Source: Hydrogenophaga sp. IBVHS2
GTDB taxonomy: Bacteria > Pseudomonadota > Gammaproteobacteria > Burkholderiales > Burkholderiaceae_C
Reading direction: 5' to 3'
DNA: 64,000 nucleotides
Assembly: GCF_002127215.1 (NCBI RefSeq)
Contig: NZ_NFUT01000001.1
Coordinates: forward strand, 620,001 to 684,000
Part shown: positions 1 to 64,000 of the stretch, piece by piece
Layout of the letters: each line of letters starts with the position of its first letter
How positions within the stretch are numbered: position 1 is the stretch's first letter
Position numbers and translations under genes: made by a program
Notes under the pieces: model-generated
The model's input: only the letters and a program-made list of their open reading frames with translations
Told to the model about the DNA's origin: nothing
Databases searched by the model: none

Positions 1-798
1 GGTCCAGACCGCGCTGCCGTCGGCCCGCCGCAGCTGGAAGGCGGTCAGGCTGTCGCCGTTGTCCAGGTTCATGCCGATCCAGTCCCAGCCCACCGCATCG
101 GGATGCAGGATGGCCTCGCTCCATTCGTGGTCCAGCCAGGCGGTGCCGGTGACGGGCAGCTCCAGGCCCTGCAGCGTCAGATGCCCTTTCACCGCCAGAT
201 GCGGCTGGGTCACATAGAAGCTGGCCTGCGAAGGGTCCGGCCCCTTGCGCGAGAAACCGGCGTCGCCCTGCAGCAGCCAGGCCTGCTGCGGCACGGCTTC
301 GATGTCGATGGACAGTTCGCGTCCGGGCAGGCGGCTGCGGTAACGCCCGTCGGCCTCGCGGCGGATGAACCAGTCGCCCAGCACCACCTGGGTGTCGGTC
401 TCGCTGGCCCATGCGGCCGGCGCCGGCCCGTCGCCCGGCGCCTCGCCGTTCCAGCGCGCGATGCGTTCGTCGTGCAGCAGCCGTCCCGAGGCCACGTCGG
501 TGATGGCGGCATGCGCGAACAGCAGGTGGCGCGCGGCCAGCCGGCTGCGCAGCGGCAAGGCCGGGTCGACCCGGCTGCGGAAGAAGGTGAGCTGGAAGCC
601 CAGCACCCGCCCCCCGGTGGCGCTGGCCCGGCCGGTCATGTACCACCACTCGGTGCGGGTGCTGTTGTGGCTGCCGTGGTCGCGCGGGAAGACCAGGGGC
701 CGGGGCTTGAGCACACCCCCGGGCCGGTGGCCCGGCTCGGCCTGGGCGGCTGGCCAGAGCAGGGCGGCGGGGCTGGCGAGCAGGGCGCGGCGCTTCAT
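1..798 (-). CDS. AttH/CrtC-type lipocalin-like secreted protein (3' end outside window)
   Basis: The visible 266 codons begin at an ATG followed by a short basic, Ala/Leu-rich signal peptide ending near residue 20 (MKRRALL...AAQA), so export is likely. The segment FPRDHGSHNSTRTEWWYMTG at about residues 37-56 is the hallmark of the AttH / carotenoid 1,2-hydratase-like family, and a second conserved block (WLDHEWS...GWDWIGMNLDNGD) follows near residue 225. Members are usually encoded beside an FtsX-type ABC permease, as here: the permease stop lies 4 bp upstream, so the two are co-transcribed. Biochemical function in this family is poorly defined outside the true carotenoid hydratases. The C-terminus is cut by the window edge. 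Confidence 0.85.
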   Translation of the reverse strand, partial: MKRRALLASPAALLWPAAQAEPGHRPGGVLKPRPLVFPRDHGSHNSTRTEWWYMTGRASATGGRVLGFQLTFFRSRVDPALPLRSRLAARHLLFAHAAITDVASGRLLHDERIARWNGEAPGDGPAPAAWASETDTQVVLGDWFIRREADGRYRSRLPGRELSIDIEAVPQQAWLLQGDAGFSRKGPDPSQASFYVTQPHLAVKGHLTLQGLELPVTGTAWLDHEWSEAILHPDAVGWDWIGMNLDNGDSLTAFQLRRADGSAVWT

Positions 799-802
799 GG
801 CA

Positions 803-3349
803 TCACCAGTCCTGCTTGACGGCCTGCACCGCATCGCGGCTGGCGGCGGCCCGCCCGGCGATCCAGGCGGTGGCGGTGCCGGCCAGCACCACGGCGGCGC
901 ACAACGCGATCAGCCGCAGCCAGGGCAGCACCAGGTCCATGGTCCAGTGGAAGCTCTGCGGGTTGACCACATGCACCAGCACCACGCTCACCGCCAGTCC
1001 CAGCAGCAGGCCGGCGAGCGCGCCCAGGGTGGTCCAGGCCAGGCCTTCGAGCGCCACCACCCCCAGGATCTGGCGGCGGGTCAGGCCCAGGTGCGCCAGC
1101 AGGCCGAATTCGCGCTGGCGCGCCAGCACCTGGGCACTGAAGCTGGCCGCCACCCCGAACAGGCCGATGCCGATGGCCACCATCTGCAGCCAGGTGGTCA
1201 CCGCGAAGCTGCGGTCGAAGATGCGCAGCGAGATGGCCCGGATCTGCGAGGCCTGGGCGAACTCGATCAACGACTCGGCGCCCTGGCTGCGGGCCAGCGT
1301 CTCGATGGCGGCACGCGTCGCCTCGGGCGTGCTGCCCTCGGCCGGATGGATGGCCAGGTCGTGCACCGTGTCATCGCCCGTCAGGCGGGTGAAGTCGTCC
1401 CGGTCGATCACCAGGCTGCCGTGCTGGCGGGCGTAGTCGCGCCAGATGCCCACCACACGGTAGCGGGCCTCGCGCGCCGCCGGGGCGCTCATGGCGTAGG
1501 CCAGGGCGGGCAGATCGGCCCCCAGCCGGGCACCGTGCAGATCGACCATGGCCTCGCTGGCATACACCGCCACCGTGCCCGGTGGCAGGGGGTCGCGCAG
1601 CGGGCCGCTGACCATGGGCAGGGTGCCTGCGGCTCGGTCGGCGCCGGGCAGGGGGCGCACGATCAGCGTCACTGCCGGGCGCTGCGGGTCCATCAGCAGC
1701 GGCAGGGTGCGCAGCGGCTCCAGCCGCTGCACGGCGGGCAGGGCGCCCACCCCGGCCAGCAGGGCGGGCGGCAGGGCCTGGCCCTCGGCGGCACCGCCCG
1801 CCAGCCGCACATAGAGGGGGGCGGGCAGCAGGGTGTCGAGCCAGCGGGTGACCGAGTCGCGGAAGCTCGCCACCATCACGGTGAGTGCCACCGACAGGGC
1901 CAGGCTGGCCACCACGCCGCTGGTGGCCACCGCGGCGGTCTGGCGCAGACGGCGCGACCGTTCCACCGCCAGCAGCGGCAGCACATGCCGCCCGGCCCAG
2001 GGGGCCAGCCGGTCCAGCAGCAGGCCCACCAGCACCGGCAGTGCGGCCACCCCGCCCAGCAGCAGCAGGCCCACCGACACATAGGCGGCCAGCGGAATGC
2101 CGGCCACCGGCGGCAACAGGGCCAGCAGCACCGCCAGCACAAGCAGGCCGGCGGCCAGACCCTGGCGCCAGCGGCCCGCGGGTGCGGTCGATCCCAGGCC
2201 CTTGAGGGCCTGTGCCGGTGCCAGCCCGGCGGCCGAGCGCGCCGGCCACCAGCCCCCCACCAGGGCCGCCACCAGGCCCAGCACCCCGTACAGCAGGGCC
2301 GCAGGCGCGCTCCATTGCAGTGCTGGCGCCACACCACTGAAGTAACCGCCGCCCAGGTCGCCGCCGGCCAGCCGGAGCGCCAGCCAGGCCAGGCCGGTGC
2401 CCAGCAGCAGGCCGGCAGCGCTGCCCGCCGTGCCCAGCACCGCCGCCTCGGCCATCACCAGGGTCTGGCGCTGCCGGGCGGTCAGGCCCAGCACGCCCAG
2501 CAGCGCCAGCTGGGGCTGCCGCCGTGCCACCGACAGCGCCAGCACCGAAAACACCAGAAAGGCACCGGTGAACAGGGCCACCAGCGCCAGCACCGTCAGG
2601 TTGACCCGGTAGGCCCGCGACAGCTGGCCGCTGCGCTCGCTGACCGCCGCAGGGGCTTCGAGCAGCAGGTTGGGTGGCAGGTCGGCCGGGGGCATCACCC
2701 CGTTGACGGTCTGGCCGGCCTGCAGGCGCAGGTCGATGCGGCTGAGCCACCCGCCCTGGCCGGCCAGGTCCTGCAGCGCCGCAATGTCCATCACCAGCAG
2801 GGGCGCGCCCGGGGCGCCCACATGCCCCACGCGTCGCACCGGCCGCCGATCCAGCCCCTGCTGCAGCTGCAGGGCGCCGGCCCAGCCGTCGATCACCCGC
2901 TGCGCTGCCGGGTTGGCGAACACCGCATCGGGTGCGAACAGATCCAGCCGCCCGGCATCGTCGGCCAGCTGCGGCATGAGGGCCGGCGTGACCCCGGCCA
3001 CCCGCAGCGCGTCCACGCCCACCACCCGCACCGCCAGCCGCTGGCCCTGCGGGCCGATCAGCTGCAGCGGCAGCTCCAGCACCGGGCTGGCCAGTGCCAC
3101 CCCCGGCCGGGCCGCCAGATCGTCCAGCCAGGTGTCGGGCAGCAGGCCCTGGCGCGCGCGCAAGGCCACATCGGGCTGGCCCTGGACCTGGCCGGTGGCC
3201 CGGGCGAACTCGTCCAGCGCCGAGGCATTGATGAGGTGCACCGCAAAGGCCAGCGCCACGCCCAGCATCACTGCCACCACCGCCGCCAGCGTTCGCCAGG
3301 GATGGTGGCGCCATTCCTGCCAGGAAAACGTGAGGAGGAGCGCGCGCAT
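803..3349 (-). CDS. ABC transporter permease, FtsX/MacB-type, 848 aa
   Basis: A long inner-membrane protein with the plan of large FtsX-type permeases: an N-terminal membrane anchor (about residues 18-40), a periplasmic domain, three membrane helices around residues 250-370, a central helix pair around 395-445, a second periplasmic domain and three C-terminal helices (about 715-830). Such proteins move lipids, lipoproteins or peptides with an ATPase partner. The usual LolD/MacB-like ATP-binding gene is not upstream; the next gene that way is divergent. The ATPase must lie past the lipocalin-like gene outside the window or elsewhere. The ATG at 3349 is preceded by GGAG-like bases. Confidence 0.85.
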   Translation of the reverse strand: MRALLLTFSWQEWRHHPWRTLAAVVAVMLGVALAFAVHLINASALDEFARATGQVQGQPDVALRARQGLLPDTWLDDLAARPGVALASPVLELPLQLIGPQGQRLAVRVVGVDALRVAGVTPALMPQLADDAGRLDLFAPDAVFANPAAQRVIDGWAGALQLQQGLDRRPVRRVGHVGAPGAPLLVMDIAALQDLAGQGGWLSRIDLRLQAGQTVNGVMPPADLPPNLLLEAPAAVSERSGQLSRAYRVNLTVLALVALFTGAFLVFSVLALSVARRQPQLALLGVLGLTARQRQTLVMAEAAVLGTAGSAAGLLLGTGLAWLALRLAGGDLGGGYFSGVAPALQWSAPAALLYGVLGLVAALVGGWWPARSAAGLAPAQALKGLGSTAPAGRWRQGLAAGLLVLAVLLALLPPVAGIPLAAYVSVGLLLLGGVAALPVLVGLLLDRLAPWAGRHVLPLLAVERSRRLRQTAAVATSGVVASLALSVALTVMVASFRDSVTRWLDTLLPAPLYVRLAGGAAEGQALPPALLAGVGALPAVQRLEPLRTLPLLMDPQRPAVTLIVRPLPGADRAAGTLPMVSGPLRDPLPPGTVAVYASEAMVDLHGARLGADLPALAYAMSAPAAREARYRVVGIWRDYARQHGSLVIDRDDFTRLTGDDTVHDLAIHPAEGSTPEATRAAIETLARSQGAESLIEFAQASQIRAISLRIFDRSFAVTTWLQMVAIGIGLFGVAASFSAQVLARQREFGLLAHLGLTRRQILGVVALEGLAWTTLGALAGLLLGLAVSVVLVHVVNPQSFHWTMDLVLPWLRLIALCAAVVLAGTATAWIAGRAAASRDAVQAVKQDW

Positions 3350-3419
3350 GGCCCGAGCTTACGGGTATGGCGCCCTGTGGCTTAATAGCGGGGTTTTCAA
3401 CTTTTCATGTCTCACCGCC

Positions 3420-3590
3420 ATGGGCAACAAGATCGTCACCGAAGCAGACCGCAAGGCCACCCCGCGTCCGAAGGCCGTCAACGGCACCACCCTCCGCACC
3501 GCCGGCCGTGGCCAGAAGATCAGCCTGGAGCGTGGCAAGGCCACCCGCAGCAAGAAGAACCCCGGCAAGCGCCCGCACAGCGGCGGCTGA
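3420..3590 (+). CDS. small, strongly basic hypothetical protein, 56 aa
   Basis: This is a short reading frame with 15 Lys/Arg against 3 acidic residues, rich in Gly, Thr and Pro, with no hydrophobic segment. The C-terminal half (RGQKISLERGKATRSKKNPG) looks disordered and suited to binding nucleic acid. I do not recognise a named family. Support for a real gene comes from its position: it is divergent from the FtsX permease, starts at ATG, and is followed 21 bp after the stop by a strong rho-independent terminator. The alternative in-frame extension upstream runs into the permease antisense and is not credible. Function unknown. Confidence 0.55.
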   Translation: MGNKIVTEADRKATPRPKAVNGTTLRTAGRGQKISLERGKATRSKKNPGKRPHSGG

Positions 3591-3611
3591 TCCACCGGTT
3601 GCACACCCTCA

Positions 3612-3641
3612 GGCCCGCCCCGTGCGGGCCTTTGTCTTTGT
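3612..3641 (+). terminator. rho-independent terminator before thiB
   Basis: GGCCCGC (3612-3618), a CCCGT loop and GCGGGCC (3624-3630) form a perfect 7-bp GC stem followed by the T-rich run TTTGTCTTTGT. It ends only 21 nt before the thiB start codon, so it either terminates the small upstream gene or acts as an attenuator for the transporter operon. Confidence 0.75.
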
Positions 3642-3662
3642 CCCTCGCCTGCTCCCTCGTCC

Positions 3663-4700
3663 ATGCAACGCCGCTCGCTGCTCTCCACCGCGCTGGCCCT
3701 GGTGCCGGCCCTCGGCCTGCCGGCCCGTGCCCAGAAACCGGCCCCGCTGCGCCTGCTCGCCCACGACTCCTTCGAGCTGCCGCCCGAGCTGCTCAAGGGC
3801 TTCGAACGCGACGCCGGCCTCAGCCTGCAGGTGATCAAGGGCGGTGACGCCGGCGAGATGCTCAACCGGCTCATCCTCACCCGCCGCAAGCCCCTGGCCG
3901 ACGTGGTGTTCGGCATCGACAACGCCCTGCTGCCGCGCGCCCTGGACGCGGGCGTGCTCGATGCCTACGACGGCCCGGCCGCCCGCCGCCCCTCGGCGGT
4001 GTCGCTCGACGGTGGCGTGGTGCCGGTGGACTACGGCTATGTGGCGCTCAACATCGACCGGGCCTGGTTCGCATCGCGCAACCGGGCGCTGCCCACCTCG
4101 CTGCAGGAGCTGACCCTGCCGGCCTGGCGCAACCTGCTGGTGGTGCAGAACCCGGCCACCTCCAGCCCGGGCCAGGCTTTCCTGCAGGCCACCATCGCGG
4201 GGCTGGGCGAGGAAGCCGCCTTCGAGTGGTGGGGCCGGATGCGGGCCAACGGCGTGAAGGTGGTGCGCGGCTGGACCGAGGCCTATTACACCGAGTTCAG
4301 CCGCAACGGCGGCACACGGCCCATCGTGGTGAGCTATGCCGGCAGCCCGGCGGCCGAGGTGTTCTTTGCCGACAAGCCACTGGACACATCCCCCACCGCC
4401 AGCCTGTTCCTGCCCGGCGGCGTGTTCCGCCAGGTCGAGGGTGTGGCCCTGGTCAAGGGCGGCAACCCGGCCGTGCGCGAGGCCGCCGGCCGCTTCATCG
4501 AGTTCCTGCGCTCGGCCCCGGTCCAGCAGGCGCTGCAGACCAGCATGTGGATGTACCCCGCCGAGACCGATGCCCCGCTGGTGGAGGTGATGCGCCGCCA
4601 TGCCCCCCGGCCCGAGCGCTTCGACAACCCGCCGCCGGCCCGCGCCCTGGCGCAGGCGCGCACCTGGCAGGACCGCTGGACCCGTGTGGTCCTGAAGTGA
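3663..4700 (+). CDS. thiB: thiamine-type ABC transporter periplasmic binding protein
   Basis: 345 residues with an N-terminal signal peptide (MQRRSLLSTALALVPALGLP, cleaved near ARAQ). The chain follows ThiB/TbpA closely: LLAHDSFELP at the start of the mature protein, LADVVFGIDN near residue 80, a DYGY motif near 120, NPATSSPGQ near 162, GWTEAYYTEF near 200 and a C-terminal SMWMYPAE. ThiB captures thiamine and its phosphates in the periplasm for ThiPQ. The gene is the first of a three-gene unit with thiP 7 bp downstream. No TPP riboswitch is visible in the short leader, so regulation differs from the usual enteric pattern, or the ligand differs slightly. Confidence 0.85.
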   Translation: MQRRSLLSTALALVPALGLPARAQKPAPLRLLAHDSFELPPELLKGFERDAGLSLQVIKGGDAGEMLNRLILTRRKPLADVVFGIDNALLPRALDAGVLDAYDGPAARRPSAVSLDGGVVPVDYGYVALNIDRAWFASRNRALPTSLQELTLPAWRNLLVVQNPATSSPGQAFLQATIAGLGEEAAFEWWGRMRANGVKVVRGWTEAYYTEFSRNGGTRPIVVSYAGSPAAEVFFADKPLDTSPTASLFLPGGVFRQVEGVALVKGGNPAVREAAGRFIEFLRSAPVQQALQTSMWMYPAETDAPLVEVMRRHAPRPERFDNPPPARALAQARTWQDRWTRVVLK

Positions 4701-4707
4701 AGCCGTC

Positions 4708-6294
4708 ATGGCCCGTGGCGCACTCGCGGCCATTCCCCTGAGCTTTCTGGCGCTGCTGGCGCTGGCCCCTGTGGCCCGGCTGCTGGCCGAGGGCTGGGCC
4801 CAGGGCCCGGAACTGCTGTCGGTGTGGGCGGACGACTTCCTGCGCGGCCGCCTGCTGTGGTCGCTGGCGCAGGCCGCCATCACCTGCGTACTGGCCCTGT
4901 GCCTGGGCCTGCCGCTGGCCTGGGTGCTGGCGCGCTGGGAGTTTGCCGGCCGCTCGCTGGTGCTGCGCCTGCTCATGCTGCCCTTCGTGGTGCCCACGCT
5001 GGTGGCGGCCCTGGGCGTGCTGGCGCTGTGGGGGCCGCGCGGCTGGTTCGGGGCACCGCTGGCGGAGATGGGCATCGACCTCACCGACACCCCCTGGCTG
5101 CTGCTCTACGGCAACCTGTTCTTCAACCTGTGTCTGGTGGTGCGCGCCGGGGTGGATGCGCTGGAACAGGTGAGCGCCACCCGGGTGGCGGCCGCCCGCT
5201 CGCTGGGCGCCACACCCTGGCGGGCCTTCTGGCGGGTGGAGTGGCCGGCGGTGGCTCCATGGCTGATGTCGGCCCTGTGCCTGGTGTTCCTGTACTGCTT
5301 TGCCGGTTTCGGGCTGGCACTCATCCTGGGCGGGCAGCGCTGGGCCACGGTGGAGGTGGAGATCTACACCCTGGTGGCCCACGAACTGGCCTTGGGGCAG
5401 GCCGGGGTCCTGGCCGTCTGGGGGCTGCTGCTGTCGGGGTCGGTGGCGCTGGCGTATGCGGTGCTGGAGCGGCGGCTGTCGGCACCCGGCAGCGTGCGGC
5501 CCGTGCCGCGGGTGCGGCCGGTCGGCCCGGTGCAGCGGCTGGCCCTGGCGGCGGCGCTGCTGACGCTGGCGATGGTCTGCCTGCTGCCCCTGCTGGCCAT
5601 CGTGCTGCGGGCGCTGCAGGCCCTGCTGTGGGGGCAGGGCTGGGCGGTGCTGACCGACCCGCTCACCCTGACCGCGTTGGGCAACACGCTGCGCTTTGCC
5701 GGCATGGCCCTGGTGCTGGCCACGATGCTGGGGCTGCTGCATGCGGTCACGGCGCGGGCGGCCGGCGCGCCGGGGCTGGCCTGGCGGGCCGCGGCCTACC
5801 TGCCCTTCGTCGTCTCGCCCGTCACGGTGGCCTTCGGTCTGCTGCTGCTGTACCCCGATGCAGTGGCCACGCTGCCGCTGCTGGTGGCGGCCTATGCGCT
5901 GCTGGCGTACCCGTTCGTGGCCCGCTCCATCGGGGCGGCGCTCGACCAGCTGCCAGTGCATCCGGCGCAGGCGGCGGCCACCCTGGGCGCCTCGCCCTGG
6001 CGCGTGTGGAGGCGCGTCACGCTGCCGATGATGGCACCGGCCTTGCGCCGGGGCATGGCCTTTGCGGCGGCCACCGCCCTGGGCGAGTTCGCGGTGTCGC
6101 TGTTCCTGTCCCGGCCCGAATGGCTGACGCTGACCACGCTCATCCACCAGCGCCTGGGTCGACCGGGTGCGGCCAGCCTGGACGCCGCCCTGGTGCTGGC
6201 CCTGCTGCTGATGCTGCTGGCCCTCGCCGTGTTCCTGCTGATCGACCCGCCGCAGCGCCGATCGCCCCCTCTGCTCCGCAACGACCATGCTTGA
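4708..6294 (+). CDS. thiP: thiamine-type ABC transporter permease (two fused permease halves)
   Basis: 528 residues, highly hydrophobic, with two copies of the binding-protein-dependent permease domain. Each carries an EAA-type loop that contacts the ATPase: AARSLGATPWRAFWRVEWP near residue 170 and AAATLGASPWRVWRRVTLP near 430. This tandem arrangement is typical of ThiP and of the related iron and sulfate-type permeases. The protein forms the inner-membrane channel for the ligand delivered by ThiB. It starts 7 bp after thiB and overlaps thiQ by 8 bp, which implies translational coupling. Confidence 0.85.
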   Translation: MARGALAAIPLSFLALLALAPVARLLAEGWAQGPELLSVWADDFLRGRLLWSLAQAAITCVLALCLGLPLAWVLARWEFAGRSLVLRLLMLPFVVPTLVAALGVLALWGPRGWFGAPLAEMGIDLTDTPWLLLYGNLFFNLCLVVRAGVDALEQVSATRVAAARSLGATPWRAFWRVEWPAVAPWLMSALCLVFLYCFAGFGLALILGGQRWATVEVEIYTLVAHELALGQAGVLAVWGLLLSGSVALAYAVLERRLSAPGSVRPVPRVRPVGPVQRLALAAALLTLAMVCLLPLLAIVLRALQALLWGQGWAVLTDPLTLTALGNTLRFAGMALVLATMLGLLHAVTARAAGAPGLAWRAAAYLPFVVSPVTVAFGLLLLYPDAVATLPLLVAAYALLAYPFVARSIGAALDQLPVHPAQAAATLGASPWRVWRRVTLPMMAPALRRGMAFAAATALGEFAVSLFLSRPEWLTLTTLIHQRLGRPGAASLDAALVLALLLMLLALAVFLLIDPPQRRSPPLLRNDHA

Positions 6295-6931
6295 GATCCA
6301 CGACATCCACCGCCAATGGGACCACCGGCCCTTGCTGGCCGGCGTGAGCCTGCAGGTGCCGCCCGGTCGCACCGTGGCGCTGCTGGGCGCCTCGGGCAGC
6401 GGCAAGAGCACGCTGCTCAAGATCGTGGCCGGTCTGGAAGCGCCGGAGCGCGGGCAGGTGCGTTTCGACGGTCATGACATCACGGCCATGCCGCCGCACC
6501 GGCGCGGCTTTGCCCTGATGTTCCAGGACTTCGCCCTGTTTCCGCACCTGGACGTGCAGGACAACGTGGCCTTCGGGCTGGTGGAGCAGGGCCTGGGCCG
6601 GTCCGATGCCCGCGCACAGGCCCGGGCGATGCTGCAGCGCTTCGGTCTGGCCGACCACGCCCGCAGCCGGGTCTGGACGCTGTCCGGCGGCGAGCAGCAG
6701 CGGGTCGCGCTGGCGCGGGCGCTCATCACCCGGCCTCGGGTGCTGTTGCTCGACGAACCCTTTTCGGCACTCGACGCTGCGCTGCGGGTGCAGTTGCGCG
6801 AGGAGTTCGGGCGCCACATCCGGGATGCCGGCATGTCGGCCCTGCTGGTCACCCACGACGAGGCCGAGGCCCGCGCCATGGCGCAGTCGGCATGGCAGCT
6901 CCATGACGGGTGCCTGCGTGCGCTGTGGTGA
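6287..6931 (+). CDS. thiQ: thiamine-type ABC transporter ATP-binding protein
   Basis: 214 residues, the short length expected of ThiQ, which lacks the C-terminal regulatory domain of larger importer ATPases. Motifs in order: Walker A GASGSGKST (about 35-43), Q-loop LMFQDFALFPHLD (about 78-90), ABC signature LSGGEQQR (about 130-137), Walker B VLLLDEPFSALD (about 149-160) and the switch histidine in LVTHDEAEA (about 187-195). It powers ThiP from the cytoplasmic side. It is the last gene of the thi unit and overlaps thiP by 8 bp. Confidence 0.88.
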   Translation: MLEIHDIHRQWDHRPLLAGVSLQVPPGRTVALLGASGSGKSTLLKIVAGLEAPERGQVRFDGHDITAMPPHRRGFALMFQDFALFPHLDVQDNVAFGLVEQGLGRSDARAQARAMLQRFGLADHARSRVWTLSGGEQQRVALARALITRPRVLLLDEPFSALDAALRVQLREEFGRHIRDAGMSALLVTHDEAEARAMAQSAWQLHDGCLRALW

Positions 6932-6972
6932 CGCAGAATGACCGCCTTTCCACCACCGCAAGGAGCACACGC

Positions 6973-7317
6973 ATGGGCTGGTTCTCGAAGAACAACGACG
7001 GCTTTTTCCTGAGCACCACCACCCCGCCGGGCATCGAGGCCTCGCAGTACCTGGGTGTGGTGCATGGCGAGGCCATCATCGGCGCCAACATCTTCCGCGA
7101 CATGTTCTCCTCCATCCGCGACGTGGTGGGCGGTCGGGCCGGCGGCTACGAGAAGGCGCTCTCGGGCGCGCGCGATGCGGCCGTGGAAGACCTGATCGAG
7201 TCGGCCCGCGAGCTGGGGGCCGACGGCGTGATCGGCATCGACTTCGACTACGAGGTGCTCGGCGAGACCAACGGCATGATGATGGTGGCCGTCAGCGGCA
7301 CCGCCATCCGCCGCTGA
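6973..7317 (+). CDS. YbjQ-family (heavy-metal-binding-domain-like) protein, 114 aa
   Basis: The start chosen is the ATG preceded by AAGGAG about 8 nt upstream; an upstream in-frame extension lacks a ribosome site. The body matches the YbjQ/UPF0145 fold: a short N-terminus with TTTPPGIEA, then YLGVVHGEAIIGANIFRD, and later GARDAAVEDLIESARELGADGVIGIDFDYEV. The family forms small pentameric-type alpha/beta barrels. The name heavy-metal-binding is inherited and the role is not established. No signal peptide, so cytoplasmic. It sits 41 bp after thiQ and faces the transglycosylase gene tail to tail. Confidence 0.8.
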   Translation: MGWFSKNNDGFFLSTTTPPGIEASQYLGVVHGEAIIGANIFRDMFSSIRDVVGGRAGGYEKALSGARDAAVEDLIESARELGADGVIGIDFDYEVLGETNGMMMVAVSGTAIRR

Positions 7318-7329
7318 GCCCGGCCGGCA

Positions 7330-8541
7330 TCAGCCGCCGCGCAGGGCGCGCAGCAGCTTCTGGCCGGCGCGTCCGCTGGGCTCCATGCCCAGGCGTTCCT
7401 GCTCGGCGCGGATGGCCTGGCGGCTGCGCTCGCCCAGCATGCCGTCCACCGTGCCGATGTCGTGTCCGCGCGCGATCAGCAGGGTCTGGACCTCGCGGCG
7501 CTCGGCGCGCGACAGACCCGGATCGTCGGTGGGCCACGGGGTCACGAAAGGTCCGCCGCCGCGCAGCCGGTCGGCCAGGTGGGCAATCGCCAGGCCGTAA
7601 CTTTCGGACGCGTTGTAGCTGAACACCGCATCGAAATTCCGCGTGACCAGAAACGCCGGGCCGCCGGGTCCGGCCGGTGTCATGAGGCCGGCGCTGCCGT
7701 TGGCGGGCAGGGCGCTGCCATCGACCCGTCGCAGGCCGCGCGCGCTCCAGTCGGCCATGCTGCGTTTGGTGCGGCGACCCTCGCCGGCGGTGCTGAAGCC
7801 CGGCGGCAGCTTCACCTCGAAGCCCCAGGGCTGGTCCGCCTGCCAGCCTGCGCGGTCCAGGAAGTTGGCCGTCGAGGCCAGTGCGTCCGGCACGCTGTCC
7901 ATCAGGTCGGCGCGCTGGTCACCGTCGAAGTCGACGGCCAGCCGCTCGAAGGTGCTGGGCATGAACTGGGTGTGGCCGAAGGCACCGGCCCAGGAACCCT
8001 GGAAGCGCTCGGGTGCAATGTGGCCGGCCTGCAGGATGCGCAGGGCCGCATACAGCTCGGTGCGGAAGTATGCCTGGCGCCGACCGATGCACGAGAGCGT
8101 GCCGAGCGATCGCACCAGCGGCAGGGTGCCGAAGCTCTGGCCGAAGTTGCTCTCCACCCCCCACACCGCCACCACGGTGGCCGGGTCCACACCGTAGCGC
8201 TGCTGCACGCGTTGCAGCACCTCGGCATGCTGGGCCAGCCGCGCACGGCCCTCGGCCACGCGCTCTTCATCGACCAGGCCGGCCATGTAGTCCCAGACGG
8301 CGGTGCGGAACTCGGGCTGGAAGTTCAGCCGGTCGATCACGCCCATGTCGGGTTGCAGGTCGCGGGTGTGCCGGGCGAAGGTCGCCTCGCTCACGCCGGC
8401 CGCCCGGGCCGGCGTGCGCAGCTGGTTCAGGCAGGCGGCGAATTCGCCCGGCGCCGGCGGCGTGGCCGGTGGCGGTGGTGTCTGGGCCAGGGCGAACAGC
8501 GGGGCGGACAGGATCAGGGCAGACAGGTATCGGAGGTGCAT
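7330..8541 (-). CDS. lytic murein transglycosylase, MltB family
   Basis: The start at 8541 gives a 20-residue signal peptide (MHLRYLSALILSAPLFALAQ); the longer frame upstream would bury it. The 403-residue precursor carries an SLT_2/MltB catalytic domain with the catalytic glutamate in WGVESNFGQSFG, then GAFGHTQFMPSTF and DFDGDQRADLMDS, followed by a C-terminal peptidoglycan-binding domain (LSRAERREVQTLLIARGHD, then TVDGMLGERSRQAI). The enzyme cleaves glycan strands to 1,6-anhydromuropeptides in the periplasm during wall growth and recycling. No lipobox Cys is seen, so it is probably soluble in the periplasm, unlike E. coli MltB. Confidence 0.88.
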   Translation of the reverse strand: MHLRYLSALILSAPLFALAQTPPPPATPPAPGEFAACLNQLRTPARAAGVSEATFARHTRDLQPDMGVIDRLNFQPEFRTAVWDYMAGLVDEERVAEGRARLAQHAEVLQRVQQRYGVDPATVVAVWGVESNFGQSFGTLPLVRSLGTLSCIGRRQAYFRTELYAALRILQAGHIAPERFQGSWAGAFGHTQFMPSTFERLAVDFDGDQRADLMDSVPDALASTANFLDRAGWQADQPWGFEVKLPPGFSTAGEGRRTKRSMADWSARGLRRVDGSALPANGSAGLMTPAGPGGPAFLVTRNFDAVFSYNASESYGLAIAHLADRLRGGGPFVTPWPTDDPGLSRAERREVQTLLIARGHDIGTVDGMLGERSRQAIRAEQERLGMEPSGRAGQKLLRALRGG

Positions 8542-8572
8542 GCAGGTCGGACGGCAGAAGGGGGACAAAGGT

Positions 8573-9937
8573 TCAGGCCAGCCAGGTGCTGCCGTGCTCG
8601 GGCACCATGGCGCGCCAGCGCAGCTCGCGCTCGATGCGCTGGCGCAGGGCGTCCGAGGCACCCGGATCGCCATGGGTCACGAACACGCGGTGGGGCGCGC
8701 CGGGCATGGCCCGCAGCCAGGCCATGAGCTGATCGGCATCGGCATGGGCGGAGGCCGACGACAGCTGCACCACCTCGGCCCGCACCGGGATGTCCTGCCC
8801 GTGCATGCGCAACAAGGCGCCGCCGCTGGCCAGCGTGGCACCCCGTGTGCCGGGGGCCTGGTAGCCGGTGAGCAGCACCATGTTGCGGTGGTCGCCCAGG
8901 TACTGCACCAGGTGGTGCAGCACACGCCCGCCGGTGGCCATGCCGCTGGCGGCCAGGATCACCTTGGGGCCGTGCTGCCGCGCAATGGCCTTCGATTCTT
9001 CCGCGCTGCGGGCCATGCGGGCCACGGCGGCCATGTCGCGGCACTGGGCGGCGTTGAGCCGGTGCTCGCCGAGATGGCGCTCGAACAGCTCGGTGCTGTG
9101 GATGGCCATCGGGCTGTCGAGGTACACCGGCAGGCTGTGCGGCAGGTCGCCCCGGCCCTTGAGCTGGGCGATGGCGTGCAGCAGGGCCTGCGCCCGGCCG
9201 ACCGCAAACACCGGCACCACGGCGGTGCCGCCGCGCGCGCTCACCCGCTGCAGGGCCGGGGCCAGTTCGGCCAGCACGTCCTCGTGCGGATGCACCCGGT
9301 CGCCGTAGGTGGATTCGCAGACCACCACGTCGGCGGCCGGGGGCGGGTCGGGTGGCAGCATGAGCATGTCGTCGGGCCGGCCCAGATCGCCCGAGAACAG
9401 CAGGCGGCGGCCGCCCACCTCCAGCAGCAGGCTGGCCGCCCCCAGAATGTGACCGGCCCCCTGGAGCCGCGCGGTCCAGCCCTTCAGCGGCTCGAACGCC
9501 TGGTGCATGGGTGCCGTGCGCAGCAGCTTGAGGCAGCGCAGGGCGTCGTCCTCGGTGTAGAGCGGCAGCGCCACCGCATGCTTGCTGAAGCCCTTGCGGT
9601 TGGCAAAGGCGGCGTCTTCTTCCTGGATGTGGCCGCTGTCGGGCAGCAGGATGCCGGCCAGATCGCGGGTGGCCGGTGTGCACCACACCTTGCCGGCAAA
9701 ACCCTCGCGCGCCAGCAGCGGCAGGTAACCGCTGTGGTCCAGATGGGCATGGGTCAGCACGACGGCGCCGATGCGGTTGGGCATCACCGGCAGCGGATCG
9801 CGGTTGCGCAGCCGCAGCTGCTTGTAGCCCTGGAACAGCCCGCAGTCGACCAGCAGGCTCTGGCCGTCGTGCTCGACCAGGTATTTGGAACCGGTGACGG
9901 TACCGGTTCCGCCAAGGAAGCGGATGTGAACGGTCAT
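8573..9937 (-). CDS. metallo-beta-lactamase/beta-CASP family exonuclease-like hydrolase
   Basis: 454 residues from the ATG at 9937, where the conserved opening HIRFLGGTGTVTGSKYLVE begins. Zinc-site motifs follow in order: LTHAHLDHSGYLP near residue 60, GAGHILGAAS near 163, FSGDLGRPDD near 185, a beta-CASP insert (about 220-345), then SSASAHADADQL and VFVTHGDP in the C-terminal RMMBL part. This is the bacterial YSH1/CPSF-like subgroup of RNA-processing hydrolases; the substrate here is unknown. It lies 31 bp upstream of the transglycosylase gene on the same strand, but the functions do not suggest a joint role. Confidence 0.85.
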   Translation of the reverse strand: MTVHIRFLGGTGTVTGSKYLVEHDGQSLLVDCGLFQGYKQLRLRNRDPLPVMPNRIGAVVLTHAHLDHSGYLPLLAREGFAGKVWCTPATRDLAGILLPDSGHIQEEDAAFANRKGFSKHAVALPLYTEDDALRCLKLLRTAPMHQAFEPLKGWTARLQGAGHILGAASLLLEVGGRRLLFSGDLGRPDDMLMLPPDPPPAADVVVCESTYGDRVHPHEDVLAELAPALQRVSARGGTAVVPVFAVGRAQALLHAIAQLKGRGDLPHSLPVYLDSPMAIHSTELFERHLGEHRLNAAQCRDMAAVARMARSAEESKAIARQHGPKVILAASGMATGGRVLHHLVQYLGDHRNMVLLTGYQAPGTRGATLASGGALLRMHGQDIPVRAEVVQLSSASAHADADQLMAWLRAMPGAPHRVFVTHGDPGASDALRQRIERELRWRAMVPEHGSTWLA

Positions 9938-9975
9938 GCGGGGCAGTGTAGCCCCGCACCGCACCCCGAAGGGTG

Positions 9976-10965
9976 TCAGCCGAGTGCGGCGTCGAGCAGC
10001 AGCATGAACACGAAGCCGGCCAGCAGCGTGACCGACGCCCACGACTCGAAGCCGTTGCGGTGCGTCTCCGGAATGATCTCGTGGCTGATGACGAACAGCA
10101 TGGCACCCGCCGCCAGCGCCAGGCCCAGCGGGTAGAAGGCCGGCACGCTGCCCAGCACCAGCAGACCCAGGATGGCGCCCAGCGGCTCGGCCAGACCGGT
10201 GAGTGCGGCCACCCCCCAGGCGCGCCCGGCGCTCTGGCCCATGGCGCGCAGGGCCATGGCCACGATCAGACCCTCGGGCATGTTCTGCAGGCCGATGGCC
10301 AGGGCCACGGAGGCACCCGCCGATGCCGCATCGCCAGCGCCGATGCCTGCGTAGGCGGCCCCCACCGCCAGTCCTTCGGGCACGTTGTGGATCAGGATGG
10401 CCAGCACCATCAGGCGCGAGGTGCGGCCGGCGGTGTCGGCGCCTGCCCGCAGGCCCGCATGGCCCTGGGCCGCCGGCGGCAGCACCGCGTGTTCGTGCGG
10501 GGTGAAACGGTCGATGGCCAGCATCAGGCCCATGCCGAGCGCCAGGCCCAGACCGGTCAGCGCGGCCGAGCCGGTGCGCTCACCGGTCAGCTGCTGCCCC
10601 GCCTCCAGCGAGGGCAGCAGCAGCGCAAAGATCGAGGCCGCCAGCATGATGCCGGCCGAGAACGCCAGCAGGGCCGACTCCTGCAGCTTGCTCACCCGCT
10701 GCACCACGAACACCGGCAGGGCGCCCACCGCCGTGGCAAGGGCGGCCAGCATCGAGGCCTGCACACCGGCGGCCATGGCGCTGCCATGATCGGCGGCGTC
10801 CCACCAGGCCCGGGTGGGCGCCCAGAAGGTGCTCAGCGCCGCCAGCCCGGCCATCACCAGCAGGCCGGCGCCCAGCGCCAGCAGCGTGTGGCGCAGGGCG
10901 TGCGGCGGCACCGGCATTTCCAGGGCCTGCAGCATGGGTCGGACTTGGCGGATCAGCTCGGTCAT
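9976..10965 (-). CDS. ZIP-family divalent metal transporter
   Basis: 329 residues with about eight membrane helices. The ZIP signature is present: a His-containing cytoplasmic loop after helix 3 (TPHEHAVL...GHAG), HNVPEGLAVG in helix 4, QNMPEGLI in helix 5, and HEIIPETH near the C-terminus. The protein is expected to import zinc or related divalent metals. The N-terminal 25 residues form a cytosolic amphipathic stretch before helix 1. The gene is divergent from a small membrane-protein gene, and the 62-bp spacer holds a weak TTGTC-N10-GACAA dyad (10996-11015) that could bind a metal regulator; that is inference only. Confidence 0.85.
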   Translation of the reverse strand: MTELIRQVRPMLQALEMPVPPHALRHTLLALGAGLLVMAGLAALSTFWAPTRAWWDAADHGSAMAAGVQASMLAALATAVGALPVFVVQRVSKLQESALLAFSAGIMLAASIFALLLPSLEAGQQLTGERTGSAALTGLGLALGMGLMLAIDRFTPHEHAVLPPAAQGHAGLRAGADTAGRTSRLMVLAILIHNVPEGLAVGAAYAGIGAGDAASAGASVALAIGLQNMPEGLIVAMALRAMGQSAGRAWGVAALTGLAEPLGAILGLLVLGSVPAFYPLGLALAAGAMLFVISHEIIPETHRNGFESWASVTLLAGFVFMLLLDAALG

Positions 10966-11027
10966 GGGTACGCTCCATCGGGAATGCTGGAGAGTTTGTC
11001 AAAAACTATCGACAAGGTCGAATTGAT

Positions 11028-11288
11028 ATGCCCAATCAAAACCATAGGCCCCGCTGGCTGCGGGCCTTGCTGGCGGTCGTGGCGGCGCTGACCGGCCTGG
11101 CCGCCGCCTGGACCAGCTGGCAGGCCTGGGTGCTGCTGCGCCTGCCCTACAACGAAGAAGGCCGTCATTTCGACGGCCTGGTGGTGCACCACGAGGGCAC
11201 GGGGGAGGTGCTGGCAGGGGTGGCGGTGGTGTTATGGGCCCTGGTCAGCGGGTGTGTGGTGCTGGCGGCGCGGTGTCGAAAGGGTTGA
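11028..11288 (+). CDS. hypothetical small membrane protein, 86 aa
   Basis: Two hydrophobic segments are visible, at about residues 12-35 and 60-80, joined by a soluble loop with YNEEGRHFDGLVVHHEGTGE. The N-terminus is basic (NQNHRPRWLR), which by the positive-inside rule puts both ends in the cytoplasm and the loop outside. I do not recognise a family. The 3' end overlaps the convergent vapC gene by 44 bp. It is divergent from the ZIP transporter gene, and the His-containing loop would fit a metal link, but nothing in the sequence proves one. Confidence 0.5.
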   Translation: MPNQNHRPRWLRALLAVVAALTGLAAAWTSWQAWVLLRLPYNEEGRHFDGLVVHHEGTGEVLAGVAVVLWALVSGCVVLAARCRKG

Positions 11289-11673
11289 AGGGCGACATGC
11301 CCAGGGCCCGGAAGTCGCCGACATTGCGGGTGACCACCGTCAGGCCATGCACCTGTGCCGTGGCAGCGATCATCGCGTCCTCATACAGCGTGTCGGATCG
11401 CCCATGCATCAGGCGCGCCCAGGCCCGGAACACTGCCGCGTTCATGGGCAGCACATTCCAGACGGACTCCACCTGATCCAGCCAGCTCTCGATGGTGCTC
11501 GCCTTGGCCGCGTCCTGTTGCCGGGTAAGTTCGATCCCGGCCCGTATCTCGCCCAGCGTGACCGCAGACACGAACAAGTGGCTGTCCGGTTGGTCCTGCA
11601 TCCAGGCCACCACGGCACCATGTGGGCGCGGTCGACGCAGTTCCGAAACCACGTTGGTGTCGAGCAGAAACAC
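11245..11673 (-). CDS. vapC: PIN-domain ribonuclease toxin, VapC/FitB type
   Basis: 142 residues starting at a GTG. The PIN fold acidic residues are visible: Asp5 in FLLDTNVVSELRRP, Glu in VTLGEIRAGIE near residue 42, Asp in TLYEDAMIAATA near 99 and Asp in VTRNVGDFRALG near 118. FitB/VapC toxins cut RNA and are silenced by a partner bound across the active site. The start lies 4 bp after the stop of the antitoxin gene, the normal antitoxin-first order. The pair looks less GC-rich than its neighbours, which suggests later acquisition. Confidence 0.9.
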   Translation of the reverse strand: MFLLDTNVVSELRRPRPHGAVVAWMQDQPDSHLFVSAVTLGEIRAGIELTRQQDAAKASTIESWLDQVESVWNVLPMNAAVFRAWARLMHGRSDTLYEDAMIAATAQVHGLTVVTRNVGDFRALGMSPFNPFDTAPPAPHTR

Positions 11674-11677
11674 TGGA

Positions 11678-11935
11678 TCAACCCCAGCTGGGTGGTGTAC
11701 GCCGACGGGCCTCGCCGCGTGTGGGCAACGGCCATTGGGTTCTGTGCTCGTCCGACAGCAACAAGTCTTTCAACGAGGGCCTGGCGTTCTGCTGCATCTG
11801 TCGCCACTGGACCACCGGCACCAGCACGGCAGCCTCTGTACCCCGGCGGGTGACCATCTGGGGCCCGTCAGTCAGGCAGGCGTCCAGAAATTCGCTGAAA
11901 CGGGCTTTGGCGTCTTGAACCGGCCATGCGTTCAC
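11678..11935 (-). CDS. vapB: Phd/YefM-family antitoxin
   Basis: 85 residues from a GTG start. The N-terminal part (WPVQDAKARFSEFLDACLTDGPQMVTRRGTEAAVLVPV, described here in two blocks: VQDAKARFSEFL at 6-17 and MVTRRGTEAAVLVP at 27-40) is the Phd/YefM DNA-binding and dimer fold. The C-terminal tail (SLKDLLLS...) should wrap the VapC toxin. Antitoxins of this type repress their own operon, and a clean palindrome sits 24 nt upstream of the start. Using a Phd-type rather than AbrB-type partner is common for FitB-like PIN toxins. Confidence 0.88.
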   Translation of the reverse strand: MNAWPVQDAKARFSEFLDACLTDGPQMVTRRGTEAAVLVPVVQWRQMQQNARPSLKDLLLSDEHRTQWPLPTRGEARRRTPPSWG

Positions 11936-11959
11936 GGTGCACCTACAGAGTGATGATTA

Positions 11960-11977
11960 ACTAGTCAGATGACTAGT
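11960..11977. promoter_or_regulatory. palindromic operator of the toxin-antitoxin operon
   Basis: ACTAGTCA-GA-TGACTAGT is a perfect 8-bp inverted repeat with a 2-nt centre, 24 nt upstream of the antitoxin GTG. Phd-family antitoxins bind such palindromes to repress their own promoter. The site is AT-richer than its surroundings and the next bases toward the gene (TTAATCAT on the minus strand) could hold the -10 region. Confidence 0.7.
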
Positions 11978-12009
11978 CTGAAGATCTCCCGCCAGCCCGT
12001 CAAGACCGT

Positions 12010-13137
12010 TCAGCTGAAGAAGCTCTTGGCCTTCTCGAACCAGCCCTTGTCGTTCGGGCTGTGCTTGTGGCCGCCCTTCTTGAAGGACTCGTCGAGTTCC
12101 TTGAGCAGCTTGCGCTGGTGCTCGGTGAGCTTGACCGGCGTTTCCACCGCCACATGGCAGTACAGGTCGCCGGGGTAGCTCGAGCGCACGCCCTTCACGC
12201 CCTTGCCGCGCAGGCGGAAGGTCTTGCCGCTCTGGGTGCCTTCGGGCAGGTCGATGGTGGCCTTGCCCTGCAGGGTGGGCACATCGATCTCGCCGCCCAG
12301 GGCGGCGGTGGTCATGCTCACCGGCACCTGGCAGTGCAGGTCGTCGCCGTCGCGCTCGAAGATGTCGTGCTTGCGCAGGCGGATCTCGATGTAGAGGTCC
12401 CCGGCCGGGCCGCCGTTCTGGCCCGGTTCGCCGTTACCGGTGGAGCGGATGCGCTGGCCGTCGTCGATGCCGGCGGGGATCTTGATCTCCAGGGTCTTCT
12501 GGCGCTTGATCTTGCCGTGCCCGTTGCAGGCGGTGCAGGGGTCGGGGATGACCTTGCCCTTGCCCTGGCAGGTGGGGCAGGTCTGCTGCACGCTGAAGAA
12601 GCCCTGGCGCATCTGCACCGCACCCTGGCCGTGGCAGGTGCCGCAGGTCTTGGCGCTGGTGCCGGGCTTGGCACCGGTGCCGTTGCAGGTGTCGCAGTCG
12701 TCCCAGCTGGGGATGCGGATCTGGGTGTCCTTGCCGTTGGCGGCTTCCTCCAGCGTGATCTCCATGGCGTACGACAGATCCGCGCCGCGGTAGACCTGAC
12801 GGCCGCCCCGGCCGCGTGCGCCACCGAAGATGTCGCCGAAGATGTCGCCGAAGGACTCGCCGAAACCGCCGAAGCCCTCCGCCCCCGGGCCGCCGCGCAT
12901 GTTCGGGTCCACGCCGGCGTGGCCGTACTGGTCGTAGGCCGCCTTCTTCTGCGGGTCCGACAGCATCTCGTAGGCCTCTTTGGCCTCCTTGAACTTTTCC
13001 TCGGCGCTCTTGGCCGCCTCACCCTGGTTGCGGTCCGGGTGGTACTTCATCGCGAGCTTGCGATAGGCCTTCTTGATCTCGTCGTCGGAGGCGTTCTTGG
13101 GAACACCGAGCACTTCGTAAAAGTCGCGTTTGGACAT
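12010..13137 (-). CDS. dnaJ: Hsp40 co-chaperone DnaJ
   Basis: 375 residues. The J domain (1-70) has the HPD triad in [10 protein letters not shown], then a Gly/Phe-rich linker ([17 protein letters not shown]), four CxxCxGxG zinc modules ([32 protein letters not shown], about residues 140-205) and the C-terminal substrate-binding domains. DnaJ delivers unfolded clients to DnaK and stimulates its ATPase. It is the last gene of grpE-dnaK-dnaJ. The 86-bp gap after dnaK holds a strong hairpin, which may lower dnaJ output relative to dnaK. Confidence 0.97.
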
Positions 13138-13177
13138 GGTGGTGGGCGGTCTTGGGCGGGGGTTGTTTCAAGACGAA

Positions 13178-13205
13178 CGCCGCGACCGGTTGCCCGGGCG
13201 CGGCG
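13178..13205 (-). other. intergenic hairpin between dnaK and dnaJ
   Basis: CGCCGCG (13178-13184) pairs perfectly with CGCGGCG (13199-13205), and an inner CCGG/CCGG pair closes most of the 14-nt loop. No T-tract follows, so this is not a classic terminator. It could be an RNA-processing or stability element that separates dnaK and dnaJ mRNA levels. Confidence 0.5.
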
Positions 13206-13223
13206 GTGCGGGGAGCAAGGCGA

Positions 13224-15167
<1,944 letters not shown>

Positions 15168-15215
15168 GTTGTGACTCCGTGAAATGGAAAAATGGTGTGA
15201 AGAACGATGTGGGGA

Positions 15216-15244
15216 AGGTGTGGATAACCGGTGGGCTTTTCAAG
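15216..15244 (-). promoter_or_regulatory. possible secondary sigma-32 promoter for dnaK
   Basis: On the minus strand CTTGAAA (15238-15244) is a perfect sigma-32 -35 element. After a 14-nt spacer CCACACCT (15216-15223) matches the CCCCATNT -10 consensus at five of the seven fixed positions. It lies between the grpE stop and the dnaK start. Confidence 0.4.
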
Positions 15245-15254
15245 GGCCCGGCAT

Positions 15255-15809
15255 TCAGCGCGGGGCCGCCACGGTGACCAGGGCCGGGCGCAGCACCCGG
15301 TCGGCGATCAGGTAGCCCTTCTGCAGCACCGTCACCACGGTGTTGGGTTCCTGCTGGGCCGGCACCATGCTGATGGCCTGGTGCTGGTGGGGGTCGAAGC
15401 GGGCGCCGGCGGGCGGGGCGATCTGCACCACCTTGTGGCGCTCCAGGGCGCTGATGAGCTGCTTGAGCGTGGCCTCGGACCCTTCGCGCAGCTGCTCGCG
15501 GGTGGCTTCCGTGATGGACAGACCGGCTTCCAGGCTGTCGGCCACCGGCAGCAGGCCCTCGGCAAAGGATTCCACCGCGAACTTGCGGGCCTTGGACATG
15601 TCGTCCTCGGCGCGGCGGCGGGTGTTCTCGGCATCGGCCCGGGCCCGCAGCACCTGATCGGCCAGGTCGGCGTTCTGGGCCTTCAGGGTGGCCAGTTCGT
15701 TCTGCAGGGCAGTCAGGGCGTCGTGCTCGATGGCAGCGGCAGCGGCCTCGGCTTCTTCGGGCGGCATCGGGTCCTGGCGGGAGGTGTCGGGAGAAGAGGG
15801 CTGGCTCAT
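15255..15809 (-). CDS. grpE: nucleotide exchange factor GrpE
   Basis: 184 residues from the ATG at 15809. The longer in-frame start at 15866 falls inside the sigma-32 promoter and is rejected. A polar N-terminus is followed by a long coiled coil (about residues 38-85, [21 protein letters not shown]...), then the beta-wing domain with [13 protein letters not shown] and [21 protein letters not shown], the family signature. GrpE releases ADP from DnaK and acts as a thermosensor. First gene of the heat-shock operon, 87 bp upstream of dnaK. Confidence 0.95.
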
Positions 15810-15853
15810 GGATGACAAGGGTTGTGGGGCTGCGCCGGGGCGCGACCGCAGTG

Positions 15854-15881
15854 ACATGGGGGCCATCGGCCCGGTTTCAAG
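15854..15881 (-). promoter_or_regulatory. sigma-32 heat-shock promoter of grpE-dnaK-dnaJ
   Basis: On the minus strand CTTGAAA (15875-15881), a 13-nt spacer and CCCCATGT (15854-15861) match the RpoH consensus CTTGAAA-N13/14-CCCCATNT at every fixed position. Transcription should start near 15846, giving a leader of about 36 nt to grpE. Confidence 0.92.
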
Positions 15882-15968
15882 AGGGGGCGCCCTGACCGGC
15901 GCCGCACGTGACAGCCGGCGCCGGACGCGGAGGCCAGAATCCGGGGCTTTCCCTCACGGATACCTGCC

Positions 15969-16817
15969 ATGAAGCTGTTTCGCCACGGGCCTGCGGGCGC
16001 CGAAAAGCCCGGTCTGATCGACGCCGACGGTGTCCAGCGCGATCTCTCGGGCCACCTGACCGACATCGAGCCGGCCACGCTGGGCCCCGATTCTAGGGCC
16101 CGGCTGGCGGCCATCGACCCGGCTTCCCTGCCGGTGGTGCCTGCCGGCACCCGCATCGGCCCCTGTGTGGGCCGGGTCGGCAACATCGTGGCCATCGGCC
16201 TGAACTACGCCGACCATGCGGCGGAAGCCGGCCTGAAGGCGCCCGGTCAGCCCATCGTCTTCAACAAGCACAACAGCGCCATCAGCGGCCCCGACGACGA
16301 CATCTGGCTGCCCCCGGGTTCCCTGAAGATGGACTGGGAAGTGGAGCTGGGCATCGTCATCGGCCAGCCCACCTTCCATGTGAGCGAGGACCAGGCCCTG
16401 CGCCATGTGGCGGGCTTCTGCCTGGTCAACGATGTGTCCGAACGCGCCTGGCAGATGGAGTACGAGGGCCAGTGGGTCAAGGGCAAGAGCTACCCCACGC
16501 ACTGCCCCATCGGCCCCTGGCTGGTCACGCCCGACGAGCTGGGCGACCCGCAGGACGTGGACCTGTGGCTCGATGTGAACGGCCAGCGCCGCCAGACCGG
16601 CAACACCCGCACCATGATCTTCGGCGTGGCCCACATCGTGAGCTACCTGAGCCGCTTCATGGCCCTGCAGCCCGGCGACGTGATCCCCACCGGCACCCCG
16701 CCCGGGGTGGGCATGGGCCACAAGCCGCCGATCTATCTGAAGGCCGGCGACGTGGTCACGCTGGGTGGTCGGGGCCTGGGGCAGCAGCGGCAGCGGGTGG
16801 TGGACAGTCCGGTCTGA
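15969..16817 (+). CDS. fumarylacetoacetate hydrolase family protein
   Basis: 282 residues. The FAH fold is clear: GRVGNIVAIGLNYADHAAE near residue 70, FNKHNSAISGPDD near 97, metal ligands in WEVELGIVIG near 125, GFCLVNDVSERAWQ near 155, and TGTPPGVGMGH near 240. Bacterial members hydrolyse or decarboxylate beta-diketo acids, or hydrate 2-hydroxy-dienoates, in aromatic and sugar-acid breakdown. The neighbouring aromatic cluster makes a catabolic role plausible, but the substrate cannot be read from sequence. It is divergent from the grpE promoter, and its 3' end overlaps the convergent HxlR-type gene by 62 bp. Confidence 0.88.
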   Translation: MKLFRHGPAGAEKPGLIDADGVQRDLSGHLTDIEPATLGPDSRARLAAIDPASLPVVPAGTRIGPCVGRVGNIVAIGLNYADHAAEAGLKAPGQPIVFNKHNSAISGPDDDIWLPPGSLKMDWEVELGIVIGQPTFHVSEDQALRHVAGFCLVNDVSERAWQMEYEGQWVKGKSYPTHCPIGPWLVTPDELGDPQDVDLWLDVNGQRRQTGNTRTMIFGVAHIVSYLSRFMALQPGDVIPTGTPPGVGMGHKPPIYLKAGDVVTLGGRGLGQQRQRVVDSPV

Positions 16818-17103
16818 CCTGGGCCCAGCGGCCGGCGAACTGCCGCACCTCGCCCACCCGCCGGGCCAGCTCGCTGCCCGGCGCGGTGAGCCGGTAGCCG
16901 TGCCCGTCGTGTTCGATCAGCCCGGCGCCACGCAGCGACTTCAGGCGGGTGTTGAGGGTGTTGGGCGTGATGCCGCCCACGCTGTCCTGCAGCAGGCGGA
17001 AGGTCTGGGGATGGCCGTCGGACAGGGCCCACAGCACACGCATGGCGTAGCGGCATTCCAGCAGATCGAACAGCTGGCCGATGGCCTCCGGGTCCTTGCT
17101 CAT
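16756..17103 (-). CDS. HxlR-like winged helix-turn-helix regulator, 115 aa
   Basis: The ATG at 17103 follows GGAGGA at a good spacing. The domain (about residues 8-95) reads as a winged helix: IGQLFDLLECRYAMRVLWAL, then FRLLQDSVGGITPNTLNTRLKSLRGAGLIE, with the wing at HDGHGYRLTAPG. HxlR-type proteins are small dimeric sensors of quinones, aldehydes or aromatic metabolites. The last 15 residues are a Pro/Ala-rich tail that overlaps the FAH gene on the other strand. It may control the aromatic genes to either side; the sequence does not show which. Confidence 0.8.
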   Translation of the reverse strand: MSKDPEAIGQLFDLLECRYAMRVLWALSDGHPQTFRLLQDSVGGITPNTLNTRLKSLRGAGLIEHDGHGYRLTAPGSELARRVGEVRQFAGRWAQVRPDCPPPAAAAAPGPDHPA

Positions 17104-17157
17104 GCGGTTCCTCCTGCGCACATTGGCTGGCGGCCACTATAAATGCCGGAGCAGGCT

Positions 17158-17613
17158 TCAGGCGTCGCTGTAGAGCTTGCGCAACAGCCGCACCAGCGTG
17201 GCCTGTTCGCGCGGGGTGAGTGCCCGGGCGGCTTCGGCCTCGGCGGCGCTGGCGGTGGCACAGGCCGCCTGGTGCAGGGCCTGCCCGGCCGATGTGAGGT
17301 GCAGGCCCACGGCCCGGCCGTCCTGCGGGTGGGGGCGGCGTTCGATCAGCCCGCGCTGCTGCAGGCTGCCCACCAGCCCCACCAGGTTGGGCGGCTGGAT
17401 GGCCAGGGCGGCGCAGATCTGGCGCGAGGTGATGCCCGGGTTCTGTGCGATCAGGGTGAGCACCGAGAAGTCCACCGGCCGCAGCCCGTGCGGTGCCATG
17501 TGCTCCATGAACCGGCCGACCACGGCCAGCGAGGCCCGGCGGGCGTGGTAGCCCAGCAGCGATTCCAGGATGCCGGTGTCGACACCCTTGTCCTCGGGGC
17601 TGCAGCCGCTCAT
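17158..17613 (-). CDS. MarR-family regulator of the CoA-dependent aromatic cluster
   Basis: 151 residues. The winged helix is seen in VDFSVLTLIAQNPGITSRQICAAL, then IQPPNLVGLVGSLQQRGLIERRPHPQDGRAVGLHLT (recognition helix and wing). MarR proteins encoded with hydroxycinnamoyl-CoA genes (CouR, FerC/FerR types) are relieved by the aryl-CoA product. Its start overlaps the thioesterase stop (ATGA), so it is the last gene of thioesterase-linked transcription from the crotonase end. The inverted repeat at 21546-21562 in front of the first gene is the natural candidate for its site. Confidence 0.85.
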   Translation of the reverse strand: MSGCSPEDKGVDTGILESLLGYHARRASLAVVGRFMEHMAPHGLRPVDFSVLTLIAQNPGITSRQICAALAIQPPNLVGLVGSLQQRGLIERRPHPQDGRAVGLHLTSAGQALHQAACATASAAEAEAARALTPREQATLVRLLRKLYSDA

Positions 17614-18029
17614 GAGCAGCGGGCGATGATGTCCTGCGGCACGGGCACCGCACGGATGCGGTCGGGGTTGGCCGGGTCGCGCTCGCAGAAGGCGCGCGTC
17701 TCGGTGCCTTCGCACAGCAGGGTGTCGCCGCGCATGACCTTGTGTTCGTGGACGAACACCTTGGCCTTCCACTCGCTCACCCGGGTGTGGATCTGCAGCC
17801 GCTCGCCGTAGGTGGCCGGCTTCATGAAGCGGGTGTGGATCTCCAGCAGCGGGGTGCCGATGATGCCGGTGGTCTTGACCAGCTCGCGCCAGGGCGGCAC
17901 GCCGCACTGCACGAAGAAGTTCAGCGAGGAGGCGTCCATCCACTTGCTGAAGTTGGGGAAGAAGACGATGCCGGCCGGATCGCAGTCGCCGAACATCACC
18001 TCCACCTCGTAGATCACGGTCTTGCTCAT
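17610..18029 (-). CDS. 4-hydroxybenzoyl-CoA thioesterase family protein
   Basis: 139 residues, a single hot-dog fold. The N-terminal motif MFGDCDPAGIVFFPNFSKWMD carries the Asp (GDCDPAG, residue about 17) used by the Pseudomonas-type 4-hydroxybenzoyl-CoA thioesterase. It should release an aryl acid or side product from its CoA ester. In this operon (CoA ligase, crotonase, SDR) a likely substrate is 4-hydroxybenzoyl-CoA or vanilloyl-CoA made by chain shortening of a hydroxycinnamate; that is inference. ATGA overlap with the MarR gene; 9 bp after the SDR. Confidence 0.87.
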   Translation of the reverse strand: MSKTVIYEVEVMFGDCDPAGIVFFPNFSKWMDASSLNFFVQCGVPPWRELVKTTGIIGTPLLEIHTRFMKPATYGERLQIHTRVSEWKAKVFVHEHKVMRGDTLLCEGTETRAFCERDPANPDRIRAVPVPQDIIARCS

Positions 18030-18038
18030 GGGTGACTT

Positions 18039-18803
18039 TCAGCGCGGGGCCATGCGCAGCGCGCCGTCCAGGCGGATCACCTCGCCATTGAGGTGGGTGT
18101 TGGTGACGATGTGGGCCGCCAGCGAGGCGAACTCTTCCGGGTGGCCCAGGCGCGGCGGGAAGGGGATGCTCGCGGCCAGCGACTGCTGCACCGGCTCGGG
18201 CAGGCTGCGCATGAGCGGGGTGGAGAACAGACCCGGTGCGATGGTGCATACCCGGATGCCGTGCTGCGCCAGGTCGCGCGCCATGGGCAGCGTCATGCCC
18301 ACCAGGCCGCCCTTGGAGGCGCTGTAGGCCTGCTGGCCCACCTGACCGTCGAAGGCGGCCACGCTGGCGGTGAACAGCATCACGCCGCGCTCGCCGTCGG
18401 CCAGCGCCTCCAGCTTCGCGCAGGCGGCGGCAAACAGCCGCGCCGCGTTGTAGGAGCCGATCAGGTTGACGCTGATGACGCGGCTGAAGTCTTCCAGCGG
18501 GGCGGCGCTGCCGTCCTTCTGCACCACGCGTTTGGCGGTGCCGATGCCGGCGATGTTCATGAGGATGCGGGCCGGGCCGTGGGCGGCGGTGGCGGCGTCG
18601 AGCGCGGCCTGCAGGCTGGCGGTGTCGGTGATGTCGCAGGCCAGGCCCAGACCACCGATGTCGGCGGCGACGCGGCGGGCGTTGTCGGCATTCACATCGA
18701 GCACGGCCACCTTGGCACCCTGGCGGGCGAGTTCGCGGGCGGTGGCTTCGCCGAGGCCCGATCCGCCGCCGGTGACGAGGGCGGCGTGTCCTGAAATCTG
18801 CAT
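18039..18803 (-). CDS. SDR-family 3-hydroxyacyl-CoA dehydrogenase-like protein
   Basis: 254 residues. Rossmann motif VTGGGSGLGEATA at about 10-22, NIAGIG near 88, catalytic Ser in LFTASVAAF near 147 and YSASKGG near 160. The C-terminal [16 protein letters not shown] is typical of the HSD17B10 (type II 3-hydroxyacyl-CoA dehydrogenase) group. It would oxidise the 3-hydroxyacyl-CoA formed by the neighbouring crotonase. A close paralogue lies at 45476-46234, with the same C-terminal signature. No thiolase is visible to complete a beta-oxidation round. Confidence 0.85.
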   Translation of the reverse strand: MQISGHAALVTGGGSGLGEATARELARQGAKVAVLDVNADNARRVAADIGGLGLACDITDTASLQAALDAATAAHGPARILMNIAGIGTAKRVVQKDGSAAPLEDFSRVISVNLIGSYNAARLFAAACAKLEALADGERGVMLFTASVAAFDGQVGQQAYSASKGGLVGMTLPMARDLAQHGIRVCTIAPGLFSTPLMRSLPEPVQQSLAASIPFPPRLGHPEEFASLAAHIVTNTHLNGEVIRLDGALRMAPR

Positions 18804-18827
18804 GGGTTGTCTCCTGGAGAAAGGGGG

Positions 18828-20696
18828 TCAGCGGGGCTGGAGGATGTTCGGGGCGCTGCCGTCGTACAGGGCTTCCACCAGCGCGGCCCGGTGCTGCAGC
18901 ACCGCACGCTGGTTGATCGAGCCCTTGTCGGTGACCTCGCCGCGGTCGATGGAGGGTGGCTCGGCCAGCAGCAGCAGGCGGGCCACCCGGTTGGCGCTGC
19001 CGGTGGCCTGGGCCGCCAGGTCGTCGAGCACCTGCTGGAAGTGCGCCCGCACGGCCGGGTGGGCCAGCACCTCGGCCAGCGGGGCATCGGCCGGCAGGCC
19101 GGCCAGGGTGCGCACCGCGGCGGTGGGGAACAGCAGGGCACCGACCTCGTTGCGGTTCAGGCCGGTGATGACGGCATCCTGCACGAAGGGCGCACCCGCC
19201 GCGATGATGCGGCCGCGCAGCGGCCCCACGCTGACGAAGGTGCCGGTGGCCAGCTTGAAGTCCTCGGCAATGCGGCCGTCGAAGCGCAGGCCCCGGTGGT
19301 GGTTGTCGGGGTCGATCCAGGCCACCGCGTCGCCGGTGCAGAAGAAGCCTTCGTCGTCGAACGATTCGGCCGTGGCCTCGGGGTTGCGCCAGTAGCCCGG
19401 CGTGATGTTGGGGCCCCGGTAACGCACCTCGGTCTTGCCCTGCAGCGGCACCAGCTTGAGCTCCAGCCCCGGGGTGGGCAGGCCCAGGTCGCCCGAGCGC
19501 ACCTCGGGGCTGGTGATGTACAGGCCGAACGGGCCGGACTCGGTCATGCCCAGGCCGGTGCCCATGACGATGCGTTCACCGATCTCGGCTTCCTGCACCT
19601 GGTGCAGCGTGTCCCACACCGGCTGGGCCAGGGCGGCACCGGCATAGAAGAACAGGCGCACGCGGCTGAGCAGGTTGCGCCGCAGCCCGGCGTCGGTCTT
19701 CATGGCGTTGGCGATCGCCTCGAAGCCGGTGGGCACGTTGAAGTACACGGTGGGCGCGATCTCGCGCAGGTTGCGCAGCGTCTCGGCCATGAGGGCCGGT
19801 GTGGGCTTGCCGTCGTCGATGTACAGCGTGCCGCCGTTGAACAGCGTCAGGCCCACGTTGTGGTTGCCGCCGAAGGTGTGGTTCCAGGGCAGCCAGTCCA
19901 CCAGCACCGGCGGCTGGTCCGGGTCGGCCAGCACCGGGATGCTGGCGACGATCTGCTGCTGGTTGGCGCACCACATGCGGTGGGTGTTGATCACGCCCTT
20001 GGGCAGCTTGGTGGAGCCGGAGGTGAACAGGAACTTGGCGATGGTGTCCGGCCCGGTGGCCTGCATGGCGGCGTCCACCGCCGGGGTGGGCGCAGTGGCG
20101 CGCAGGGCCGCAAAGCTGGTGGTGGCGCGGCCGGGCACGGTGCCGGTGGTGGTGACGATCTCCACGTCCTCGCCCACCGTGGCCAGCAGGGCGCGCTCGT
20201 AGCGCGGGGCGTCGCTGGCGAACACCAGACCCGGTGTCAGCGTGCGAACGATGTGGCGCAGCTTCTCGAAGTCCTGGCTCACCAGGGAATAGGCGGGCGA
20301 GGCCGGCGCCCACGGAATGCCGGCGTACAGGCAGCCCAGGGCCAGCTGGGCGTGCTCCAGATCGTTCTCGCTGACGATCAGCACCGGCCGCTCGGCGTTG
20401 AGCCCCCGGTCCAGCAGCGCCTGGCCGATGCAGCGGGCCGCATCGAGCGCCTCGGCGTAGCTCAGGTGCTGCCAGTCCCCGGTGCTGCCGTCGGCCCGGC
20501 GTTCGCGCCGTGCCATGAAGCTGCGCTGCGGCGCCACCTCGGCCCAGTGCAGCAGCCGGTCGGTCAGGCGGTGCGGAAAGGGCGGCAGGGGCTGCTCGGC
20601 CTGCAGGTAGGTGGTGCCATCGGGGGTGTCGCGGCGCAGGCCCCGGGTCACACCGAAGGCCAGGGTGCGGTAGCGGGGCAGGGTGGCGGTGCTCAT
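18828..20696 (-). CDS. feruloyl-CoA synthase-like acyl-CoA ligase
   Basis: 622 residues, an ANL-superfamily ligase. The ATP loop is LFTSGSTKLPKGVINTH (about residues 220-236), with WLPWNHTFGGNHN near 270, an adenylate motif GTGLGMTESGP near 395, then FFCTGDAVAWID and RFDGRIAEDFKLATGTFVSVG near the hinge. The last replaces the usual catalytic-Lys lobe pattern and is characteristic of feruloyl-CoA synthase-annotated enzymes. It activates a hydroxycinnamate or similar aryl acid with ATP and CoA. The crotonase gene is 3 bp upstream, so the two are translationally linked. Confidence 0.82.
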   Translation of the reverse strand: MSTATLPRYRTLAFGVTRGLRRDTPDGTTYLQAEQPLPPFPHRLTDRLLHWAEVAPQRSFMARRERRADGSTGDWQHLSYAEALDAARCIGQALLDRGLNAERPVLIVSENDLEHAQLALGCLYAGIPWAPASPAYSLVSQDFEKLRHIVRTLTPGLVFASDAPRYERALLATVGEDVEIVTTTGTVPGRATTSFAALRATAPTPAVDAAMQATGPDTIAKFLFTSGSTKLPKGVINTHRMWCANQQQIVASIPVLADPDQPPVLVDWLPWNHTFGGNHNVGLTLFNGGTLYIDDGKPTPALMAETLRNLREIAPTVYFNVPTGFEAIANAMKTDAGLRRNLLSRVRLFFYAGAALAQPVWDTLHQVQEAEIGERIVMGTGLGMTESGPFGLYITSPEVRSGDLGLPTPGLELKLVPLQGKTEVRYRGPNITPGYWRNPEATAESFDDEGFFCTGDAVAWIDPDNHHRGLRFDGRIAEDFKLATGTFVSVGPLRGRIIAAGAPFVQDAVITGLNRNEVGALLFPTAAVRTLAGLPADAPLAEVLAHPAVRAHFQQVLDDLAAQATGSANRVARLLLLAEPPSIDRGEVTDKGSINQRAVLQHRAALVEALYDGSAPNILQPR

Positions 20697-20699
20697 GGC

Positions 20700-21488
20700 T
20701 CAGCCCTTCTTCACCTTGGCGCCCCGGCCTTCCAGGAAGTCGCGCACCCGGGCCTTGGCCTCGGGCGCGTCCTGCACGATGGCCGACATCAGCGCCTCGG
20801 TGAAGAAGCCGTGGTCGGACGGCTGTTCGGCGATGCGGGGCAGGGCGTGCATGAGGGCGTAGTTGGTCAGCGGCGCATTGGCGGCGATGCGGGTGGCCAG
20901 CTCCAGCGCCTTGTCGAGCGCCGTGCCCTGCGGCACCACGTACTGCGACAGGCCGATGCGCTCGCCGTCCTCGGCGTTGTAGACCCGGCCGGTGAGCATC
21001 ATGTCGGTCATGCGGGCAGCACCGATCAGGCGCGGGATGCGCACCGAGCCGCCGCCGCCCACGAAGATGCCGCGCGTGCCCTCGGGCAGGGCATAGAAGG
21101 TGCTGGCGTCGGCCACGCGCACATGGCAGCTGCTGGCCAGCTCCAGCCCGCCGCCCACCACCGCGCCATGCAGCGCGGCCACCACCGGGACGCGGCCGCG
21201 TTCCACCTCGTTGAGTGCGGCATGCCACAGGCGCGAATGCTGCAGACCGCCGCCGGCATCGCGCTCCTGCAGTTCCGACAGGTCCAGCCCGGCGCAGAAA
21301 TGCTCGCCCGCGCCGGTGACCACGGCCGCGCGCACGCCGGTCGGCAGATTCTGGAAGGTGTCGCGCAGCGCCATGACCAGCCCGTCGCTCAAGGCATTGC
21401 GCTTGGCCGGGCGGTTGAGGGTGATCAGCGCGATCTGCTGCTGGTCGCCGCGCAGCTCGAAGGAAAGGTCGGGGAAGGTCGGGGTCAT
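20700..21488 (-). CDS. enoyl-CoA hydratase/crotonase (hydroxycinnamoyl-CoA hydratase-lyase-like)
   Basis: 262 residues from the ATG at 21488. The crotonase oxyanion-hole motifs are present: RPAKRNALSD near 28-37, GAGEHFCAGLDLSEL near 65, and AALHGAVVGGGLELA near 112, with the acidic residue in ALPEGTRGIFVGGGGS near 145. It hydrates an enoyl-CoA and may also split the product (retro-aldol) as Ech does in ferulate breakdown. An in-frame ATG at 21542 is possible but would overlap the operator. First gene of the crotonase-ligase-SDR-thioesterase-MarR unit. Confidence 0.85.
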   Translation of the reverse strand: MTPTFPDLSFELRGDQQQIALITLNRPAKRNALSDGLVMALRDTFQNLPTGVRAAVVTGAGEHFCAGLDLSELQERDAGGGLQHSRLWHAALNEVERGRVPVVAALHGAVVGGGLELASSCHVRVADASTFYALPEGTRGIFVGGGGSVRIPRLIGAARMTDMMLTGRVYNAEDGERIGLSQYVVPQGTALDKALELATRIAANAPLTNYALMHALPRIAEQPSDHGFFTEALMSAIVQDAPEAKARVRDFLEGRGAKVKKG

Positions 21489-21525
21489 GGCGGGTCCGTG
21501 GGAGGTCGGGTGCGGGTTGTCGAGC

Positions 21526-21554
21526 TTGTCGGTGGCTGGCATTGTGGTTATAAA
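21526..21554 (+). promoter_or_regulatory. sigma-70-like promoter toward the divergent CoA ligase
   Basis: TTGTCG (21526-21531), a 17-nt spacer and TATAAA (21549-21554) form a plausible vegetative promoter for the gene starting at 21619. Its -10 lies inside the inverted repeat described next, so a bound repressor would block it. Confidence 0.5.
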
Positions 21555-21562
21555 AAATAACC
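21546..21562. promoter_or_regulatory. inverted-repeat operator between divergent catabolic genes
   Basis: GGTTAT-AAAAA-ATAACC is a perfect 6-bp inverted repeat, and flanking T and A bases extend the symmetry. It is the only AT-rich island in the 130-bp divergent spacer and overlaps the -10 of the rightward promoter. The size and symmetry suit a MarR dimer; the regulator at 17158-17613 is the local candidate. Confidence 0.65.
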
Positions 21563-21618
21563 AAATCAACCGGCCCGGGGCGCTTTGTTCACCGGGTTTA
21601 CCCGCATCGGAGACACCC

Positions 21619-23454
21619 ATGCCCGCCCTTGCCCCTCTGGCCGAACTGGTCGACATCGAGTCGCTGGAGCGGCGGTCCGCCCCGGCCGAGACCACGCCCT
21701 ACGGCCTGATCCGCGATGCCGCGGCCCGCTGGCCCGATCGTGTGGCCTTCACCTGGCTGCCCGATGCCGGGCTGAGCACGCCGCCGCGCCCGGTCACCTA
21801 CACGCAGCTGCTGCGCGACATCCACCGCGCTGCCAACGCCCTGCGCGCCCTCGGGGTGGGGCCGGACGATGCGGTGGCCCTGCTGGCCCCCAACATGCCC
21901 GAGGCCCAGGCGGTGCTGTGGGGCGCGCAGCTGGCCGGGCGGGTGTGTCCCATCAACACGCTGCTGCAGCCGGACCACATCGCGGCCCTGCTGCAGGCCA
22001 GCGGAGCGCGGGTGGTGGTGGCCCTGGGCCCGCACCCGGAGCTGGCGGTGTGGTCGGCCGTGCAGCAGGCCTGCGAAGGGCGGGACCTGGTGACGGTGGC
22101 CATCGGCGCCGGCCAGCCGGCTCCCGGTGCGCTGGATCTGCACACCCTGCTGCAGGCCCAGCCCGACACGCTGACCTTCGCCCCCGACCTGGATCCCCGG
22201 CGCGTGGTGGCCCTGTTCCACACCGGTGGCACCACCGGTTCGCCCAAGCTGGTGCAGCACACCGGTGCCAACGAGGCCCACACCGCGCGCTGGGCCCCCG
22301 GGTTCTACGGGGCCGACGAGCGCAGCGTGGAGATCAACGGCTTCCCGCTGTTCCACGTGGCCGGGGCCTTCGTGTATGGCCTGTCGATGCTCTCGGTGGG
22401 CGCGCGCCAGGTGCTGCCCACCCTCACCGGCATGCGCAACGCGGCGTTCGTTCAGCGCTACTGGCGCTTCTGCCAGCGTGAGGGTGTCACCCACCTGGCC
22501 TGCGTGCCCACCATCCTGGCCAGCCTGCTCAATGTGCCGGTGGATGCCGACATCGGTTCGGTGCGGGCCGCCTTCACCGGCGGATCGCCCCTGCCGCCCG
22601 AACTCGCCCAGCGCTTCGAGGCCGCCACCGGCATTCCGGTGCGCAACATCCTTGGCATGACCGAAAGCGCGGGCCTGGTCAGCATCGAACCACTGGCCGG
22701 TCCGCGCACGCCCGGCTCGGCCGGCCTGCGCCTGCCGTTCACCGAGGTGCACGCGGTGCCCTGGCGCGACGGCGCAGCGGTGCTGGGCGAGCGCTGCGCG
22801 CCGGGGGCCACCGGCGTGATCGTGCTGCGCGGGCCGCACATCGGCCCGGGGTATCTGGATGCGCGGCGCAATGCCGGCCTGTTCGAGCAGGGCTGGGTGA
22901 TCTCCGGCGACCTGGGCCACATCGACACCGAGGGCCGCATCCACATCACCGGCCGGGCCAAGGACGTGATCATCCGGGGCTCGCACAACATCGACCCGGG
23001 TCTGGTGGAGGACGCCTTCCTGGCCCACCCGGCGGTGGCGCAGTGCGCGGTGGTGGCCGAGCCCGACCCCCACGCCGGCGAGGTGCCTGCCGCCTTCGTC
23101 GTGCTTCGCCCGGGCGCCACGCTGGACGCGGCCACGCTGCTGGCCGAGGTGGCCCCGCAGGTCTACGAACGCCCGGCCTGCCCCAAGCGGGTGGTGCTGC
23201 TGCCCGCCCTGCCGCTGACCGCCATCGGCAAGGTGTTCAAACCGGCGCTGCGGCTGCAGGCCATCGAGCTGCGGCTGACCGACATCGCCCGTGAGGCGGC
23301 GCCGGACCGGGCGGTGTCGGTGCAGGCGCGGGAAGAGGGCGGCGTGCAGCGGGCCCGCATCGCGATCGCCGGCCCGCACGACGCGGCACTGGCCGGGCGC
23401 TTGCAGGCCGCCCTGGCGGCGGTGGCGGTGCCGGTGGAGATCGCGTTCGGCTGA
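21619..23454 (+). CDS. acyl-CoA synthetase (AMP-forming), fatty-acyl-CoA synthase type
   Basis: 611 residues from the ATG at 21619. ANL motifs: FHTGGTTGSPKLVQHT near residue 202, NILGMTESAGLVSIEP near 347, GWVISGDLGHIDTEGRIHITGRAKDVIIRGSHNIDP near 430 (hinge and A8 motif, given as one region) and the catalytic Lys in LPLTAIGKVFKPALR near 540. About 60 residues follow the usual end, an unusual C-terminal tail. It activates an acyl or aryl acid to its CoA ester. It is divergent from the crotonase gene and shares the inverted-repeat operator, so it probably belongs to the same regulon. Confidence 0.87.
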   Translation: MPALAPLAELVDIESLERRSAPAETTPYGLIRDAAARWPDRVAFTWLPDAGLSTPPRPVTYTQLLRDIHRAANALRALGVGPDDAVALLAPNMPEAQAVLWGAQLAGRVCPINTLLQPDHIAALLQASGARVVVALGPHPELAVWSAVQQACEGRDLVTVAIGAGQPAPGALDLHTLLQAQPDTLTFAPDLDPRRVVALFHTGGTTGSPKLVQHTGANEAHTARWAPGFYGADERSVEINGFPLFHVAGAFVYGLSMLSVGARQVLPTLTGMRNAAFVQRYWRFCQREGVTHLACVPTILASLLNVPVDADIGSVRAAFTGGSPLPPELAQRFEAATGIPVRNILGMTESAGLVSIEPLAGPRTPGSAGLRLPFTEVHAVPWRDGAAVLGERCAPGATGVIVLRGPHIGPGYLDARRNAGLFEQGWVISGDLGHIDTEGRIHITGRAKDVIIRGSHNIDPGLVEDAFLAHPAVAQCAVVAEPDPHAGEVPAAFVVLRPGATLDAATLLAEVAPQVYERPACPKRVVLLPALPLTAIGKVFKPALRLQAIELRLTDIAREAAPDRAVSVQAREEGGVQRARIAIAGPHDAALAGRLQAALAAVAVPVEIAFG

Positions 23455-23475
23455 GCGCGCGGCCCGCTCGGGGCG

Positions 23476-24072
23476 TCACCAGCCACCACGCTCCAGCCAG
23501 CGTTCGATCTGCTCGAACTTGTCGATGCCCCAGAACGGCTCGCCGTCCACCACCACGGTGGGCGAGCCGAAGATGCCGGCGGCCAGGGCGGCGTCCACCT
23601 CGGCGCGCAGCAGGCGGGCGGCTTCGTCGCTGGCGGCGGCTTCCGCCAGCTCGTCCCCCACCACCGGGCGCAGGCTCTCGGGCGTGGACAGGTCCTGTCC
23701 CTGGCCCCAGTAGGCGGCATAGATGCGGTGGGCCACATCGGCCGCCTGCCCGGGCCGGTGCGCCGCCACCCAGGCCATGGCGCGGGCGCAGGCCAGGGGC
23801 TGCATGACCGGGTCGGCCGGCCTGCGCTGCATCGGCACCCGGTGTTCGCGGGCATACCGCAGCACGTCGCGCTCGGTGTAGGGGCCTTTGAGCGGGGTGT
23901 CCAGCAAGGGCTTGAGGCCCATCACCTTCATCACCGACACACCCAGCAGCATCGGGTGCCAGCGCACGGTGCGGCCGTGGCGGGCGGCCAGCGCCTCGAT
24001 GCGCAGCGAGGCGAAATAGCCGTAGGGCGAGATGAAATCGAAGTGGAAATCGAGCGGGGCGGGGGCGTTCAT
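23476..24072 (-). CDS. 2-hydroxychromene-2-carboxylate isomerase family (DsbA/GST-kappa fold)
   Basis: About 198 residues from the ATG at 24072 (an in-frame ATG at 24081 is also possible). The N-terminal DFHFDFISPYGYFASLRIEALA is the thioredoxin-like start of the HCCA isomerase/kappa GST family, with Ser in place of catalytic Cys. Later motifs are GVSVMKVMGLKPLLDTPLKG and the C-terminal FGSPTVVVDGEPFWGIDKFEQIE. Members isomerise naphthalene-pathway chromenes with glutathione, but most homologues have unknown substrates. It is convergent with the CoA ligase (21 bp gap), inside an aromatic-degradation region. Confidence 0.83.
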   Translation of the reverse strand: MNAPAPLDFHFDFISPYGYFASLRIEALAARHGRTVRWHPMLLGVSVMKVMGLKPLLDTPLKGPYTERDVLRYAREHRVPMQRRPADPVMQPLACARAMAWVAAHRPGQAADVAHRIYAAYWGQGQDLSTPESLRPVVGDELAEAAASDEAARLLRAEVDAALAAGIFGSPTVVVDGEPFWGIDKFEQIERWLERGGW

Positions 24073-24238
24073 GGCCGGCATCTTCGCTGCCGCAGTGGGC
24101 TGCGGCTATGCCGTCTTTCCCGGGGGTGGGCGGCTTCCATTGCAAAACGGCATATCTGAAAGACCGGTGCGGGTCTGGCGGTTCGGGCCGCGCGGGCGCA
24201 CAGTCCGCCTCTCAAGAATCACCCCCCTGGAGACACGC

Positions 24239-25276
24239 ATGAACCTGATTCCCCGTCGCACGGCTGTGGCCGCCCTTGGTGCGGTGGCCGCCCTGGCCTT
24301 CGCCGGCTCCGCCATGGCCCAGACCGTGACGCTGCGCCTGCACCAGTTCCTGCCCCCGCAGGCCACCATCCCGGCCAAGGCCATCGTGCCCTGGGCGCAG
24401 AAGGTCGAGGCCGAGTCCGGCGGGCGCATCAAGATCCAGCTGTTCCACGCCATGCAGCTCGGCGGCACGCCGCCCCAGCTGTTCGACCAGGCGCGCGACG
24501 GCGTGGCCGACATCACCTGGACCGTGCTGGGCTACACCCCCAACCGCTTCAACAAGACCGAGGTGTTCGAGCTGCCCTTCATGAGCGGTTCGGCCGAGCA
24601 GTCCTCGCGCGCCATCCAGGAATACGTCGAGAAGTTCGCCATGGACGAGTTCAAGGACGTCAAGCTGCTGGCGGCCCACACCCACGGTCCCGGCCTGTTC
24701 CACACCAAGCAGCCGGTGACCGGCCTGGAAAGCCTGCGCGGCATGAAGATCCGGGGCGGCTCGCGCATCATCAACAACATGCTGGTCAAGCTGGGTGCCA
24801 CCCCGGTGGGCATGCCGGTGCCGGCCGTGACCGACGCGCTGTCCAAGGGCACCATCGACGGCACCACCATCCCCTGGGAGGTGACCCCGTCGCTCAAGGT
24901 GACCGAGCTGGTCAAGAACCACACCACCTTCGCCGGTGCCGAGGGCCTCTACACCCAGACCTTCGCGCTGTCGATGAACAAGGCCGCCTACGACAAGCTG
25001 CCGCCCGACCTGAAGAAGGTGATCGACAACAACTCCGGCATCGAGACCGCCGCCTTCTTCGGCCGTGCCATGGACGAAGGCGACAAGGCCGGCCGTGCCA
25101 TTGCCGAGAAGGCCGGCAACAACATCGTGGCCCTGGACGTGGCCGAGACCCAGCGCTGGCGCCGTACCGCCGGCGCGGTGGAGACCGACTGGATCAACGA
25201 GGTCAAGGCCAAGGGCATCGACGGTGCCAAGCTGGCCGCCGAGGCGCGGGCCCTGATCAAGAAGCACCAGCGATAA
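24239..25276 (+). CDS. TRAP transporter periplasmic binding protein (DctP family)
   Basis: 345 residues with a clear signal peptide ending AGSAMA-QT near residue 28. Family motifs: LRLHQFLPPQATIPAK at the mature start, GRIKIQLFHAMQLGG near 62, the ligand-arginine region LESLRGMKIRGGSRI near 165, and DALSKGTIDGTTIPWEV near 200. The ATG follows CTGGAGA. Its place between hydroxycinnamate-type CoA genes and the protocatechuate operon suggests an aromatic-acid ligand, as in TarPQM of Rhodopseudomonas, which carries lignin-derived acids. A terminator-like hairpin separates it from the permease genes and should keep binding protein in excess. Confidence 0.88.
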   Translation: MNLIPRRTAVAALGAVAALAFAGSAMAQTVTLRLHQFLPPQATIPAKAIVPWAQKVEAESGGRIKIQLFHAMQLGGTPPQLFDQARDGVADITWTVLGYTPNRFNKTEVFELPFMSGSAEQSSRAIQEYVEKFAMDEFKDVKLLAAHTHGPGLFHTKQPVTGLESLRGMKIRGGSRIINNMLVKLGATPVGMPVPAVTDALSKGTIDGTTIPWEVTPSLKVTELVKNHTTFAGAEGLYTQTFALSMNKAAYDKLPPDLKKVIDNNSGIETAAFFGRAMDEGDKAGRAIAEKAGNNIVALDVAETQRWRRTAGAVETDWINEVKAKGIDGAKLAAEARALIKKHQR

Positions 25277-25321
25277 TCCGCCGCTGTCGCGACCGCGCGG
25301 CACCAACCCTGCCGCGCCCCG

Positions 25322-25363
25322 CCGAAGTCCTGCCCACCGCGTGCTGGACCTCGGCTTTTTTTT
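25322..25363 (+). terminator. internal terminator/attenuator between TRAP binding protein and permeases
   Basis: CCGAAGTCC (25322-25330) pairs with GGACCTCGG (25346-25354) with one mismatch, and eight T residues follow (25356-25363). It ends 6 nt before the small permease GTG. Partial termination here would give more binding protein than permease. Confidence 0.7.
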
Positions 25364-25369
25364 GAACGG

Positions 25370-25858
25370 GTGACTCCCTTGAAGCTGCTCTCATTCCTTG
25401 CCCAGGCCTGTGCGGTGCTGGCCGGCTTGCTGCTCACCGCCATCACGCTGGTGACCTGCCTGAGCCTGATCGGACGCAACACCACCGGCCAGACCCTGGT
25501 TGGCGACTACGAACTCACGGCGGTGGCGGCCGGCGCAGCGGTCGCCCTGTTCATGCCGTGGTGCCAGCTCAAGCGCGAGCACATCATCGTGGACTTCTTC
25601 ACCGCTCGGCTGCCCGCCAGCGCCAATGCCTGGCTGGACCGTTTCGGTGCCCTGGTGCTGGCCATCGTCATGGCCCTGCTGACCTGGCGCACCGGCGTCG
25701 GCGCCCTCAGCGCCCACAGCTCCCAGACCACCACCATGATGCTGGGCTTTCCCGAGTGGATCGTCTACACCGCCATGGTGCCGCCGCTGGCCCTGACCGC
25801 CGTGATCGCGCTGGTCCAGAGCCTGTCTTCCGCCACCGTCCAGGAGTCGGCCCCATGA
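25370..25858 (+). CDS. TRAP transporter small membrane subunit (DctQ family)
   Basis: 162 residues with four hydrophobic segments (about 8-30, 45-62, 85-105, 125-148), the standard DctQ layout. The motif FMPWCQLKREHIIVDFFT near residue 62 is typical of the family. The start is a GTG; a TTG nine bases later is possible. It pairs with the large permease to form the membrane part of the sodium-driven TRAP importer. Its stop overlaps the large permease start (ATGA). Confidence 0.87.
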   Translation: MTPLKLLSFLAQACAVLAGLLLTAITLVTCLSLIGRNTTGQTLVGDYELTAVAAGAAVALFMPWCQLKREHIIVDFFTARLPASANAWLDRFGALVLAIVMALLTWRTGVGALSAHSSQTTTMMLGFPEWIVYTAMVPPLALTAVIALVQSLSSATVQESAP

Positions 25859-27174
25859 GTTCCCTGTCCATGGCCGGGCTGATCTTCGCCTGCATGCTGG
25901 CGCTGATGGTCATCCGCGTGCCGATCGCCATCTCCATGTTCGTGGCCGGCTGCTTCGGCTACATCGCCCAGGTCGGCCTGCCGCCGTTCTTCAACAACCT
26001 CAACGGGCTGGCCTACGCCCGCTTCGCCAGCTACGACCTGTCGGTCATTCCGCTGTTCATCCTGATGGGCAACTTTGCCACCCAGGGCGGCATCTCCAAG
26101 GCGCTGTTCCAGTTCGCCAGCGTGGTCATGGCCCGATTCAAGGGCGGCCTGGCCATGGCGGCGGTGATGGCCAGCGCGGCCTTCGGTGCCATCTGCGGAT
26201 CGTCGATCGCCACCGCCGCCACCATCACCCAGGTGGCCCTGCCCGAGATGAAGCGCCACGGCTACTCGGGCCGTCTGGCCACCGGCACGCTGGCCGCCGG
26301 CGGCACGCTGGGCATCCTGATCCCGCCCTCGGTGCCGCTGGTGATCTATGCCATCCTGACCGAGCAGAACATCGCCAAGCTGTTCGCGGCCGCCACCATC
26401 CCCGGCGTGATCGCCATGCTGGGCTACATGATCGCGATTGCGGTCTATGTGCGGCTGGTGCCCGGCCATGCGCCGGAAGACGACATCGATCACCCGCGCA
26501 TGACCACCGAGGCCCTGTGGGGCGTGCTGCCGATCGCCGCCGTGTTCCTGCTGGTGTTCGGCGGCATCTACGGCGGCCTGTTCACGCCCACCGAGGGTGC
26601 GGGCGTGGGCGCAGCCGCCACCTTCGTGGCGGCCCTGCTCAAGCGCGAGCTCACCTGGGCCAAGATCCGCCACTGCTTCCTGTCCACCGCCGGCAGCAGC
26701 GCCATGATCTTCCTGATCTTCATCGGTGCCGACCTCATGAACTCTTCGCTGGCCCTGACCCAGGTGCCGGCCCAGCTGGCCGAGGTCATCAAGGGCTGGG
26801 ACGTGGCGCCGGTCATGGTGGTCACCGGCATCCTGCTGTTCTATGTGATCCTGGGCGCGGTCATGGACGAGCTGTCCATGATCCTGCTGACCATCCCGAT
26901 CTTCTTCCCGGTCATCATGGGCCTGGACTTCGGCATGCCGGCCGAGTCGGTGGCCATCTGGTTCGGGGTGATGGTGCTCATGACGGTGGGCTTCGGCCTG
27001 CTGGCGCCACCCGTGGGCCTGAACGTGTACGTGGTCAACGGCATGGCCAAGGACGTGCCCATCGCCGAGAGCTACAAGGGGGTCATGCCCTTCCTGGCCA
27101 GCGACGTGCTGCGCACCGCGCTGCTGCTGACATTCCCGTCGATCACCCTGTGGCTGGTGCAGTTCGTGGGCTGA
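25855..27174 (+). CDS. TRAP transporter large permease (DctM family)
   Basis: 439 residues, about 12 membrane segments. Family signatures include the AFGAICGSSIATAATI stretch near residue 105, GTLAAGGTLGILIPPSVPLVIYA near 145 (helix-turn-helix hairpin with sodium-binding residues), GGLFTPTEGAGVGA near 240 and VGFGLLAPPVGLNVYVVNG near 378. DctM is the sodium-coupled translocation subunit. ATGA overlap with DctQ. The oxidoreductase gene begins 16 bp after its stop, so transcription probably continues into it. Confidence 0.9.
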   Translation: MSSLSMAGLIFACMLALMVIRVPIAISMFVAGCFGYIAQVGLPPFFNNLNGLAYARFASYDLSVIPLFILMGNFATQGGISKALFQFASVVMARFKGGLAMAAVMASAAFGAICGSSIATAATITQVALPEMKRHGYSGRLATGTLAAGGTLGILIPPSVPLVIYAILTEQNIAKLFAAATIPGVIAMLGYMIAIAVYVRLVPGHAPEDDIDHPRMTTEALWGVLPIAAVFLLVFGGIYGGLFTPTEGAGVGAAATFVAALLKRELTWAKIRHCFLSTAGSSAMIFLIFIGADLMNSSLALTQVPAQLAEVIKGWDVAPVMVVTGILLFYVILGAVMDELSMILLTIPIFFPVIMGLDFGMPAESVAIWFGVMVLMTVGFGLLAPPVGLNVYVVNGMAKDVPIAESYKGVMPFLASDVLRTALLLTFPSITLWLVQFVG

Positions 27175-27190
27175 GCCGGGGGACCAAGGC

Positions 27191-28087
27191 ATGGACCGCA
27201 TCGGCATCATCGGTTTCGGCGAGGTCGGCCGCATCTTCGCAGCCGGGCTCAGGGCGGCGGGCGTGCGCGAGGTCGTCGCCTGGGACCTGAAGTTCGCCGA
27301 CCCCAAGGTGGCCGACCAGGCCCGGGCTGCCGGCGTGCAGCCGGTCGGCGGCATGGCTGGCCTGTGCGCGCAGCAGCCCGGGCTCGTGATCTCGGCCGTC
27401 ACGGCCTCCCAGGCGCTGCAGGTGGCGCAAGAGGCCGCGCCGCACATCGCACCGGGCACCGTGTTGCTGGACCTGAACTCCGCATCGCCGGGCACCAAGC
27501 AGCAGGCCGCTGCCGCCATCGACGGTGCGGGCGGGCGCTATGTGGAGGCGGGGGTGATGACATCGGTGCCGCCCTACGGCATCCGCGTGCCCATGCTGCT
27601 GGGCGGGCCGCACGCTGCCGGCCTGCTGCCGCAGCTGCAGGCCTGGGGCATGCAGGCGCAGGTGGCCAGCGAACGCCTGGGCGTGGCCTCGGCCACCAAG
27701 ATGTGCCGCAGCGTGATGATCAAGGGCCTGGAGGCGCTGGTGCTCGAGAGCTATGCCACCGCCCGCCACCACGGCGTGGAAGACGCCATGATCGCCACCC
27801 TGCAGGAAACTTTCCCGGGCATCGACTGGCAGCGCCAGGGCAGCTACTTCTTCAGCCGGGTGGCCCAGCACGGCCAGCGCCGTGCCGAAGAAATGCGCGA
27901 GGTGGCGCAGACCGTGCGCGAAGCCGGCTTCGAGCCCTTCATGGCCAGCGCCATCGCCGACAAGCACCAGTGGATGGCCGACCAGGCCCGCGCCGGGCAT
28001 TTCGTCGGACTGGTCGATCCGGCCTGGGCCGACTACGCCGACCGGCTGCTGGCGGCCCGTCCGGACACGCCGTCCGATCCCGCCTAA
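27191..28087 (+). CDS. NAD(P)-binding oxidoreductase with C-terminal DUF1932 domain
   Basis: 298 residues. Rossmann motif IGIIGFGEVGRIFAAGL at 4-20, then LVISAVTASQA near 65 and LLDLNSASPGTKQ near 92, as in 6-phosphogluconate/3-hydroxyisobutyrate dehydrogenases. The C-terminal half (SATKMCRSVMIKGLEALVLES near 170, with the catalytic-type Lys) is the DUF1932 helical domain. Such genes often sit with protocatechuate 4,5-cleavage genes, but the reaction is not established. It follows the TRAP genes closely and meets the LysR gene tail to tail with overlapping stop codons. Confidence 0.8.
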   Translation: MDRIGIIGFGEVGRIFAAGLRAAGVREVVAWDLKFADPKVADQARAAGVQPVGGMAGLCAQQPGLVISAVTASQALQVAQEAAPHIAPGTVLLDLNSASPGTKQQAAAAIDGAGGRYVEAGVMTSVPPYGIRVPMLLGGPHAAGLLPQLQAWGMQAQVASERLGVASATKMCRSVMIKGLEALVLESYATARHHGVEDAMIATLQETFPGIDWQRQGSYFFSRVAQHGQRRAEEMREVAQTVREAGFEPFMASAIADKHQWMADQARAGHFVGLVDPAWADYADRLLAARPDTPSDPA

Positions 28088-28992
28088 CCGGGGCTGAGCA
28101 CTTCCGCCATGGTGCGGCGGATGAGTTCCAGCGTGGTCTGCTGGGTGAGCGTGGCCGGCCGCTGCTGGCTGATGGCCAGACTCAGCCGGGTGCGCAGCGG
28201 CGGCAGGGTGGGCCGCAGCCGGTAGGCCGAGGGCCGGATCGAACCCAGCACCGCCTGGCGCGAGAGCAGGGCGGCCCCGGCCCCGTCGGCCACCAGTTCC
28301 AGGATGGCGGGCACGCCATCGATCTCCAGTGCCACCTGCGGCCGGCAGCCGATGGCCGCCATCTCGGTCTCCACCAGCATGCGCACCGCATTGGGCCGGC
28401 TGGGTATCACCAGCGGCATCTGGGCCACCTCTTCCAGCGGCACCGGCGCGGCCGGCGGGTCCTCGGCCAGGCCGGGCGGGCGGGGCTGCACCAGCCACAG
28501 GGTTTCCTCGTGCAGCGGGTGCAGGTCCAGCTCGGGCAGGGGCTGGGCGTTGTAGAGCACGGCAATGTCCAGCCGCCCGGTCAGCAGCCATTCCTGCATG
28601 GTGACCGACAGCGCCTCGCTGATCGACAGGCTGGCCTGCGGCAACTGCTGGCGGAAGGCACGGGTCAGCGGCACGGCCAGCACCTTGGCCAGGCTGGGCG
28701 GCAGACCGATGGCGACCCGCCCGGCCAGGGCGCCGCGCACCCGGCCCAGTTCCTCGCGCGCGCGTTCCACCTGGTGCAGGATGCCCCGGCCATGCTCGAG
28801 CAGCAGCTTGCCGGCCTCGGTGGGCGTGGCCCCGCGCCCGTTGCGCACCAGCAGGGTCTGTCGCAGTTCCACTTCCAGCAGGCGCACCTGGCGGGAGAGC
28901 GCGGGCTGCGCCACATCCAGCGCAATGGCGGCGCGGGTGAAGCTGCCGAGCTCGGCCACGCGCACAAAGTATTCAAGCTGCTTCAGATCCAT
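28084..28992 (-). CDS. LysR-family regulator of the protocatechuate 4,5-cleavage operon
   Basis: 302 residues. N-terminal helix-turn-helix: MDLKQLEYFVRVAELGSFTR, then AALDVAQPALSRQVRLLE (read near 22-42), followed by a periplasmic-binding-like effector domain. It is divergent from the ModA-like gene and the lig operon, the usual place for a LysR activator of aromatic catabolism; a pathway intermediate is the probable inducer. The -10-like TATGAT ends about 10 nt before the start codon, so the message may be nearly leaderless. A perfect 16-bp palindrome covers the start region. Confidence 0.85.
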   Translation of the reverse strand: MDLKQLEYFVRVAELGSFTRAAIALDVAQPALSRQVRLLEVELRQTLLVRNGRGATPTEAGKLLLEHGRGILHQVERAREELGRVRGALAGRVAIGLPPSLAKVLAVPLTRAFRQQLPQASLSISEALSVTMQEWLLTGRLDIAVLYNAQPLPELDLHPLHEETLWLVQPRPPGLAEDPPAAPVPLEEVAQMPLVIPSRPNAVRMLVETEMAAIGCRPQVALEIDGVPAILELVADGAGAALLSRQAVLGSIRPSAYRLRPTLPPLRTRLSLAISQQRPATLTQQTTLELIRRTMAEVLSPG

Positions 28993-29006
28993 GATGGGCC
29001 CATCAT
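28991..29006. promoter_or_regulatory. palindrome at the LysR gene start, possible autoregulatory site
   Basis: ATGATGGG-CCCATCAT is a perfect 16-bp palindrome. It overlaps the LysR start codon and its TATGAT -10-like hexamer. A factor bound here would block LysR transcription initiation. LysR sites usually show T-N11-A, which this lacks, so the binder is uncertain. Confidence 0.4.
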
Positions 29007-29047
29007 AGTTATTTGCTTTTGTTCTAGCTGCTAGGGGCGGCCTTGCC

Positions 29048-29076
29048 TTTGCCTGCGGCGGGGTGGTGGACACAAT
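29048..29076 (+). promoter_or_regulatory. weak candidate promoter of the lig operon
   Basis: TTTGCC (29048-29053), a 17-nt spacer and CACAAT (29071-29076) lie 22 nt before the first operon gene. The -35 match is poor, as expected of an activator-dependent promoter. Confidence 0.3.
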
Positions 29077-29097
29077 CGCCGCCAAGGTCCCAACACC

Positions 29098-29781
29098 ATG
29101 AACCAGACACCCATCCGGGGCATTTCCTCCATGGCCACGCGCGCGCTGTTGGCCGAACTCACCGGCGCCTTCACGGCGGCCACCGGCCAGCCGGTGCAGA
29201 TCGAATCGGTGGGCGGCGTGGATGCCGCCCGGCGGGTGGCCGCCGGCGAAGCTTTCGACCTCGTCGTGCTGGCCAGCGATGCGATCGATCGTCTCATCAC
29301 GGCAGGCCATCTGGCCCCGGGCCGCGTCGACCTGGTGCGCTCGGCCGTGGCGGTGGCCGTGCCGCAAGGCCAGCCGGTACCGGATCTGGGCAACGAGGCC
29401 GCCCTGCGGTGTGCGGTGATGAAGGCCCCCACCATCGGTTACTCCACCGGTCCCAGCGGTGTGGCCCTGCAAGCGCTGTTCGCGCGCTGGGGTTTGTCCG
29501 ACGAACTCGCCCGCCGCACGGTGCAGGCGCCGCCCGGCGTACCGGTGGCCTCGCTGGTGGCGCAAGGCCAGGTGGCACTGGGCTTCCAGCAGCTCAGCGA
29601 GATGCAGGATGTGCCCGGCATCACCCTGGCGGGCACGCTGCCGGCCGATGTGGCCATCGTCACCACCTTCAGTGCGGGCGTTCCCGCCGGCGGCCTGCCG
29701 CAGGTGCAGGCCCTGCTCGATCACCTGAATTCCACGGCCGCCGCCGAGGTCAAGCGCCGCCACGGCATGGACCCGGCCTGA
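29098..29781 (+). CDS. ModA-like substrate-binding-fold protein without signal peptide
   Basis: 227 residues. The fold follows molybdate-binding-like (type II) solute-binding proteins: IRGISSMATRALLAELTGAF at the start, RVAAGEAFDLVVLASDAIDRL near 45, GYSTGPSGVALQALF near 117 and VALGFQQLSEM near 160. The N-terminus lacks a signal peptide, so the protein appears cytoplasmic, unlike transporter partners. First gene of the lig operon and divergent from the LysR gene. A role as a cytoplasmic ligand binder, storage or sensing protein for a pathway acid is possible; none is proven. Confidence 0.75.
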   Translation: MNQTPIRGISSMATRALLAELTGAFTAATGQPVQIESVGGVDAARRVAAGEAFDLVVLASDAIDRLITAGHLAPGRVDLVRSAVAVAVPQGQPVPDLGNEAALRCAVMKAPTIGYSTGPSGVALQALFARWGLSDELARRTVQAPPGVPVASLVAQGQVALGFQQLSEMQDVPGITLAGTLPADVAIVTTFSAGVPAGGLPQVQALLDHLNSTAAAEVKRRHGMDPA

Positions 29782-29809
29782 GCCCCTTTCTTCTCCCGGA
29801 GACATTTCC

Positions 29810-30838
29810 ATGATCATCGACTGCCACGGTCACTACACCACGGCACCCAAGGCGCTGGAGAACTGGCGCAACGCCCAGATCGCCGGCATCCAGGACCCGA
29901 CCGTCATGCCGAAAGCGGCCGATCTGAAGATCAGCGACGACGAGCTGCGCGAGTCCATCGAGACCAACCAGCTGCGCCTGATGAAGGAGCGCGGCAGCGA
30001 CATCACCCTGTTCAGCCCGCGCGCCAGCTTCATGGCCCACCACATCGGCGACTTCCAGGTCTCCAGCACCTGGGCCGCCATCTGCAACGAGCTGTGCTTC
30101 CGCGTCAGCCAGCTGTTCCCGCAGCACTTCGTGCCGGTGGCCATGTTGCCGCAGAGCCCCGGCGTGGACCCCGCCACCTGCATTCCCGAGCTGGAGAAAT
30201 GCGTGCGCGAGTACGGTGCCGTGGGCATCAACCTCAACCCCGATCCCTCGGGCGGCCACTGGACCAGCCCGCCCCTGACCGACCGCCACTGGTACCCCAT
30301 CTACGAGAAGATGGTCGAGCACGACCTGCCGGCCATGATCCACGTGAGCACCAGCTGCAACGCCTGCTTTCACACCACCGGCGCGCACTACCTCAACGCC
30401 GACACCACGGCCTTCATGCAGCTGATCCAGGGCGACCTTTTCAAGGACTTCCCGACACTGAAGTTCCTGATTCCCCACGGCGGCGGCGCGGTGCCTTACC
30501 ACTGGGGCCGCTTCCGCGGTCTCGCGCAGGAGATGAAAAAGCCGCTGCTGGACACGCATCTGATGAACAACGTGTTCTTCGACACCTGCGTCTACCACCA
30601 GCCCGGCATCGACCTGCTTAACACCGTGATTCCGGTGAAGAACGTGCTGTTCGCCTCCGAGATGATCGGCGCGGTGCGCGGCATCGACCCCACCACCGGC
30701 CACTATTACGACGACACCAAGCGCTACATCGAGGCCAGCACCATCCTCTCGGCCGACGACAAGGCCGCCATCTATGAGAAGAACGCCCGCCGCGTCTTCA
30801 GCCGCCTCGATGCGCGCCTGAAGGCCCAGGGCCACTGA
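29810..30838 (+). CDS. ligJ: 4-oxalomesaconate hydratase
   Basis: 342 residues, amidohydrolase superfamily. The metal-binding HxH appears at the very N-terminus ([10 protein letters not shown]), with [21 protein letters not shown] near 180, [17 protein letters not shown] near 222 and [14 protein letters not shown] near 283. This matches LigJ/PmdE, which adds water to 4-oxalomesaconate (or its enol) to give 4-carboxy-4-hydroxy-2-oxoadipate. It is 28 bp after the ModA-like gene and 14 bp before ligK. Length and motifs agree with characterised enzymes. Confidence 0.92.
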
Positions 30839-30852
30839 AACGGAGACCCAGC

Positions 30853-31536
30853 ATGTACGAACTCGGTGTGGTGTACCGCAATATCCAGCGCGCCCCGCAG
30901 GAAGCCGCTGATGGCCTGGCCGCCCTGGGCAGTGCCACGGTGCACGAGGCCATGGGCCGCGTGGGCCTGCTCAAGCCCTACATGCGCCCGATCTACCCCG
31001 GCGCGCAGGTCAGCGGCACGGCGGTCACGGTGCTGCTGCATCCCGGCGACAACTGGATGATGCATGTGGTGGCCGAACAGATCCGCCCCGGCGACGTGGT
31101 GGTGGCCGCCGTCACGGCCGAATGCACCGACGGCTACTTCGGTGACCTGCTGGCCACCTCGTTCCAGGCGCGTGGCGCGCGGGCCCTGGTCATCGATGCC
31201 GGCGTGCGCGACGTGCGCACCCTGCAGGAGATGAACTTCCCGGTCTGGAGCAAGTGCATCAGCAGCAAGGGCACCATCAAGGCCACCCTGGGCTCGGTCA
31301 ACATCCCGGTGGTGTGCGCCGGCATGTGGGTCTCCCCGGGCGACGTGATCGTGGCCGACGACGACGGCGTGGTCTGCGTGCCCGCCGCCCGTGCCATGGA
31401 GACGCTGGCTGCCGCCCGCAAGCGCGAGAGCTTCGAGGGCGAGAAGCGCGCCAAGCTTGCCAGCGGCATCCTGGGCCTGGACATGTACCAGATGCGCGAA
31501 CCCCTGGCCGCTGCCGGCCTCAAGTACATCGATTGA
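30853..31536 (+). CDS. ligK: 4-carboxy-4-hydroxy-2-oxoadipate aldolase / oxaloacetate decarboxylase
   Basis: 227 residues of the RraA-like class II aldolase fold. Key stretch: [33 protein letters not shown] near residues 95-128, with the Gly-Asp-Leu-Leu phosphate-site loop and the Arg-Asp pair (RD) used in catalysis. The enzyme splits carboxy-hydroxy-oxoadipate into pyruvate and oxaloacetate, the last step of protocatechuate 4,5-cleavage, and can decarboxylate oxaloacetate. A preceding GGAGA ribosome site is visible. Confidence 0.93.
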
Positions 31537-31540
31537 TCCC

Positions 31541-32473
31541 ATGAGCCTCCCCACCACCGGCGAATTCACCAAGACCCCTGGCTGGCTCGACTGGTACCAG
31601 GGCCCGAGCCGCCCGCGCTTTGCCCTGCCGCCCGGCAGCGTGGACGCGCACTGCCATGTGTTCGGGCCCGGCGCGCAGTTTCCGTATGCGCCCGAGCGCA
31701 AGTACACCCCGTGCGACGCCAGCAAGGCGCAGCTGTTTGCCCTGCGCGACCAGCTGGGTTTTGCCCGCAACGTGATCGTGCAGGCCACCTGCCACGGCGC
31801 CGACAACCACGCCCTGGTGGACGCCTGCCGCAGCAGCGGCGGCCGTGCCCGCGGCGTGGCCACCGTGCGCCGCAGCATCACCGACACCGAGCTGCAGGAC
31901 CTGCACGATGCCGGTGTGCGGGGCGTGCGCTTCAACTTCGTCAAGCGGCTGGTGGACTTCACGCCCAAGGACGAGCTGATGGAGATCGCCAGCCGCATCC
32001 AGCCGCTGGGCTGGCATGTGGTCATCTACTTCGAGGCGCAGGACCTGCCCGAGCTGTGGGACTTCTTCACCGCCCTGCCCACCACGGTGGTGGTGGACCA
32101 CATGGGCCGGCCCGACGTGAGCAAGCCGCTGGACGGCCCGGAGTTCGCGCTGTTCCTGAAGTTCATGCGCGAGCATCCCAACGTCTGGAGCAAGGTGAGC
32201 TGCCCCGAACGCCTGAGCCTGACCGGCCCCAAGGCCCTGGCCGGCGAGCAGGCGGCCTACCGCGACGTGGTGCCGTTCGCCCGCACGGTGGTCGAATCCT
32301 TCCCCGATCGCGTGCTGTGGGGCACCGACTGGCCGCACCCCAACCTGAAGGACCACATGCCCGACGACGGCCTGCTGGTGGACTTCATCCCGCACATCGC
32401 GCCCACGGCCGAACTGCAGCACAAGCTCCTGGTGGCCAACCCGATGCGCCTGTACTGGCCGGAGGAGGTCTGA
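31541..32473 (+). CDS. ligI: 2-pyrone-4,6-dicarboxylate lactonase
   Basis: 310 residues from the ATG at 31541, 4 bp after the ligK stop. Amidohydrolase motifs: VDAHCHVFGPGAQFPYAPER near 31-50 (HxH), VVDHMGRPD near 185, and LWGTDWPHPNLKDHMPDD near 258 carrying the catalytic Asp. LigI opens the lactone ring of 2-pyrone-4,6-dicarboxylate to 4-oxalomesaconate; unlike most relatives it works without a bound metal. Overall match and genomic place beside ligA/B leave little doubt. Confidence 0.94.
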   Translation: MSLPTTGEFTKTPGWLDWYQGPSRPRFALPPGSVDAHCHVFGPGAQFPYAPERKYTPCDASKAQLFALRDQLGFARNVIVQATCHGADNHALVDACRSSGGRARGVATVRRSITDTELQDLHDAGVRGVRFNFVKRLVDFTPKDELMEIASRIQPLGWHVVIYFEAQDLPELWDFFTALPTTVVVDHMGRPDVSKPLDGPEFALFLKFMREHPNVWSKVSCPERLSLTGPKALAGEQAAYRDVVPFARTVVESFPDRVLWGTDWPHPNLKDHMPDDGLLVDFIPHIAPTAELQHKLLVANPMRLYWPEEV

Positions 32474-33718
<1,245 letters not shown>

Positions 33719-33719
33719 C

Positions 33720-34685
33720 ATGACCGACAAGACCATCAAAGTGGCACTGGCCGGTGCCGGCGCCTTCGGCATCAAGCACCTGGACGGCATCCGGAACATT
33801 CCGGGCGTTGAGGTGATTTCCCTCATCGGCCGCGAGCTCGACAAGACCCGCGAGGTGGCCGCCAAGTACGGCATCGGCCATGTGACCACCGAGCTGTCGG
33901 AGTCGCTGGCCATGGCCGAGCTGGACGCCGTCATCCTGTGCACCCCCACCCAGATGCATGCGGAGCAGAGCGTGGCCTGTCTGAAGGCCGGCAAGCATGT
34001 GCAGGTGGAGATTCCGCTGGCCGACAGCCTGGCCGGCGCGCAGGCCGTGGTCGACCTGCAGAAGCAGACCGGTCTGGTGGCCATGTGCGGCCACACCCGC
34101 CGCTTCAACCCCAGCCACCAGTACGTGCACCAGCGCATCCAGCGCGGCGAGTTCCACATCCAGCAGATGGATGTGCAGACCTATTTCTTCCGCCGCACCA
34201 ACACCAACGCCCTGGGCCAGCCGCGCAGCTGGACCGACCACCTGCTGTGGCACCACGCCGCGCACACGGTCGATCTGTTTGCCTACCAGTGCAACAGCCC
34301 CATCGTGGCGGCGCACGCCATGCAGGGGCCGATCCACCCCGTGCTGGGCATTGCCATGGACATGAGCATCCAGCTCAAGGCGGCCAACGGGGCCATCTGC
34401 ACGCTCTCGCTGAGCTTCAACAACGACGGCCCGTTGGGCACCTTCTTCCGCTACATCGGTGATACCGCGACCTACATCGCGCGGTACGACGATCTGTTCA
34501 CCGGCAAGGACGAGAAGATCGATGTGAGCCAGGTGGACGTGAGCATGAACGGCATCGAACTGCAGGACCGCGAGTTCTTCGCCGCCATCCGTGAAGGCCG
34601 TGAGCCCAACGCCAGCGTGGGCCGCGTCTTCGACTGCTATCGGGTGCTCCACGAGCTGGAGCGGCAGCTGGCCGCGCAGGGCTGA
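33720..34685 (+). CDS. ligC: 4-carboxy-2-hydroxymuconate-6-semialdehyde dehydrogenase
   Basis: 321 residues, GFO/IDH/MocA family. Rossmann motif VALAGAGAFGIKHLDGI at 8-24, then the CTPTQMHAEQSVACLKAGKHVQVEIPLADS region (residues about 77-105) with the conserved EIP. The C-terminal alpha/beta domain contains WTDHLLWHHAAHTVDLF near 172. LigC oxidises the hemiacetal of the semialdehyde to 2-pyrone-4,6-dicarboxylate with NADP. Last gene of the operon; no strong terminator follows before the convergent small gene. Confidence 0.93.
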   Translation: MTDKTIKVALAGAGAFGIKHLDGIRNIPGVEVISLIGRELDKTREVAAKYGIGHVTTELSESLAMAELDAVILCTPTQMHAEQSVACLKAGKHVQVEIPLADSLAGAQAVVDLQKQTGLVAMCGHTRRFNPSHQYVHQRIQRGEFHIQQMDVQTYFFRRTNTNALGQPRSWTDHLLWHHAAHTVDLFAYQCNSPIVAAHAMQGPIHPVLGIAMDMSIQLKAANGAICTLSLSFNNDGPLGTFFRYIGDTATYIARYDDLFTGKDEKIDVSQVDVSMNGIELQDREFFAAIREGREPNASVGRVFDCYRVLHELERQLAAQG

Positions 34686-34695
34686 GGGCGCCGGT

Positions 34696-35091
34696 TCAGA
34701 GCAGCCCCAGGGCGCCGAGGGCCACCATCACCGCCACGGCGGTCAGGCTGCTGTCGTGCAAGCCGCCGTCCGAGGTGTTGGCGGGCGGGTGGGGCAGGGG
34801 GCCGGAAGACGGGACGCTCGATGGGTGGCCGTGACCGACGCTCCACGCCGCCGCCACAACGCCTGCCGCGATGAGGGTGGCCGATGCCGCCATGAACAGG
34901 CTCTCGGCCCTGGGCATCGACGGCACCCAGGCGGTCCCGCTGCCGGTGGCTGGCAGACCGTCGTCGGGCGTGCCGAAGGTCCCGGTTGCCTGATGCTGCC
35001 CGGGGGCCGGTTCCGCCGGAAGGGGCGTTCCGGTGCCGGGGTGGTCGGCTTGCAGGCGCGTGTCGTTTCGGGAGAGGCTGTTGCTGAGCAT
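34696..35091 (-). CDS. small two-hydrophobic-segment protein A, putative type III-secreted
   Basis: 131 residues from the ATG at 35091, chosen because AAAGAGAA lies just upstream and the distance to the hrp-box-like promoter (54 nt) equals that of its partner at 36788-37141. An ATG at 35124 is the alternative. Layout: polar Ser/Thr/Pro/Gly-rich N-terminus (1-62), hydrophobic segment 64-85 (SLFMAASATLIAAGVVAAAW), a GHGHP and Pro/Ser linker, and a second segment 114-131 ending ALGALGLL at the stop. No cleavable signal peptide. Partner B has the same plan and the same ALGLL end. No family recognised. A membrane-inserting type III substrate is inferred from layout, promoter and the nearby SycD-like chaperone. 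Confidence 0.6.
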   Translation of the reverse strand: MLSNSLSRNDTRLQADHPGTGTPLPAEPAPGQHQATGTFGTPDDGLPATGSGTAWVPSMPRAESLFMAASATLIAAGVVAAAWSVGHGHPSSVPSSGPLPHPPANTSDGGLHDSSLTAVAVMVALGALGLL

Positions 35092-35145
35092 GGGATTCTC
35101 TTTCTCGGGTGATGGATGGTTCATGGTGTTGACCATGGACGGTCC

Positions 35146-35173
35146 TGAGTGCAATCCCCGCCGCCCCGGTTCC
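35146..35173 (-). promoter_or_regulatory. hrp-box-like promoter of small protein A
   Basis: On the minus strand GGAACC (35168-35173), a 15-nt spacer and GCACTCA (35146-35152) match the HrpL consensus GGAACC-N15/16-CCACNNA except for the first C of the second element. The 3' end lies 54 nt before the ATG at 35091. Confidence 0.55.
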
Positions 35174-35224
35174 CTCCATCGAAGCGCCGGATAATCCGGC
35201 CCGGTCTGTCCCCTCGTTCCTGCC

Positions 35225-36226
35225 ATGCAACATCGATCCCTCGGTCCCTTCCGCGTCTCGGCCATCGGCCTGGGCTGCATGAACATCTGCCACGCCTATG
35301 GCGCGCCGGTCTCCGAGGCCGAGGTCGAGCGCCTGCTGCTGACCGCCCTGGACCATGGCGTGACGCATTTCGACACCGCGGCGCTGTACGGCTTCGGTGC
35401 CAGCGAGCGCGCGGTGGGTCGGGTGCTGTCGGCCCACCGCAGCCGCTTCACGCTGGCCAGCAAGTGCGGCATGCAGGGGGTGGACATCCAGGGTGACGGC
35501 CAGCTGGTGCGGGTGATCGATGGTCGTCCCGAAACCCTGCGCGCCACCTGCGAGGCTGCCCTGCAGCGCCTGCGCACCGACGTGATCGACCTCTATTACC
35601 TGCACCGCTGGGACCGGCAGGTGCCGATCGAAGACAGCGTGGGCGCCCTGGCCGATCTGGTGCAGGCCGGCAAGATCCGGGCCATCGGTCTGAGCGAGGT
35701 GTCGGCCCCCACCCTGCGCCGCGCGCATGCGGTGCACCCCATCGCCGCGTTGCAGACCGAGTACTCGCTCTGGACCCGCAACCCCGAGATCGCGGTGCTG
35801 CAGGCCTGCCGCGAGCTGGGCGTGGGTTTCGTGGCCTTCAGTCCGCTGGGCCGGGGCTTTCTGGCAGGCCCGGTGGATCCGGCCACCTTCGACGCCAAGG
35901 ACATCCGGCGCAGCATGCCGCGCTTCCAGGGCGAGCACTGGACCGCCAACCAGGCACTGCTGGCGGACTACCGCCAGCTGGCCGCCGAGGCGGGGTGCTC
36001 ACCGTCGCAGCTGGCCCTGGCGTGGCTGCTGCACCGGGGCAGCGACATCCTGCCGATCCCCGGCACCGCCCGGGTGGATCACCTGCTGGACAACCTGGGC
36101 GCCGATGGGGTGGCCTTGAGCGCCGGTCTGCTGGAGCGCCTGGAAGCGCTGTTCGGCCCTGGTGCGATCCGTGGCGACCGTTACGGCGAGCAGGCCCGAG
36201 CCGAGGTGGACACCGAGACCGTGTAG
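35225..36226 (+). CDS. aldo/keto reductase
   Basis: 333 residues, (beta/alpha)8 barrel. Motifs: GLGCMNICHAYGAP at 17-30, the catalytic Asp-Tyr pair in FDTAALYGFGASE near 49-61, catalytic Lys in TLASKCGMQG near 79-88, DLYYLHRWD near 121, and the NADP site LPIPGTARVDHLLDN near 278. The family reduces aldehydes and ketones with NADPH; the AKR12/13-like overall pattern does not fix the substrate. It lies between the two parts of the putative secretion module but on the opposite strand, so a functional link is not implied. Its stop is 6 bp from the chaperone stop. Confidence 0.9.
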   Translation: MQHRSLGPFRVSAIGLGCMNICHAYGAPVSEAEVERLLLTALDHGVTHFDTAALYGFGASERAVGRVLSAHRSRFTLASKCGMQGVDIQGDGQLVRVIDGRPETLRATCEAALQRLRTDVIDLYYLHRWDRQVPIEDSVGALADLVQAGKIRAIGLSEVSAPTLRRAHAVHPIAALQTEYSLWTRNPEIAVLQACRELGVGFVAFSPLGRGFLAGPVDPATFDAKDIRRSMPRFQGEHWTANQALLADYRQLAAEAGCSPSQLALAWLLHRGSDILPIPGTARVDHLLDNLGADGVALSAGLLERLEALFGPGAIRGDRYGEQARAEVDTETV

Positions 36227-36232
36227 GCCGGC

Positions 36233-36763
36233 TCAGCGCCGCAGCCGGTCGGCCAGGTGCGCCGCCGCGCTCTGCAGATGCCGGTGGGACGGATCGCTGC
36301 GTGAGATCTCCACGCAGGCATCCAGGCATTGCAGGGCTTCATCCCGGTGCCCGGTTGCCAGCAGGCATTCGCCCAGGCGCAGCAGCGGGCCCGGGCCCGG
36401 GTGGTCGCCCTGGTGCATCAGGCAATGCGTGAAGGCCGGCAGGGCCTCGGCGGGGCGCCCCATGCGTTGCAGGCAGGTGCCCAGCCGGTACGACGCCGAG
36501 GGGTCGCATGGCGCTGCCAGCAGCAGCCGGGTGGCCAATGGCAGGGCCTGCGACCAGCGGGCCTGCTCCATGAGCAGGTCCGCGGCGGTCTTGAGCGCGG
36601 CAATGTCGTCGGGCTGCTCCTGCGACCCCTGCAGGGTCTCCATCAGCCGCTCCTGCACATCCGATGCCGACCGTGCCGTGCCGACGAGCCCGTCGAGCTG
36701 CTCGCGCGACCGTTCGATCAGATGGCGCAGGTCGGGGTCCGGGGGAAGGTGGTGGTCGATCAC
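36233..36763 (-). CDS. SycD/LcrH-like TPR chaperone (type III secretion class II type)
   Basis: 176 residues from a GTG with AGGTGA upstream. Three TPR-like repeats: about 53-86 (DIAALKTAADLLMEQARWSQ...), 87-120 (YRLGTCLQRMGRPAEALPAF) and 121-155 (LLRLGECLLATGHRDEALQC). The spacing and the G-x-C-x-Q-x-MG and ECLL..G..EA patterns follow the SycD/LcrH/IpgC family, which holds hydrophobic translocators before secretion. The first 50 residues form a helical N-terminus, as in that family. It starts 24 bp after small gene B and should be co-transcribed with it. General TPR proteins cannot be excluded; no apparatus gene is nearby. Confidence 0.65.
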   Translation of the reverse strand: MIDHHLPPDPDLRHLIERSREQLDGLVGTARSASDVQERLMETLQGSQEQPDDIAALKTAADLLMEQARWSQALPLATRLLLAAPCDPSASYRLGTCLQRMGRPAEALPAFTHCLMHQGDHPGPGPLLRLGECLLATGHRDEALQCLDACVEISRSDPSHRHLQSAAAHLADRLRR

Positions 36764-36787
36764 AGGTCACCTGGCAGGACCGGGATG

Positions 36788-37141
36788 TCACAACAGGCCC
36801 AGTGCCGACAGGGCGGCTCCCAGGGCCAGCGCGGCGAGCGCGTCGGGCGTGGCGGCAGGACTGGCGGTGGCATTGGCGTGGCCGGCCGGGGCTGTCGCAA
36901 GCGCCACGGCGCCGGCGATCACGCCGAGCACCGAGCACACGATGCCGCAGACCAGGGGCACGATTTCTCCACAGGCTTCGCCGGTGTAGCCGTCGAGCGC
37001 GGTGGCGGGCGATCCGGACCCGGTGGTGACCACCGATCCTTCGGCCGGCTGTTGGCGATCGTCATTCGATCCTGAGGCGTTCGTCATGGGTGAATGACTC
37101 GAGAAAGTGCTCGCGCTGACACCATTGCTGGCAGCGATCAT
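36788..37141 (-). CDS. small two-hydrophobic-segment protein B, putative type III-secreted
   Basis: 117 residues; the ATG follows AGGAGA at ideal spacing. Layout: Ser/Thr/Asn/Gly-rich N-terminus (1-57, starting MIAASNGVSASTFSSHSPM), hydrophobic segment 60-84 (IVPLVCGIVCSVLGVIAGAV) with three Cys nearby (57, 65, 69), an AGHANATASPAATP linker and a second segment 101-117 ending ALSALGLL at the stop. It shares this layout, the GH after segment 1 and the ALGLL end with protein A. The SycD-like chaperone gene follows 24 bp later. Such a bilobed hydrophobic region recalls type III-secreted Inc proteins and small translocators; this is inference, with no recognised family. Confidence 0.62.
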   Translation of the reverse strand: MIAASNGVSASTFSSHSPMTNASGSNDDRQQPAEGSVVTTGSGSPATALDGYTGEACGEIVPLVCGIVCSVLGVIAGAVALATAPAGHANATASPAATPDALAALALGAALSALGLL

Positions 37142-37166
37142 GGTTGTTCTCCTGAGAGGGTTTCAA

Positions 37167-37196
37167 GGGCAGGTCAGCAGTGGCACTGACCAGCCC
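37167..37196 (-). other. leader hairpin upstream of small protein B
   Basis: GGGCAGGTCAG (37167-37177) pairs with CTGACCAGCCC (37186-37196) with one mismatch around an 8-nt loop. It lies between the hrp-box-like promoter and the ribosome site of gene B and would sit at the very 5' end of the message, where it could protect the RNA or modulate its translation. Confidence 0.45.
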
Positions 37197-37225
37197 TGGG
37201 TGGCAGTTTTCGAGGCCTCCGTTCC
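37197..37225 (-). promoter_or_regulatory. hrp-box-like promoter of small protein B and the chaperone
   Basis: On the minus strand GGAACG (37220-37225), a 16-nt spacer and CCACCCA (37197-37203) match GGAACC-N15/16-CCACNNA with one mismatch, the last C of the first element. Its 3' end is 55 nt before the ATG at 37141, nearly the same as at gene A. Confidence 0.6.
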
Positions 37226-37229
37226 ACGT

Positions 37230-37262
37230 CGGTCGATCCGTCGGTCGACCTGTCGATCGGCG
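37230..37262. repeat. short GTCGGTCGA/GTCGATC repeats
   Basis: GTCGGTCGATCC is followed by GTCGGTCGACC and then TGTCGATCGGC, so a 9-base core occurs twice exactly and once in altered form, with a self-complementary GGTCGACC in the middle. It lies directly upstream of the hrp-box-like promoter of gene B and could be a regulator site. Confidence 0.4.
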
Positions 37263-37283
37263 GTTGCCAGCGCCGAATGGACG

Positions 37284-37311
37284 AAAAAAAGGGCTGTGCA
37301 CCGCACAGCCC
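37284..37311 (-). terminator. rho-independent terminator of rpoD
   Basis: On the minus strand GGGCTGTGC, loop GGT, GCACAGCCC and seven T residues form a perfect 9-bp stem with a T-tract, 28 bp after the rpoD stop. Confidence 0.93.
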
Positions 37312-37339
37312 TTCGGGGGATGACCGGACCCGGTCTTGA

Positions 37340-39691
37340 TCAGAGCGAGTCGATGAAGCTGCGCAGCTTGTCGCTGCGGCTGGGGTGCTTGAGCTTGCGC
37401 ACCGCCTTGCTCTCGATCTGGCGGATGCGCTCGCGCGTCACGTCGAACTGCTTGCCTACCTCTTCCAGCGTATGGTCGGTGGACATCTCGATGCCGAAGC
37501 GCATGCGCAGCACCTTGGCTTCACGCGGCGTGAGGCTGTCGAGAATTTCCTTCACCACTTCGCGCAGGCCGGCCTGCATCGCGGCCTCGATGGGCGCGGT
37601 GTTCGCCTGGTCTTCAATGAAGTCGCCCAGGTGCGAATCGTCGTCGTCGCCGATCGGGGTTTCCATCGAGATCGGCTCTTTCGCGATCTTCATGATCTTG
37701 CGGATCTTGTCCTCAGGCATCTCCATCTTCTCGGCCAGGATGGAGGCATCCGGCTCGAAACCGAACTCCTGCAGATGCTGGCGCGAGATGCGGTTCATCT
37801 TGTTGATGGTTTCGATCATGTGCACCGGGATCCGGATGGTGCGCGCCTGATCGGCAATGGAGCGCGTGATGGCCTGGCGAATCCACCAGGTGGCGTAGGT
37901 CGAAAACTTGTAGCCGCGGCGGTATTCGAACTTGTCCACCGCCTTCATCAGGCCGATGTTGCCTTCCTGGATCAGGTCCAGGAACTGCAGGCCGCGGTTG
38001 GTGTATTTCTTGGCGATGGAGATCACCAGGCGCAGGTTGGCCTCGATCATTTCCTTCTTGGCATCGCGCGAGGTGGACTCACCCTGGTTCATCCGCTTGT
38101 TGATGTCCTTCAGATGCGTCAGAGGCACCACCACGCTGCTCTGGATGTTCATCAGGCCCTGCTGCAGCTCCTGGATCGGCGGGATGTTGCGCTCCATCAC
38201 CACGCTCCACGATTTGCCGGAGGCGGCCTGCTTCTCGACCCACTTCAGGTTGAGCAGGTTGGCCGGGAACTCGGCAATGAACTTCTCCTGCGGCATGCCG
38301 CACTTGTCCACGATGATGCGGCGCAGCTCGCGCTCCTTCTTGCGCACCTCGTCGACCTGGGTGCGCAGCGTGCTGCACAGCTTCTCGATGGCCTTGGCGG
38401 TGAAGCGGATGGTCATCAGCTTCTCGGTCAGGGCCTGCTGGGTCTTGATGTAGTTGGCGCTGCCGTAGCCTTCCTTGTCGTAGATCTTGTGCAGCTTCTC
38501 GAACAGGGCGCGCATGGCATCGAAGCGCTCCAGTGCCTCGCGCTTGAGTTCCTCGAGCTTGCGGGTCAGGGCCTTGGAGCCGCCCTTGCCATCGTCGTCG
38601 TCGGCCTCGTCGTAGTCGTCGAAGTCTTCCTCGGCCACGTAGTCGTCGGCCTCGTCGGCGTCGGCAAAGCCGTCCACCACCGTGGAGATGACGACCTTGC
38701 CTTCGCGGATCTCCTCGGCCATGGTGAGGATCTCGGCGATGGTGGCCGGGCTCTCGCTGATGGCGGCCATCATGTCGTTGAGGCCGCCCTCGATGCGCTT
38801 GGCGATCTCGATCTCGCCCTCGCGGGTCAGCAGTTCCACCGTGCCCATCTCGCGCATGTACATGCGCACCGGGTCGGTGGTGCGGCCGAATTCGCTGTCC
38901 ACGGTGGACAGGGCGGCTTCGGCTTCCTCTTCCGCTTCCTCTTCGGTGGCGGCGGTCGGGCCGGTGTTGTTCAGCAGCAGGGTTTCGGCATCCGGCGTCT
39001 GCTCGTAGACGGCCACACCCATGTCGTTGAGCAGCGAGACCACCACTTCCAGGGTCTCGGCCTCGACCAGCTTGTCGGGCAGGTGGTCGTTGATCTCGCC
39101 GTGGGTCAGGTAGCCGCGGGTCTTGCCCAGCTTGATCAGGGTCTTGAGGCGTTCGCGCCGGCTGCGGGCTTCCTCTTCGGACAGGACGGTCTCGTCCAGG
39201 CCGAATTCCTTCATCAGCGCGCGCTCCTTGGCCTTGCTGATCTTCATGCGCAGCGGCTTGGCCTTCTCGGTCGGCTGTGCGTCGCCGGTGGAGACTTCCT
39301 CCACCACCTCCTCGGCCAGGTCCTCTTCAATGTCGCTCAGGTCGGCATCGTCCAGATCGCTGGCTTCCTTGGCGGCGGCCTTGGGCTTGCGGCCGCGTTT
39401 GGCGGCCGGCTTGTCGGCGGCCGGTGCGGCGGCCTTGGCCGGGCGGCCAGGCTTCTTTTTGGCGGCCGGTGCCGCCGCTTCGTCCAGCAGGGTGTCTTCC
39501 ACCACCTCGGCCTTGGCCTTGGCGGCCTTCGTGGTCTTGGCGGGGGCGGCCTTGGCCGCAGCCTTGGCAGGGGGTTTCGTCGTCACAGCAGATGCTTTCT
39601 TCGGCGGGGTTGCCGGGGCTGCCGCAGCAGAGGCCTTGCGGGCGGGCTTGGGGCTGGCAACGACGGGCGTACTGGACTTCTTCGCGGGCAT
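37340..39691 (-). CDS. rpoD: primary sigma factor RpoD (sigma-70)
   Basis: 783 residues from the ATG at 39691, which has TGAGGTG in front; an in-frame GTG two codons earlier is inside that ribosome site. Residues 1-150 are a Lys/Ala/Pro-rich, then acidic extension with AT-hook-like KKPGRPAK and KRGRKPK. Next are region 1.1, region 1.2 ([19 protein letters not shown]), a non-conserved region with an acidic [10 protein letters not shown] run, regions 2.3-2.4 ([20 protein letters not shown]), region 3 and region 4.2 ([20 protein letters not shown]). It directs RNA polymerase to housekeeping promoters. The gene stands alone downstream of dnaG, with its own terminator. Confidence 0.98.
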
Positions 39692-39989
39692 GGGCACCTC
39701 AAAAAAACGTCAACGGGAACCGGGAAACACAGACCTCAAACGCCGGCAGGACCGCCAATGCGGACTTGTCAGGGATGGGGTTGAAACAGGGGCGACCCCC
39801 ATGGACCGGCGCGAACCGGAGCAGGCGGGTCTGCAAGCTGGTGGGCGATCATTTGGTGTGCAGTCCTTGCGGGGAGTGCCGGGGCCCGTGGGGCGCCCGG
39901 TTGGCCAGGAGGGTCTTCCATGCAGCCCGTATCAGGGGCCAGGCCGTTGCCGGAGGTGCTGCTGTCGCGCTTGCGGTGCAAGCTGTGGA
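39692..39989. other. intergenic region between dnaG and rpoD
   Basis: About 300 bp without a convincing gene. Short frames on both strands lack start signals. The rpoD promoter should lie here on the minus strand, but I could not single out a good -35/-10 pair, and I saw no strong terminator for dnaG. A run of seven A (T on the rpoD strand) lies just upstream of the rpoD ribosome site. Confidence 0.6.
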
Positions 39990-41900
39990 TTATACCGGCG
40001 CGCTGGCCGCCAGGGCCTGCAGCTGGGCATTCACCCGGCGGTATTCGTCCAGGGCGGCGGAGTCGCCGGCGGCCACCCGGTCGGCCAGGGTCCGGGCCTC
40101 AGCCTCCAGGAAATCGCGCCGCAGCAGCTGCATCACGCCGGCCAGTTCGGCCAGCTCGGCCTGGGGGTCGTTGCCGGCGGTGGCCTGTTCCACCTGGGCG
40201 CACACATAGGCCTCGTGTTCGTGGCCGCGCAGGGCTTCGCGCAGGACGGCCCAGGGCTGCGGGCCGTGTTCGTGCAGCTGGGCCTCCAGCCAGGCGAACA
40301 CCGGCCCGTGGGGGGCATCCAGCAGGCCCAGCCGGTGGTGGTCGTCGGCCGACAGGCTGTCCCAGGCATGGGCATTGGCCAGCAGCAGGCCGACGGCCCG
40401 GTCGGCCCGGCTGGCCACGCCGCGCCGCTGGCCCGGCAGCCGCCGGGTGGCAGGACGGGGTGCACTGCCGTAGCCTTGCGGGCTGGGCCGGTGGGCCGGG
40501 CCGTCGTTGGGTCGAAAGCGCGATTCGCCCCGGGGTCCGTTGCCGCTGTTGCTGCGGCCCGACTCGGTGCGCGGGGCGCCGCGCACCGGCGCCTGCCAGA
40601 GCTGCAGCAGATCCTGGCTGTCCAGGGCCACGGCGTCGGCGATCTCGCCGATCAGCTGGCGCTTCAGCGCCCCGTCGGGCAGGGCGGTCCACAGTGGCCG
40701 GGCCTGGCTGGCCAGGCGGGCGCGGCCTTCGGCGGTGGCCAGATCGCAGTCGGCCGAGGCGGATTCGAGCAGGAAGCGCGACAGCGGCACGGCGTCCTTG
40801 ACCCGGGCGGCAAAGGCCTCGGTGCCGTGCTCGCGGATGAAGCTGTCCGGGTCGTGTTCGGTCGGCAGGAACAGGAACTTCACGCTGCGCAGGTCGGTCG
40901 CCAGGGGCAGGGCGGCATCGAGCGCCTTGCGGGCGGCGCGGCGGCCGGCGGCGTCACCGTCGAAGCTGAACACCACCGCGTCGGTAAAACGGAACAGCTT
41001 CTGCACATGGTCGGCCGTGCAGGCGGTGCCCAGGGTGGCCACCGCGTTGGCAAAGCCGAGCTGGGCCAGGGCCACCACGTCCATGTAGCCCTCGGTGACC
41101 AGGGCATAACCGGCATTGCGGATGGCGGTGCGGGCCTCGAACAGGCCATAGAGCTCGCGGCCCTTGCTGAACACCGGCGTCTCGGGCGAGTTGAGGTACT
41201 TGGGTTCGCCCTTGTCCAGCACCCGCCCGCCAAAGCCGATGCATTCGCCCTTGACATTGCGGATGGGGAACATGATGCGGTCGCGGAAGCGGTCGTAGCG
41301 CTTGGCCTGGCCGGCCGCATCCTTCTCGTCGGCGTGTTCGATCACCAGGCCCGACTCCACCAGCAGCGGCTCCTGGTAGTCCGGGAACACGCTGGCCAGG
41401 TGGCGCCAGCCCTCCGGCGCGTAGCCCAGGCCGAAGGTCTTGGCGATCTGGCCCGACAGGCCCCGGCCCTTGAGGTAGTCGATGGCCCGCTGCGCACCGC
41501 GCAGATCCTTCTGGTAGGCCTGGGCGGCCTTCTCGAGCACGCCGGTCAGCGTGATCTGCTTCTGACGCTCCTGGGCGGCGCGTTCGCGGTCCTGGGGTGA
41601 GGCTTCGTCCTGCGGCACCTGCAGGCCGACCTGCTGGGCCAGGTCCTTCACCGCCTCGATGAAGCTCATGCCGGCGTGCTCCATGAGGAAGCCGATGGCA
41701 TTCCCGTTGGCCCCGCAGCCGAAGCAGTGGTAGAACTGCTTGGACGGGCTGACGCTGAACGAGGGCGACTTCTCGCCGTGGAACGGGCACAGCCCCATCA
41801 GATTGGCGCCACCCTTCTTCAGCTGCACGTAGCGGCCCACCACATCGACCACGTCGACACGGCTGAGCAGCTCCTGGATGAAAGTCTGAGGAATGGCCAC
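39990..41900 (-). CDS. dnaG: DNA primase DnaG
   Basis: 636 residues from a GTG at 41900. The N-terminal zinc site has Cys38, His41, Cys59 and Cys62 (CPFHGEKSPSFS...YHCFGCGANG). The Toprim catalytic acids are Glu270 in VTEGYMDVVAL and Asp314/Asp316 in FSFDGDAAGR. The RNA polymerase domain precedes them (FPIRNVKGECIGFGGRVLD), and the C-terminal part (from about 480) is the DnaB-interaction domain. It lays RNA primers at the fork. The classic rpsU gene is not upstream; instead an acyl-CoA ligase is divergent across 66 bp. Confidence 0.97.
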   Translation of the reverse strand: MAIPQTFIQELLSRVDVVDVVGRYVQLKKGGANLMGLCPFHGEKSPSFSVSPSKQFYHCFGCGANGNAIGFLMEHAGMSFIEAVKDLAQQVGLQVPQDEASPQDRERAAQERQKQITLTGVLEKAAQAYQKDLRGAQRAIDYLKGRGLSGQIAKTFGLGYAPEGWRHLASVFPDYQEPLLVESGLVIEHADEKDAAGQAKRYDRFRDRIMFPIRNVKGECIGFGGRVLDKGEPKYLNSPETPVFSKGRELYGLFEARTAIRNAGYALVTEGYMDVVALAQLGFANAVATLGTACTADHVQKLFRFTDAVVFSFDGDAAGRRAARKALDAALPLATDLRSVKFLFLPTEHDPDSFIREHGTEAFAARVKDAVPLSRFLLESASADCDLATAEGRARLASQARPLWTALPDGALKRQLIGEIADAVALDSQDLLQLWQAPVRGAPRTESGRSNSGNGPRGESRFRPNDGPAHRPSPQGYGSAPRPATRRLPGQRRGVASRADRAVGLLLANAHAWDSLSADDHHRLGLLDAPHGPVFAWLEAQLHEHGPQPWAVLREALRGHEHEAYVCAQVEQATAGNDPQAELAELAGVMQLLRRDFLEAEARTLADRVAAGDSAALDEYRRVNAQLQALAASAPV

Positions 41901-41966
41901 CGGGGTATTCTCGCGCAAGCCTTCCCAGGCCGACCCGCTGTTCCAACGATATCCGGAGACCCGACC

Positions 41967-43631
41967 GTGACCCAGCCGACCGCCGCCCCCAGCATCTTCG
42001 ACCAGGACCTGCCGCGCAACGAGGCCAACTTTGCGCCGCTGTCGCCGCTGAGCTTCATCGAACGCACCGCCGAGGTCTACCCGGACCGGCTGGCCATCGT
42101 CCACGGCAGCCTGCGCCAGACCTGGGGCCAGACCTATGCCCGCTGCCGTCAGCTGGCCAGCGCCCTGCAACGGGCCGGCGTGGGCAAGAACGACACGGTG
42201 GCGGTGATGCTGCCCAACACACCGCCCATGGTGGAGGCGCACTTCGGCGTTCCCATGGCCGGTGCGGTGCTCAATGCACTGAACACCCGGCTGGACCCCG
42301 AGACGATTGCCTTCATGCTCGACCACGGCGAGGCCCGGGTGGTGATCGTCGATCCCGAGTTCAGCGGCACCATGGCCAGGGCGCTGAGCCTGCGCCAGTC
42401 GCAGCGACCCATCCTGGTGATCGACGTGCAGGACGAGCTGTTCACCGGCGGCCACGGCCCCATCGGCAGCACCACCTACGAGGCCTTCCTGGCCGGCGGC
42501 GACACCGGCTTTGTCTGGCAGCTGCCCGGGGACGAGTGGGATGCCATCTGCCTGAACTACACCAGCGGCACCACCGGCAATCCCAAGGGCGTGGTCTACC
42601 ACCACCGGGGCGCGGCCATCAACGCCATCTCCAACGTGCTGGAGTGGGACATGCCCAAGCACTCGGTGTACCTGTGGACGCTGCCCATGTTCCATTGCAA
42701 CGGCTGGTGCTTCCCGTGGACGGTGGCCGCGCGGGCCGGGGTGAACGTGTGCCTGCGCCGGGTCGAGGCCCAGGCCATCTTCGATGCCATGCGCCAGCAC
42801 GGCGTCACCCACTACTGCGGCGCGCCCATCGTGCATGGCCTGCTGGTCAATGCGCCGGCGGCCCTGAAGGCGGGCGTGCCGGCCGGTGTGAAGGCCATGG
42901 TGGCCGGTGCCGCGCCGCCGGCATCCATGATCGAGGGCATGGAGCAGATGGGCTTCGACCTGACCCATGTGTACGGCCTGACCGAGGTGTACGGCCCGGC
43001 CACCGTGTGCGCCAAGCACGAGGCCTGGGACCGCCTGGACATCGGCGAGCGCGCCCGCCTCAATGCCCGTCAGGGCGTGCGCTACCACCTGCAGCGCGAC
43101 GTGCGCGTGCTCGACCCGCAGACGATGCAGCCGGTGCCCCAGGACGGCGAGACCATGGGCGAGATCATGTTCAAGGGCAACATCGCCATGAAGGGTTACC
43201 TCAAGAACCCCAAGGCCACGGCCGAGGCCTTTGCCGGCGGCTGGTTCCACAGCGGCGATCTGGCGGTGCAGTACGGCGACGGCTACTTCAAGATCAAGGA
43301 CCGCAGCAAGGACATCATCATCAGCGGCGGCGAGAACATCTCGTCCATCGAGGTCGAGGACGTGCTCTACCGCCACCCCGATGTGCTGGCCGCCGCCGTG
43401 GTGGCCCGGCCCGACCCCAAGTGGGGCGAGACGCCGTGTGCCTTTGTGGAGCTCAAGGCCGGCGCCACCACCCGACCCGAAGACATCGTGGCCCACTGCA
43501 AGCAGCATCTGGCCGGCTTCAAGGTGCCGCGCGCCGTGGTGTTCGGCGAACTCCCCAAGACCAGCACCGGCAAGATCCAGAAGTTCGAACTGCGCAAGCA
43601 GGCCGGATCGGCAGCCGCCATCGACGTCTGA
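41967..43631 (+). CDS. acyl-CoA ligase, medium-chain/DmdB-like
   Basis: 554 residues from a GTG with CCGGAGA upstream. ANL motifs: LNYTSGTTGNPKGVVYHHRG near residue 193, FHCNGWCFPWTVAARAG near 243, VYGLTEVYGPATV near 332, WFHSGDLAVQYGDGYFKIKDR near 428, then SGGENISSIEVED near 452 and the catalytic Lys in LPKTSTGKIQKFELR near 530. The FHCNGWC motif is typical of the AlkK/DmdB-type ligases for medium-chain or 3-methylmercaptopropionate-like acids. Divergent from dnaG. Its stop abuts the stop of the gamma-glutamyltransferase gene (TGATCA). Confidence 0.88.
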   Translation: MTQPTAAPSIFDQDLPRNEANFAPLSPLSFIERTAEVYPDRLAIVHGSLRQTWGQTYARCRQLASALQRAGVGKNDTVAVMLPNTPPMVEAHFGVPMAGAVLNALNTRLDPETIAFMLDHGEARVVIVDPEFSGTMARALSLRQSQRPILVIDVQDELFTGGHGPIGSTTYEAFLAGGDTGFVWQLPGDEWDAICLNYTSGTTGNPKGVVYHHRGAAINAISNVLEWDMPKHSVYLWTLPMFHCNGWCFPWTVAARAGVNVCLRRVEAQAIFDAMRQHGVTHYCGAPIVHGLLVNAPAALKAGVPAGVKAMVAGAAPPASMIEGMEQMGFDLTHVYGLTEVYGPATVCAKHEAWDRLDIGERARLNARQGVRYHLQRDVRVLDPQTMQPVPQDGETMGEIMFKGNIAMKGYLKNPKATAEAFAGGWFHSGDLAVQYGDGYFKIKDRSKDIIISGGENISSIEVEDVLYRHPDVLAAAVVARPDPKWGETPCAFVELKAGATTRPEDIVAHCKQHLAGFKVPRAVVFGELPKTSTGKIQKFELRKQAGSAAAIDV

Positions 43632-45473
43632 TCAGTCGCCGGCCACCGCCCCTTCGCGGCGCGGGTCGGCGCCGCCCAGCCAGGCGCCATCGCGCCGCAC
43701 CAGCGCCTGGGCGCCGCTGGTGAGTTCGCCTTCCTGCACCGTGTGGCCGCGCTGGCGCAGCTTGTCGGCGGTGGCGGCCGGGAAGCGACCCCCCTCCAGC
43801 ACCAGCGGCCCGCCCAGCGTGCCGAAGTTGGGCAGGTCGACAGCGGCCTGCGGATGCAGGCCCCACTGCAGCACGCCGTGCAGCACCTTGGCGGTGTAGG
43901 GAATGATGAAGCTGCCCCCGGGGCTGCCGGCCGTCAGCAGTGGCTCGCCGGAGCGCTCGTCGAACACCAGGGTGGGCGCCATCGACGAGCGCGGTCGCTT
44001 GCCCGGCTCCACCCGGTTGGCCACCGGCAGGCCCTGCGCGTCCCTCGGGCTGAAGCTGAAGTCGGTCAGTTCGTTGTTGAGCAGGAAGCCGCCCGCACGG
44101 GCCGGTTGGGTGGTGACCATGCGCCGGCTCCCGAAGGCCGCCTCGATGGTGGTGGTCATGGCCAGCACATGGCCCTGGGCGTCCACCACGCCGAGGTGGC
44201 TGGTGCCCCATTCGGGCTGATCGGGCATGGGGGCCCAGCTCAGGGTGGTCCGCCCCGGCCGGCCCGGCCCCACCCGGGGCGCGCGTTGCGGGCCGATCAG
44301 CCGGGCGCGCTGGTCCAGGTAGTCGGCATCGAGCAGGCTGCCCCAGCGGCCGGCCGGGGCGGGCACGAAGTCGGGGTCGGCCAGGTACTGGCCCCGGTCG
44401 GCCATGGCCAGCCGCGAGGCCTCGGTGAAGAAGTGCAGCCATTCGGCGCTGGGCCGTCCGTCCTGCAGCGGCCAGGCGGCGGCCGGCGTACGGGCCATCA
44501 GGCCCAGCATCTGACCCACCGCCACCCCGCCCGAGCCCGGCGGCGGAAAACCGCAGATGCGCAGATCGCGCCCGTCGGCCCTGTGGCGGTGGCACAGGGG
44601 TGCGCGGCGTTTCGGCTCGTACCGCCGCAGGTCGTTCAGGGTCATGGCACCGGGCAAGGGATCGCGCTGGACGGCCGCGACGATGGCACGCGCCACCGGC
44701 CCGTCCTGCAGCGCACGCGGACCGAGGATGGCGATCTGCCGCAGCACCTCGGCGTATTCGGGATTGCGCAGCCGATGGCCCACCGGGTGGGGCGTGCCGT
44801 CGGCGCGGTAGAAGTAGGCCCGGGCCACCGGGTCCTGCCTCAGGGCCGGGTCGAGCGCCAGCAGGGTGTGCAGCCGGTGGCTCACCTCGAAGCCTTCGCG
44901 GGCCAGGCGGATGGCCGGCTCGAACAGGTTCACCCACGGCAGGCGGCCATGGTCCCGGTGGGCCAGCGCGAGCATCGCCACCGTGCCCGGCACACCGACC
45001 GCCCGGCCGCTCACCACCGCCTGTTCGAACGGCAGGGGTCGACCCTCGGCATCCAGAAAGAGCTGCTCGTTGGCGGCGGCGGGTGCGGTCTCCCGGCCGT
45101 CGTAGGCCACCACGCGGCGCCCGTCGAAGTGCAGCAGGAAGGCGCCACCGCCAATGCCGCTGGACTGAGGCTCCACCAGCCCCAGCACCAGCTGGGTGGT
45201 GATGGCCGCATCCACCGCGCTGCCGCCTGCCCGCAGCACATCGGCACCGGCCTGGGCCGCCAGCGGGTGGGCAGCGGCCACGGCCTGGCGTTCGTGGCGC
45301 CAGCCGGGCTGTGCACCCAGGCCGGAAGCGGCTTCTGGGACGCCGGGGAGCAGGGCGGCCGCGCGGGGCGGCGACGCCGGTGCCGCCACTGCAGGGGTTG
45401 GCGGGGGCGCGGGCGGCAGGCCGGCGGTGCACCCGGCCAGCAGCAGCGACACCAGCAGCGTCGCCCGGACCAT
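43632..45473 (-). CDS. ggt: gamma-glutamyltransferase lipoprotein
   Basis: 613 residues. The N-terminus is a lipoprotein signal with lipobox LLAGC at Cys18, followed by a Pro/Ala-rich spacer. The large subunit contains GGSAVDAAITTQLVLGLVEPQ, SSGIGGGAFLLHFDG and YDGRETAP. The autoprocessing, catalytic Thr starts the small subunit at WGTSHLGVVDAQGHVLAMT near residue 415. Then come PRSSMAPTLVFD and LTAGSPGGSFII. It hydrolyses or transfers gamma-glutamyl groups of glutathione in the periplasm. It starts 2 bp after the SDR gene, so they share a message. Confidence 0.9.
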   Translation of the reverse strand: MVRATLLVSLLLAGCTAGLPPAPPPTPAVAAPASPPRAAALLPGVPEAASGLGAQPGWRHERQAVAAAHPLAAQAGADVLRAGGSAVDAAITTQLVLGLVEPQSSGIGGGAFLLHFDGRRVVAYDGRETAPAAANEQLFLDAEGRPLPFEQAVVSGRAVGVPGTVAMLALAHRDHGRLPWVNLFEPAIRLAREGFEVSHRLHTLLALDPALRQDPVARAYFYRADGTPHPVGHRLRNPEYAEVLRQIAILGPRALQDGPVARAIVAAVQRDPLPGAMTLNDLRRYEPKRRAPLCHRHRADGRDLRICGFPPPGSGGVAVGQMLGLMARTPAAAWPLQDGRPSAEWLHFFTEASRLAMADRGQYLADPDFVPAPAGRWGSLLDADYLDQRARLIGPQRAPRVGPGRPGRTTLSWAPMPDQPEWGTSHLGVVDAQGHVLAMTTTIEAAFGSRRMVTTQPARAGGFLLNNELTDFSFSPRDAQGLPVANRVEPGKRPRSSMAPTLVFDERSGEPLLTAGSPGGSFIIPYTAKVLHGVLQWGLHPQAAVDLPNFGTLGGPLVLEGGRFPAATADKLRQRGHTVQEGELTSGAQALVRRDGAWLGGADPRREGAVAGD

Positions 45474-45475
45474 GG

Positions 45476-46234
45476 TCAGCGCGGAGCCAGGCGGATGGCA
45501 CCGTCCAGGCGGATCACTTCGCCGTTGAGCATGTCGTTTTCGATGATGTGCCGGGCCAGTCTGGCGTAGTCGGCCGGGGTGCCCAGGCGGCTGGGGAAGG
45601 GCACGCTGGCGGCCAGCGCGTCCTGCACCTCCTGCGGCATGCCGAACAGCATCGGCGTGCCGAAGATGCCGGGGGCGATCGTCATGTTGCGGATGCCGTT
45701 GCGCGCCAGATCGCGGGCGATCGGCAGCGTCATGCCGACCACGCCGCCCTTGGACGCCGCATAGGCCGCCTGGCCGATCTGGCCGTCGTAGGCGGCCACG
45801 CTGGCGGTGCTGATGAGCACGCCGCGTTCGCCGGTGGGCTCGGGCTCGTTCTTGCACATCGCCTCGGCGGCCAGACGGATCATGTTGAAGCTGCCGACCA
45901 GGTTGACCATGATGGTCTTGGTGTAGACCGACAGGGCATGGGCGCCGTTCTTGCCCACCGTCTTCTCGGCCGGGGCGATGCCGGCGCAGTTGACCAGTCC
46001 CACCAGCTTGCCCATGGCCGTGGACCGGGCCACCACCGCCTGGCCGTCGGCTTCCTGGCTCACGTCGCACTGGACGAAGGCGCCGCCGATCTCGCGGGCC
46101 ACGGCCTCACCTTTGTCGACCTGCATGTCGGCAATCACCACCTTGCCACCGGCCGCGGCCAGCATGCGGGCCGTGCCTTCGCCCAGACCGGACGCGCCGC
46201 CGGTGACGATGAAAACCTTGCCTTGAATCTCCAT
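45476..46234 (-). CDS. SDR-family 3-hydroxyacyl-CoA dehydrogenase-like protein
   Basis: 252 residues from the ATG at 46234, which has GAGGAGC upstream. Rossmann motif [13 protein letters not shown] at 10-22, [11 protein letters not shown] near 85, Ser in [12 protein letters not shown] near 145 and [10 protein letters not shown] near 160. The C-terminal [17 protein letters not shown] shows it is a paralogue of the SDR at 18039-18803 (HSD17B10 group). It probably oxidises 2-methyl-3-hydroxyacyl-CoA or other 3-hydroxyacyl-CoA in branched-chain or fatty acid breakdown. The LiuR-like palindrome upstream supports that. Confidence 0.87.
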
Positions 46235-46272
46235 GGGGTGCTCCTCGGGTGGATCGCGCGTTGCGCTTGACG

Positions 46273-46288
46273 TTGACGTAAACGTCAA
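46273..46288. promoter_or_regulatory. LiuR-like palindromic operator upstream of the SDR gene
   Basis: TTGACGT-AA-ACGTCAA is a perfect 7-bp inverted repeat with a 2-nt centre, 38 nt before the SDR start; a further TTGACG precedes it. The ACGT-NN-ACGT spacing resembles sites of the MerR-family regulator LiuR, which controls branched-chain amino acid and acyl-CoA catabolism in proteobacteria. Confidence 0.6.
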
Positions 46289-46299
46289 TTATGGCCCAC

Positions 46300-46324
46300 A
46301 AAAAACCCGCCGGGAGGCGGGTTT
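46300..46324 (-). terminator. rho-independent terminator of the iron-binding protein gene
   Basis: On the minus strand AAACCCGCC, loop TCCC, GGCGGGTTT, then more T. The stem (46306-46311 with 46316-46321, extended by A/T pairs) sits 22 bp after the fbpA-like stop. Confidence 0.88.
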
Positions 46325-46346
46325 CGGGGCTGGTTGAACGGATCGT

Positions 46347-47390
46347 TCACTTGAAGCCGACGCGGTCCAGCATCTGCTGCACCTTGGTCATGTTCTTGGC
46401 GACCGAGGCCAGCGGCACGTTCTCGGCCTTGAAGTTCTCGCCGCCCATGGCCTTGAGCGCGGCGTTGTCGACCTTCACGCCCTTGGCAGCGGCGAACTCG
46501 TTGTTGCCGTCGGCAAAGTACTGCTGGGCGAACGGGCTGGCCAGGTACTCCATGAACTGCACGGCGGCGTCACGGTTCTTGGCGTGTTTGGCCACTGCGG
46601 CGCCGGCGATGTTGACGTGGGTGCCGGTGGTGCCCTGGTTGGGGAACACCACACGCACCCGCTCCACCACCGCGCGGTCTTCCGGCTTGGTCGACTTGAC
46701 CAGGCGCGCCATGTAGTAGGTGTTGGTCAGTGCCACGCCGCACTCACCCGAGGCGACAGCCTTGATCTGGTCGGTATCGCCGCCCTTGGGAGCGCGGGCC
46801 ATGTTGTCCACCAGGCCCTTGAGCCAGGCTTCGCCCTTCTGGTCGCCCAGGCGCTCGACCACGGTCGAGAACAGCGACAGGTTGTACGGGTGCGAGCCGG
46901 AGCGGGTGCAGAGCATGCCCTTGAGCTTGGGATCGGCCAGCTGCTCGTAGGTGGCCACGTCGGCGGCCTTCACGCGGATCGGGTCGTACACGATCACGCG
47001 GGCGCGGGTGGAGAAGCCGGTCCAGGTCACGCCGTCGGCGGTGGGGGCGGCGCGCAGGTTGGCGGGGATGGCGGCGTCCAGCTTGGCCGACTTGATCGGC
47101 TGGAACAGCCCCTGGGCATCGGCGGCGGCCATGCGGGCGGCGTCCACCAGCAGCACCACGTCGGCTGGCGAGGCGGCACCTTCGGCCCGCAGGCGGGCCA
47201 CAATGCCGGCGTCGTCGGCGTCCACCCGGTTGATCTTGATGCCCGTGGTCTTGGTGAAGGTGTCGTACATCACCTCGTCGGTCTGGTAATGGCGGGCCGA
47301 ATACACATTGAGCACCTTGTCCTGCGCCAGCGCGGGCAGTGCGGTGGCAGCGGCCAGGGAGAGGGCAATGGCAGAAAAGCGGATGTTCAT
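46347..47390 (-). CDS. Fe(III) ABC transporter periplasmic binding protein (FbpA/FutA-like)
   Basis: 346 residues from the ATG at 47390, with a signal peptide ending LPALAQ-DK near 23. Mature start VLNVYSARHYQTDEVMYDTF, then INRVDADDAGIVARLRAEG near 55 and PADVVLLVDAARM near 75. C-terminal iron-site tyrosines are in TNTYYMARL near 225. Such proteins bind ferric ion for an FbpBC permease, but no permease or ATPase gene lies nearby, so it must partner at a distance. A promoter with an overlapping Fur-like dyad precedes it and a strong terminator follows. Confidence 0.87.
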   Translation of the reverse strand: MNIRFSAIALSLAAATALPALAQDKVLNVYSARHYQTDEVMYDTFTKTTGIKINRVDADDAGIVARLRAEGAASPADVVLLVDAARMAAADAQGLFQPIKSAKLDAAIPANLRAAPTADGVTWTGFSTRARVIVYDPIRVKAADVATYEQLADPKLKGMLCTRSGSHPYNLSLFSTVVERLGDQKGEAWLKGLVDNMARAPKGGDTDQIKAVASGECGVALTNTYYMARLVKSTKPEDRAVVERVRVVFPNQGTTGTHVNIAGAAVAKHAKNRDAAVQFMEYLASPFAQQYFADGNNEFAAAKGVKVDNAALKAMGGENFKAENVPLASVAKNMTKVQQMLDRVGFK

Positions 47391-47445
47391 AAGACGCTGG
47401 GGTTGGGTGGAACGGGAGGGGAGTGAAGCTTGCTGCGGTGCGGCA

Positions 47446-47485
47446 GAATGATGATCATGGTAACACAAACGCGAATTGTTCTTAA
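47446..47485 (-). promoter_or_regulatory. candidate promoter with Fur-like dyad before the iron-binding gene
   Basis: On the minus strand TTAAGA (47480-47485), a 17-nt spacer and TACCAT (47457-47462) are followed at once by ATGATCATCATTC. That ATGATCAT core resembles half of a Fur box and overlaps the -10, fitting iron repression. The match to the 19-bp Fur consensus is partial. Confidence 0.4.
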
Positions 47486-47492
47486 TAACTTT

Positions 47493-48449
47493 ATGGGCAT
47501 CAGGGCTTCATGGGTGGCGATGCTGCTGGCCTTGTGGCTGGCGGGCTGCTCCAGCGTGGCGGTGCGGCCGGAGGGCGCGCCCGGGCCGGTGCCGGGGCAG
47601 ACCTCCGACCCGGCGGTGCCACCGGTGGTGGAGCCCGCCGTGCCGCCACCGGTGGTGGCTCAGCGACCGCCCCGTCTGGGTCTGGCCCTGGGCGGGGGAG
47701 CGGCCCGGGGCTTTGCCCATGTGGGCGTCATCCAGGTGCTGGAGCAGAACGGCATCCGGCCCGATCTGGTGATCGGCACCTCGGCGGGCAGCCTGGTGGC
47801 GGCGCTGTACGCCAGCGGCATGAACGCCGCCGAGCTGGAGCGTGCCGCGCTGGCCATGGAAGAGGCCACGCTGACCGACTGGACCTTGCCGTTCCTGGGC
47901 CGGGGCATGCTGCGGGGCGAAGCCTTGAGCCGTTATGTGCGCAAGGTGGTCAACGGCAAGCTGATCGAGCAGATGCAGATCCCGCTGGGCGTACTGGCCA
48001 CCGACCTGTCCAACGGTCAGGGCATCGTGTTCCGGCGGGGCGACACCGCGCAGGCGGTGCGGGCGTCCAGTGCGGTGCCGGGCGTCTTCTCGCCGGTGCC
48101 GATTGCGGGTCGGGAGTATGTGGACGGCGGCCTGGTGGCGCCGGTGCCGGTGCGCCAGGCGCGCGACATGGGTGCCGAGGTGGTGCTGGCCATCGACATC
48201 TCCAGCGCACCGGATGGCAACCGGGCCGACGGCAGCCTGGAAGTCCTGCTGCAGACCTTCGCCATCATGGGCCAGAGCATCAACCGCCATGAGCTGGCGG
48301 ATGCCGACGTGGTGGTCCGGCCTGCGCTCAAGGGCGTGGGCAGTGCCGACTTCGCCGCCCGCAAGCGGTCCATCGAAGCCGGGCGCGCCGCCATGAAGGC
48401 GGCATTGCCCCAGCTGCAGGCCCAGCTGGCCCGGCTGCGTCCCCGCTGA
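47493..48449 (+). CDS. patatin-like phospholipase lipoprotein (RssA-like)
   Basis: 318 residues from the ATG at 47493; the signal segment ends in lipobox LAGC (about residue 19), then a Pro/Val-rich spacer. The patatin domain has the oxyanion loop LALGGGAARGFAHVGVI near residue 66, the nucleophile Ser in VIGTSAGSLVAAL near 93-104 and the catalytic Asp in YVDGGLVAPVPV near 205. It is a serine lipid acyl hydrolase anchored to a membrane facing the periplasm. The start overlaps the divergent iron-gene promoter region. Substrate unknown. Confidence 0.88.
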   Translation: MGIRASWVAMLLALWLAGCSSVAVRPEGAPGPVPGQTSDPAVPPVVEPAVPPPVVAQRPPRLGLALGGGAARGFAHVGVIQVLEQNGIRPDLVIGTSAGSLVAALYASGMNAAELERAALAMEEATLTDWTLPFLGRGMLRGEALSRYVRKVVNGKLIEQMQIPLGVLATDLSNGQGIVFRRGDTAQAVRASSAVPGVFSPVPIAGREYVDGGLVAPVPVRQARDMGAEVVLAIDISSAPDGNRADGSLEVLLQTFAIMGQSINRHELADADVVVRPALKGVGSADFAARKRSIEAGRAAMKAALPQLQAQLARLRPR

Positions 48450-48468
48450 ACGCCGACGGCCCGGGCAT

Positions 48469-48497
48469 AAAAAAAGCCCTCACCGATTGGTGAGGGC
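48469..48497 (-). terminator. strong hairpin terminator of the phasin gene
   Basis: On the minus strand GCCCTCACC, loop AATC, GGTGAGGGC and seven T residues form a perfect 9-bp stem. It lies about 140 bp after the phasin stop. From the other strand it lacks a good T-tract but may still stop patatin-gene transcripts. Confidence 0.85.
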
Positions 48498-48636
48498 TTG
48501 GAAGGGGTCCCGTGAAACCGTTTCCATCAGCGACCCGAGGAGACAACCAGAAACTGGGGTGGATGAGGCACGATTCAAGTATCAACGGACCGCTTCGGGG
48601 TCGATGCCCCGATCAGCGGCCCGTTTCGGGGGTTGA
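48498..48636 (-). other. long structured 3' untranslated region of the phasin gene
   Basis: About 140 nt between the phasin stop and its terminator. It holds CGGGG-CATCGA-CCCCG and other short stems on the minus strand, and no reading frame with a ribosome site. A stable 3' fragment or small RNA could arise here; the sequence alone cannot show it. Confidence 0.35.
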
Positions 48637-49179
48637 TCAGCGCTTGCGGGCAGCCGTCTTGGTGGCGTTGACCGCGGTGGCGGTCACGGTGTTGAAGTTG
48701 GCTTCGGCCATTTCGGTGGCCTGCTTCACGGCTTTCTGCACCGATTCCATGGCGTTGTTGGCGGCGGACACGGCGCTCTTCATGACGGCCACGGCGGTCT
48801 CGGAACCGGCGGGAGCGTTCTTGGCGGCGTTGTCGACGACGGCCAGGATCTTCTTCTGGGTGTCGGCGGCGGTGGCTTCAGCGGCCTTGGTGAACTCGGC
48901 ACCGGTGCCCGAAGCGATGTCGTACAGGTGACGGCTGTAGGCCACGGTCTTCTCGGCCAGGGGCTGCATCAGGCTGGCTTGCAGGGTCAGCAGTTCCTGG
49001 GCGTCCTTGACGCTGAGCAGCGCCTGCGCGTTGGAAGCGGATTCGGTCAGTGCGGCCTTGGTGGCCTGCACGTTGAGTTCCACCAGCTTTTCCACGCCTT
49101 CGAAGGCTTTGTGGGTGAGACCGAAGAGGGTCTCGAGGTGGGCTTTCTGGGCGGCAACGATTTGTTCGGCGGTCAGCAT
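48637..49179 (-). CDS. phaP: phasin family protein
   Basis: 180 residues from the ATG at 49179, with AGGAGCC upstream. The chain is almost all helix, rich in Ala, with [22 protein letters not shown] at the start and [19 protein letters not shown] next, the burkholderial phasin pattern. A C-terminal Ala/Lys/Thr-rich end ([14 protein letters not shown]) is basic. Phasins coat polyhydroxyalkanoate granules. Two copies of a TTGC-containing repeat upstream fit control by the granule regulator PhaR. A strong terminator follows at a distance. Confidence 0.93.
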
Positions 49180-49253
49180 GTTCAGGCTCCTGAGGTGGGT
49201 GGGTGACAAGGATCTGTTGAAGGCTGCCGGTCGGGCCGTGTGGGCCGTTTCCG

Positions 49254-49272
49254 TTTTGCTGCGCTGCAACAT
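49254..49272. promoter_or_regulatory. PhaR-type repeat, proximal copy
   Basis: TTTTGCTGCGCTGCAACAT contains the dyad TTGC-N6-GCAA. It is 75 nt upstream of the phasin start and occurs again exactly 60 bp away. Confidence 0.6.
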
Positions 49273-49313
49273 GGAACGAATGATAGGGGCATGAAACCCG
49301 GTCTGCAAGCACT

Positions 49314-49332
49314 TTTTGCTGCGTTGCACCAT
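49314..49332. promoter_or_regulatory. PhaR-type repeat, distal copy
   Basis: TTTTGCTGCGTTGCACCAT matches the proximal copy at 17 of 19 positions. The TGCTGC/TGCA character is that of sites bound by PhaR at phasin promoters. Confidence 0.6.
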
Positions 49333-49397
49333 TTTTGAGGGGCTTGCCTAAATCCGAGCCCGGGCGGACGTTGGAAGCCCCGCCCGACAATCCGGCG

Positions 49398-50351
49398 GTG
49401 CACGCCTTCTACGCCGACCATTTCGTCCTGCCGCTGCCCCCGGGGCACCGGTTTCCCATGGCCAAGTACGCCCGGCTGCGCGAGAGGCTGGCCCAGGAGC
49501 TGCCGCAGGTCCGGATGCACGAGGCCCTGCCCGCCACCGACGGCGAACTGGCGCTGGTGCACAGCCCGGCCTACATCGATGCCATTGCCCAGGGCACCCT
49601 GGCGGCCCCGCTGCAGCGGGAGATCGGCTTTCCCTGGAGTCCGGCCATGGCCGAGCGGGCGCGGCGCTCGGTGGGCGCCACGCTGCAGGCGGCCCGCGAG
49701 GTGATGGCGCATGGCGGGGTGGCGGCCAATCTGGCCGGTGGCACCCACCACGCTTACGCCGACAAGGGCGGCGGCTTCTGCGTCTTCAACGACTTTGCGG
49801 TGGCCGCCCGCCTGATGCAGGCCGAACATGCCCGGCAACGGGGCAGGGCGCCCTTGCAGGTGGCCATCATCGATCTGGACGTGCACCAGGGCAACGGCAC
49901 CGCCCGCATCTTTGCCGACGACCGTTCGGTCTTCACCCTGTCGCTGCACGGCGCCCGCAATTTCCCGTTCCGCAAGGAGCCGAGCGACCTGGACGTGGAG
50001 CTGCCGGATGGCTGTGCCGACGACGAGTACCTCGATGCCGTCGACCGCGCGCTGGACGAGCTGGCCCACCGGTTCGATCCCGGCCTGGTGCTGTACCTGG
50101 CCGGTGCCGACCCGCACGAGGGCGACCGGCTGGGCCGGCTGAAGGTCAGTTACGACGGCATGGAGGCGCGCGACCGGCGGGTGATGCACTGGGCCTGGCA
50201 GCGGCGGCTGCCGGTGGTCATGGCCATGGGCGGCGGCTATGGCCACGATCTGGAGACCACGGTGCAGGTGCAGGTCAACAGCTACCGCGTGGCACTGGAA
50301 TACCACCAGCGCCTGCAGCGCCAGCCCGGGGCGCTGGCGACAGCGCCGTGA
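49398..50351 (+). CDS. histone deacetylase family (class II-like) amidohydrolase
   Basis: About 317 residues if the GTG at 49398 is used, which matches the usual family start ([23 protein letters not shown]...). A TTG at 49335 is an alternative inside the phasin promoter region. Zinc-site motifs: [41 protein letters not shown] (Asp and His ligands) and [18 protein letters not shown] (Asp ligand). Bacterial members deacetylate small amines such as polyamines, or proteins. The stop overlaps the next start (TGATG), coupling it to the thioesterase. Confidence 0.88.
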
Positions 50352-50824
50352 TGGCGGCGCTGGCACAATCGCGCCCCATGCCGTCCAGCCCGTCGTCCCG
50401 TCCGCAAGCCTTGCCCCGCAGCCATTACCGGGCTTTCCGCGCCATCGGCACCCGCTGGGCCGACAACGATGTGTACGGCCATGTGAACAACGTCGTGTAC
50501 TACAGCTGGTTCGACACGGCGGTCAATGCCCACCTGATCGAGGCCGGCGCGCTGGACATCCACCAGGGCGAGGTCATCGGCCTGGTGATCGAGACCCAGT
50601 GCAACTACTTTGCGCCGCTGGCCTTCCCCCAGACCGTCTGGGCCGGCCTGCGCGTGGCGCACCTGGGCACTTCCAGCGTGCGTTACGAGGTCGGCCTGTT
50701 CGCCGAGGGCGAGGACCTGTGCGCCGCCTGCGGCCATTTCGTGCATGTGTATGTGGACCGCCAGACGCGCCGCCCGGTGCCGCTGCCGGACCGTCTGAAA
50801 ACCACCCTGGAGACCCTGCGATGA
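50351..50824 (+). CDS. acyl-CoA thioesterase, 4HBT/YbgC-like hot-dog fold
   Basis: About 157 residues from the ATG that overlaps the previous stop; an ATG at 50378 is an equally good start, since CACAAT lies just before it. The hot-dog motif is [28 protein letters not shown], with the catalytic Asp in [12 protein letters not shown] near residue 40, then [15 protein letters not shown] near 78. It should hydrolyse an acyl-CoA in the cytoplasm. The stop overlaps the nitroreductase start (ATGA), so the three genes form one unit. Confidence 0.85.
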
Positions 50825-51537
50825 CCTCTGTCCCCGCCGCCGTGATCGATGCCGCCAGCGTCGACGCGGCCATCACCAGCCGGATGTCGGCCCGTGCCTT
50901 CCTGCCCGAACCGGTGCCGCGTGCCACCATCGAGCACATCCTGCAGGTGGCCAGCCGCGCGCCCTCGGGCACCAACACCCAGCCCTGGAAGGTGTACGTG
51001 CTTCAGGGCGCCAGCCGCGACACGCTGGTGGACAAGGTCTGTGCCGCCCACGACGCCTTGCGCGCCGACCCGTCGCTCGCCGCGCAGTACCGCGAGGAAT
51101 ACGACTACTACCCCGAGAAATGGGTCAGCCCCTACATCGACCGCCGGCGCGAGAACGGCTGGGGCCTGTACGGCCTGCTGGGCATCGGCAAGGGCGACAA
51201 GGACAGGATGCACCTGCAGCACCAGCGCAACTTCCGCTTCTTCGATGCGCCGGTGGGCCTGATGTTCACCCTCGACAAGGTCATGGGCCGGGGCTCGCTG
51301 GTGGACTACGGCATGTTCCTGCAGAACATCATGGTGGCCGCCCGTGCCCAGGGCCTGCACACCTGCCCGCAGGCCGCCTGGAACGGCTTTGCCAGGATCA
51401 TCCTGCCGCACATCGGCGCGGCCGAGAACGAGATGCTGGTCTGCGGCATGGCCCTGGGCTTTGCCGATCCGGCCGATCCGGTCAACGGCTTCCACACGCC
51501 GCGCGAGACCGTGGCCTCTTTCACCACCTGGCTCTGA
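50821..51537 (+). CDS. nitroreductase family FMN-dependent oxidoreductase
   Basis: 238 residues. FMN-binding motifs: [25 protein letters not shown] at 17-41, [18 protein letters not shown] at 44-61 and the C-terminal [22 protein letters not shown] near 205. The family reduces quinones, nitroaromatics or flavins with NAD(P)H as a dimer. The long middle insert ([20 protein letters not shown]) is common in proteobacterial members. Co-transcribed with the thioesterase; the link between the two reactions is unclear. Confidence 0.9.
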
Positions 51538-51568
51538 GCCAGACCCCGATTTCATTCAGGAGCATTCG

Positions 51569-51922
51569 ATGACCATGATCACCACCCCCAGCGGCCTGCA
51601 GTACGAGGACACCGTGGTCGGCCAGGGCGAGGAAGCCCGCGCCGGCCGCCCGGTGCAGGTGCACTACACCGGCTGGCTCTACAACGACGGCCAGCAGGGC
51701 CGCAAGTTCGACTCCAGCAAGGACCGCGGCCAGCCGTTCGAATTCCCGCTCGGTGCCGGCCACGTCATCAAGGGCTGGGACGAGGGCGTGCAGGGCATGA
51801 AGGTCGGCGGCACCCGCCGTCTGGTGATTCCCGCCGCGCTGGGCTATGGCGCCCGCGGCGCCGGCGGCGTGATCCCGCCCAATGCCACGCTGCTGTTTGA
51901 GGTGGACCTGCTGGCCGTCTGA
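51569..51922 (+). CDS. FKBP-type peptidyl-prolyl cis-trans isomerase
   Basis: 117 residues with TCAGGAGC upstream of the ATG. A single FKBP domain: VQVHYTGWLYNDG near 29-41, KFDSSKDRGQPFEFPLGAGHVIKGWDEGVQGMKVGG spanning about 47-82, and IPAALGYGARGAGGVIPPNATLLFEVDLL at the end. Active-site residues (Tyr33-type, Asp48-type, Trp, Tyr) are all present. No signal peptide, so it folds proline-containing proteins in the cytoplasm. Confidence 0.94.
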   Translation: MTMITTPSGLQYEDTVVGQGEEARAGRPVQVHYTGWLYNDGQQGRKFDSSKDRGQPFEFPLGAGHVIKGWDEGVQGMKVGGTRRLVIPAALGYGARGAGGVIPPNATLLFEVDLLAV

Positions 51923-51951
51923 GCCACACAAGCAGGACACGGAGGAGTCCG

Positions 51952-53364
51952 ATGATGAACAAGAAACTGCTGCCAGCCCTGCTGGCGGGCTGGCTGCTGC
52001 CGGCCGTGGCCCGTGCGGCCGATCTGGACGGCAGCCAGCTCTCGGTGCTGTGGGGCGTGCCTTTTGCCGGCGTGCTGCTGTCGATCGCCCTCATGCCCTT
52101 GCTGGCGCCTTCCTTCTGGCACCACCACTTCGGCAAGGTGGCGGCGGCCTGGGGCCTGGCCTTTCTGGTGCCGTTCGCACTGACCTTCGGTTTCCCGGCG
52201 GCCGGTGCGGCGGTGGTGCATGCGGCGCTGGCCGAATACATCCCCTTCATCATCCTGCTCACGGCGCTGTTCACCGTGGCCGGCGGCATCTTCGTGCGCG
52301 GCAACCTGCATGGCAGCCCGGGGCTGAACACCGGCCTGCTGGCCACCGGCGCCGTGCTGGCCAGCTTCATGGGCACCACCGGTGCCTCGATGCTGCTGAT
52401 CCGCCCGCTGATCCGCGCCAACGACAACCGCAAGCACCAGGTGCATGTGGTGGTTTTCTTCATCTTCATCGTCTCCAACGCCGGCGGCGCACTCACCCCG
52501 CTGGGCGATCCGCCGCTGTTCCTGGGCTTCCTCAAGGGCGTGGACTTCTTCTGGACCGTGACCCATCTGTGGGGCCAGACGCTGTTCATGGTGGGCACGC
52601 TGCTCGCCCTGTTCTACGCCATCGACTGGTTCTACTTCCACAAGCGGGAAGAGGTGCGTCCGGTCGACCCGACGCCCGACACGACCCGGCTGGGCTTTGA
52701 GGGCGCGGTCAATTTCGCGCTGCTCGGCGGCGTGGTCGGGCTGGTGCTGCTGAGCGGGCTGTGGAAGTCGCCGGTGGTCTTCAACATCGCCGGCACCGAG
52801 GTCGGTCTGCCCGGCATCGTGCGCGACGTGGGCCTGATCGTCATCACCCTGGTGTCGCTGCGCATCACGCCGAAGTCGGCCCACGAGGGCAACCAGTTCG
52901 GCTGGGGCCCGATGCTGGAGGTGGCCAAGCTGTTCGCTGCCATCTTCCTCACCATCATCCCGGTGATCGCCATGCTGCGCGCCGGCGTGGATGGCCCGTT
53001 CGGTGCCATCGTGCGCGCCGTCACGCGGGCCGACGGTTCGCCCGATCCGGCCATGTACTTCTGGGCCACCGGCGCGCTGAGCTCCTTCCTGGACAACGCG
53101 CCCACTTACTTGGTGTTCTTCAACACCGCCGGCGGCGATCCGGCCGTGCTCATGACCACGCTGGCCACCACGCTGGTGGCGGTGTCGGCCGGCGCCGTGT
53201 TCATGGGTGCCAACACCTACATCGGCAATGCACCCAACCTGATGGTCAAGGCGATTGCCGAAGACCGCGGCGTGAAGATGCCCAGCTTCTTCGGCTACAT
53301 GCTGTGGTCGTGCGGCATCCTGCTGCCGCTGTTCGGGCTGATGACCTGGATCTGGTTCGTCTGA
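51952..53364 (+). CDS. NhaD-like sodium/proton antiporter (ion transporter superfamily)
   Basis: 470 residues with a cleavable-looking N-terminal segment (MMNKKLLPALLAGWLLPAVARA) and about 11-12 membrane helices. Conserved features: TTGASMLLIRPLIRAN near 143, SNAGGALTPLGDPPLFLGFLKG near 178, a LDNAPTYLVFFNTAGGD block near 380 and GANTYIGNAPNLMVKAIAE near 422. These are typical of the NhaD/CitMHS-like group rather than citrate carriers. Expected role: sodium extrusion and pH balance. It stands near the Mnh operon, which has a related job. Confidence 0.85.
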   Translation: MMNKKLLPALLAGWLLPAVARAADLDGSQLSVLWGVPFAGVLLSIALMPLLAPSFWHHHFGKVAAAWGLAFLVPFALTFGFPAAGAAVVHAALAEYIPFIILLTALFTVAGGIFVRGNLHGSPGLNTGLLATGAVLASFMGTTGASMLLIRPLIRANDNRKHQVHVVVFFIFIVSNAGGALTPLGDPPLFLGFLKGVDFFWTVTHLWGQTLFMVGTLLALFYAIDWFYFHKREEVRPVDPTPDTTRLGFEGAVNFALLGGVVGLVLLSGLWKSPVVFNIAGTEVGLPGIVRDVGLIVITLVSLRITPKSAHEGNQFGWGPMLEVAKLFAAIFLTIIPVIAMLRAGVDGPFGAIVRAVTRADGSPDPAMYFWATGALSSFLDNAPTYLVFFNTAGGDPAVLMTTLATTLVAVSAGAVFMGANTYIGNAPNLMVKAIAEDRGVKMPSFFGYMLWSCGILLPLFGLMTWIWFV

Positions 53365-53418
53365 CCGCGCCACCGCCGCTCACCCGCTGCTCACCCACAA
53401 CATTCAAGGAGACCCCCC

Positions 53419-54417
53419 ATGAGCCAGAAACCGGCCATCTTCATCGCCCGCAAGGTGTTCCCCGAGGTGGTGACCCATCTCGCGCAGCATTTCGATGTGG
53501 AGATGAACGAATCCGACGAGGTGCTGCCGCCGGCCGAACTGATCGCCCGCCTGCAGGGCAAGCAGGGCGCACTCACCACCGGCAGCGAGCGGGTGGACGC
53601 CGCGCTGCTGGCGGCCTGCCCGCAGCTCAGGATCGCGGCCAACATTGCCGTGGGCTTCAACAACTTCGACGTGCCGGCCATGACGGCCGCCGGCGTGCTG
53701 GCCACCAACACCCCCGACGTGCTGACCGAGACCACGGCCGACTTCGGCTTTGCCCTGGTGATGGCCACGGCCCGCCGCGTGACCGAGAGCGAGCATTTCC
53801 TGCGCGCCGGCCAGTGGAACAAGTGGAGCCTGGACATGTTCGCCGGTGCCGAGGTGCACGGCAGCACGCTGGGCATCCTGGGCATGGGCCGCATCGGCCA
53901 GGCCATCGCCCGCCGGGGCGCCCACGGCTTCGGCATGAAGGTGATCTACCACAACCGCTCGCGCCTGGATGCCGCCCTGGAGGCCGACTGCAAGGCGAGC
54001 TATGTGGACAAGGCCACGCTGCTGGCACAGGCCGACCACCTGATCCTGGTGCTGCCCTACAGCGCGTCGTCGCACCATGCCATCGGTGCGGCCGAGATCG
54101 CGCAGATGAAGCCCACCGCCACGCTGATCAACATTGCGCGCGGCGGCATCGTGGACGACGCCGCGCTGGCCGTGGCCCTGCGGGAGCGACGCATCGCCGC
54201 CGCCGGCCTGGACGTGTTCGAGGGCGAGCCCAAGGTGCACCCCGACCTGCTCACCGTGCCCAACGTGGTGCTCACGCCGCACATCGCCAGCGCCACCATC
54301 GCCACCCGCAAGGCCATGGCCATGCTGGCGGCCGACAACGTGATCGGCTACCTGACCCAGGGCCAGCCGAAGACGCCGCTCAACGCCGAGATCATTGGCG
54401 CCGGCGCACGGGCCTGA
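53419..54417 (+). CDS. D-2-hydroxyacid dehydrogenase (glyoxylate/hydroxypyruvate reductase type)
   Basis: 332 residues, D-isomer-specific 2-hydroxyacid dehydrogenase family. N-terminal catalytic domain with LTTGSERVDAALL and IAVGFNNFDVPAM near 77-89; NAD(P) motif GILGMGRIGQAIARRG near 152; catalytic Arg in NIARGGIVDDAAL near 238, Glu in GLDVFEGEPKVH near 266 and His in LTPHIASATI near 283. It most resembles GhrB/glycerate dehydrogenases, reducing glyoxylate and hydroxypyruvate. Well-spaced ribosome site AAGGAGA. Confidence 0.9.
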   Translation: MSQKPAIFIARKVFPEVVTHLAQHFDVEMNESDEVLPPAELIARLQGKQGALTTGSERVDAALLAACPQLRIAANIAVGFNNFDVPAMTAAGVLATNTPDVLTETTADFGFALVMATARRVTESEHFLRAGQWNKWSLDMFAGAEVHGSTLGILGMGRIGQAIARRGAHGFGMKVIYHNRSRLDAALEADCKASYVDKATLLAQADHLILVLPYSASSHHAIGAAEIAQMKPTATLINIARGGIVDDAALAVALRERRIAAAGLDVFEGEPKVHPDLLTVPNVVLTPHIASATIATRKAMAMLAADNVIGYLTQGQPKTPLNAEIIGAGARA

Positions 54418-54420
54418 CGC

Positions 54421-55791
54421 ATGGACACGGCCCTCCTGGCGGTTGCGGTCCTGCTGCTGCTGGCGCAGGGTGTGGGCCTGGCGCTGCTGTTTCGGCTGCG
54501 CTCGGGCCGGCAGGACGCCGAGCGCCGGTCCGAACAGCTGCAGGCCCGGCTGACCGAGCTCGAGCAATCGCGCCAGCAGGGCGAGCGCGAGTTGCGGCGG
54601 GAGCTGGCCGATGCTGCCCGCGAGCAGCGCCAGGAACTCACCCTTGCCCTGGGGGCATTCCAGGAAGCCCTGTTGCGCCAGGGCGCTGAAGCCACGCGGA
54701 CCCAGAATGCCCAGATCGATGCCTTTGCCCAACAGCTGGTGCAGCTGCGCGGCAGCCTGGGCGACACCCTGGTCAGGCAGCTGCAGGACCTGTCGGAAGC
54801 CAACGCGCGCCGGCTGGCCGAGGTGCGCGCCACGCTCGAGGCCCAGCTCACCCAGTTGCAGCAGGGCAATGCCGCCAAGCTCGACGAGATGCGGGCCACG
54901 GTGGACGAGAAGCTCCAGAGCACCCTGCAGGCCCGGCTGGGCGAGAGCTTCAAGCAGGTGGCCGACCGGCTGGAGCAGGTGCACAAGGGCCTGGGCGAGA
55001 TGCAGAGCCTGGCGCAGGGCGTGGGCGACCTCAAGCACCTGCTCACCAATGTCAAGACGCGCGGCATGTTCGGCGAGGCCCAGCTGGCCGCGCTGCTGGA
55101 GCAGGTGTTCGCACCCGACCAGTACGCCAGCCAGGTGGCCACCCGGCCCGGCAGCCGCAATGTGGTCGATTTCGCCATCCGCCTGCCGGGCCGGGGCGAC
55201 GACGGCGCGCCGTGCTGGCTGCCGATCGACGCCAAGTTCCCCAACGAGGACTACGAACGCCTGCTCGATGCCCAGCAGCGCGCCGACGCCGAGGGCGCCG
55301 AGCTGGCCGCGCGCGGCCTGGAGCAGCGCATCCGGCTGGAAGCCAGGTCCATGGCCGAGAAGTACCTGGAGCCGCCCCACACCACCGACTTCGCCATCCT
55401 GTTCCTGCCCACCGAAGGCCTGTATGCCGAGGTGCTGCGCCGCCCCGGCCTGATGGAGCAGCTGCAGCGGGACTTCCGCGTCGCGCTGGCCGGCCCGACC
55501 ACGCTGATGGCCATGCTGAATTCGCTGCAGATGGGTTTCCGCACCCTGGCGCTGGAGAAGCGCAGCTCCGAGGTCTGGCAGGTGCTGGGGGCGGTCAAGA
55601 CCGAGTTCGGCAAGTTCGGCGACGTGCTGGCCAAGGTCAAGAGCCAGACCCAGACGGTGCTCAACACACTGGACAGCGCCGAGGTGCGCAGCCGCGCCAT
55701 GGGCCGGGCGCTCAAGGCGGTGGAGGCCTTGCCGGCCGAACACGCCGAGCGGCTGTTGCCGGGGGAGCCGGCCGACCGCGACGGCGGCTGA
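54421..55791 (+). CDS. rmuC: DNA recombination protein RmuC
   Basis: 456 residues. An N-terminal membrane anchor (4-22), a long coiled coil with Glu/Gln/Arg repeats (about 30-190), then the RmuC nuclease-like core: GMFGEAQLAALLEQVF near 215, LPIDAKFPNEDYERLLDA near 268 (PD-(D/E)xK-type), and FLPTEGLYAEVLRRPGL near 325. RmuC limits inversions and acts on DNA structures at replication forks. It starts 3 bp after the dehydrogenase stop. Confidence 0.92.
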   Translation: MDTALLAVAVLLLLAQGVGLALLFRLRSGRQDAERRSEQLQARLTELEQSRQQGERELRRELADAAREQRQELTLALGAFQEALLRQGAEATRTQNAQIDAFAQQLVQLRGSLGDTLVRQLQDLSEANARRLAEVRATLEAQLTQLQQGNAAKLDEMRATVDEKLQSTLQARLGESFKQVADRLEQVHKGLGEMQSLAQGVGDLKHLLTNVKTRGMFGEAQLAALLEQVFAPDQYASQVATRPGSRNVVDFAIRLPGRGDDGAPCWLPIDAKFPNEDYERLLDAQQRADAEGAELAARGLEQRIRLEARSMAEKYLEPPHTTDFAILFLPTEGLYAEVLRRPGLMEQLQRDFRVALAGPTTLMAMLNSLQMGFRTLALEKRSSEVWQVLGAVKTEFGKFGDVLAKVKSQTQTVLNTLDSAEVRSRAMGRALKAVEALPAEHAERLLPGEPADRDGG

Positions 55792-55828
55792 AGCGGCCCC
55801 GGCCCGAGGCCGGTGCAAGGGTGTCAGC

Positions 55829-55850
55829 CGGGGTTCAGGCGGGAACCCCG
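55829..55850 (+). terminator. hairpin after rmuC, without T-tract
   Basis: CGGGGTTC, loop AGGCGG and GAACCCCG form a perfect 8-bp stem 37 bp after the rmuC stop. No T run follows, so it may work poorly as an intrinsic terminator or serve as an mRNA-end stabiliser. Confidence 0.5.
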
Positions 55851-55860
55851 GGGGGTGGCT

Positions 55861-55885
55861 TATGATCTTAAGTCTTTCTTAAATC
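55861..55885 (+). promoter_or_regulatory. AT-rich promoter-like island before mnhA
   Basis: TATGAT (55861-55866) could be a -10 element. It is followed by two TCTTAA copies 11 bp apart, one helical turn, running up to the start codon. No good -35 is seen 17 bp upstream, which suggests an activator or an alternative sigma factor. Confidence 0.4.
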
Positions 55886-58167
<2,282 letters not shown>

Positions 58168-58171
<4 letters not shown>

Positions 58172-58617
58172 CACCGCCGCGCCTGGTCATCCTGGCGGTG
58201 CTGGCCCGCCCGCTGTATGCGCTGATCCTGCTGGCCTCGGTGTGGGTGCTGCTGCGCGGCCACAACGAGCCGGGCGGCGGTTTCATCGGCGGCCTGCTGG
58301 CGGTGAGCGCCACCGTGCTGTGGGCGGTGGCCCGGGACGCCCGGGCCGCACAGGCCCGGCTGCCCACCGGAGACCCGGTGCGGCTGGCGGCGCTGGGTGC
58401 CGGTCTGGCCGCGGTGTCGGGTCTGCCGTCGCTGCTGGAGGGCGGTGCCTACCTGACCCACTGGTGGGGCACCCTGGACCTGTTCGTGACCTCGGTGAAG
58501 GTGTCCACCGTCATGCTGTTCGACCTCGGGGTGTACCTGTGCGTGTGGGGTGGTCTGGCCGGCTATGCACTGGGGCTGCTGGGTCTGGACGAGCCGGACT
58601 GCGAGGACGCCACATGA
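58168..58617 (+). CDS. mnhB: antiporter subunit MnhB (MrpB)
   Basis: 149 residues, four membrane helices. [27 protein letters not shown] near residues 27-53 and [29 protein letters not shown] near 107-135 are the MnhB signature. ATGA overlaps link it to mnhA and mnhC. Confidence 0.93.
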
Positions 58618-58993
58618 TTTACTGGACCGCTCTGGTGGTGGGCCTCACGGTGGCCGCCGGCACCTACCTGGCCCTGTCGCGCGACGTGTTCCGCAGCGTC
58701 ATGGGTTTCGTGCTGATGGGCGCGGCGGTGAACCTGGCCTTGTTTGCATCCGGTCGTCTGGGGTCGGCCCTGCCGGCGGTGGTGCCGGTCGGCCAGCAGG
58801 CGCTGGACGAGGCCGCCAACAGCCTGCCGCAGGCCCTGGTGCTCACCGCCATCGTCATCGGGCTGGCGCTGGCCTGTTTTGCCCTGGTGCTGGTGGTGCG
58901 TCTGGTGCAGCGCACCGGCAGCGACGATGCGCAGGCCTTGCGGCAGGCCGAGCCGCTGCCGACCGATCCGGTCAAGCCGCCGGAGTCGGTGGC

Positions 58994-58997
<4 letters not shown>
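58614..58997 (+). CDS. mnhC: antiporter subunit MnhC (NuoK-like)
   Basis: 127 residues, three membrane helices, related to Nuo[30 protein letters not shown] at about 17-45 holds the conserved region, and [21 protein letters not shown] near 66 is the second. A polar C-terminal tail follows. Overlaps both neighbours by 4 bp. Confidence 0.93.
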
Positions 58998-60459
<1,462 letters not shown>

Positions 60460-60463
<4 letters not shown>

Positions 60464-60813
60464 GGCGTGTGACCGCCGCCCTGGGTCTGACCGGCCGGTT
60501 CGTGCGCGCCCTGGTGCTCTCGGCCTGGCAGACGGTGCGCGTGATCTTCCGCGCCAGCACCGACGCCGACCGTGCGCCGGTGCCGGCCTTCGTGCGGGTG
60601 CGGTTCGCCCCCATGACCGAAACCGGTGCCGCGCTGCTGGGCTGCATGGTCTCGCTCACGCCGGGCACCACCACGCTGGACATCGACATGGGCCAGCACG
60701 AACTGCTGGTGCATGTGCTGGACCGCGCCGACATCGACGGCCTGGTGGATGGCATCCGCACCGATTTCGAGCCAGGCCTGCTGGCCCTGTTCGGCACCGG
60801 GGAGGGCGCATGA
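60460..60813 (+). CDS. mnhE: antiporter subunit MnhE
   Basis: 117 residues, shorter than many MnhE proteins (about 160), with one N-terminal membrane stretch instead of the usual pair. The soluble part has the family pattern: AFVRVRFAPMTETGAALLGCMVSLTPGTTTLDID near 47-80 and HELLVHVLD next. The truncated N-terminus is common in the proteobacterial Pha/Mnh type. Overlaps mnhD and mnhF by 4 bp. Confidence 0.9.
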
Positions 60814-61109
60814 GCGGCTGGGTGGTGAATGCATTGATCGTGGCCAGCCTGCTGGCCCTGGCCCTGGCGACGGTGCGCCTGCTCAAGGGCCCGACCAGCG
60901 CCGACCGCATCGTGGCGCTCGACATCTTTCTGGCCGCCTCGGTGGCCTTGTGCGTGGCGGCCTCGCTGGCCACCGGGCGCACCGTGTTCCTGGACGTGGC
61001 CATCGGCCTGGCCCTGGTGGGCTTCGTGGGTACCGTGGGCTGGGCCCGGCTGGTCGACCGCAGCGCCGACCTGCCCGACGGGTCCGGACGGCAGGAGGAC
61101 CGTTCATGA
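60810..61109 (+). CDS. mnhF: antiporter subunit MnhF
   Basis: 99 residues with three membrane helices. The conserved motif is TVRLLKGPTSADRIVALDIFLAASVALCV at about 21-49, followed by FLDVAIGLALVGFVGTVGWARLVD. ATGA overlaps on both sides. Homologues can leak bile salts or cations outward, and in the complex it is a structural subunit. Confidence 0.92.
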   Translation: MSGWVVNALIVASLLALALATVRLLKGPTSADRIVALDIFLAASVALCVAASLATGRTVFLDVAIGLALVGFVGTVGWARLVDRSADLPDGSGRQEDRS

Positions 61110-61438
61110 ATCTGCTGGCCACCCTGTTGCTGCTGGCCGGTGCCGCCTTGCTGGTGATCGCCGCCTGGGGTGTGATCGCGTTGCCCGATGCGCTGGCGCG
61201 CCAGCACGCCGCCACCAAGGCCGGCACCCTGGCCCTGGTGCTGGTGTGTCTGGGTGCGGGGCTGGCGGTGACCGACGACGGCGGGTGGGGCGAGTGGGCC
61301 TGGCGGCTGGGCCTGATCGTGGTGTTCCTGTGGATCACGCTGCCCCTGGCCTCGCACCTGCTGGCCCGCGCAGCGGTGCGCGAATCGCCCGATCAGCGGG
61401 CGCAGGCCGAACGGGCCGAGGTCCGCTCGACCCGTTGA
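61106..61438 (+). CDS. mnhG: antiporter subunit MnhG
   Basis: 110 residues with three membrane helices. GVIALPDALARQHAATKAGTLALVLVCLG at about 22-50 is the MnhG signature (LPD..AR.HA..K). A polar C-terminus ends the protein. It is the last gene of the operon; the TetR gene is convergent with a 1-bp gap. Confidence 0.92.
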   Translation: MNLLATLLLLAGAALLVIAAWGVIALPDALARQHAATKAGTLALVLVCLGAGLAVTDDGGWGEWAWRLGLIVVFLWITLPLASHLLARAAVRESPDQRAQAERAEVRSTR

Positions 61439-61439
61439 G

Positions 61440-62078
61440 TCATCCCGGCCCGGCGACGTCGAAGCCCAGGCCTTTGAGGTAGGCGTCCATCGTCTGTCCG
61501 CCGGCCGCCACCAGGTCGAAGGCCTCGGGGTCGAGCAGCCAGTTCTGGATCAGCCCGTCCACCATCACGTGCAGTCCCAGCGCTGCCGTGGCCATGTCCA
61601 CCGGCAGTTCGAGGTCGGCGCGTCGCGCAGCCTCGGTCAGGGCGGTGCGGGTCATGGCCATGCATTCGTTGCGCACCCGCAGGTGGCGGTCGCGCACCGC
61701 CTGCATCTCGGTGACGTATTCCACCTTGTGGGTGGCCACCTCGAACACCCGCCGGGTCTGGGCGTCGAGCGCGGTCTGGCGCAGCGCGTTCATCATCGAG
61801 TGGCGCAGGCCCTGCAGCGGGTCGCGGGTGTGGCTGGCGTTCTCGGCCGCCGAGGCCAGGGTGGCCTCCAGCGGCATGGTCACGCGCTCCATCATGGCGT
61901 TGAACAGGTCGGCCTTGTCCTTGAAGTGCCAGTAGATCGCCCCCCGGGTGGTGCCGGCCGCGGTGGCGATGTCATTGAGCGAGGTGCGCGAGACCCCACG
62001 CGCCTGGAACAGCTGTTCGGCGGCGTCCAGCAGGCTGTTGCGGGTGGCCAGGGCCTCGGATTTGGTGCGACGGACCAT
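61440..62078 (-). CDS. TetR-family repressor of the RND efflux operon (AcrR/TtgR-like)
   Basis: 212 residues from the ATG at 62078. The N-terminal helix-turn-helix is the AcrR type: ALATRNSLLDAAEQLFQARG then VSRTSLNDIATAAGTTRGAIYWHFKDKADLFNAMMER (about 10-62). The ligand domain (TMPLEATLASA... onward) has the length and QALRDRH-like features of AcrR/TtgR. It should repress the divergent RND genes and itself until a drug or aromatic ligand binds; the 28-bp operator between them fits. Confidence 0.93.
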   Translation of the reverse strand: MVRRTKSEALATRNSLLDAAEQLFQARGVSRTSLNDIATAAGTTRGAIYWHFKDKADLFNAMMERVTMPLEATLASAAENASHTRDPLQGLRHSMMNALRQTALDAQTRRVFEVATHKVEYVTEMQAVRDRHLRVRNECMAMTRTALTEAARRADLELPVDMATAALGLHVMVDGLIQNWLLDPEAFDLVAAGGQTMDAYLKGLGFDVAGPG

Positions 62079-62114
62079 GGTGGATGGGGTGGGAAGGGGT
62101 GAACAGCCCGTCAA

Positions 62115-62142
62115 TATACATACATTCGTGTGTGTATGTATA
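62115..62142. promoter_or_regulatory. AcrR-like operator between the repressor and the RND operon
   Basis: TATACATACA, an 8-nt centre (TTCGTGTG) and TGTATGTATA form a perfect 10-bp inverted repeat. The TACATACATT...TGTATGTA pattern is close to the known E. coli AcrR box. A -10-like TATACT overlaps its right end. Confidence 0.88.
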
Positions 62143-62185
62143 CTCCGCCGTTTTCCGCCGCAGACATCCACCCGCCGAGGTTTTC

Positions 62186-63424
62186 ATGCCGACGAACCCC
62201 ATCCCCCGTTCCCTGAACCGTGGCCGCATGGCCGGTGCCTTCGGTGCCATGGCCTTCGCGGCGTTGCTGGCCGCCTGCGGAGGTGGTCAGCCGGCTGCCG
62301 GCGGCCCGCCTGCGGGGGGCATGCCCCCGGCCGAGGTGGGGGTGGTCACGGTCGCGCCCGGCGATGTGGGCCTGCTGACCGAGCTGCCGGGCCGGCTGGA
62401 GGCCTCGCGCACCGCCCAGGTCCGGGCGCGCGCCGCCGGCATTCTGCTCAAACGGGAGTTCACCGAAGGCAGCGACGTGAAGGCCGGGCAACGGCTGTTC
62501 ACCATCGACCCCGCTCCCTACCAGGCGGCATTGCAGACCGCCCAGGCCAGCCTGGCGCGCGCCGAGGCCAATCTGGCCCAGGCCCGCGCACTGGCCGAGC
62601 GCTACGCACCGCTGGTGAAGGAAAACGCCATCAGCCAGCAGGAGTACGCCAGCGCGGTGGCGGCCCAGAAGACGGCCGAGGCCGATGTGGCTGCGGGCAA
62701 GGCTGCGGTGCAGACCGCCACCATCAACCTCAACTACGCCAGCGTGACCGCCCCCATTGCCGGTCGCATCGGCCGTGCCCTGGTGACCGAGGGCGCGCTG
62801 GTGGGGCAGGGCGAGGCCACGCAGCTGGCCGTCATCCAGCAGATCAACCCGGTGTATGTGAACTTCACCCAGTCGGTGTCCGAGGTCTACCGGCTGCAGA
62901 AGGCCCGGAAGGATGGGCGCCTGAAGGGGGCTGGCGACCAGGCCGCCACGGTGCGGGTGGTGCTGGAGGACGGCACCGAATACGGCCGCACCGGCCAGCT
63001 GCTGTTCTCCGACCTCACGGTCGATCAGGGCACCGGCCAGATCACCCTGCGCGCCGAAGTGCCCAATCCCGACGGCACCCTGCTGCCCGGCATGTATGTG
63101 CGGGTGCGGCTGGAGCAGGCCACGGCGGGCAACGCCATCACCCTGCCGCAGCAGGCGGTCACCCGTTCGGCCCAGGGCGACTCGGTCATGGTGGTGGACG
63201 CCGAGGGCAAGGCGGTGCGCCGCACGGTGAAGGTGGGCGGCCAGCAGAACGGCCAGTGGGTCATCCTGGATGGCCTGAAGGCCGGCGAGCAGGTCATGGT
63301 CGACGGCTTCCAGAAGCTGCGCCCGGGCGCCACCGTCAAGCCGGTGCCCTGGGTCAAGCCCGGCACCGGTGATGGCGCCAAGCCCGCAGGCCAGCCGGCC
63401 GCACCGGCGCCCAAGGCCGGCTGA
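62186..63424 (+). CDS. RND efflux periplasmic adaptor (AcrA/MexA type)
   Basis: 412 residues from the ATG at 62186. Lipoprotein signal with lipobox LLAAC (Cys near 32), then a Gly/Pro-rich linker. Domain order: beta-barrel/lipoyl start TELPGRLEASRTAQVRARAAGIL, an alpha-hairpin with LARAEANLAQARALAERYAPL, lipoyl return INLNYASVTAPIAGRIGRALVTEGALV, and a membrane-proximal domain with LPQQAVTRSAQGDSVMVVD. It joins the RND pump to an outer membrane channel. The pump gene begins 11 bp after its stop. Confidence 0.94.
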   Translation: MPTNPIPRSLNRGRMAGAFGAMAFAALLAACGGGQPAAGGPPAGGMPPAEVGVVTVAPGDVGLLTELPGRLEASRTAQVRARAAGILLKREFTEGSDVKAGQRLFTIDPAPYQAALQTAQASLARAEANLAQARALAERYAPLVKENAISQQEYASAVAAQKTAEADVAAGKAAVQTATINLNYASVTAPIAGRIGRALVTEGALVGQGEATQLAVIQQINPVYVNFTQSVSEVYRLQKARKDGRLKGAGDQAATVRVVLEDGTEYGRTGQLLFSDLTVDQGTGQITLRAEVPNPDGTLLPGMYVRVRLEQATAGNAITLPQQAVTRSAQGDSVMVVDAEGKAVRRTVKVGGQQNGQWVILDGLKAGEQVMVDGFQKLRPGATVKPVPWVKPGTGDGAKPAGQPAAPAPKAG

Positions 63425-63435
63425 GGAGCGCAGGC

Positions 63436-64000
63436 ATGGCGAAATTCTTCATCGACCGACCCATCTTCGCGTGGGTGATCGCCCTCTTCATCATGGTGCT
63501 GGGCGCGGTGTCCATCACCCAGCTGCCGATCAACCAGTACCCGCCGGTGGCCCCGCCGTCGGTGGTGATCACCGCCACCTATCCCGGCGCCTCGGCCAAA
63601 ACGCTGGAAGACAGCGTGCTGTCGGTCATCGAGCAGGAAATGAACGGCTCGCCGGGCCTGATCTACATGGAAGCCGTGGCCCAGGCCAACGGCACCGGCA
63701 CCATCACGCTCAGCTTCCAGCCCGGCACCAATCCGGACCTGGCCCAGGTGGATGTGCAGAACCGGCTCTCGCGCGCCTCGCCGCGCCTGCCCTCGGCCGT
63801 GACGCAGCAGGGCGTTCGGGTGGACAAGTCGCGCAGCAACTTCCTGCTGTTCGCCATCCTCTCCAGCAGCAACCCGGCCTGGGACCCGGTGGCCCTGGGC
63901 GACTATGCCTCGCGCAGCGTGCTGCCCGAGATCCAGCGCCTGCCCGGCGTGGGCCAGGCCCAGCTGTTCGGCACCGAGCGCGCCATGCGCATCTGGATCG
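63436..64000 (+). CDS. RND efflux pump, HAE1/AcrB type (5' part, runs off the window)
   Basis: The first 188 codons match the HAE1 pump N-terminus: MAKFFIDRPIFAWVIALFIM (helix 1), ITQLPINQYPPVAPPSVVIT, TYPGASAKTLEDSVLSVIEQEMNG and QVDVQNRLSRASPRLPSAVTQQGV. The porter domain begins as expected and the gene is cut by the window edge. It drives proton-coupled export of hydrophobic drugs, solvents or aromatics with the adaptor just upstream. Confidence 0.95.
   Translation, partial: MAKFFIDRPIFAWVIALFIMVLGAVSITQLPINQYPPVAPPSVVITATYPGASAKTLEDSVLSVIEQEMNGSPGLIYMEAVAQANGTGTITLSFQPGTNPDLAQVDVQNRLSRASPRLPSAVTQQGVRVDKSRSNFLLFAILSSSNPAWDPVALGDYASRSVLPEIQRLPGVGQAQLFGTERAMRIWI

What the first reader, a model, noticed from the sequence alone, without database searches (positions are those of the whole stretch)
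34696..37225. Putative HrpL-controlled module: SycD-like chaperone plus two small bilobed hydrophobic proteins, without a secretion apparatus nearby
Three facts converge. A SycD/LcrH-like three-TPR protein (36233-36763) follows a 117-residue protein with two hydrophobic segments. A second protein of the same plan lies at 34696-35091. Both small genes have hrp-box-like promoters. SycD-family chaperones hold hydrophobic translocators in type III secretion. No apparatus or effector gene is near, so this may be a detached chaperone-cargo set of undescribed type. Membrane insertion in a host or rival cell is inference.
Basis: partly seen in the sequence, partly recalled or inferred. Interest (0 to 1): 0.85.

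Follow-up and report, generated by a model that had tools for sequence, protein, structure and literature searches.

The report
Leftover chaperone-cargo genes of lost injectisome
This stretch of a Hydrogenophaga-like genome holds a chaperone gene and two small membrane-protein genes that look like outlying parts of a molecular-syringe system, and the genome elsewhere bears the scar where the syringe itself was deleted.

Summary
Genes A (34696-35091), TPR (36233-36763) and B (36788-37141) are real, all on the minus strand; B and TPR look like one operon. Both small genes carry hrp-box-like promoters (2 in the window, 0.21 expected), also present in a relative.

The TPR protein's best family is SycD/LcrH (E 1e-17, but 64 bits against a cut-off of 105). 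11 of 15 loci of relatives outside the genus lie among type III genes (my reading).

The missing apparatus has an explanation. A same-genus genome (G012) has a type III island at a site this genome shares. Here about 29.3 kb, from inside sctN to the last codons of sctF, are gone, including sctV, the HrpL-like sigma gene and translocators. Stumps remain. So the module is an outlying part of a type III regulon, orphaned by a deletion.

Similar detached pairs occur in 8 of 67 genus genomes, 6 without SctV.

Unexpected: at least seven genomes keep an intact SctN C-terminal stump cut at the same codon. Unexplained.

Secretion, chaperone binding and expression are inferred.

The parts
34696..35091 (-). 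Gene A, 131-aa small protein with two hydrophobic segments (residues 61-88, 109-131), end ALGALGLL
   Evidence: ORF, hydropathy; one relative at 95% (P0015); no Pfam or NCBIfam hit
35145..35173 (-). hrp-box-like promoter of A: GGAACC-N15-GCACTCAG (one mismatch to CCAC)
   Evidence: counterpart at the A position in G025
36233..36763 (-). SycD/LcrH-like TPR chaperone gene, 176 aa
   Evidence: TIGR02552 E 1e-17, 64 bits, cut-off 104.8; up to three TPR stretches; homologues in G025 and G012 at the same site
36788..37141 (-). Gene B, 117-aa small protein with a strong (53-90) and a weak (93-111) hydrophobic segment, end ALSALGLL
   Evidence: ORF; three proteins in the protein search, 99, 90 and 38% identical; G025 homologue at same site, 57%; no significant Pfam or NCBIfam hit
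37167..37196 (-). hairpin in the leader of B, between the box and the start codon
   Evidence: fold z -3.2; similar hairpin with changed pairs in G025, z -3.4
37196..37225 (-). hrp-box-like promoter of B: GGAACG-N16-CCACCCAG
   Evidence: in G025 at the same distance from the gene
35225..36226 (+). aldo/keto reductase-like gene between A and the TPR gene (flank, not part of the module; name from my reading)
   Evidence: ORF; conserved in G025 and G012
37340..39697 (-). rpoD, flank of the module in G000, G025 and G012
   Evidence: ORF; sigma-70 match

Best explanation
The module is an outlying part of a type III secretion regulon: a SycD/LcrH-like class II chaperone (TPR protein) and two small hydrophobic cargo proteins (A, B), read from HrpL-type promoters. 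In the ancestor the ECF sigma encoded in the type III island would have switched them on; the chaperone would have held B, and perhaps A, soluble and handed them to the injectisome for insertion in a target membrane. In this genome the island was removed by a deletion of about 29.3 kb, from inside sctN to the end of sctF, which took SctV, the sigma gene, the SycD and the translocators. The module is therefore orphaned: its frames are intact and were constrained since the split from G025 (an average, not dated against the loss), but its likely activator and exporter are gone. Shown: genes, promoter matches and their presence in a relative, SycD kinship, scar. Inferred: chaperone binding, secretion, that this sigma reads these boxes, timing.
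For: SycD kinship: TIGR02552 is the best family for the window protein and for the other Hydrogenophaga copies scanned (6 of 6: L076, L078, L079, L081, L055, L006; the copies in L007, L077 and L080 were not scanned); the SycD inside G012's island scores only 50 bits. At family level 11 of 399 genomes match, G000 among them, and 9 of the 10 others have SctV over the cut-off; 11 of the 15 loci fetched lie among type III genes (translocators, tip-like proteins, SctN, SctJ) by my reading. Scar: the match to G012's sctN ends at C10:48564 and that to its sctF begins at C10:77888, and the two meet at G000:C1:153895-153898. Flanks are 83-91% identical in long blocks, 67-78% over the two regulator genes next to the scar. 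The scar frame reads the SctN C-terminus, and the bases after it the last codons of SctF. G012's sigma gene (C10:67880-68590) lies inside the lost stretch. dN/dS G000-G025: TPR 0.42 (0.29-0.61), B 0.48 (0.30-0.73).
Against: The TPR protein is below the curated SycD cut-off (64 against 104.8), while 5 of 8 family-level type III chaperones scanned pass it. A and B have no profile match and no PxLxxP motif. No exact hrp box was found in the 40 kb scanned around G012's island (L048, L049), so the sigma-promoter match is by analogy with Pseudomonas HrpL. Four genomes at least 99% complete have such pairs but no SctV over the cut-off (G061, G031, G071, G073), so pairs may serve without an injectisome; G061 does have a second FHIPEP gene below the cut-off (538 bits), not resolved here. 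Assembly 93.4% complete; beyond FHIPEP and sigma factors no other type III family was searched in it.
Confidence: 0.68

Rival explanations
1. The pairs no longer depend on an injectisome and are exported by the flagellar type III apparatus, with the SycD-like protein as cytosolic chaperone.
For: All 8 genomes with clear pairs have an FHIPEP match in the score range of FlhA (only G000's was checked against the FlhA model). In G061 one pair lies directly beside a gene that I read as fliE. Four genomes at least 99% complete keep pairs without SctV over the cut-off. Flagellar export of non-flagellar proteins is reported for Campylobacter (search listing only).
Against: 56 of 67 genus genomes have an FHIPEP match at all, so co-occurrence says little. 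One pair is flagellum-linked; the window's is not (FlhA is on contig C6). hrp-type boxes argue for an injectisome regulon.
Confidence: 0.12
2. The pairs act inside the producing cell: a small membrane protein and a TPR partner that controls it, like a toxin with its guard, unrelated to secretion today.
For: Pairs persist in near-complete genomes without SctV over the cut-off; cargo varies while the TPR partner is kept; A and B are tiny for translocators.
Against: SycD/LcrH is the best family of the TPR partners scanned; hrp-type boxes; type III relics elsewhere in pair genomes (sctN stumps in G000, G025, G061; relatives of the island's response regulator in G073, G071) and an HrpL-like sigma gene beside the G031 pair.
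Confidence: 0.12
3. A working injectisome is encoded by this strain but was not assembled (93.4% complete).
For: Completeness below 100%; hrp boxes intact.
Against: The island's home site is assembled within a 983-kb contig and carries deletion stumps; a relative (G025) has a deletion that starts within about two bases of the same sctN position.
Confidence: 0.05
4. Ordinary TPR protein beside unrelated small hydrophobic ORFs, with chance promoter matches.
For: TPR proteins are common; motif not enriched genome-wide; PxLxxP absent; general and engineered TPR proteins outscore PcrH and SycD in the PDB search.
Against: Gene order, boxes and hairpin shared with G025; TPR-hydrophobic pairing repeated at unrelated sites; dN/dS below 1.
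Confidence: 0.03

Closest known systems
SycD/LcrH/PcrH/IpgC class II translocator chaperones (TIGR02552; structures 2xcb PcrH, 2vgx SycD)
   Same: TPR repeats, about 120 aligned residues, cargo gene next door with hydrophobic segments; best NCBIfam family; PcrH, AcrH and SycD among the PDB matches of the profile (E 2.5e-5, 0.03, 0.08)
   Different: Score under the curated cut-off; in the PDB search several engineered TPR and PPR proteins rank above PcrH; no canonical translocator beside it; detached from any apparatus; cargo lacks PxLxxP
HrpL (hrp-box) regulons of Pseudomonas; xGGAACx-N15/16-CCACxxAG, 30-300 bp before the gene (PMC6647874, passages read)
   Same: Box, spacing and distance from the gene fit B; A has one mismatch
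   Different: No close HrpL-like sigma gene was found in the genome
Translocators of the YopB/YopD, IpaB, PopB/PopD type (SctE/SctB)
   Same: Two hydrophobic segments and a SycD-like partner
   Different: A and B are 131 and 117 aa, no profile match, no chaperone-binding motif

Membership tests
SycD/LcrH class II chaperones | Best-scoring family and score over the curated cut-off | tested here: inconclusive
   Best family, E 1e-17, but 64.1 against 104.8 bits. Of 8 chaperones from family-level type III loci 5 pass the cut-off; three do not (102.7, 70.4, 63.0), nor does the SycD of G012's island (50.3), so the cut-off misses some
SycD/LcrH class II chaperones | Three TPRs plus a C-terminal helix | tested here: inconclusive
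   Up to three TPR stretches in Pfam; fold could not be predicted, tool switched off
SycD/LcrH class II chaperones | Hydrophobic cargo gene adjacent | tested here: met
   B, 24 bp upstream; same layout in other Hydrogenophaga pairs
SycD/LcrH class II chaperones | Binds cargo, keeps it soluble | not testable with these tools
   needs pull-down
Type III translocators (SctE/SctB) | Profile match and PxLxxP chaperone-binding motif | tested here: not met
   No match; no PxLxxP in A or B; 4 of 11 cargo proteins have it, where shuffles of the same 11 give 1.5 on average (rates 0.02-0.31)
HrpL regulon | hrp box before the gene | tested here: met
   B full match, A one mismatch; present in G025
HrpL regulon | HrpL-type ECF sigma in the genome | tested here: not met
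   Best hit in G000 is a general ECF sigma, RpoE-like, 4.7e-24, against 4.5e-132 in G012 (part of the query) and 9e-57 in G076
Functional type III secretion system | SctV in the genome | tested here: not met
   The one FHIPEP gene is FlhA; island deleted, stumps left

The most novel reading that the evidence does not exclude
In Hydrogenophaga, type III islands are apparently removed again and again from one fixed codon inside sctN, leaving an intact free-standing SctN C-terminal domain, while detached SycD-like chaperone/hydrophobic-cargo pairs stay under selection. Stump and pairs could be a reduced secretion-derived machinery with a new job, for example docking chaperoned cargo onto the flagellar exporter.
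Probability: 0.07. Interest if true: 0.88.

Novelty: new variant of a known kind. Interest (0 to 1): 0.56.

Why it matters
It shows, at base level, what is left of a type III regulon after the machine is deleted: chaperone, cargo and promoters at a distant site stay intact. Similar pairs in near-complete genomes without SctV make it testable whether SycD-like chaperones can serve without an injectisome. The repeated sctN breakpoint with a conserved stump is a puzzle of its own.

Tried and rejected
General TPR protein: rejected because SycD/LcrH is the best family of the window protein and of the copies scanned, and because the wider relatives lie mostly among type III genes. The tree holds only SycD-like proteins, so it does not test this.

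Apparatus unassembled: largely rejected, the island's home site is assembled and scarred.

Chaperone-binding motif as support: failed for A and B.

Motif enrichment genome-wide: failed, 19 against 32 in the reversed control; position and presence in G025 carry the argument.

hrp boxes in G012's island: none exact in L048 and L049 (the first 2.5 kb of the island, in L126, were not scanned). G012's own cargo gene at the rpoD site has a related but degenerate stretch, GCAAC-N19-ACCCAGG, by my reading.

Tree: rows G344_iso and G465_T3 were wrong-strand ORFs picked by my script (branches over 4); their places mean nothing. The labels T3SS_operon and isolated are mine, from neighbours. Three type III-labelled rows (G012_T3SS_SycD, G479_T3c, G455_T3b) fall on the window's side, so type III chaperones do not form one group there.

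Weak genus hits G082 and G011 (E 3.6e-8, 1.9e-7) were left out of the 8 pair genomes; I did not look at their neighbours. The family search scored only the 8 best candidates per genome, so 11 of 399 is a lower bound. The sigma search scored 42 of 52 candidates in G000; one search scored all 44 of its own. The stump search scored 5 candidates per genome, so seven is a lower bound.

Papers: Hydrogenophaga with type III secretion, 15 papers listed, none on a Hydrogenophaga injectisome by title or abstract start; Hydrogenophaga with injectisome, 0; orphan translocator chaperone with TPR, 0; loss of T3SS with orphan effector, 2, on type VI systems by their listing; T3SS remnants with hrcN, 5 listed, not read. 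PMC6647874 and PMC3443056: passages read. All others: listing only.
Full report
What is there. The window is bases 620001-684000 of contig C1 of a 3.17-Mb, 7-contig assembly, 93.4% complete. The genus is very probably Hydrogenophaga: the same-genus genome G012 has a contig of the same length (95703) and the same 50% hit as record NZ_OY288135.1, a MAG of uncultured Hydrogenophaga. On the minus strand lie rpoD, then B (36788-37141) and the TPR gene (36233-36763), 24 bp apart, then, past an aldo/keto reductase-like gene on the plus strand, A (34696-35091).

Promoters. Both small genes have a box of the published form xGGAACx-N15/16-CCACxxAG (PMC6647874, passages read): B fully, A with one mismatch. 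Two matches in the window against 0.21 expected. Genome-wide the shorter pattern is not enriched (19 against 32 reversed), but by a crude gene caller A's and B's copies are the only ones outside other genes. In G025 the box before B stands at the same -84, with a diverged spacer, and a box stands at the A position. A leader hairpin before B is matched in G025 with changed pairs (z -3.2 and -3.4).

The TPR protein. SycD/LcrH is its best NCBIfam family (64 bits, cut-off 104.8). Six other Hydrogenophaga copies scanned also have it as best (41-65 bits), as does the SycD of G012's island (50 bits). Of 8 chaperones from family-level type III loci, 5 pass the cut-off. At family level 10 of the other 398 genomes drawn match at 1e-12, and 9 of these 10 have SctV over its cut-off; 11 of 15 loci lie among type III genes, 4 are isolated (L128-L131), by my reading. 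In a tree the window protein joins metagenome and Hydrogenophaga proteins (10 rows, 100/99). Nine type III-labelled rows, one of them a wrong-strand error, lie on the other side of a weak fork (77/91), and three more lie on the window's side.

The genus pattern. Of 67 genus genomes, 10 match the TPR profile at 1e-6, 8 of them at 4e-16 or better: G000, G025, G012, G061 (2 copies), G031, G076, G073 (several), G071. Next to the TPR genes of these 8 stands a cargo gene with a polar N-terminus and, usually, two late hydrophobic segments. G012's cargo is a 215-aa protein at the rpoD site, G071's segments are weak, and one G073 copy looks broken. SctV over the cut-off occurs in 3 of 67 (G012, G034, G076), so 6 of the 8 pair genomes lack it, four of them at least 99% complete. 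G061 and G076 each have a further FHIPEP gene below the cut-off (538 and 542 bits) that I did not resolve.

The lost island. In G012 a type III island lies on contig C10. Flanks match G000 contig C1 in a nearly unbroken series: C10:31001-48564 to C1:137066-153898, and C10:78015-98681 to C1:153984-174656. What lies between in G012, about 29.3 kb up to the end of sctF, is absent in G000. The 85 bases in its place begin with the end of sctF: C10:77888-77929 matches C1:153895-153936 at 90%, while the left match ends inside sctN. The frame C1:153507-153956 (-) is the C-terminus of SctN. The lost part held SctV, a SycD, translocators (my reading) and the HrpL-like ECF sigma gene. G025 has a deletion that starts within about two bases of the same sctN position, ends in the response-regulator gene and fuses the two in frame. 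No close HrpL-like sigma was found in G000.

Selection. Between G000 and G025 dN/dS is 0.42 (TPR) and 0.48 (B), both with bootstrap ranges under 1, against 0.18 for the aldo/keto reductase-like gene and 0.07 for the oxidoreductase-like gene at 33720-34685. The pair evolves fast but is constrained on average since that split; this does not date the constraint against the loss. At the A position G025 has two frames split by a stop, which may be decay or two genes.

How it would work. Inferred: the island's sigma factor turns on A and B-TPR, the TPR protein holds the hydrophobic cargo, the injectisome delivers it to a membrane. In this genome sigma and injectisome are gone, so the module is orphaned, probably recently, since it is intact. 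Not shown: binding, secretion, target, expression.

Unexplained. At least seven genomes (G000, G025, G063, G081, G021, G027, G061) keep a SctN C-terminal stump of about 130 codons that starts at the same YTVLVEGDD codon. The right-hand ends differ: sctF in G000, the regulator gene in G025, an earlier place in G063, nearly one place in G027 and G061; those of G081 and G021 were not placed. Some losses may therefore be shared. Two sites are involved: G012 is intact at one, and G076 at the other, if its two contigs C27 and C13 belong together. From that codon to the stop all seven stumps are open, and among the five of the second site dN/dS is 0.04-0.20; whether they have start codons was not tested. 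Either the stump is in use or this spot is a deletion hotspot. Three of the seven also carry TPR pairs (G000, G025, G061).

Noticed in passing
outside the window: G000:C1:153507-153956; L155; L156-L160: Free-standing SctN C-terminal stumps in at least 7 genomes, cut at the same codon, with differing right-hand ends; open frames, low dN/dS. Mechanism unknown.
   Followed up: partly
L155 (G025:C25): In-frame fusion of the N-terminal part of a NarL-type response regulator with the SctN C-terminus, 288 codons, open.
   Followed up: partly
window 37167-37196 (-): Stable hairpin in the leader of B, matched in G025 with changed pairs; a weaker one in the leader of A (z -2.0).
   Followed up: partly
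L055 8900-11667 (G031): TPR gene, 311-aa cargo and an HrpL-like ECF sigma gene side by side in a 99% complete genome without SctV over the cut-off.
   Followed up: partly
L076 8816-10640 (G061): A chaperone-cargo pair directly beside a fliE-like gene (read from its translation), about 22 kb from an flhA-range gene.
   Followed up: no
G061:C37:1187-3211, G076:C14:1544-3568: Further FHIPEP genes below the SctV cut-off (538 and 542 bits); flagellar or not was not settled.
   Followed up: no
G001:C1:2070698, G032:C77:189862: HrpL-like ECF sigma genes (4e-40, 6e-41) in genomes without SctV over the cut-off or TPR pair.
   Followed up: no
G034:C20:57771-59786: A different type III locus (SctV 44% to G012's) in the same genus.
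   Followed up: no
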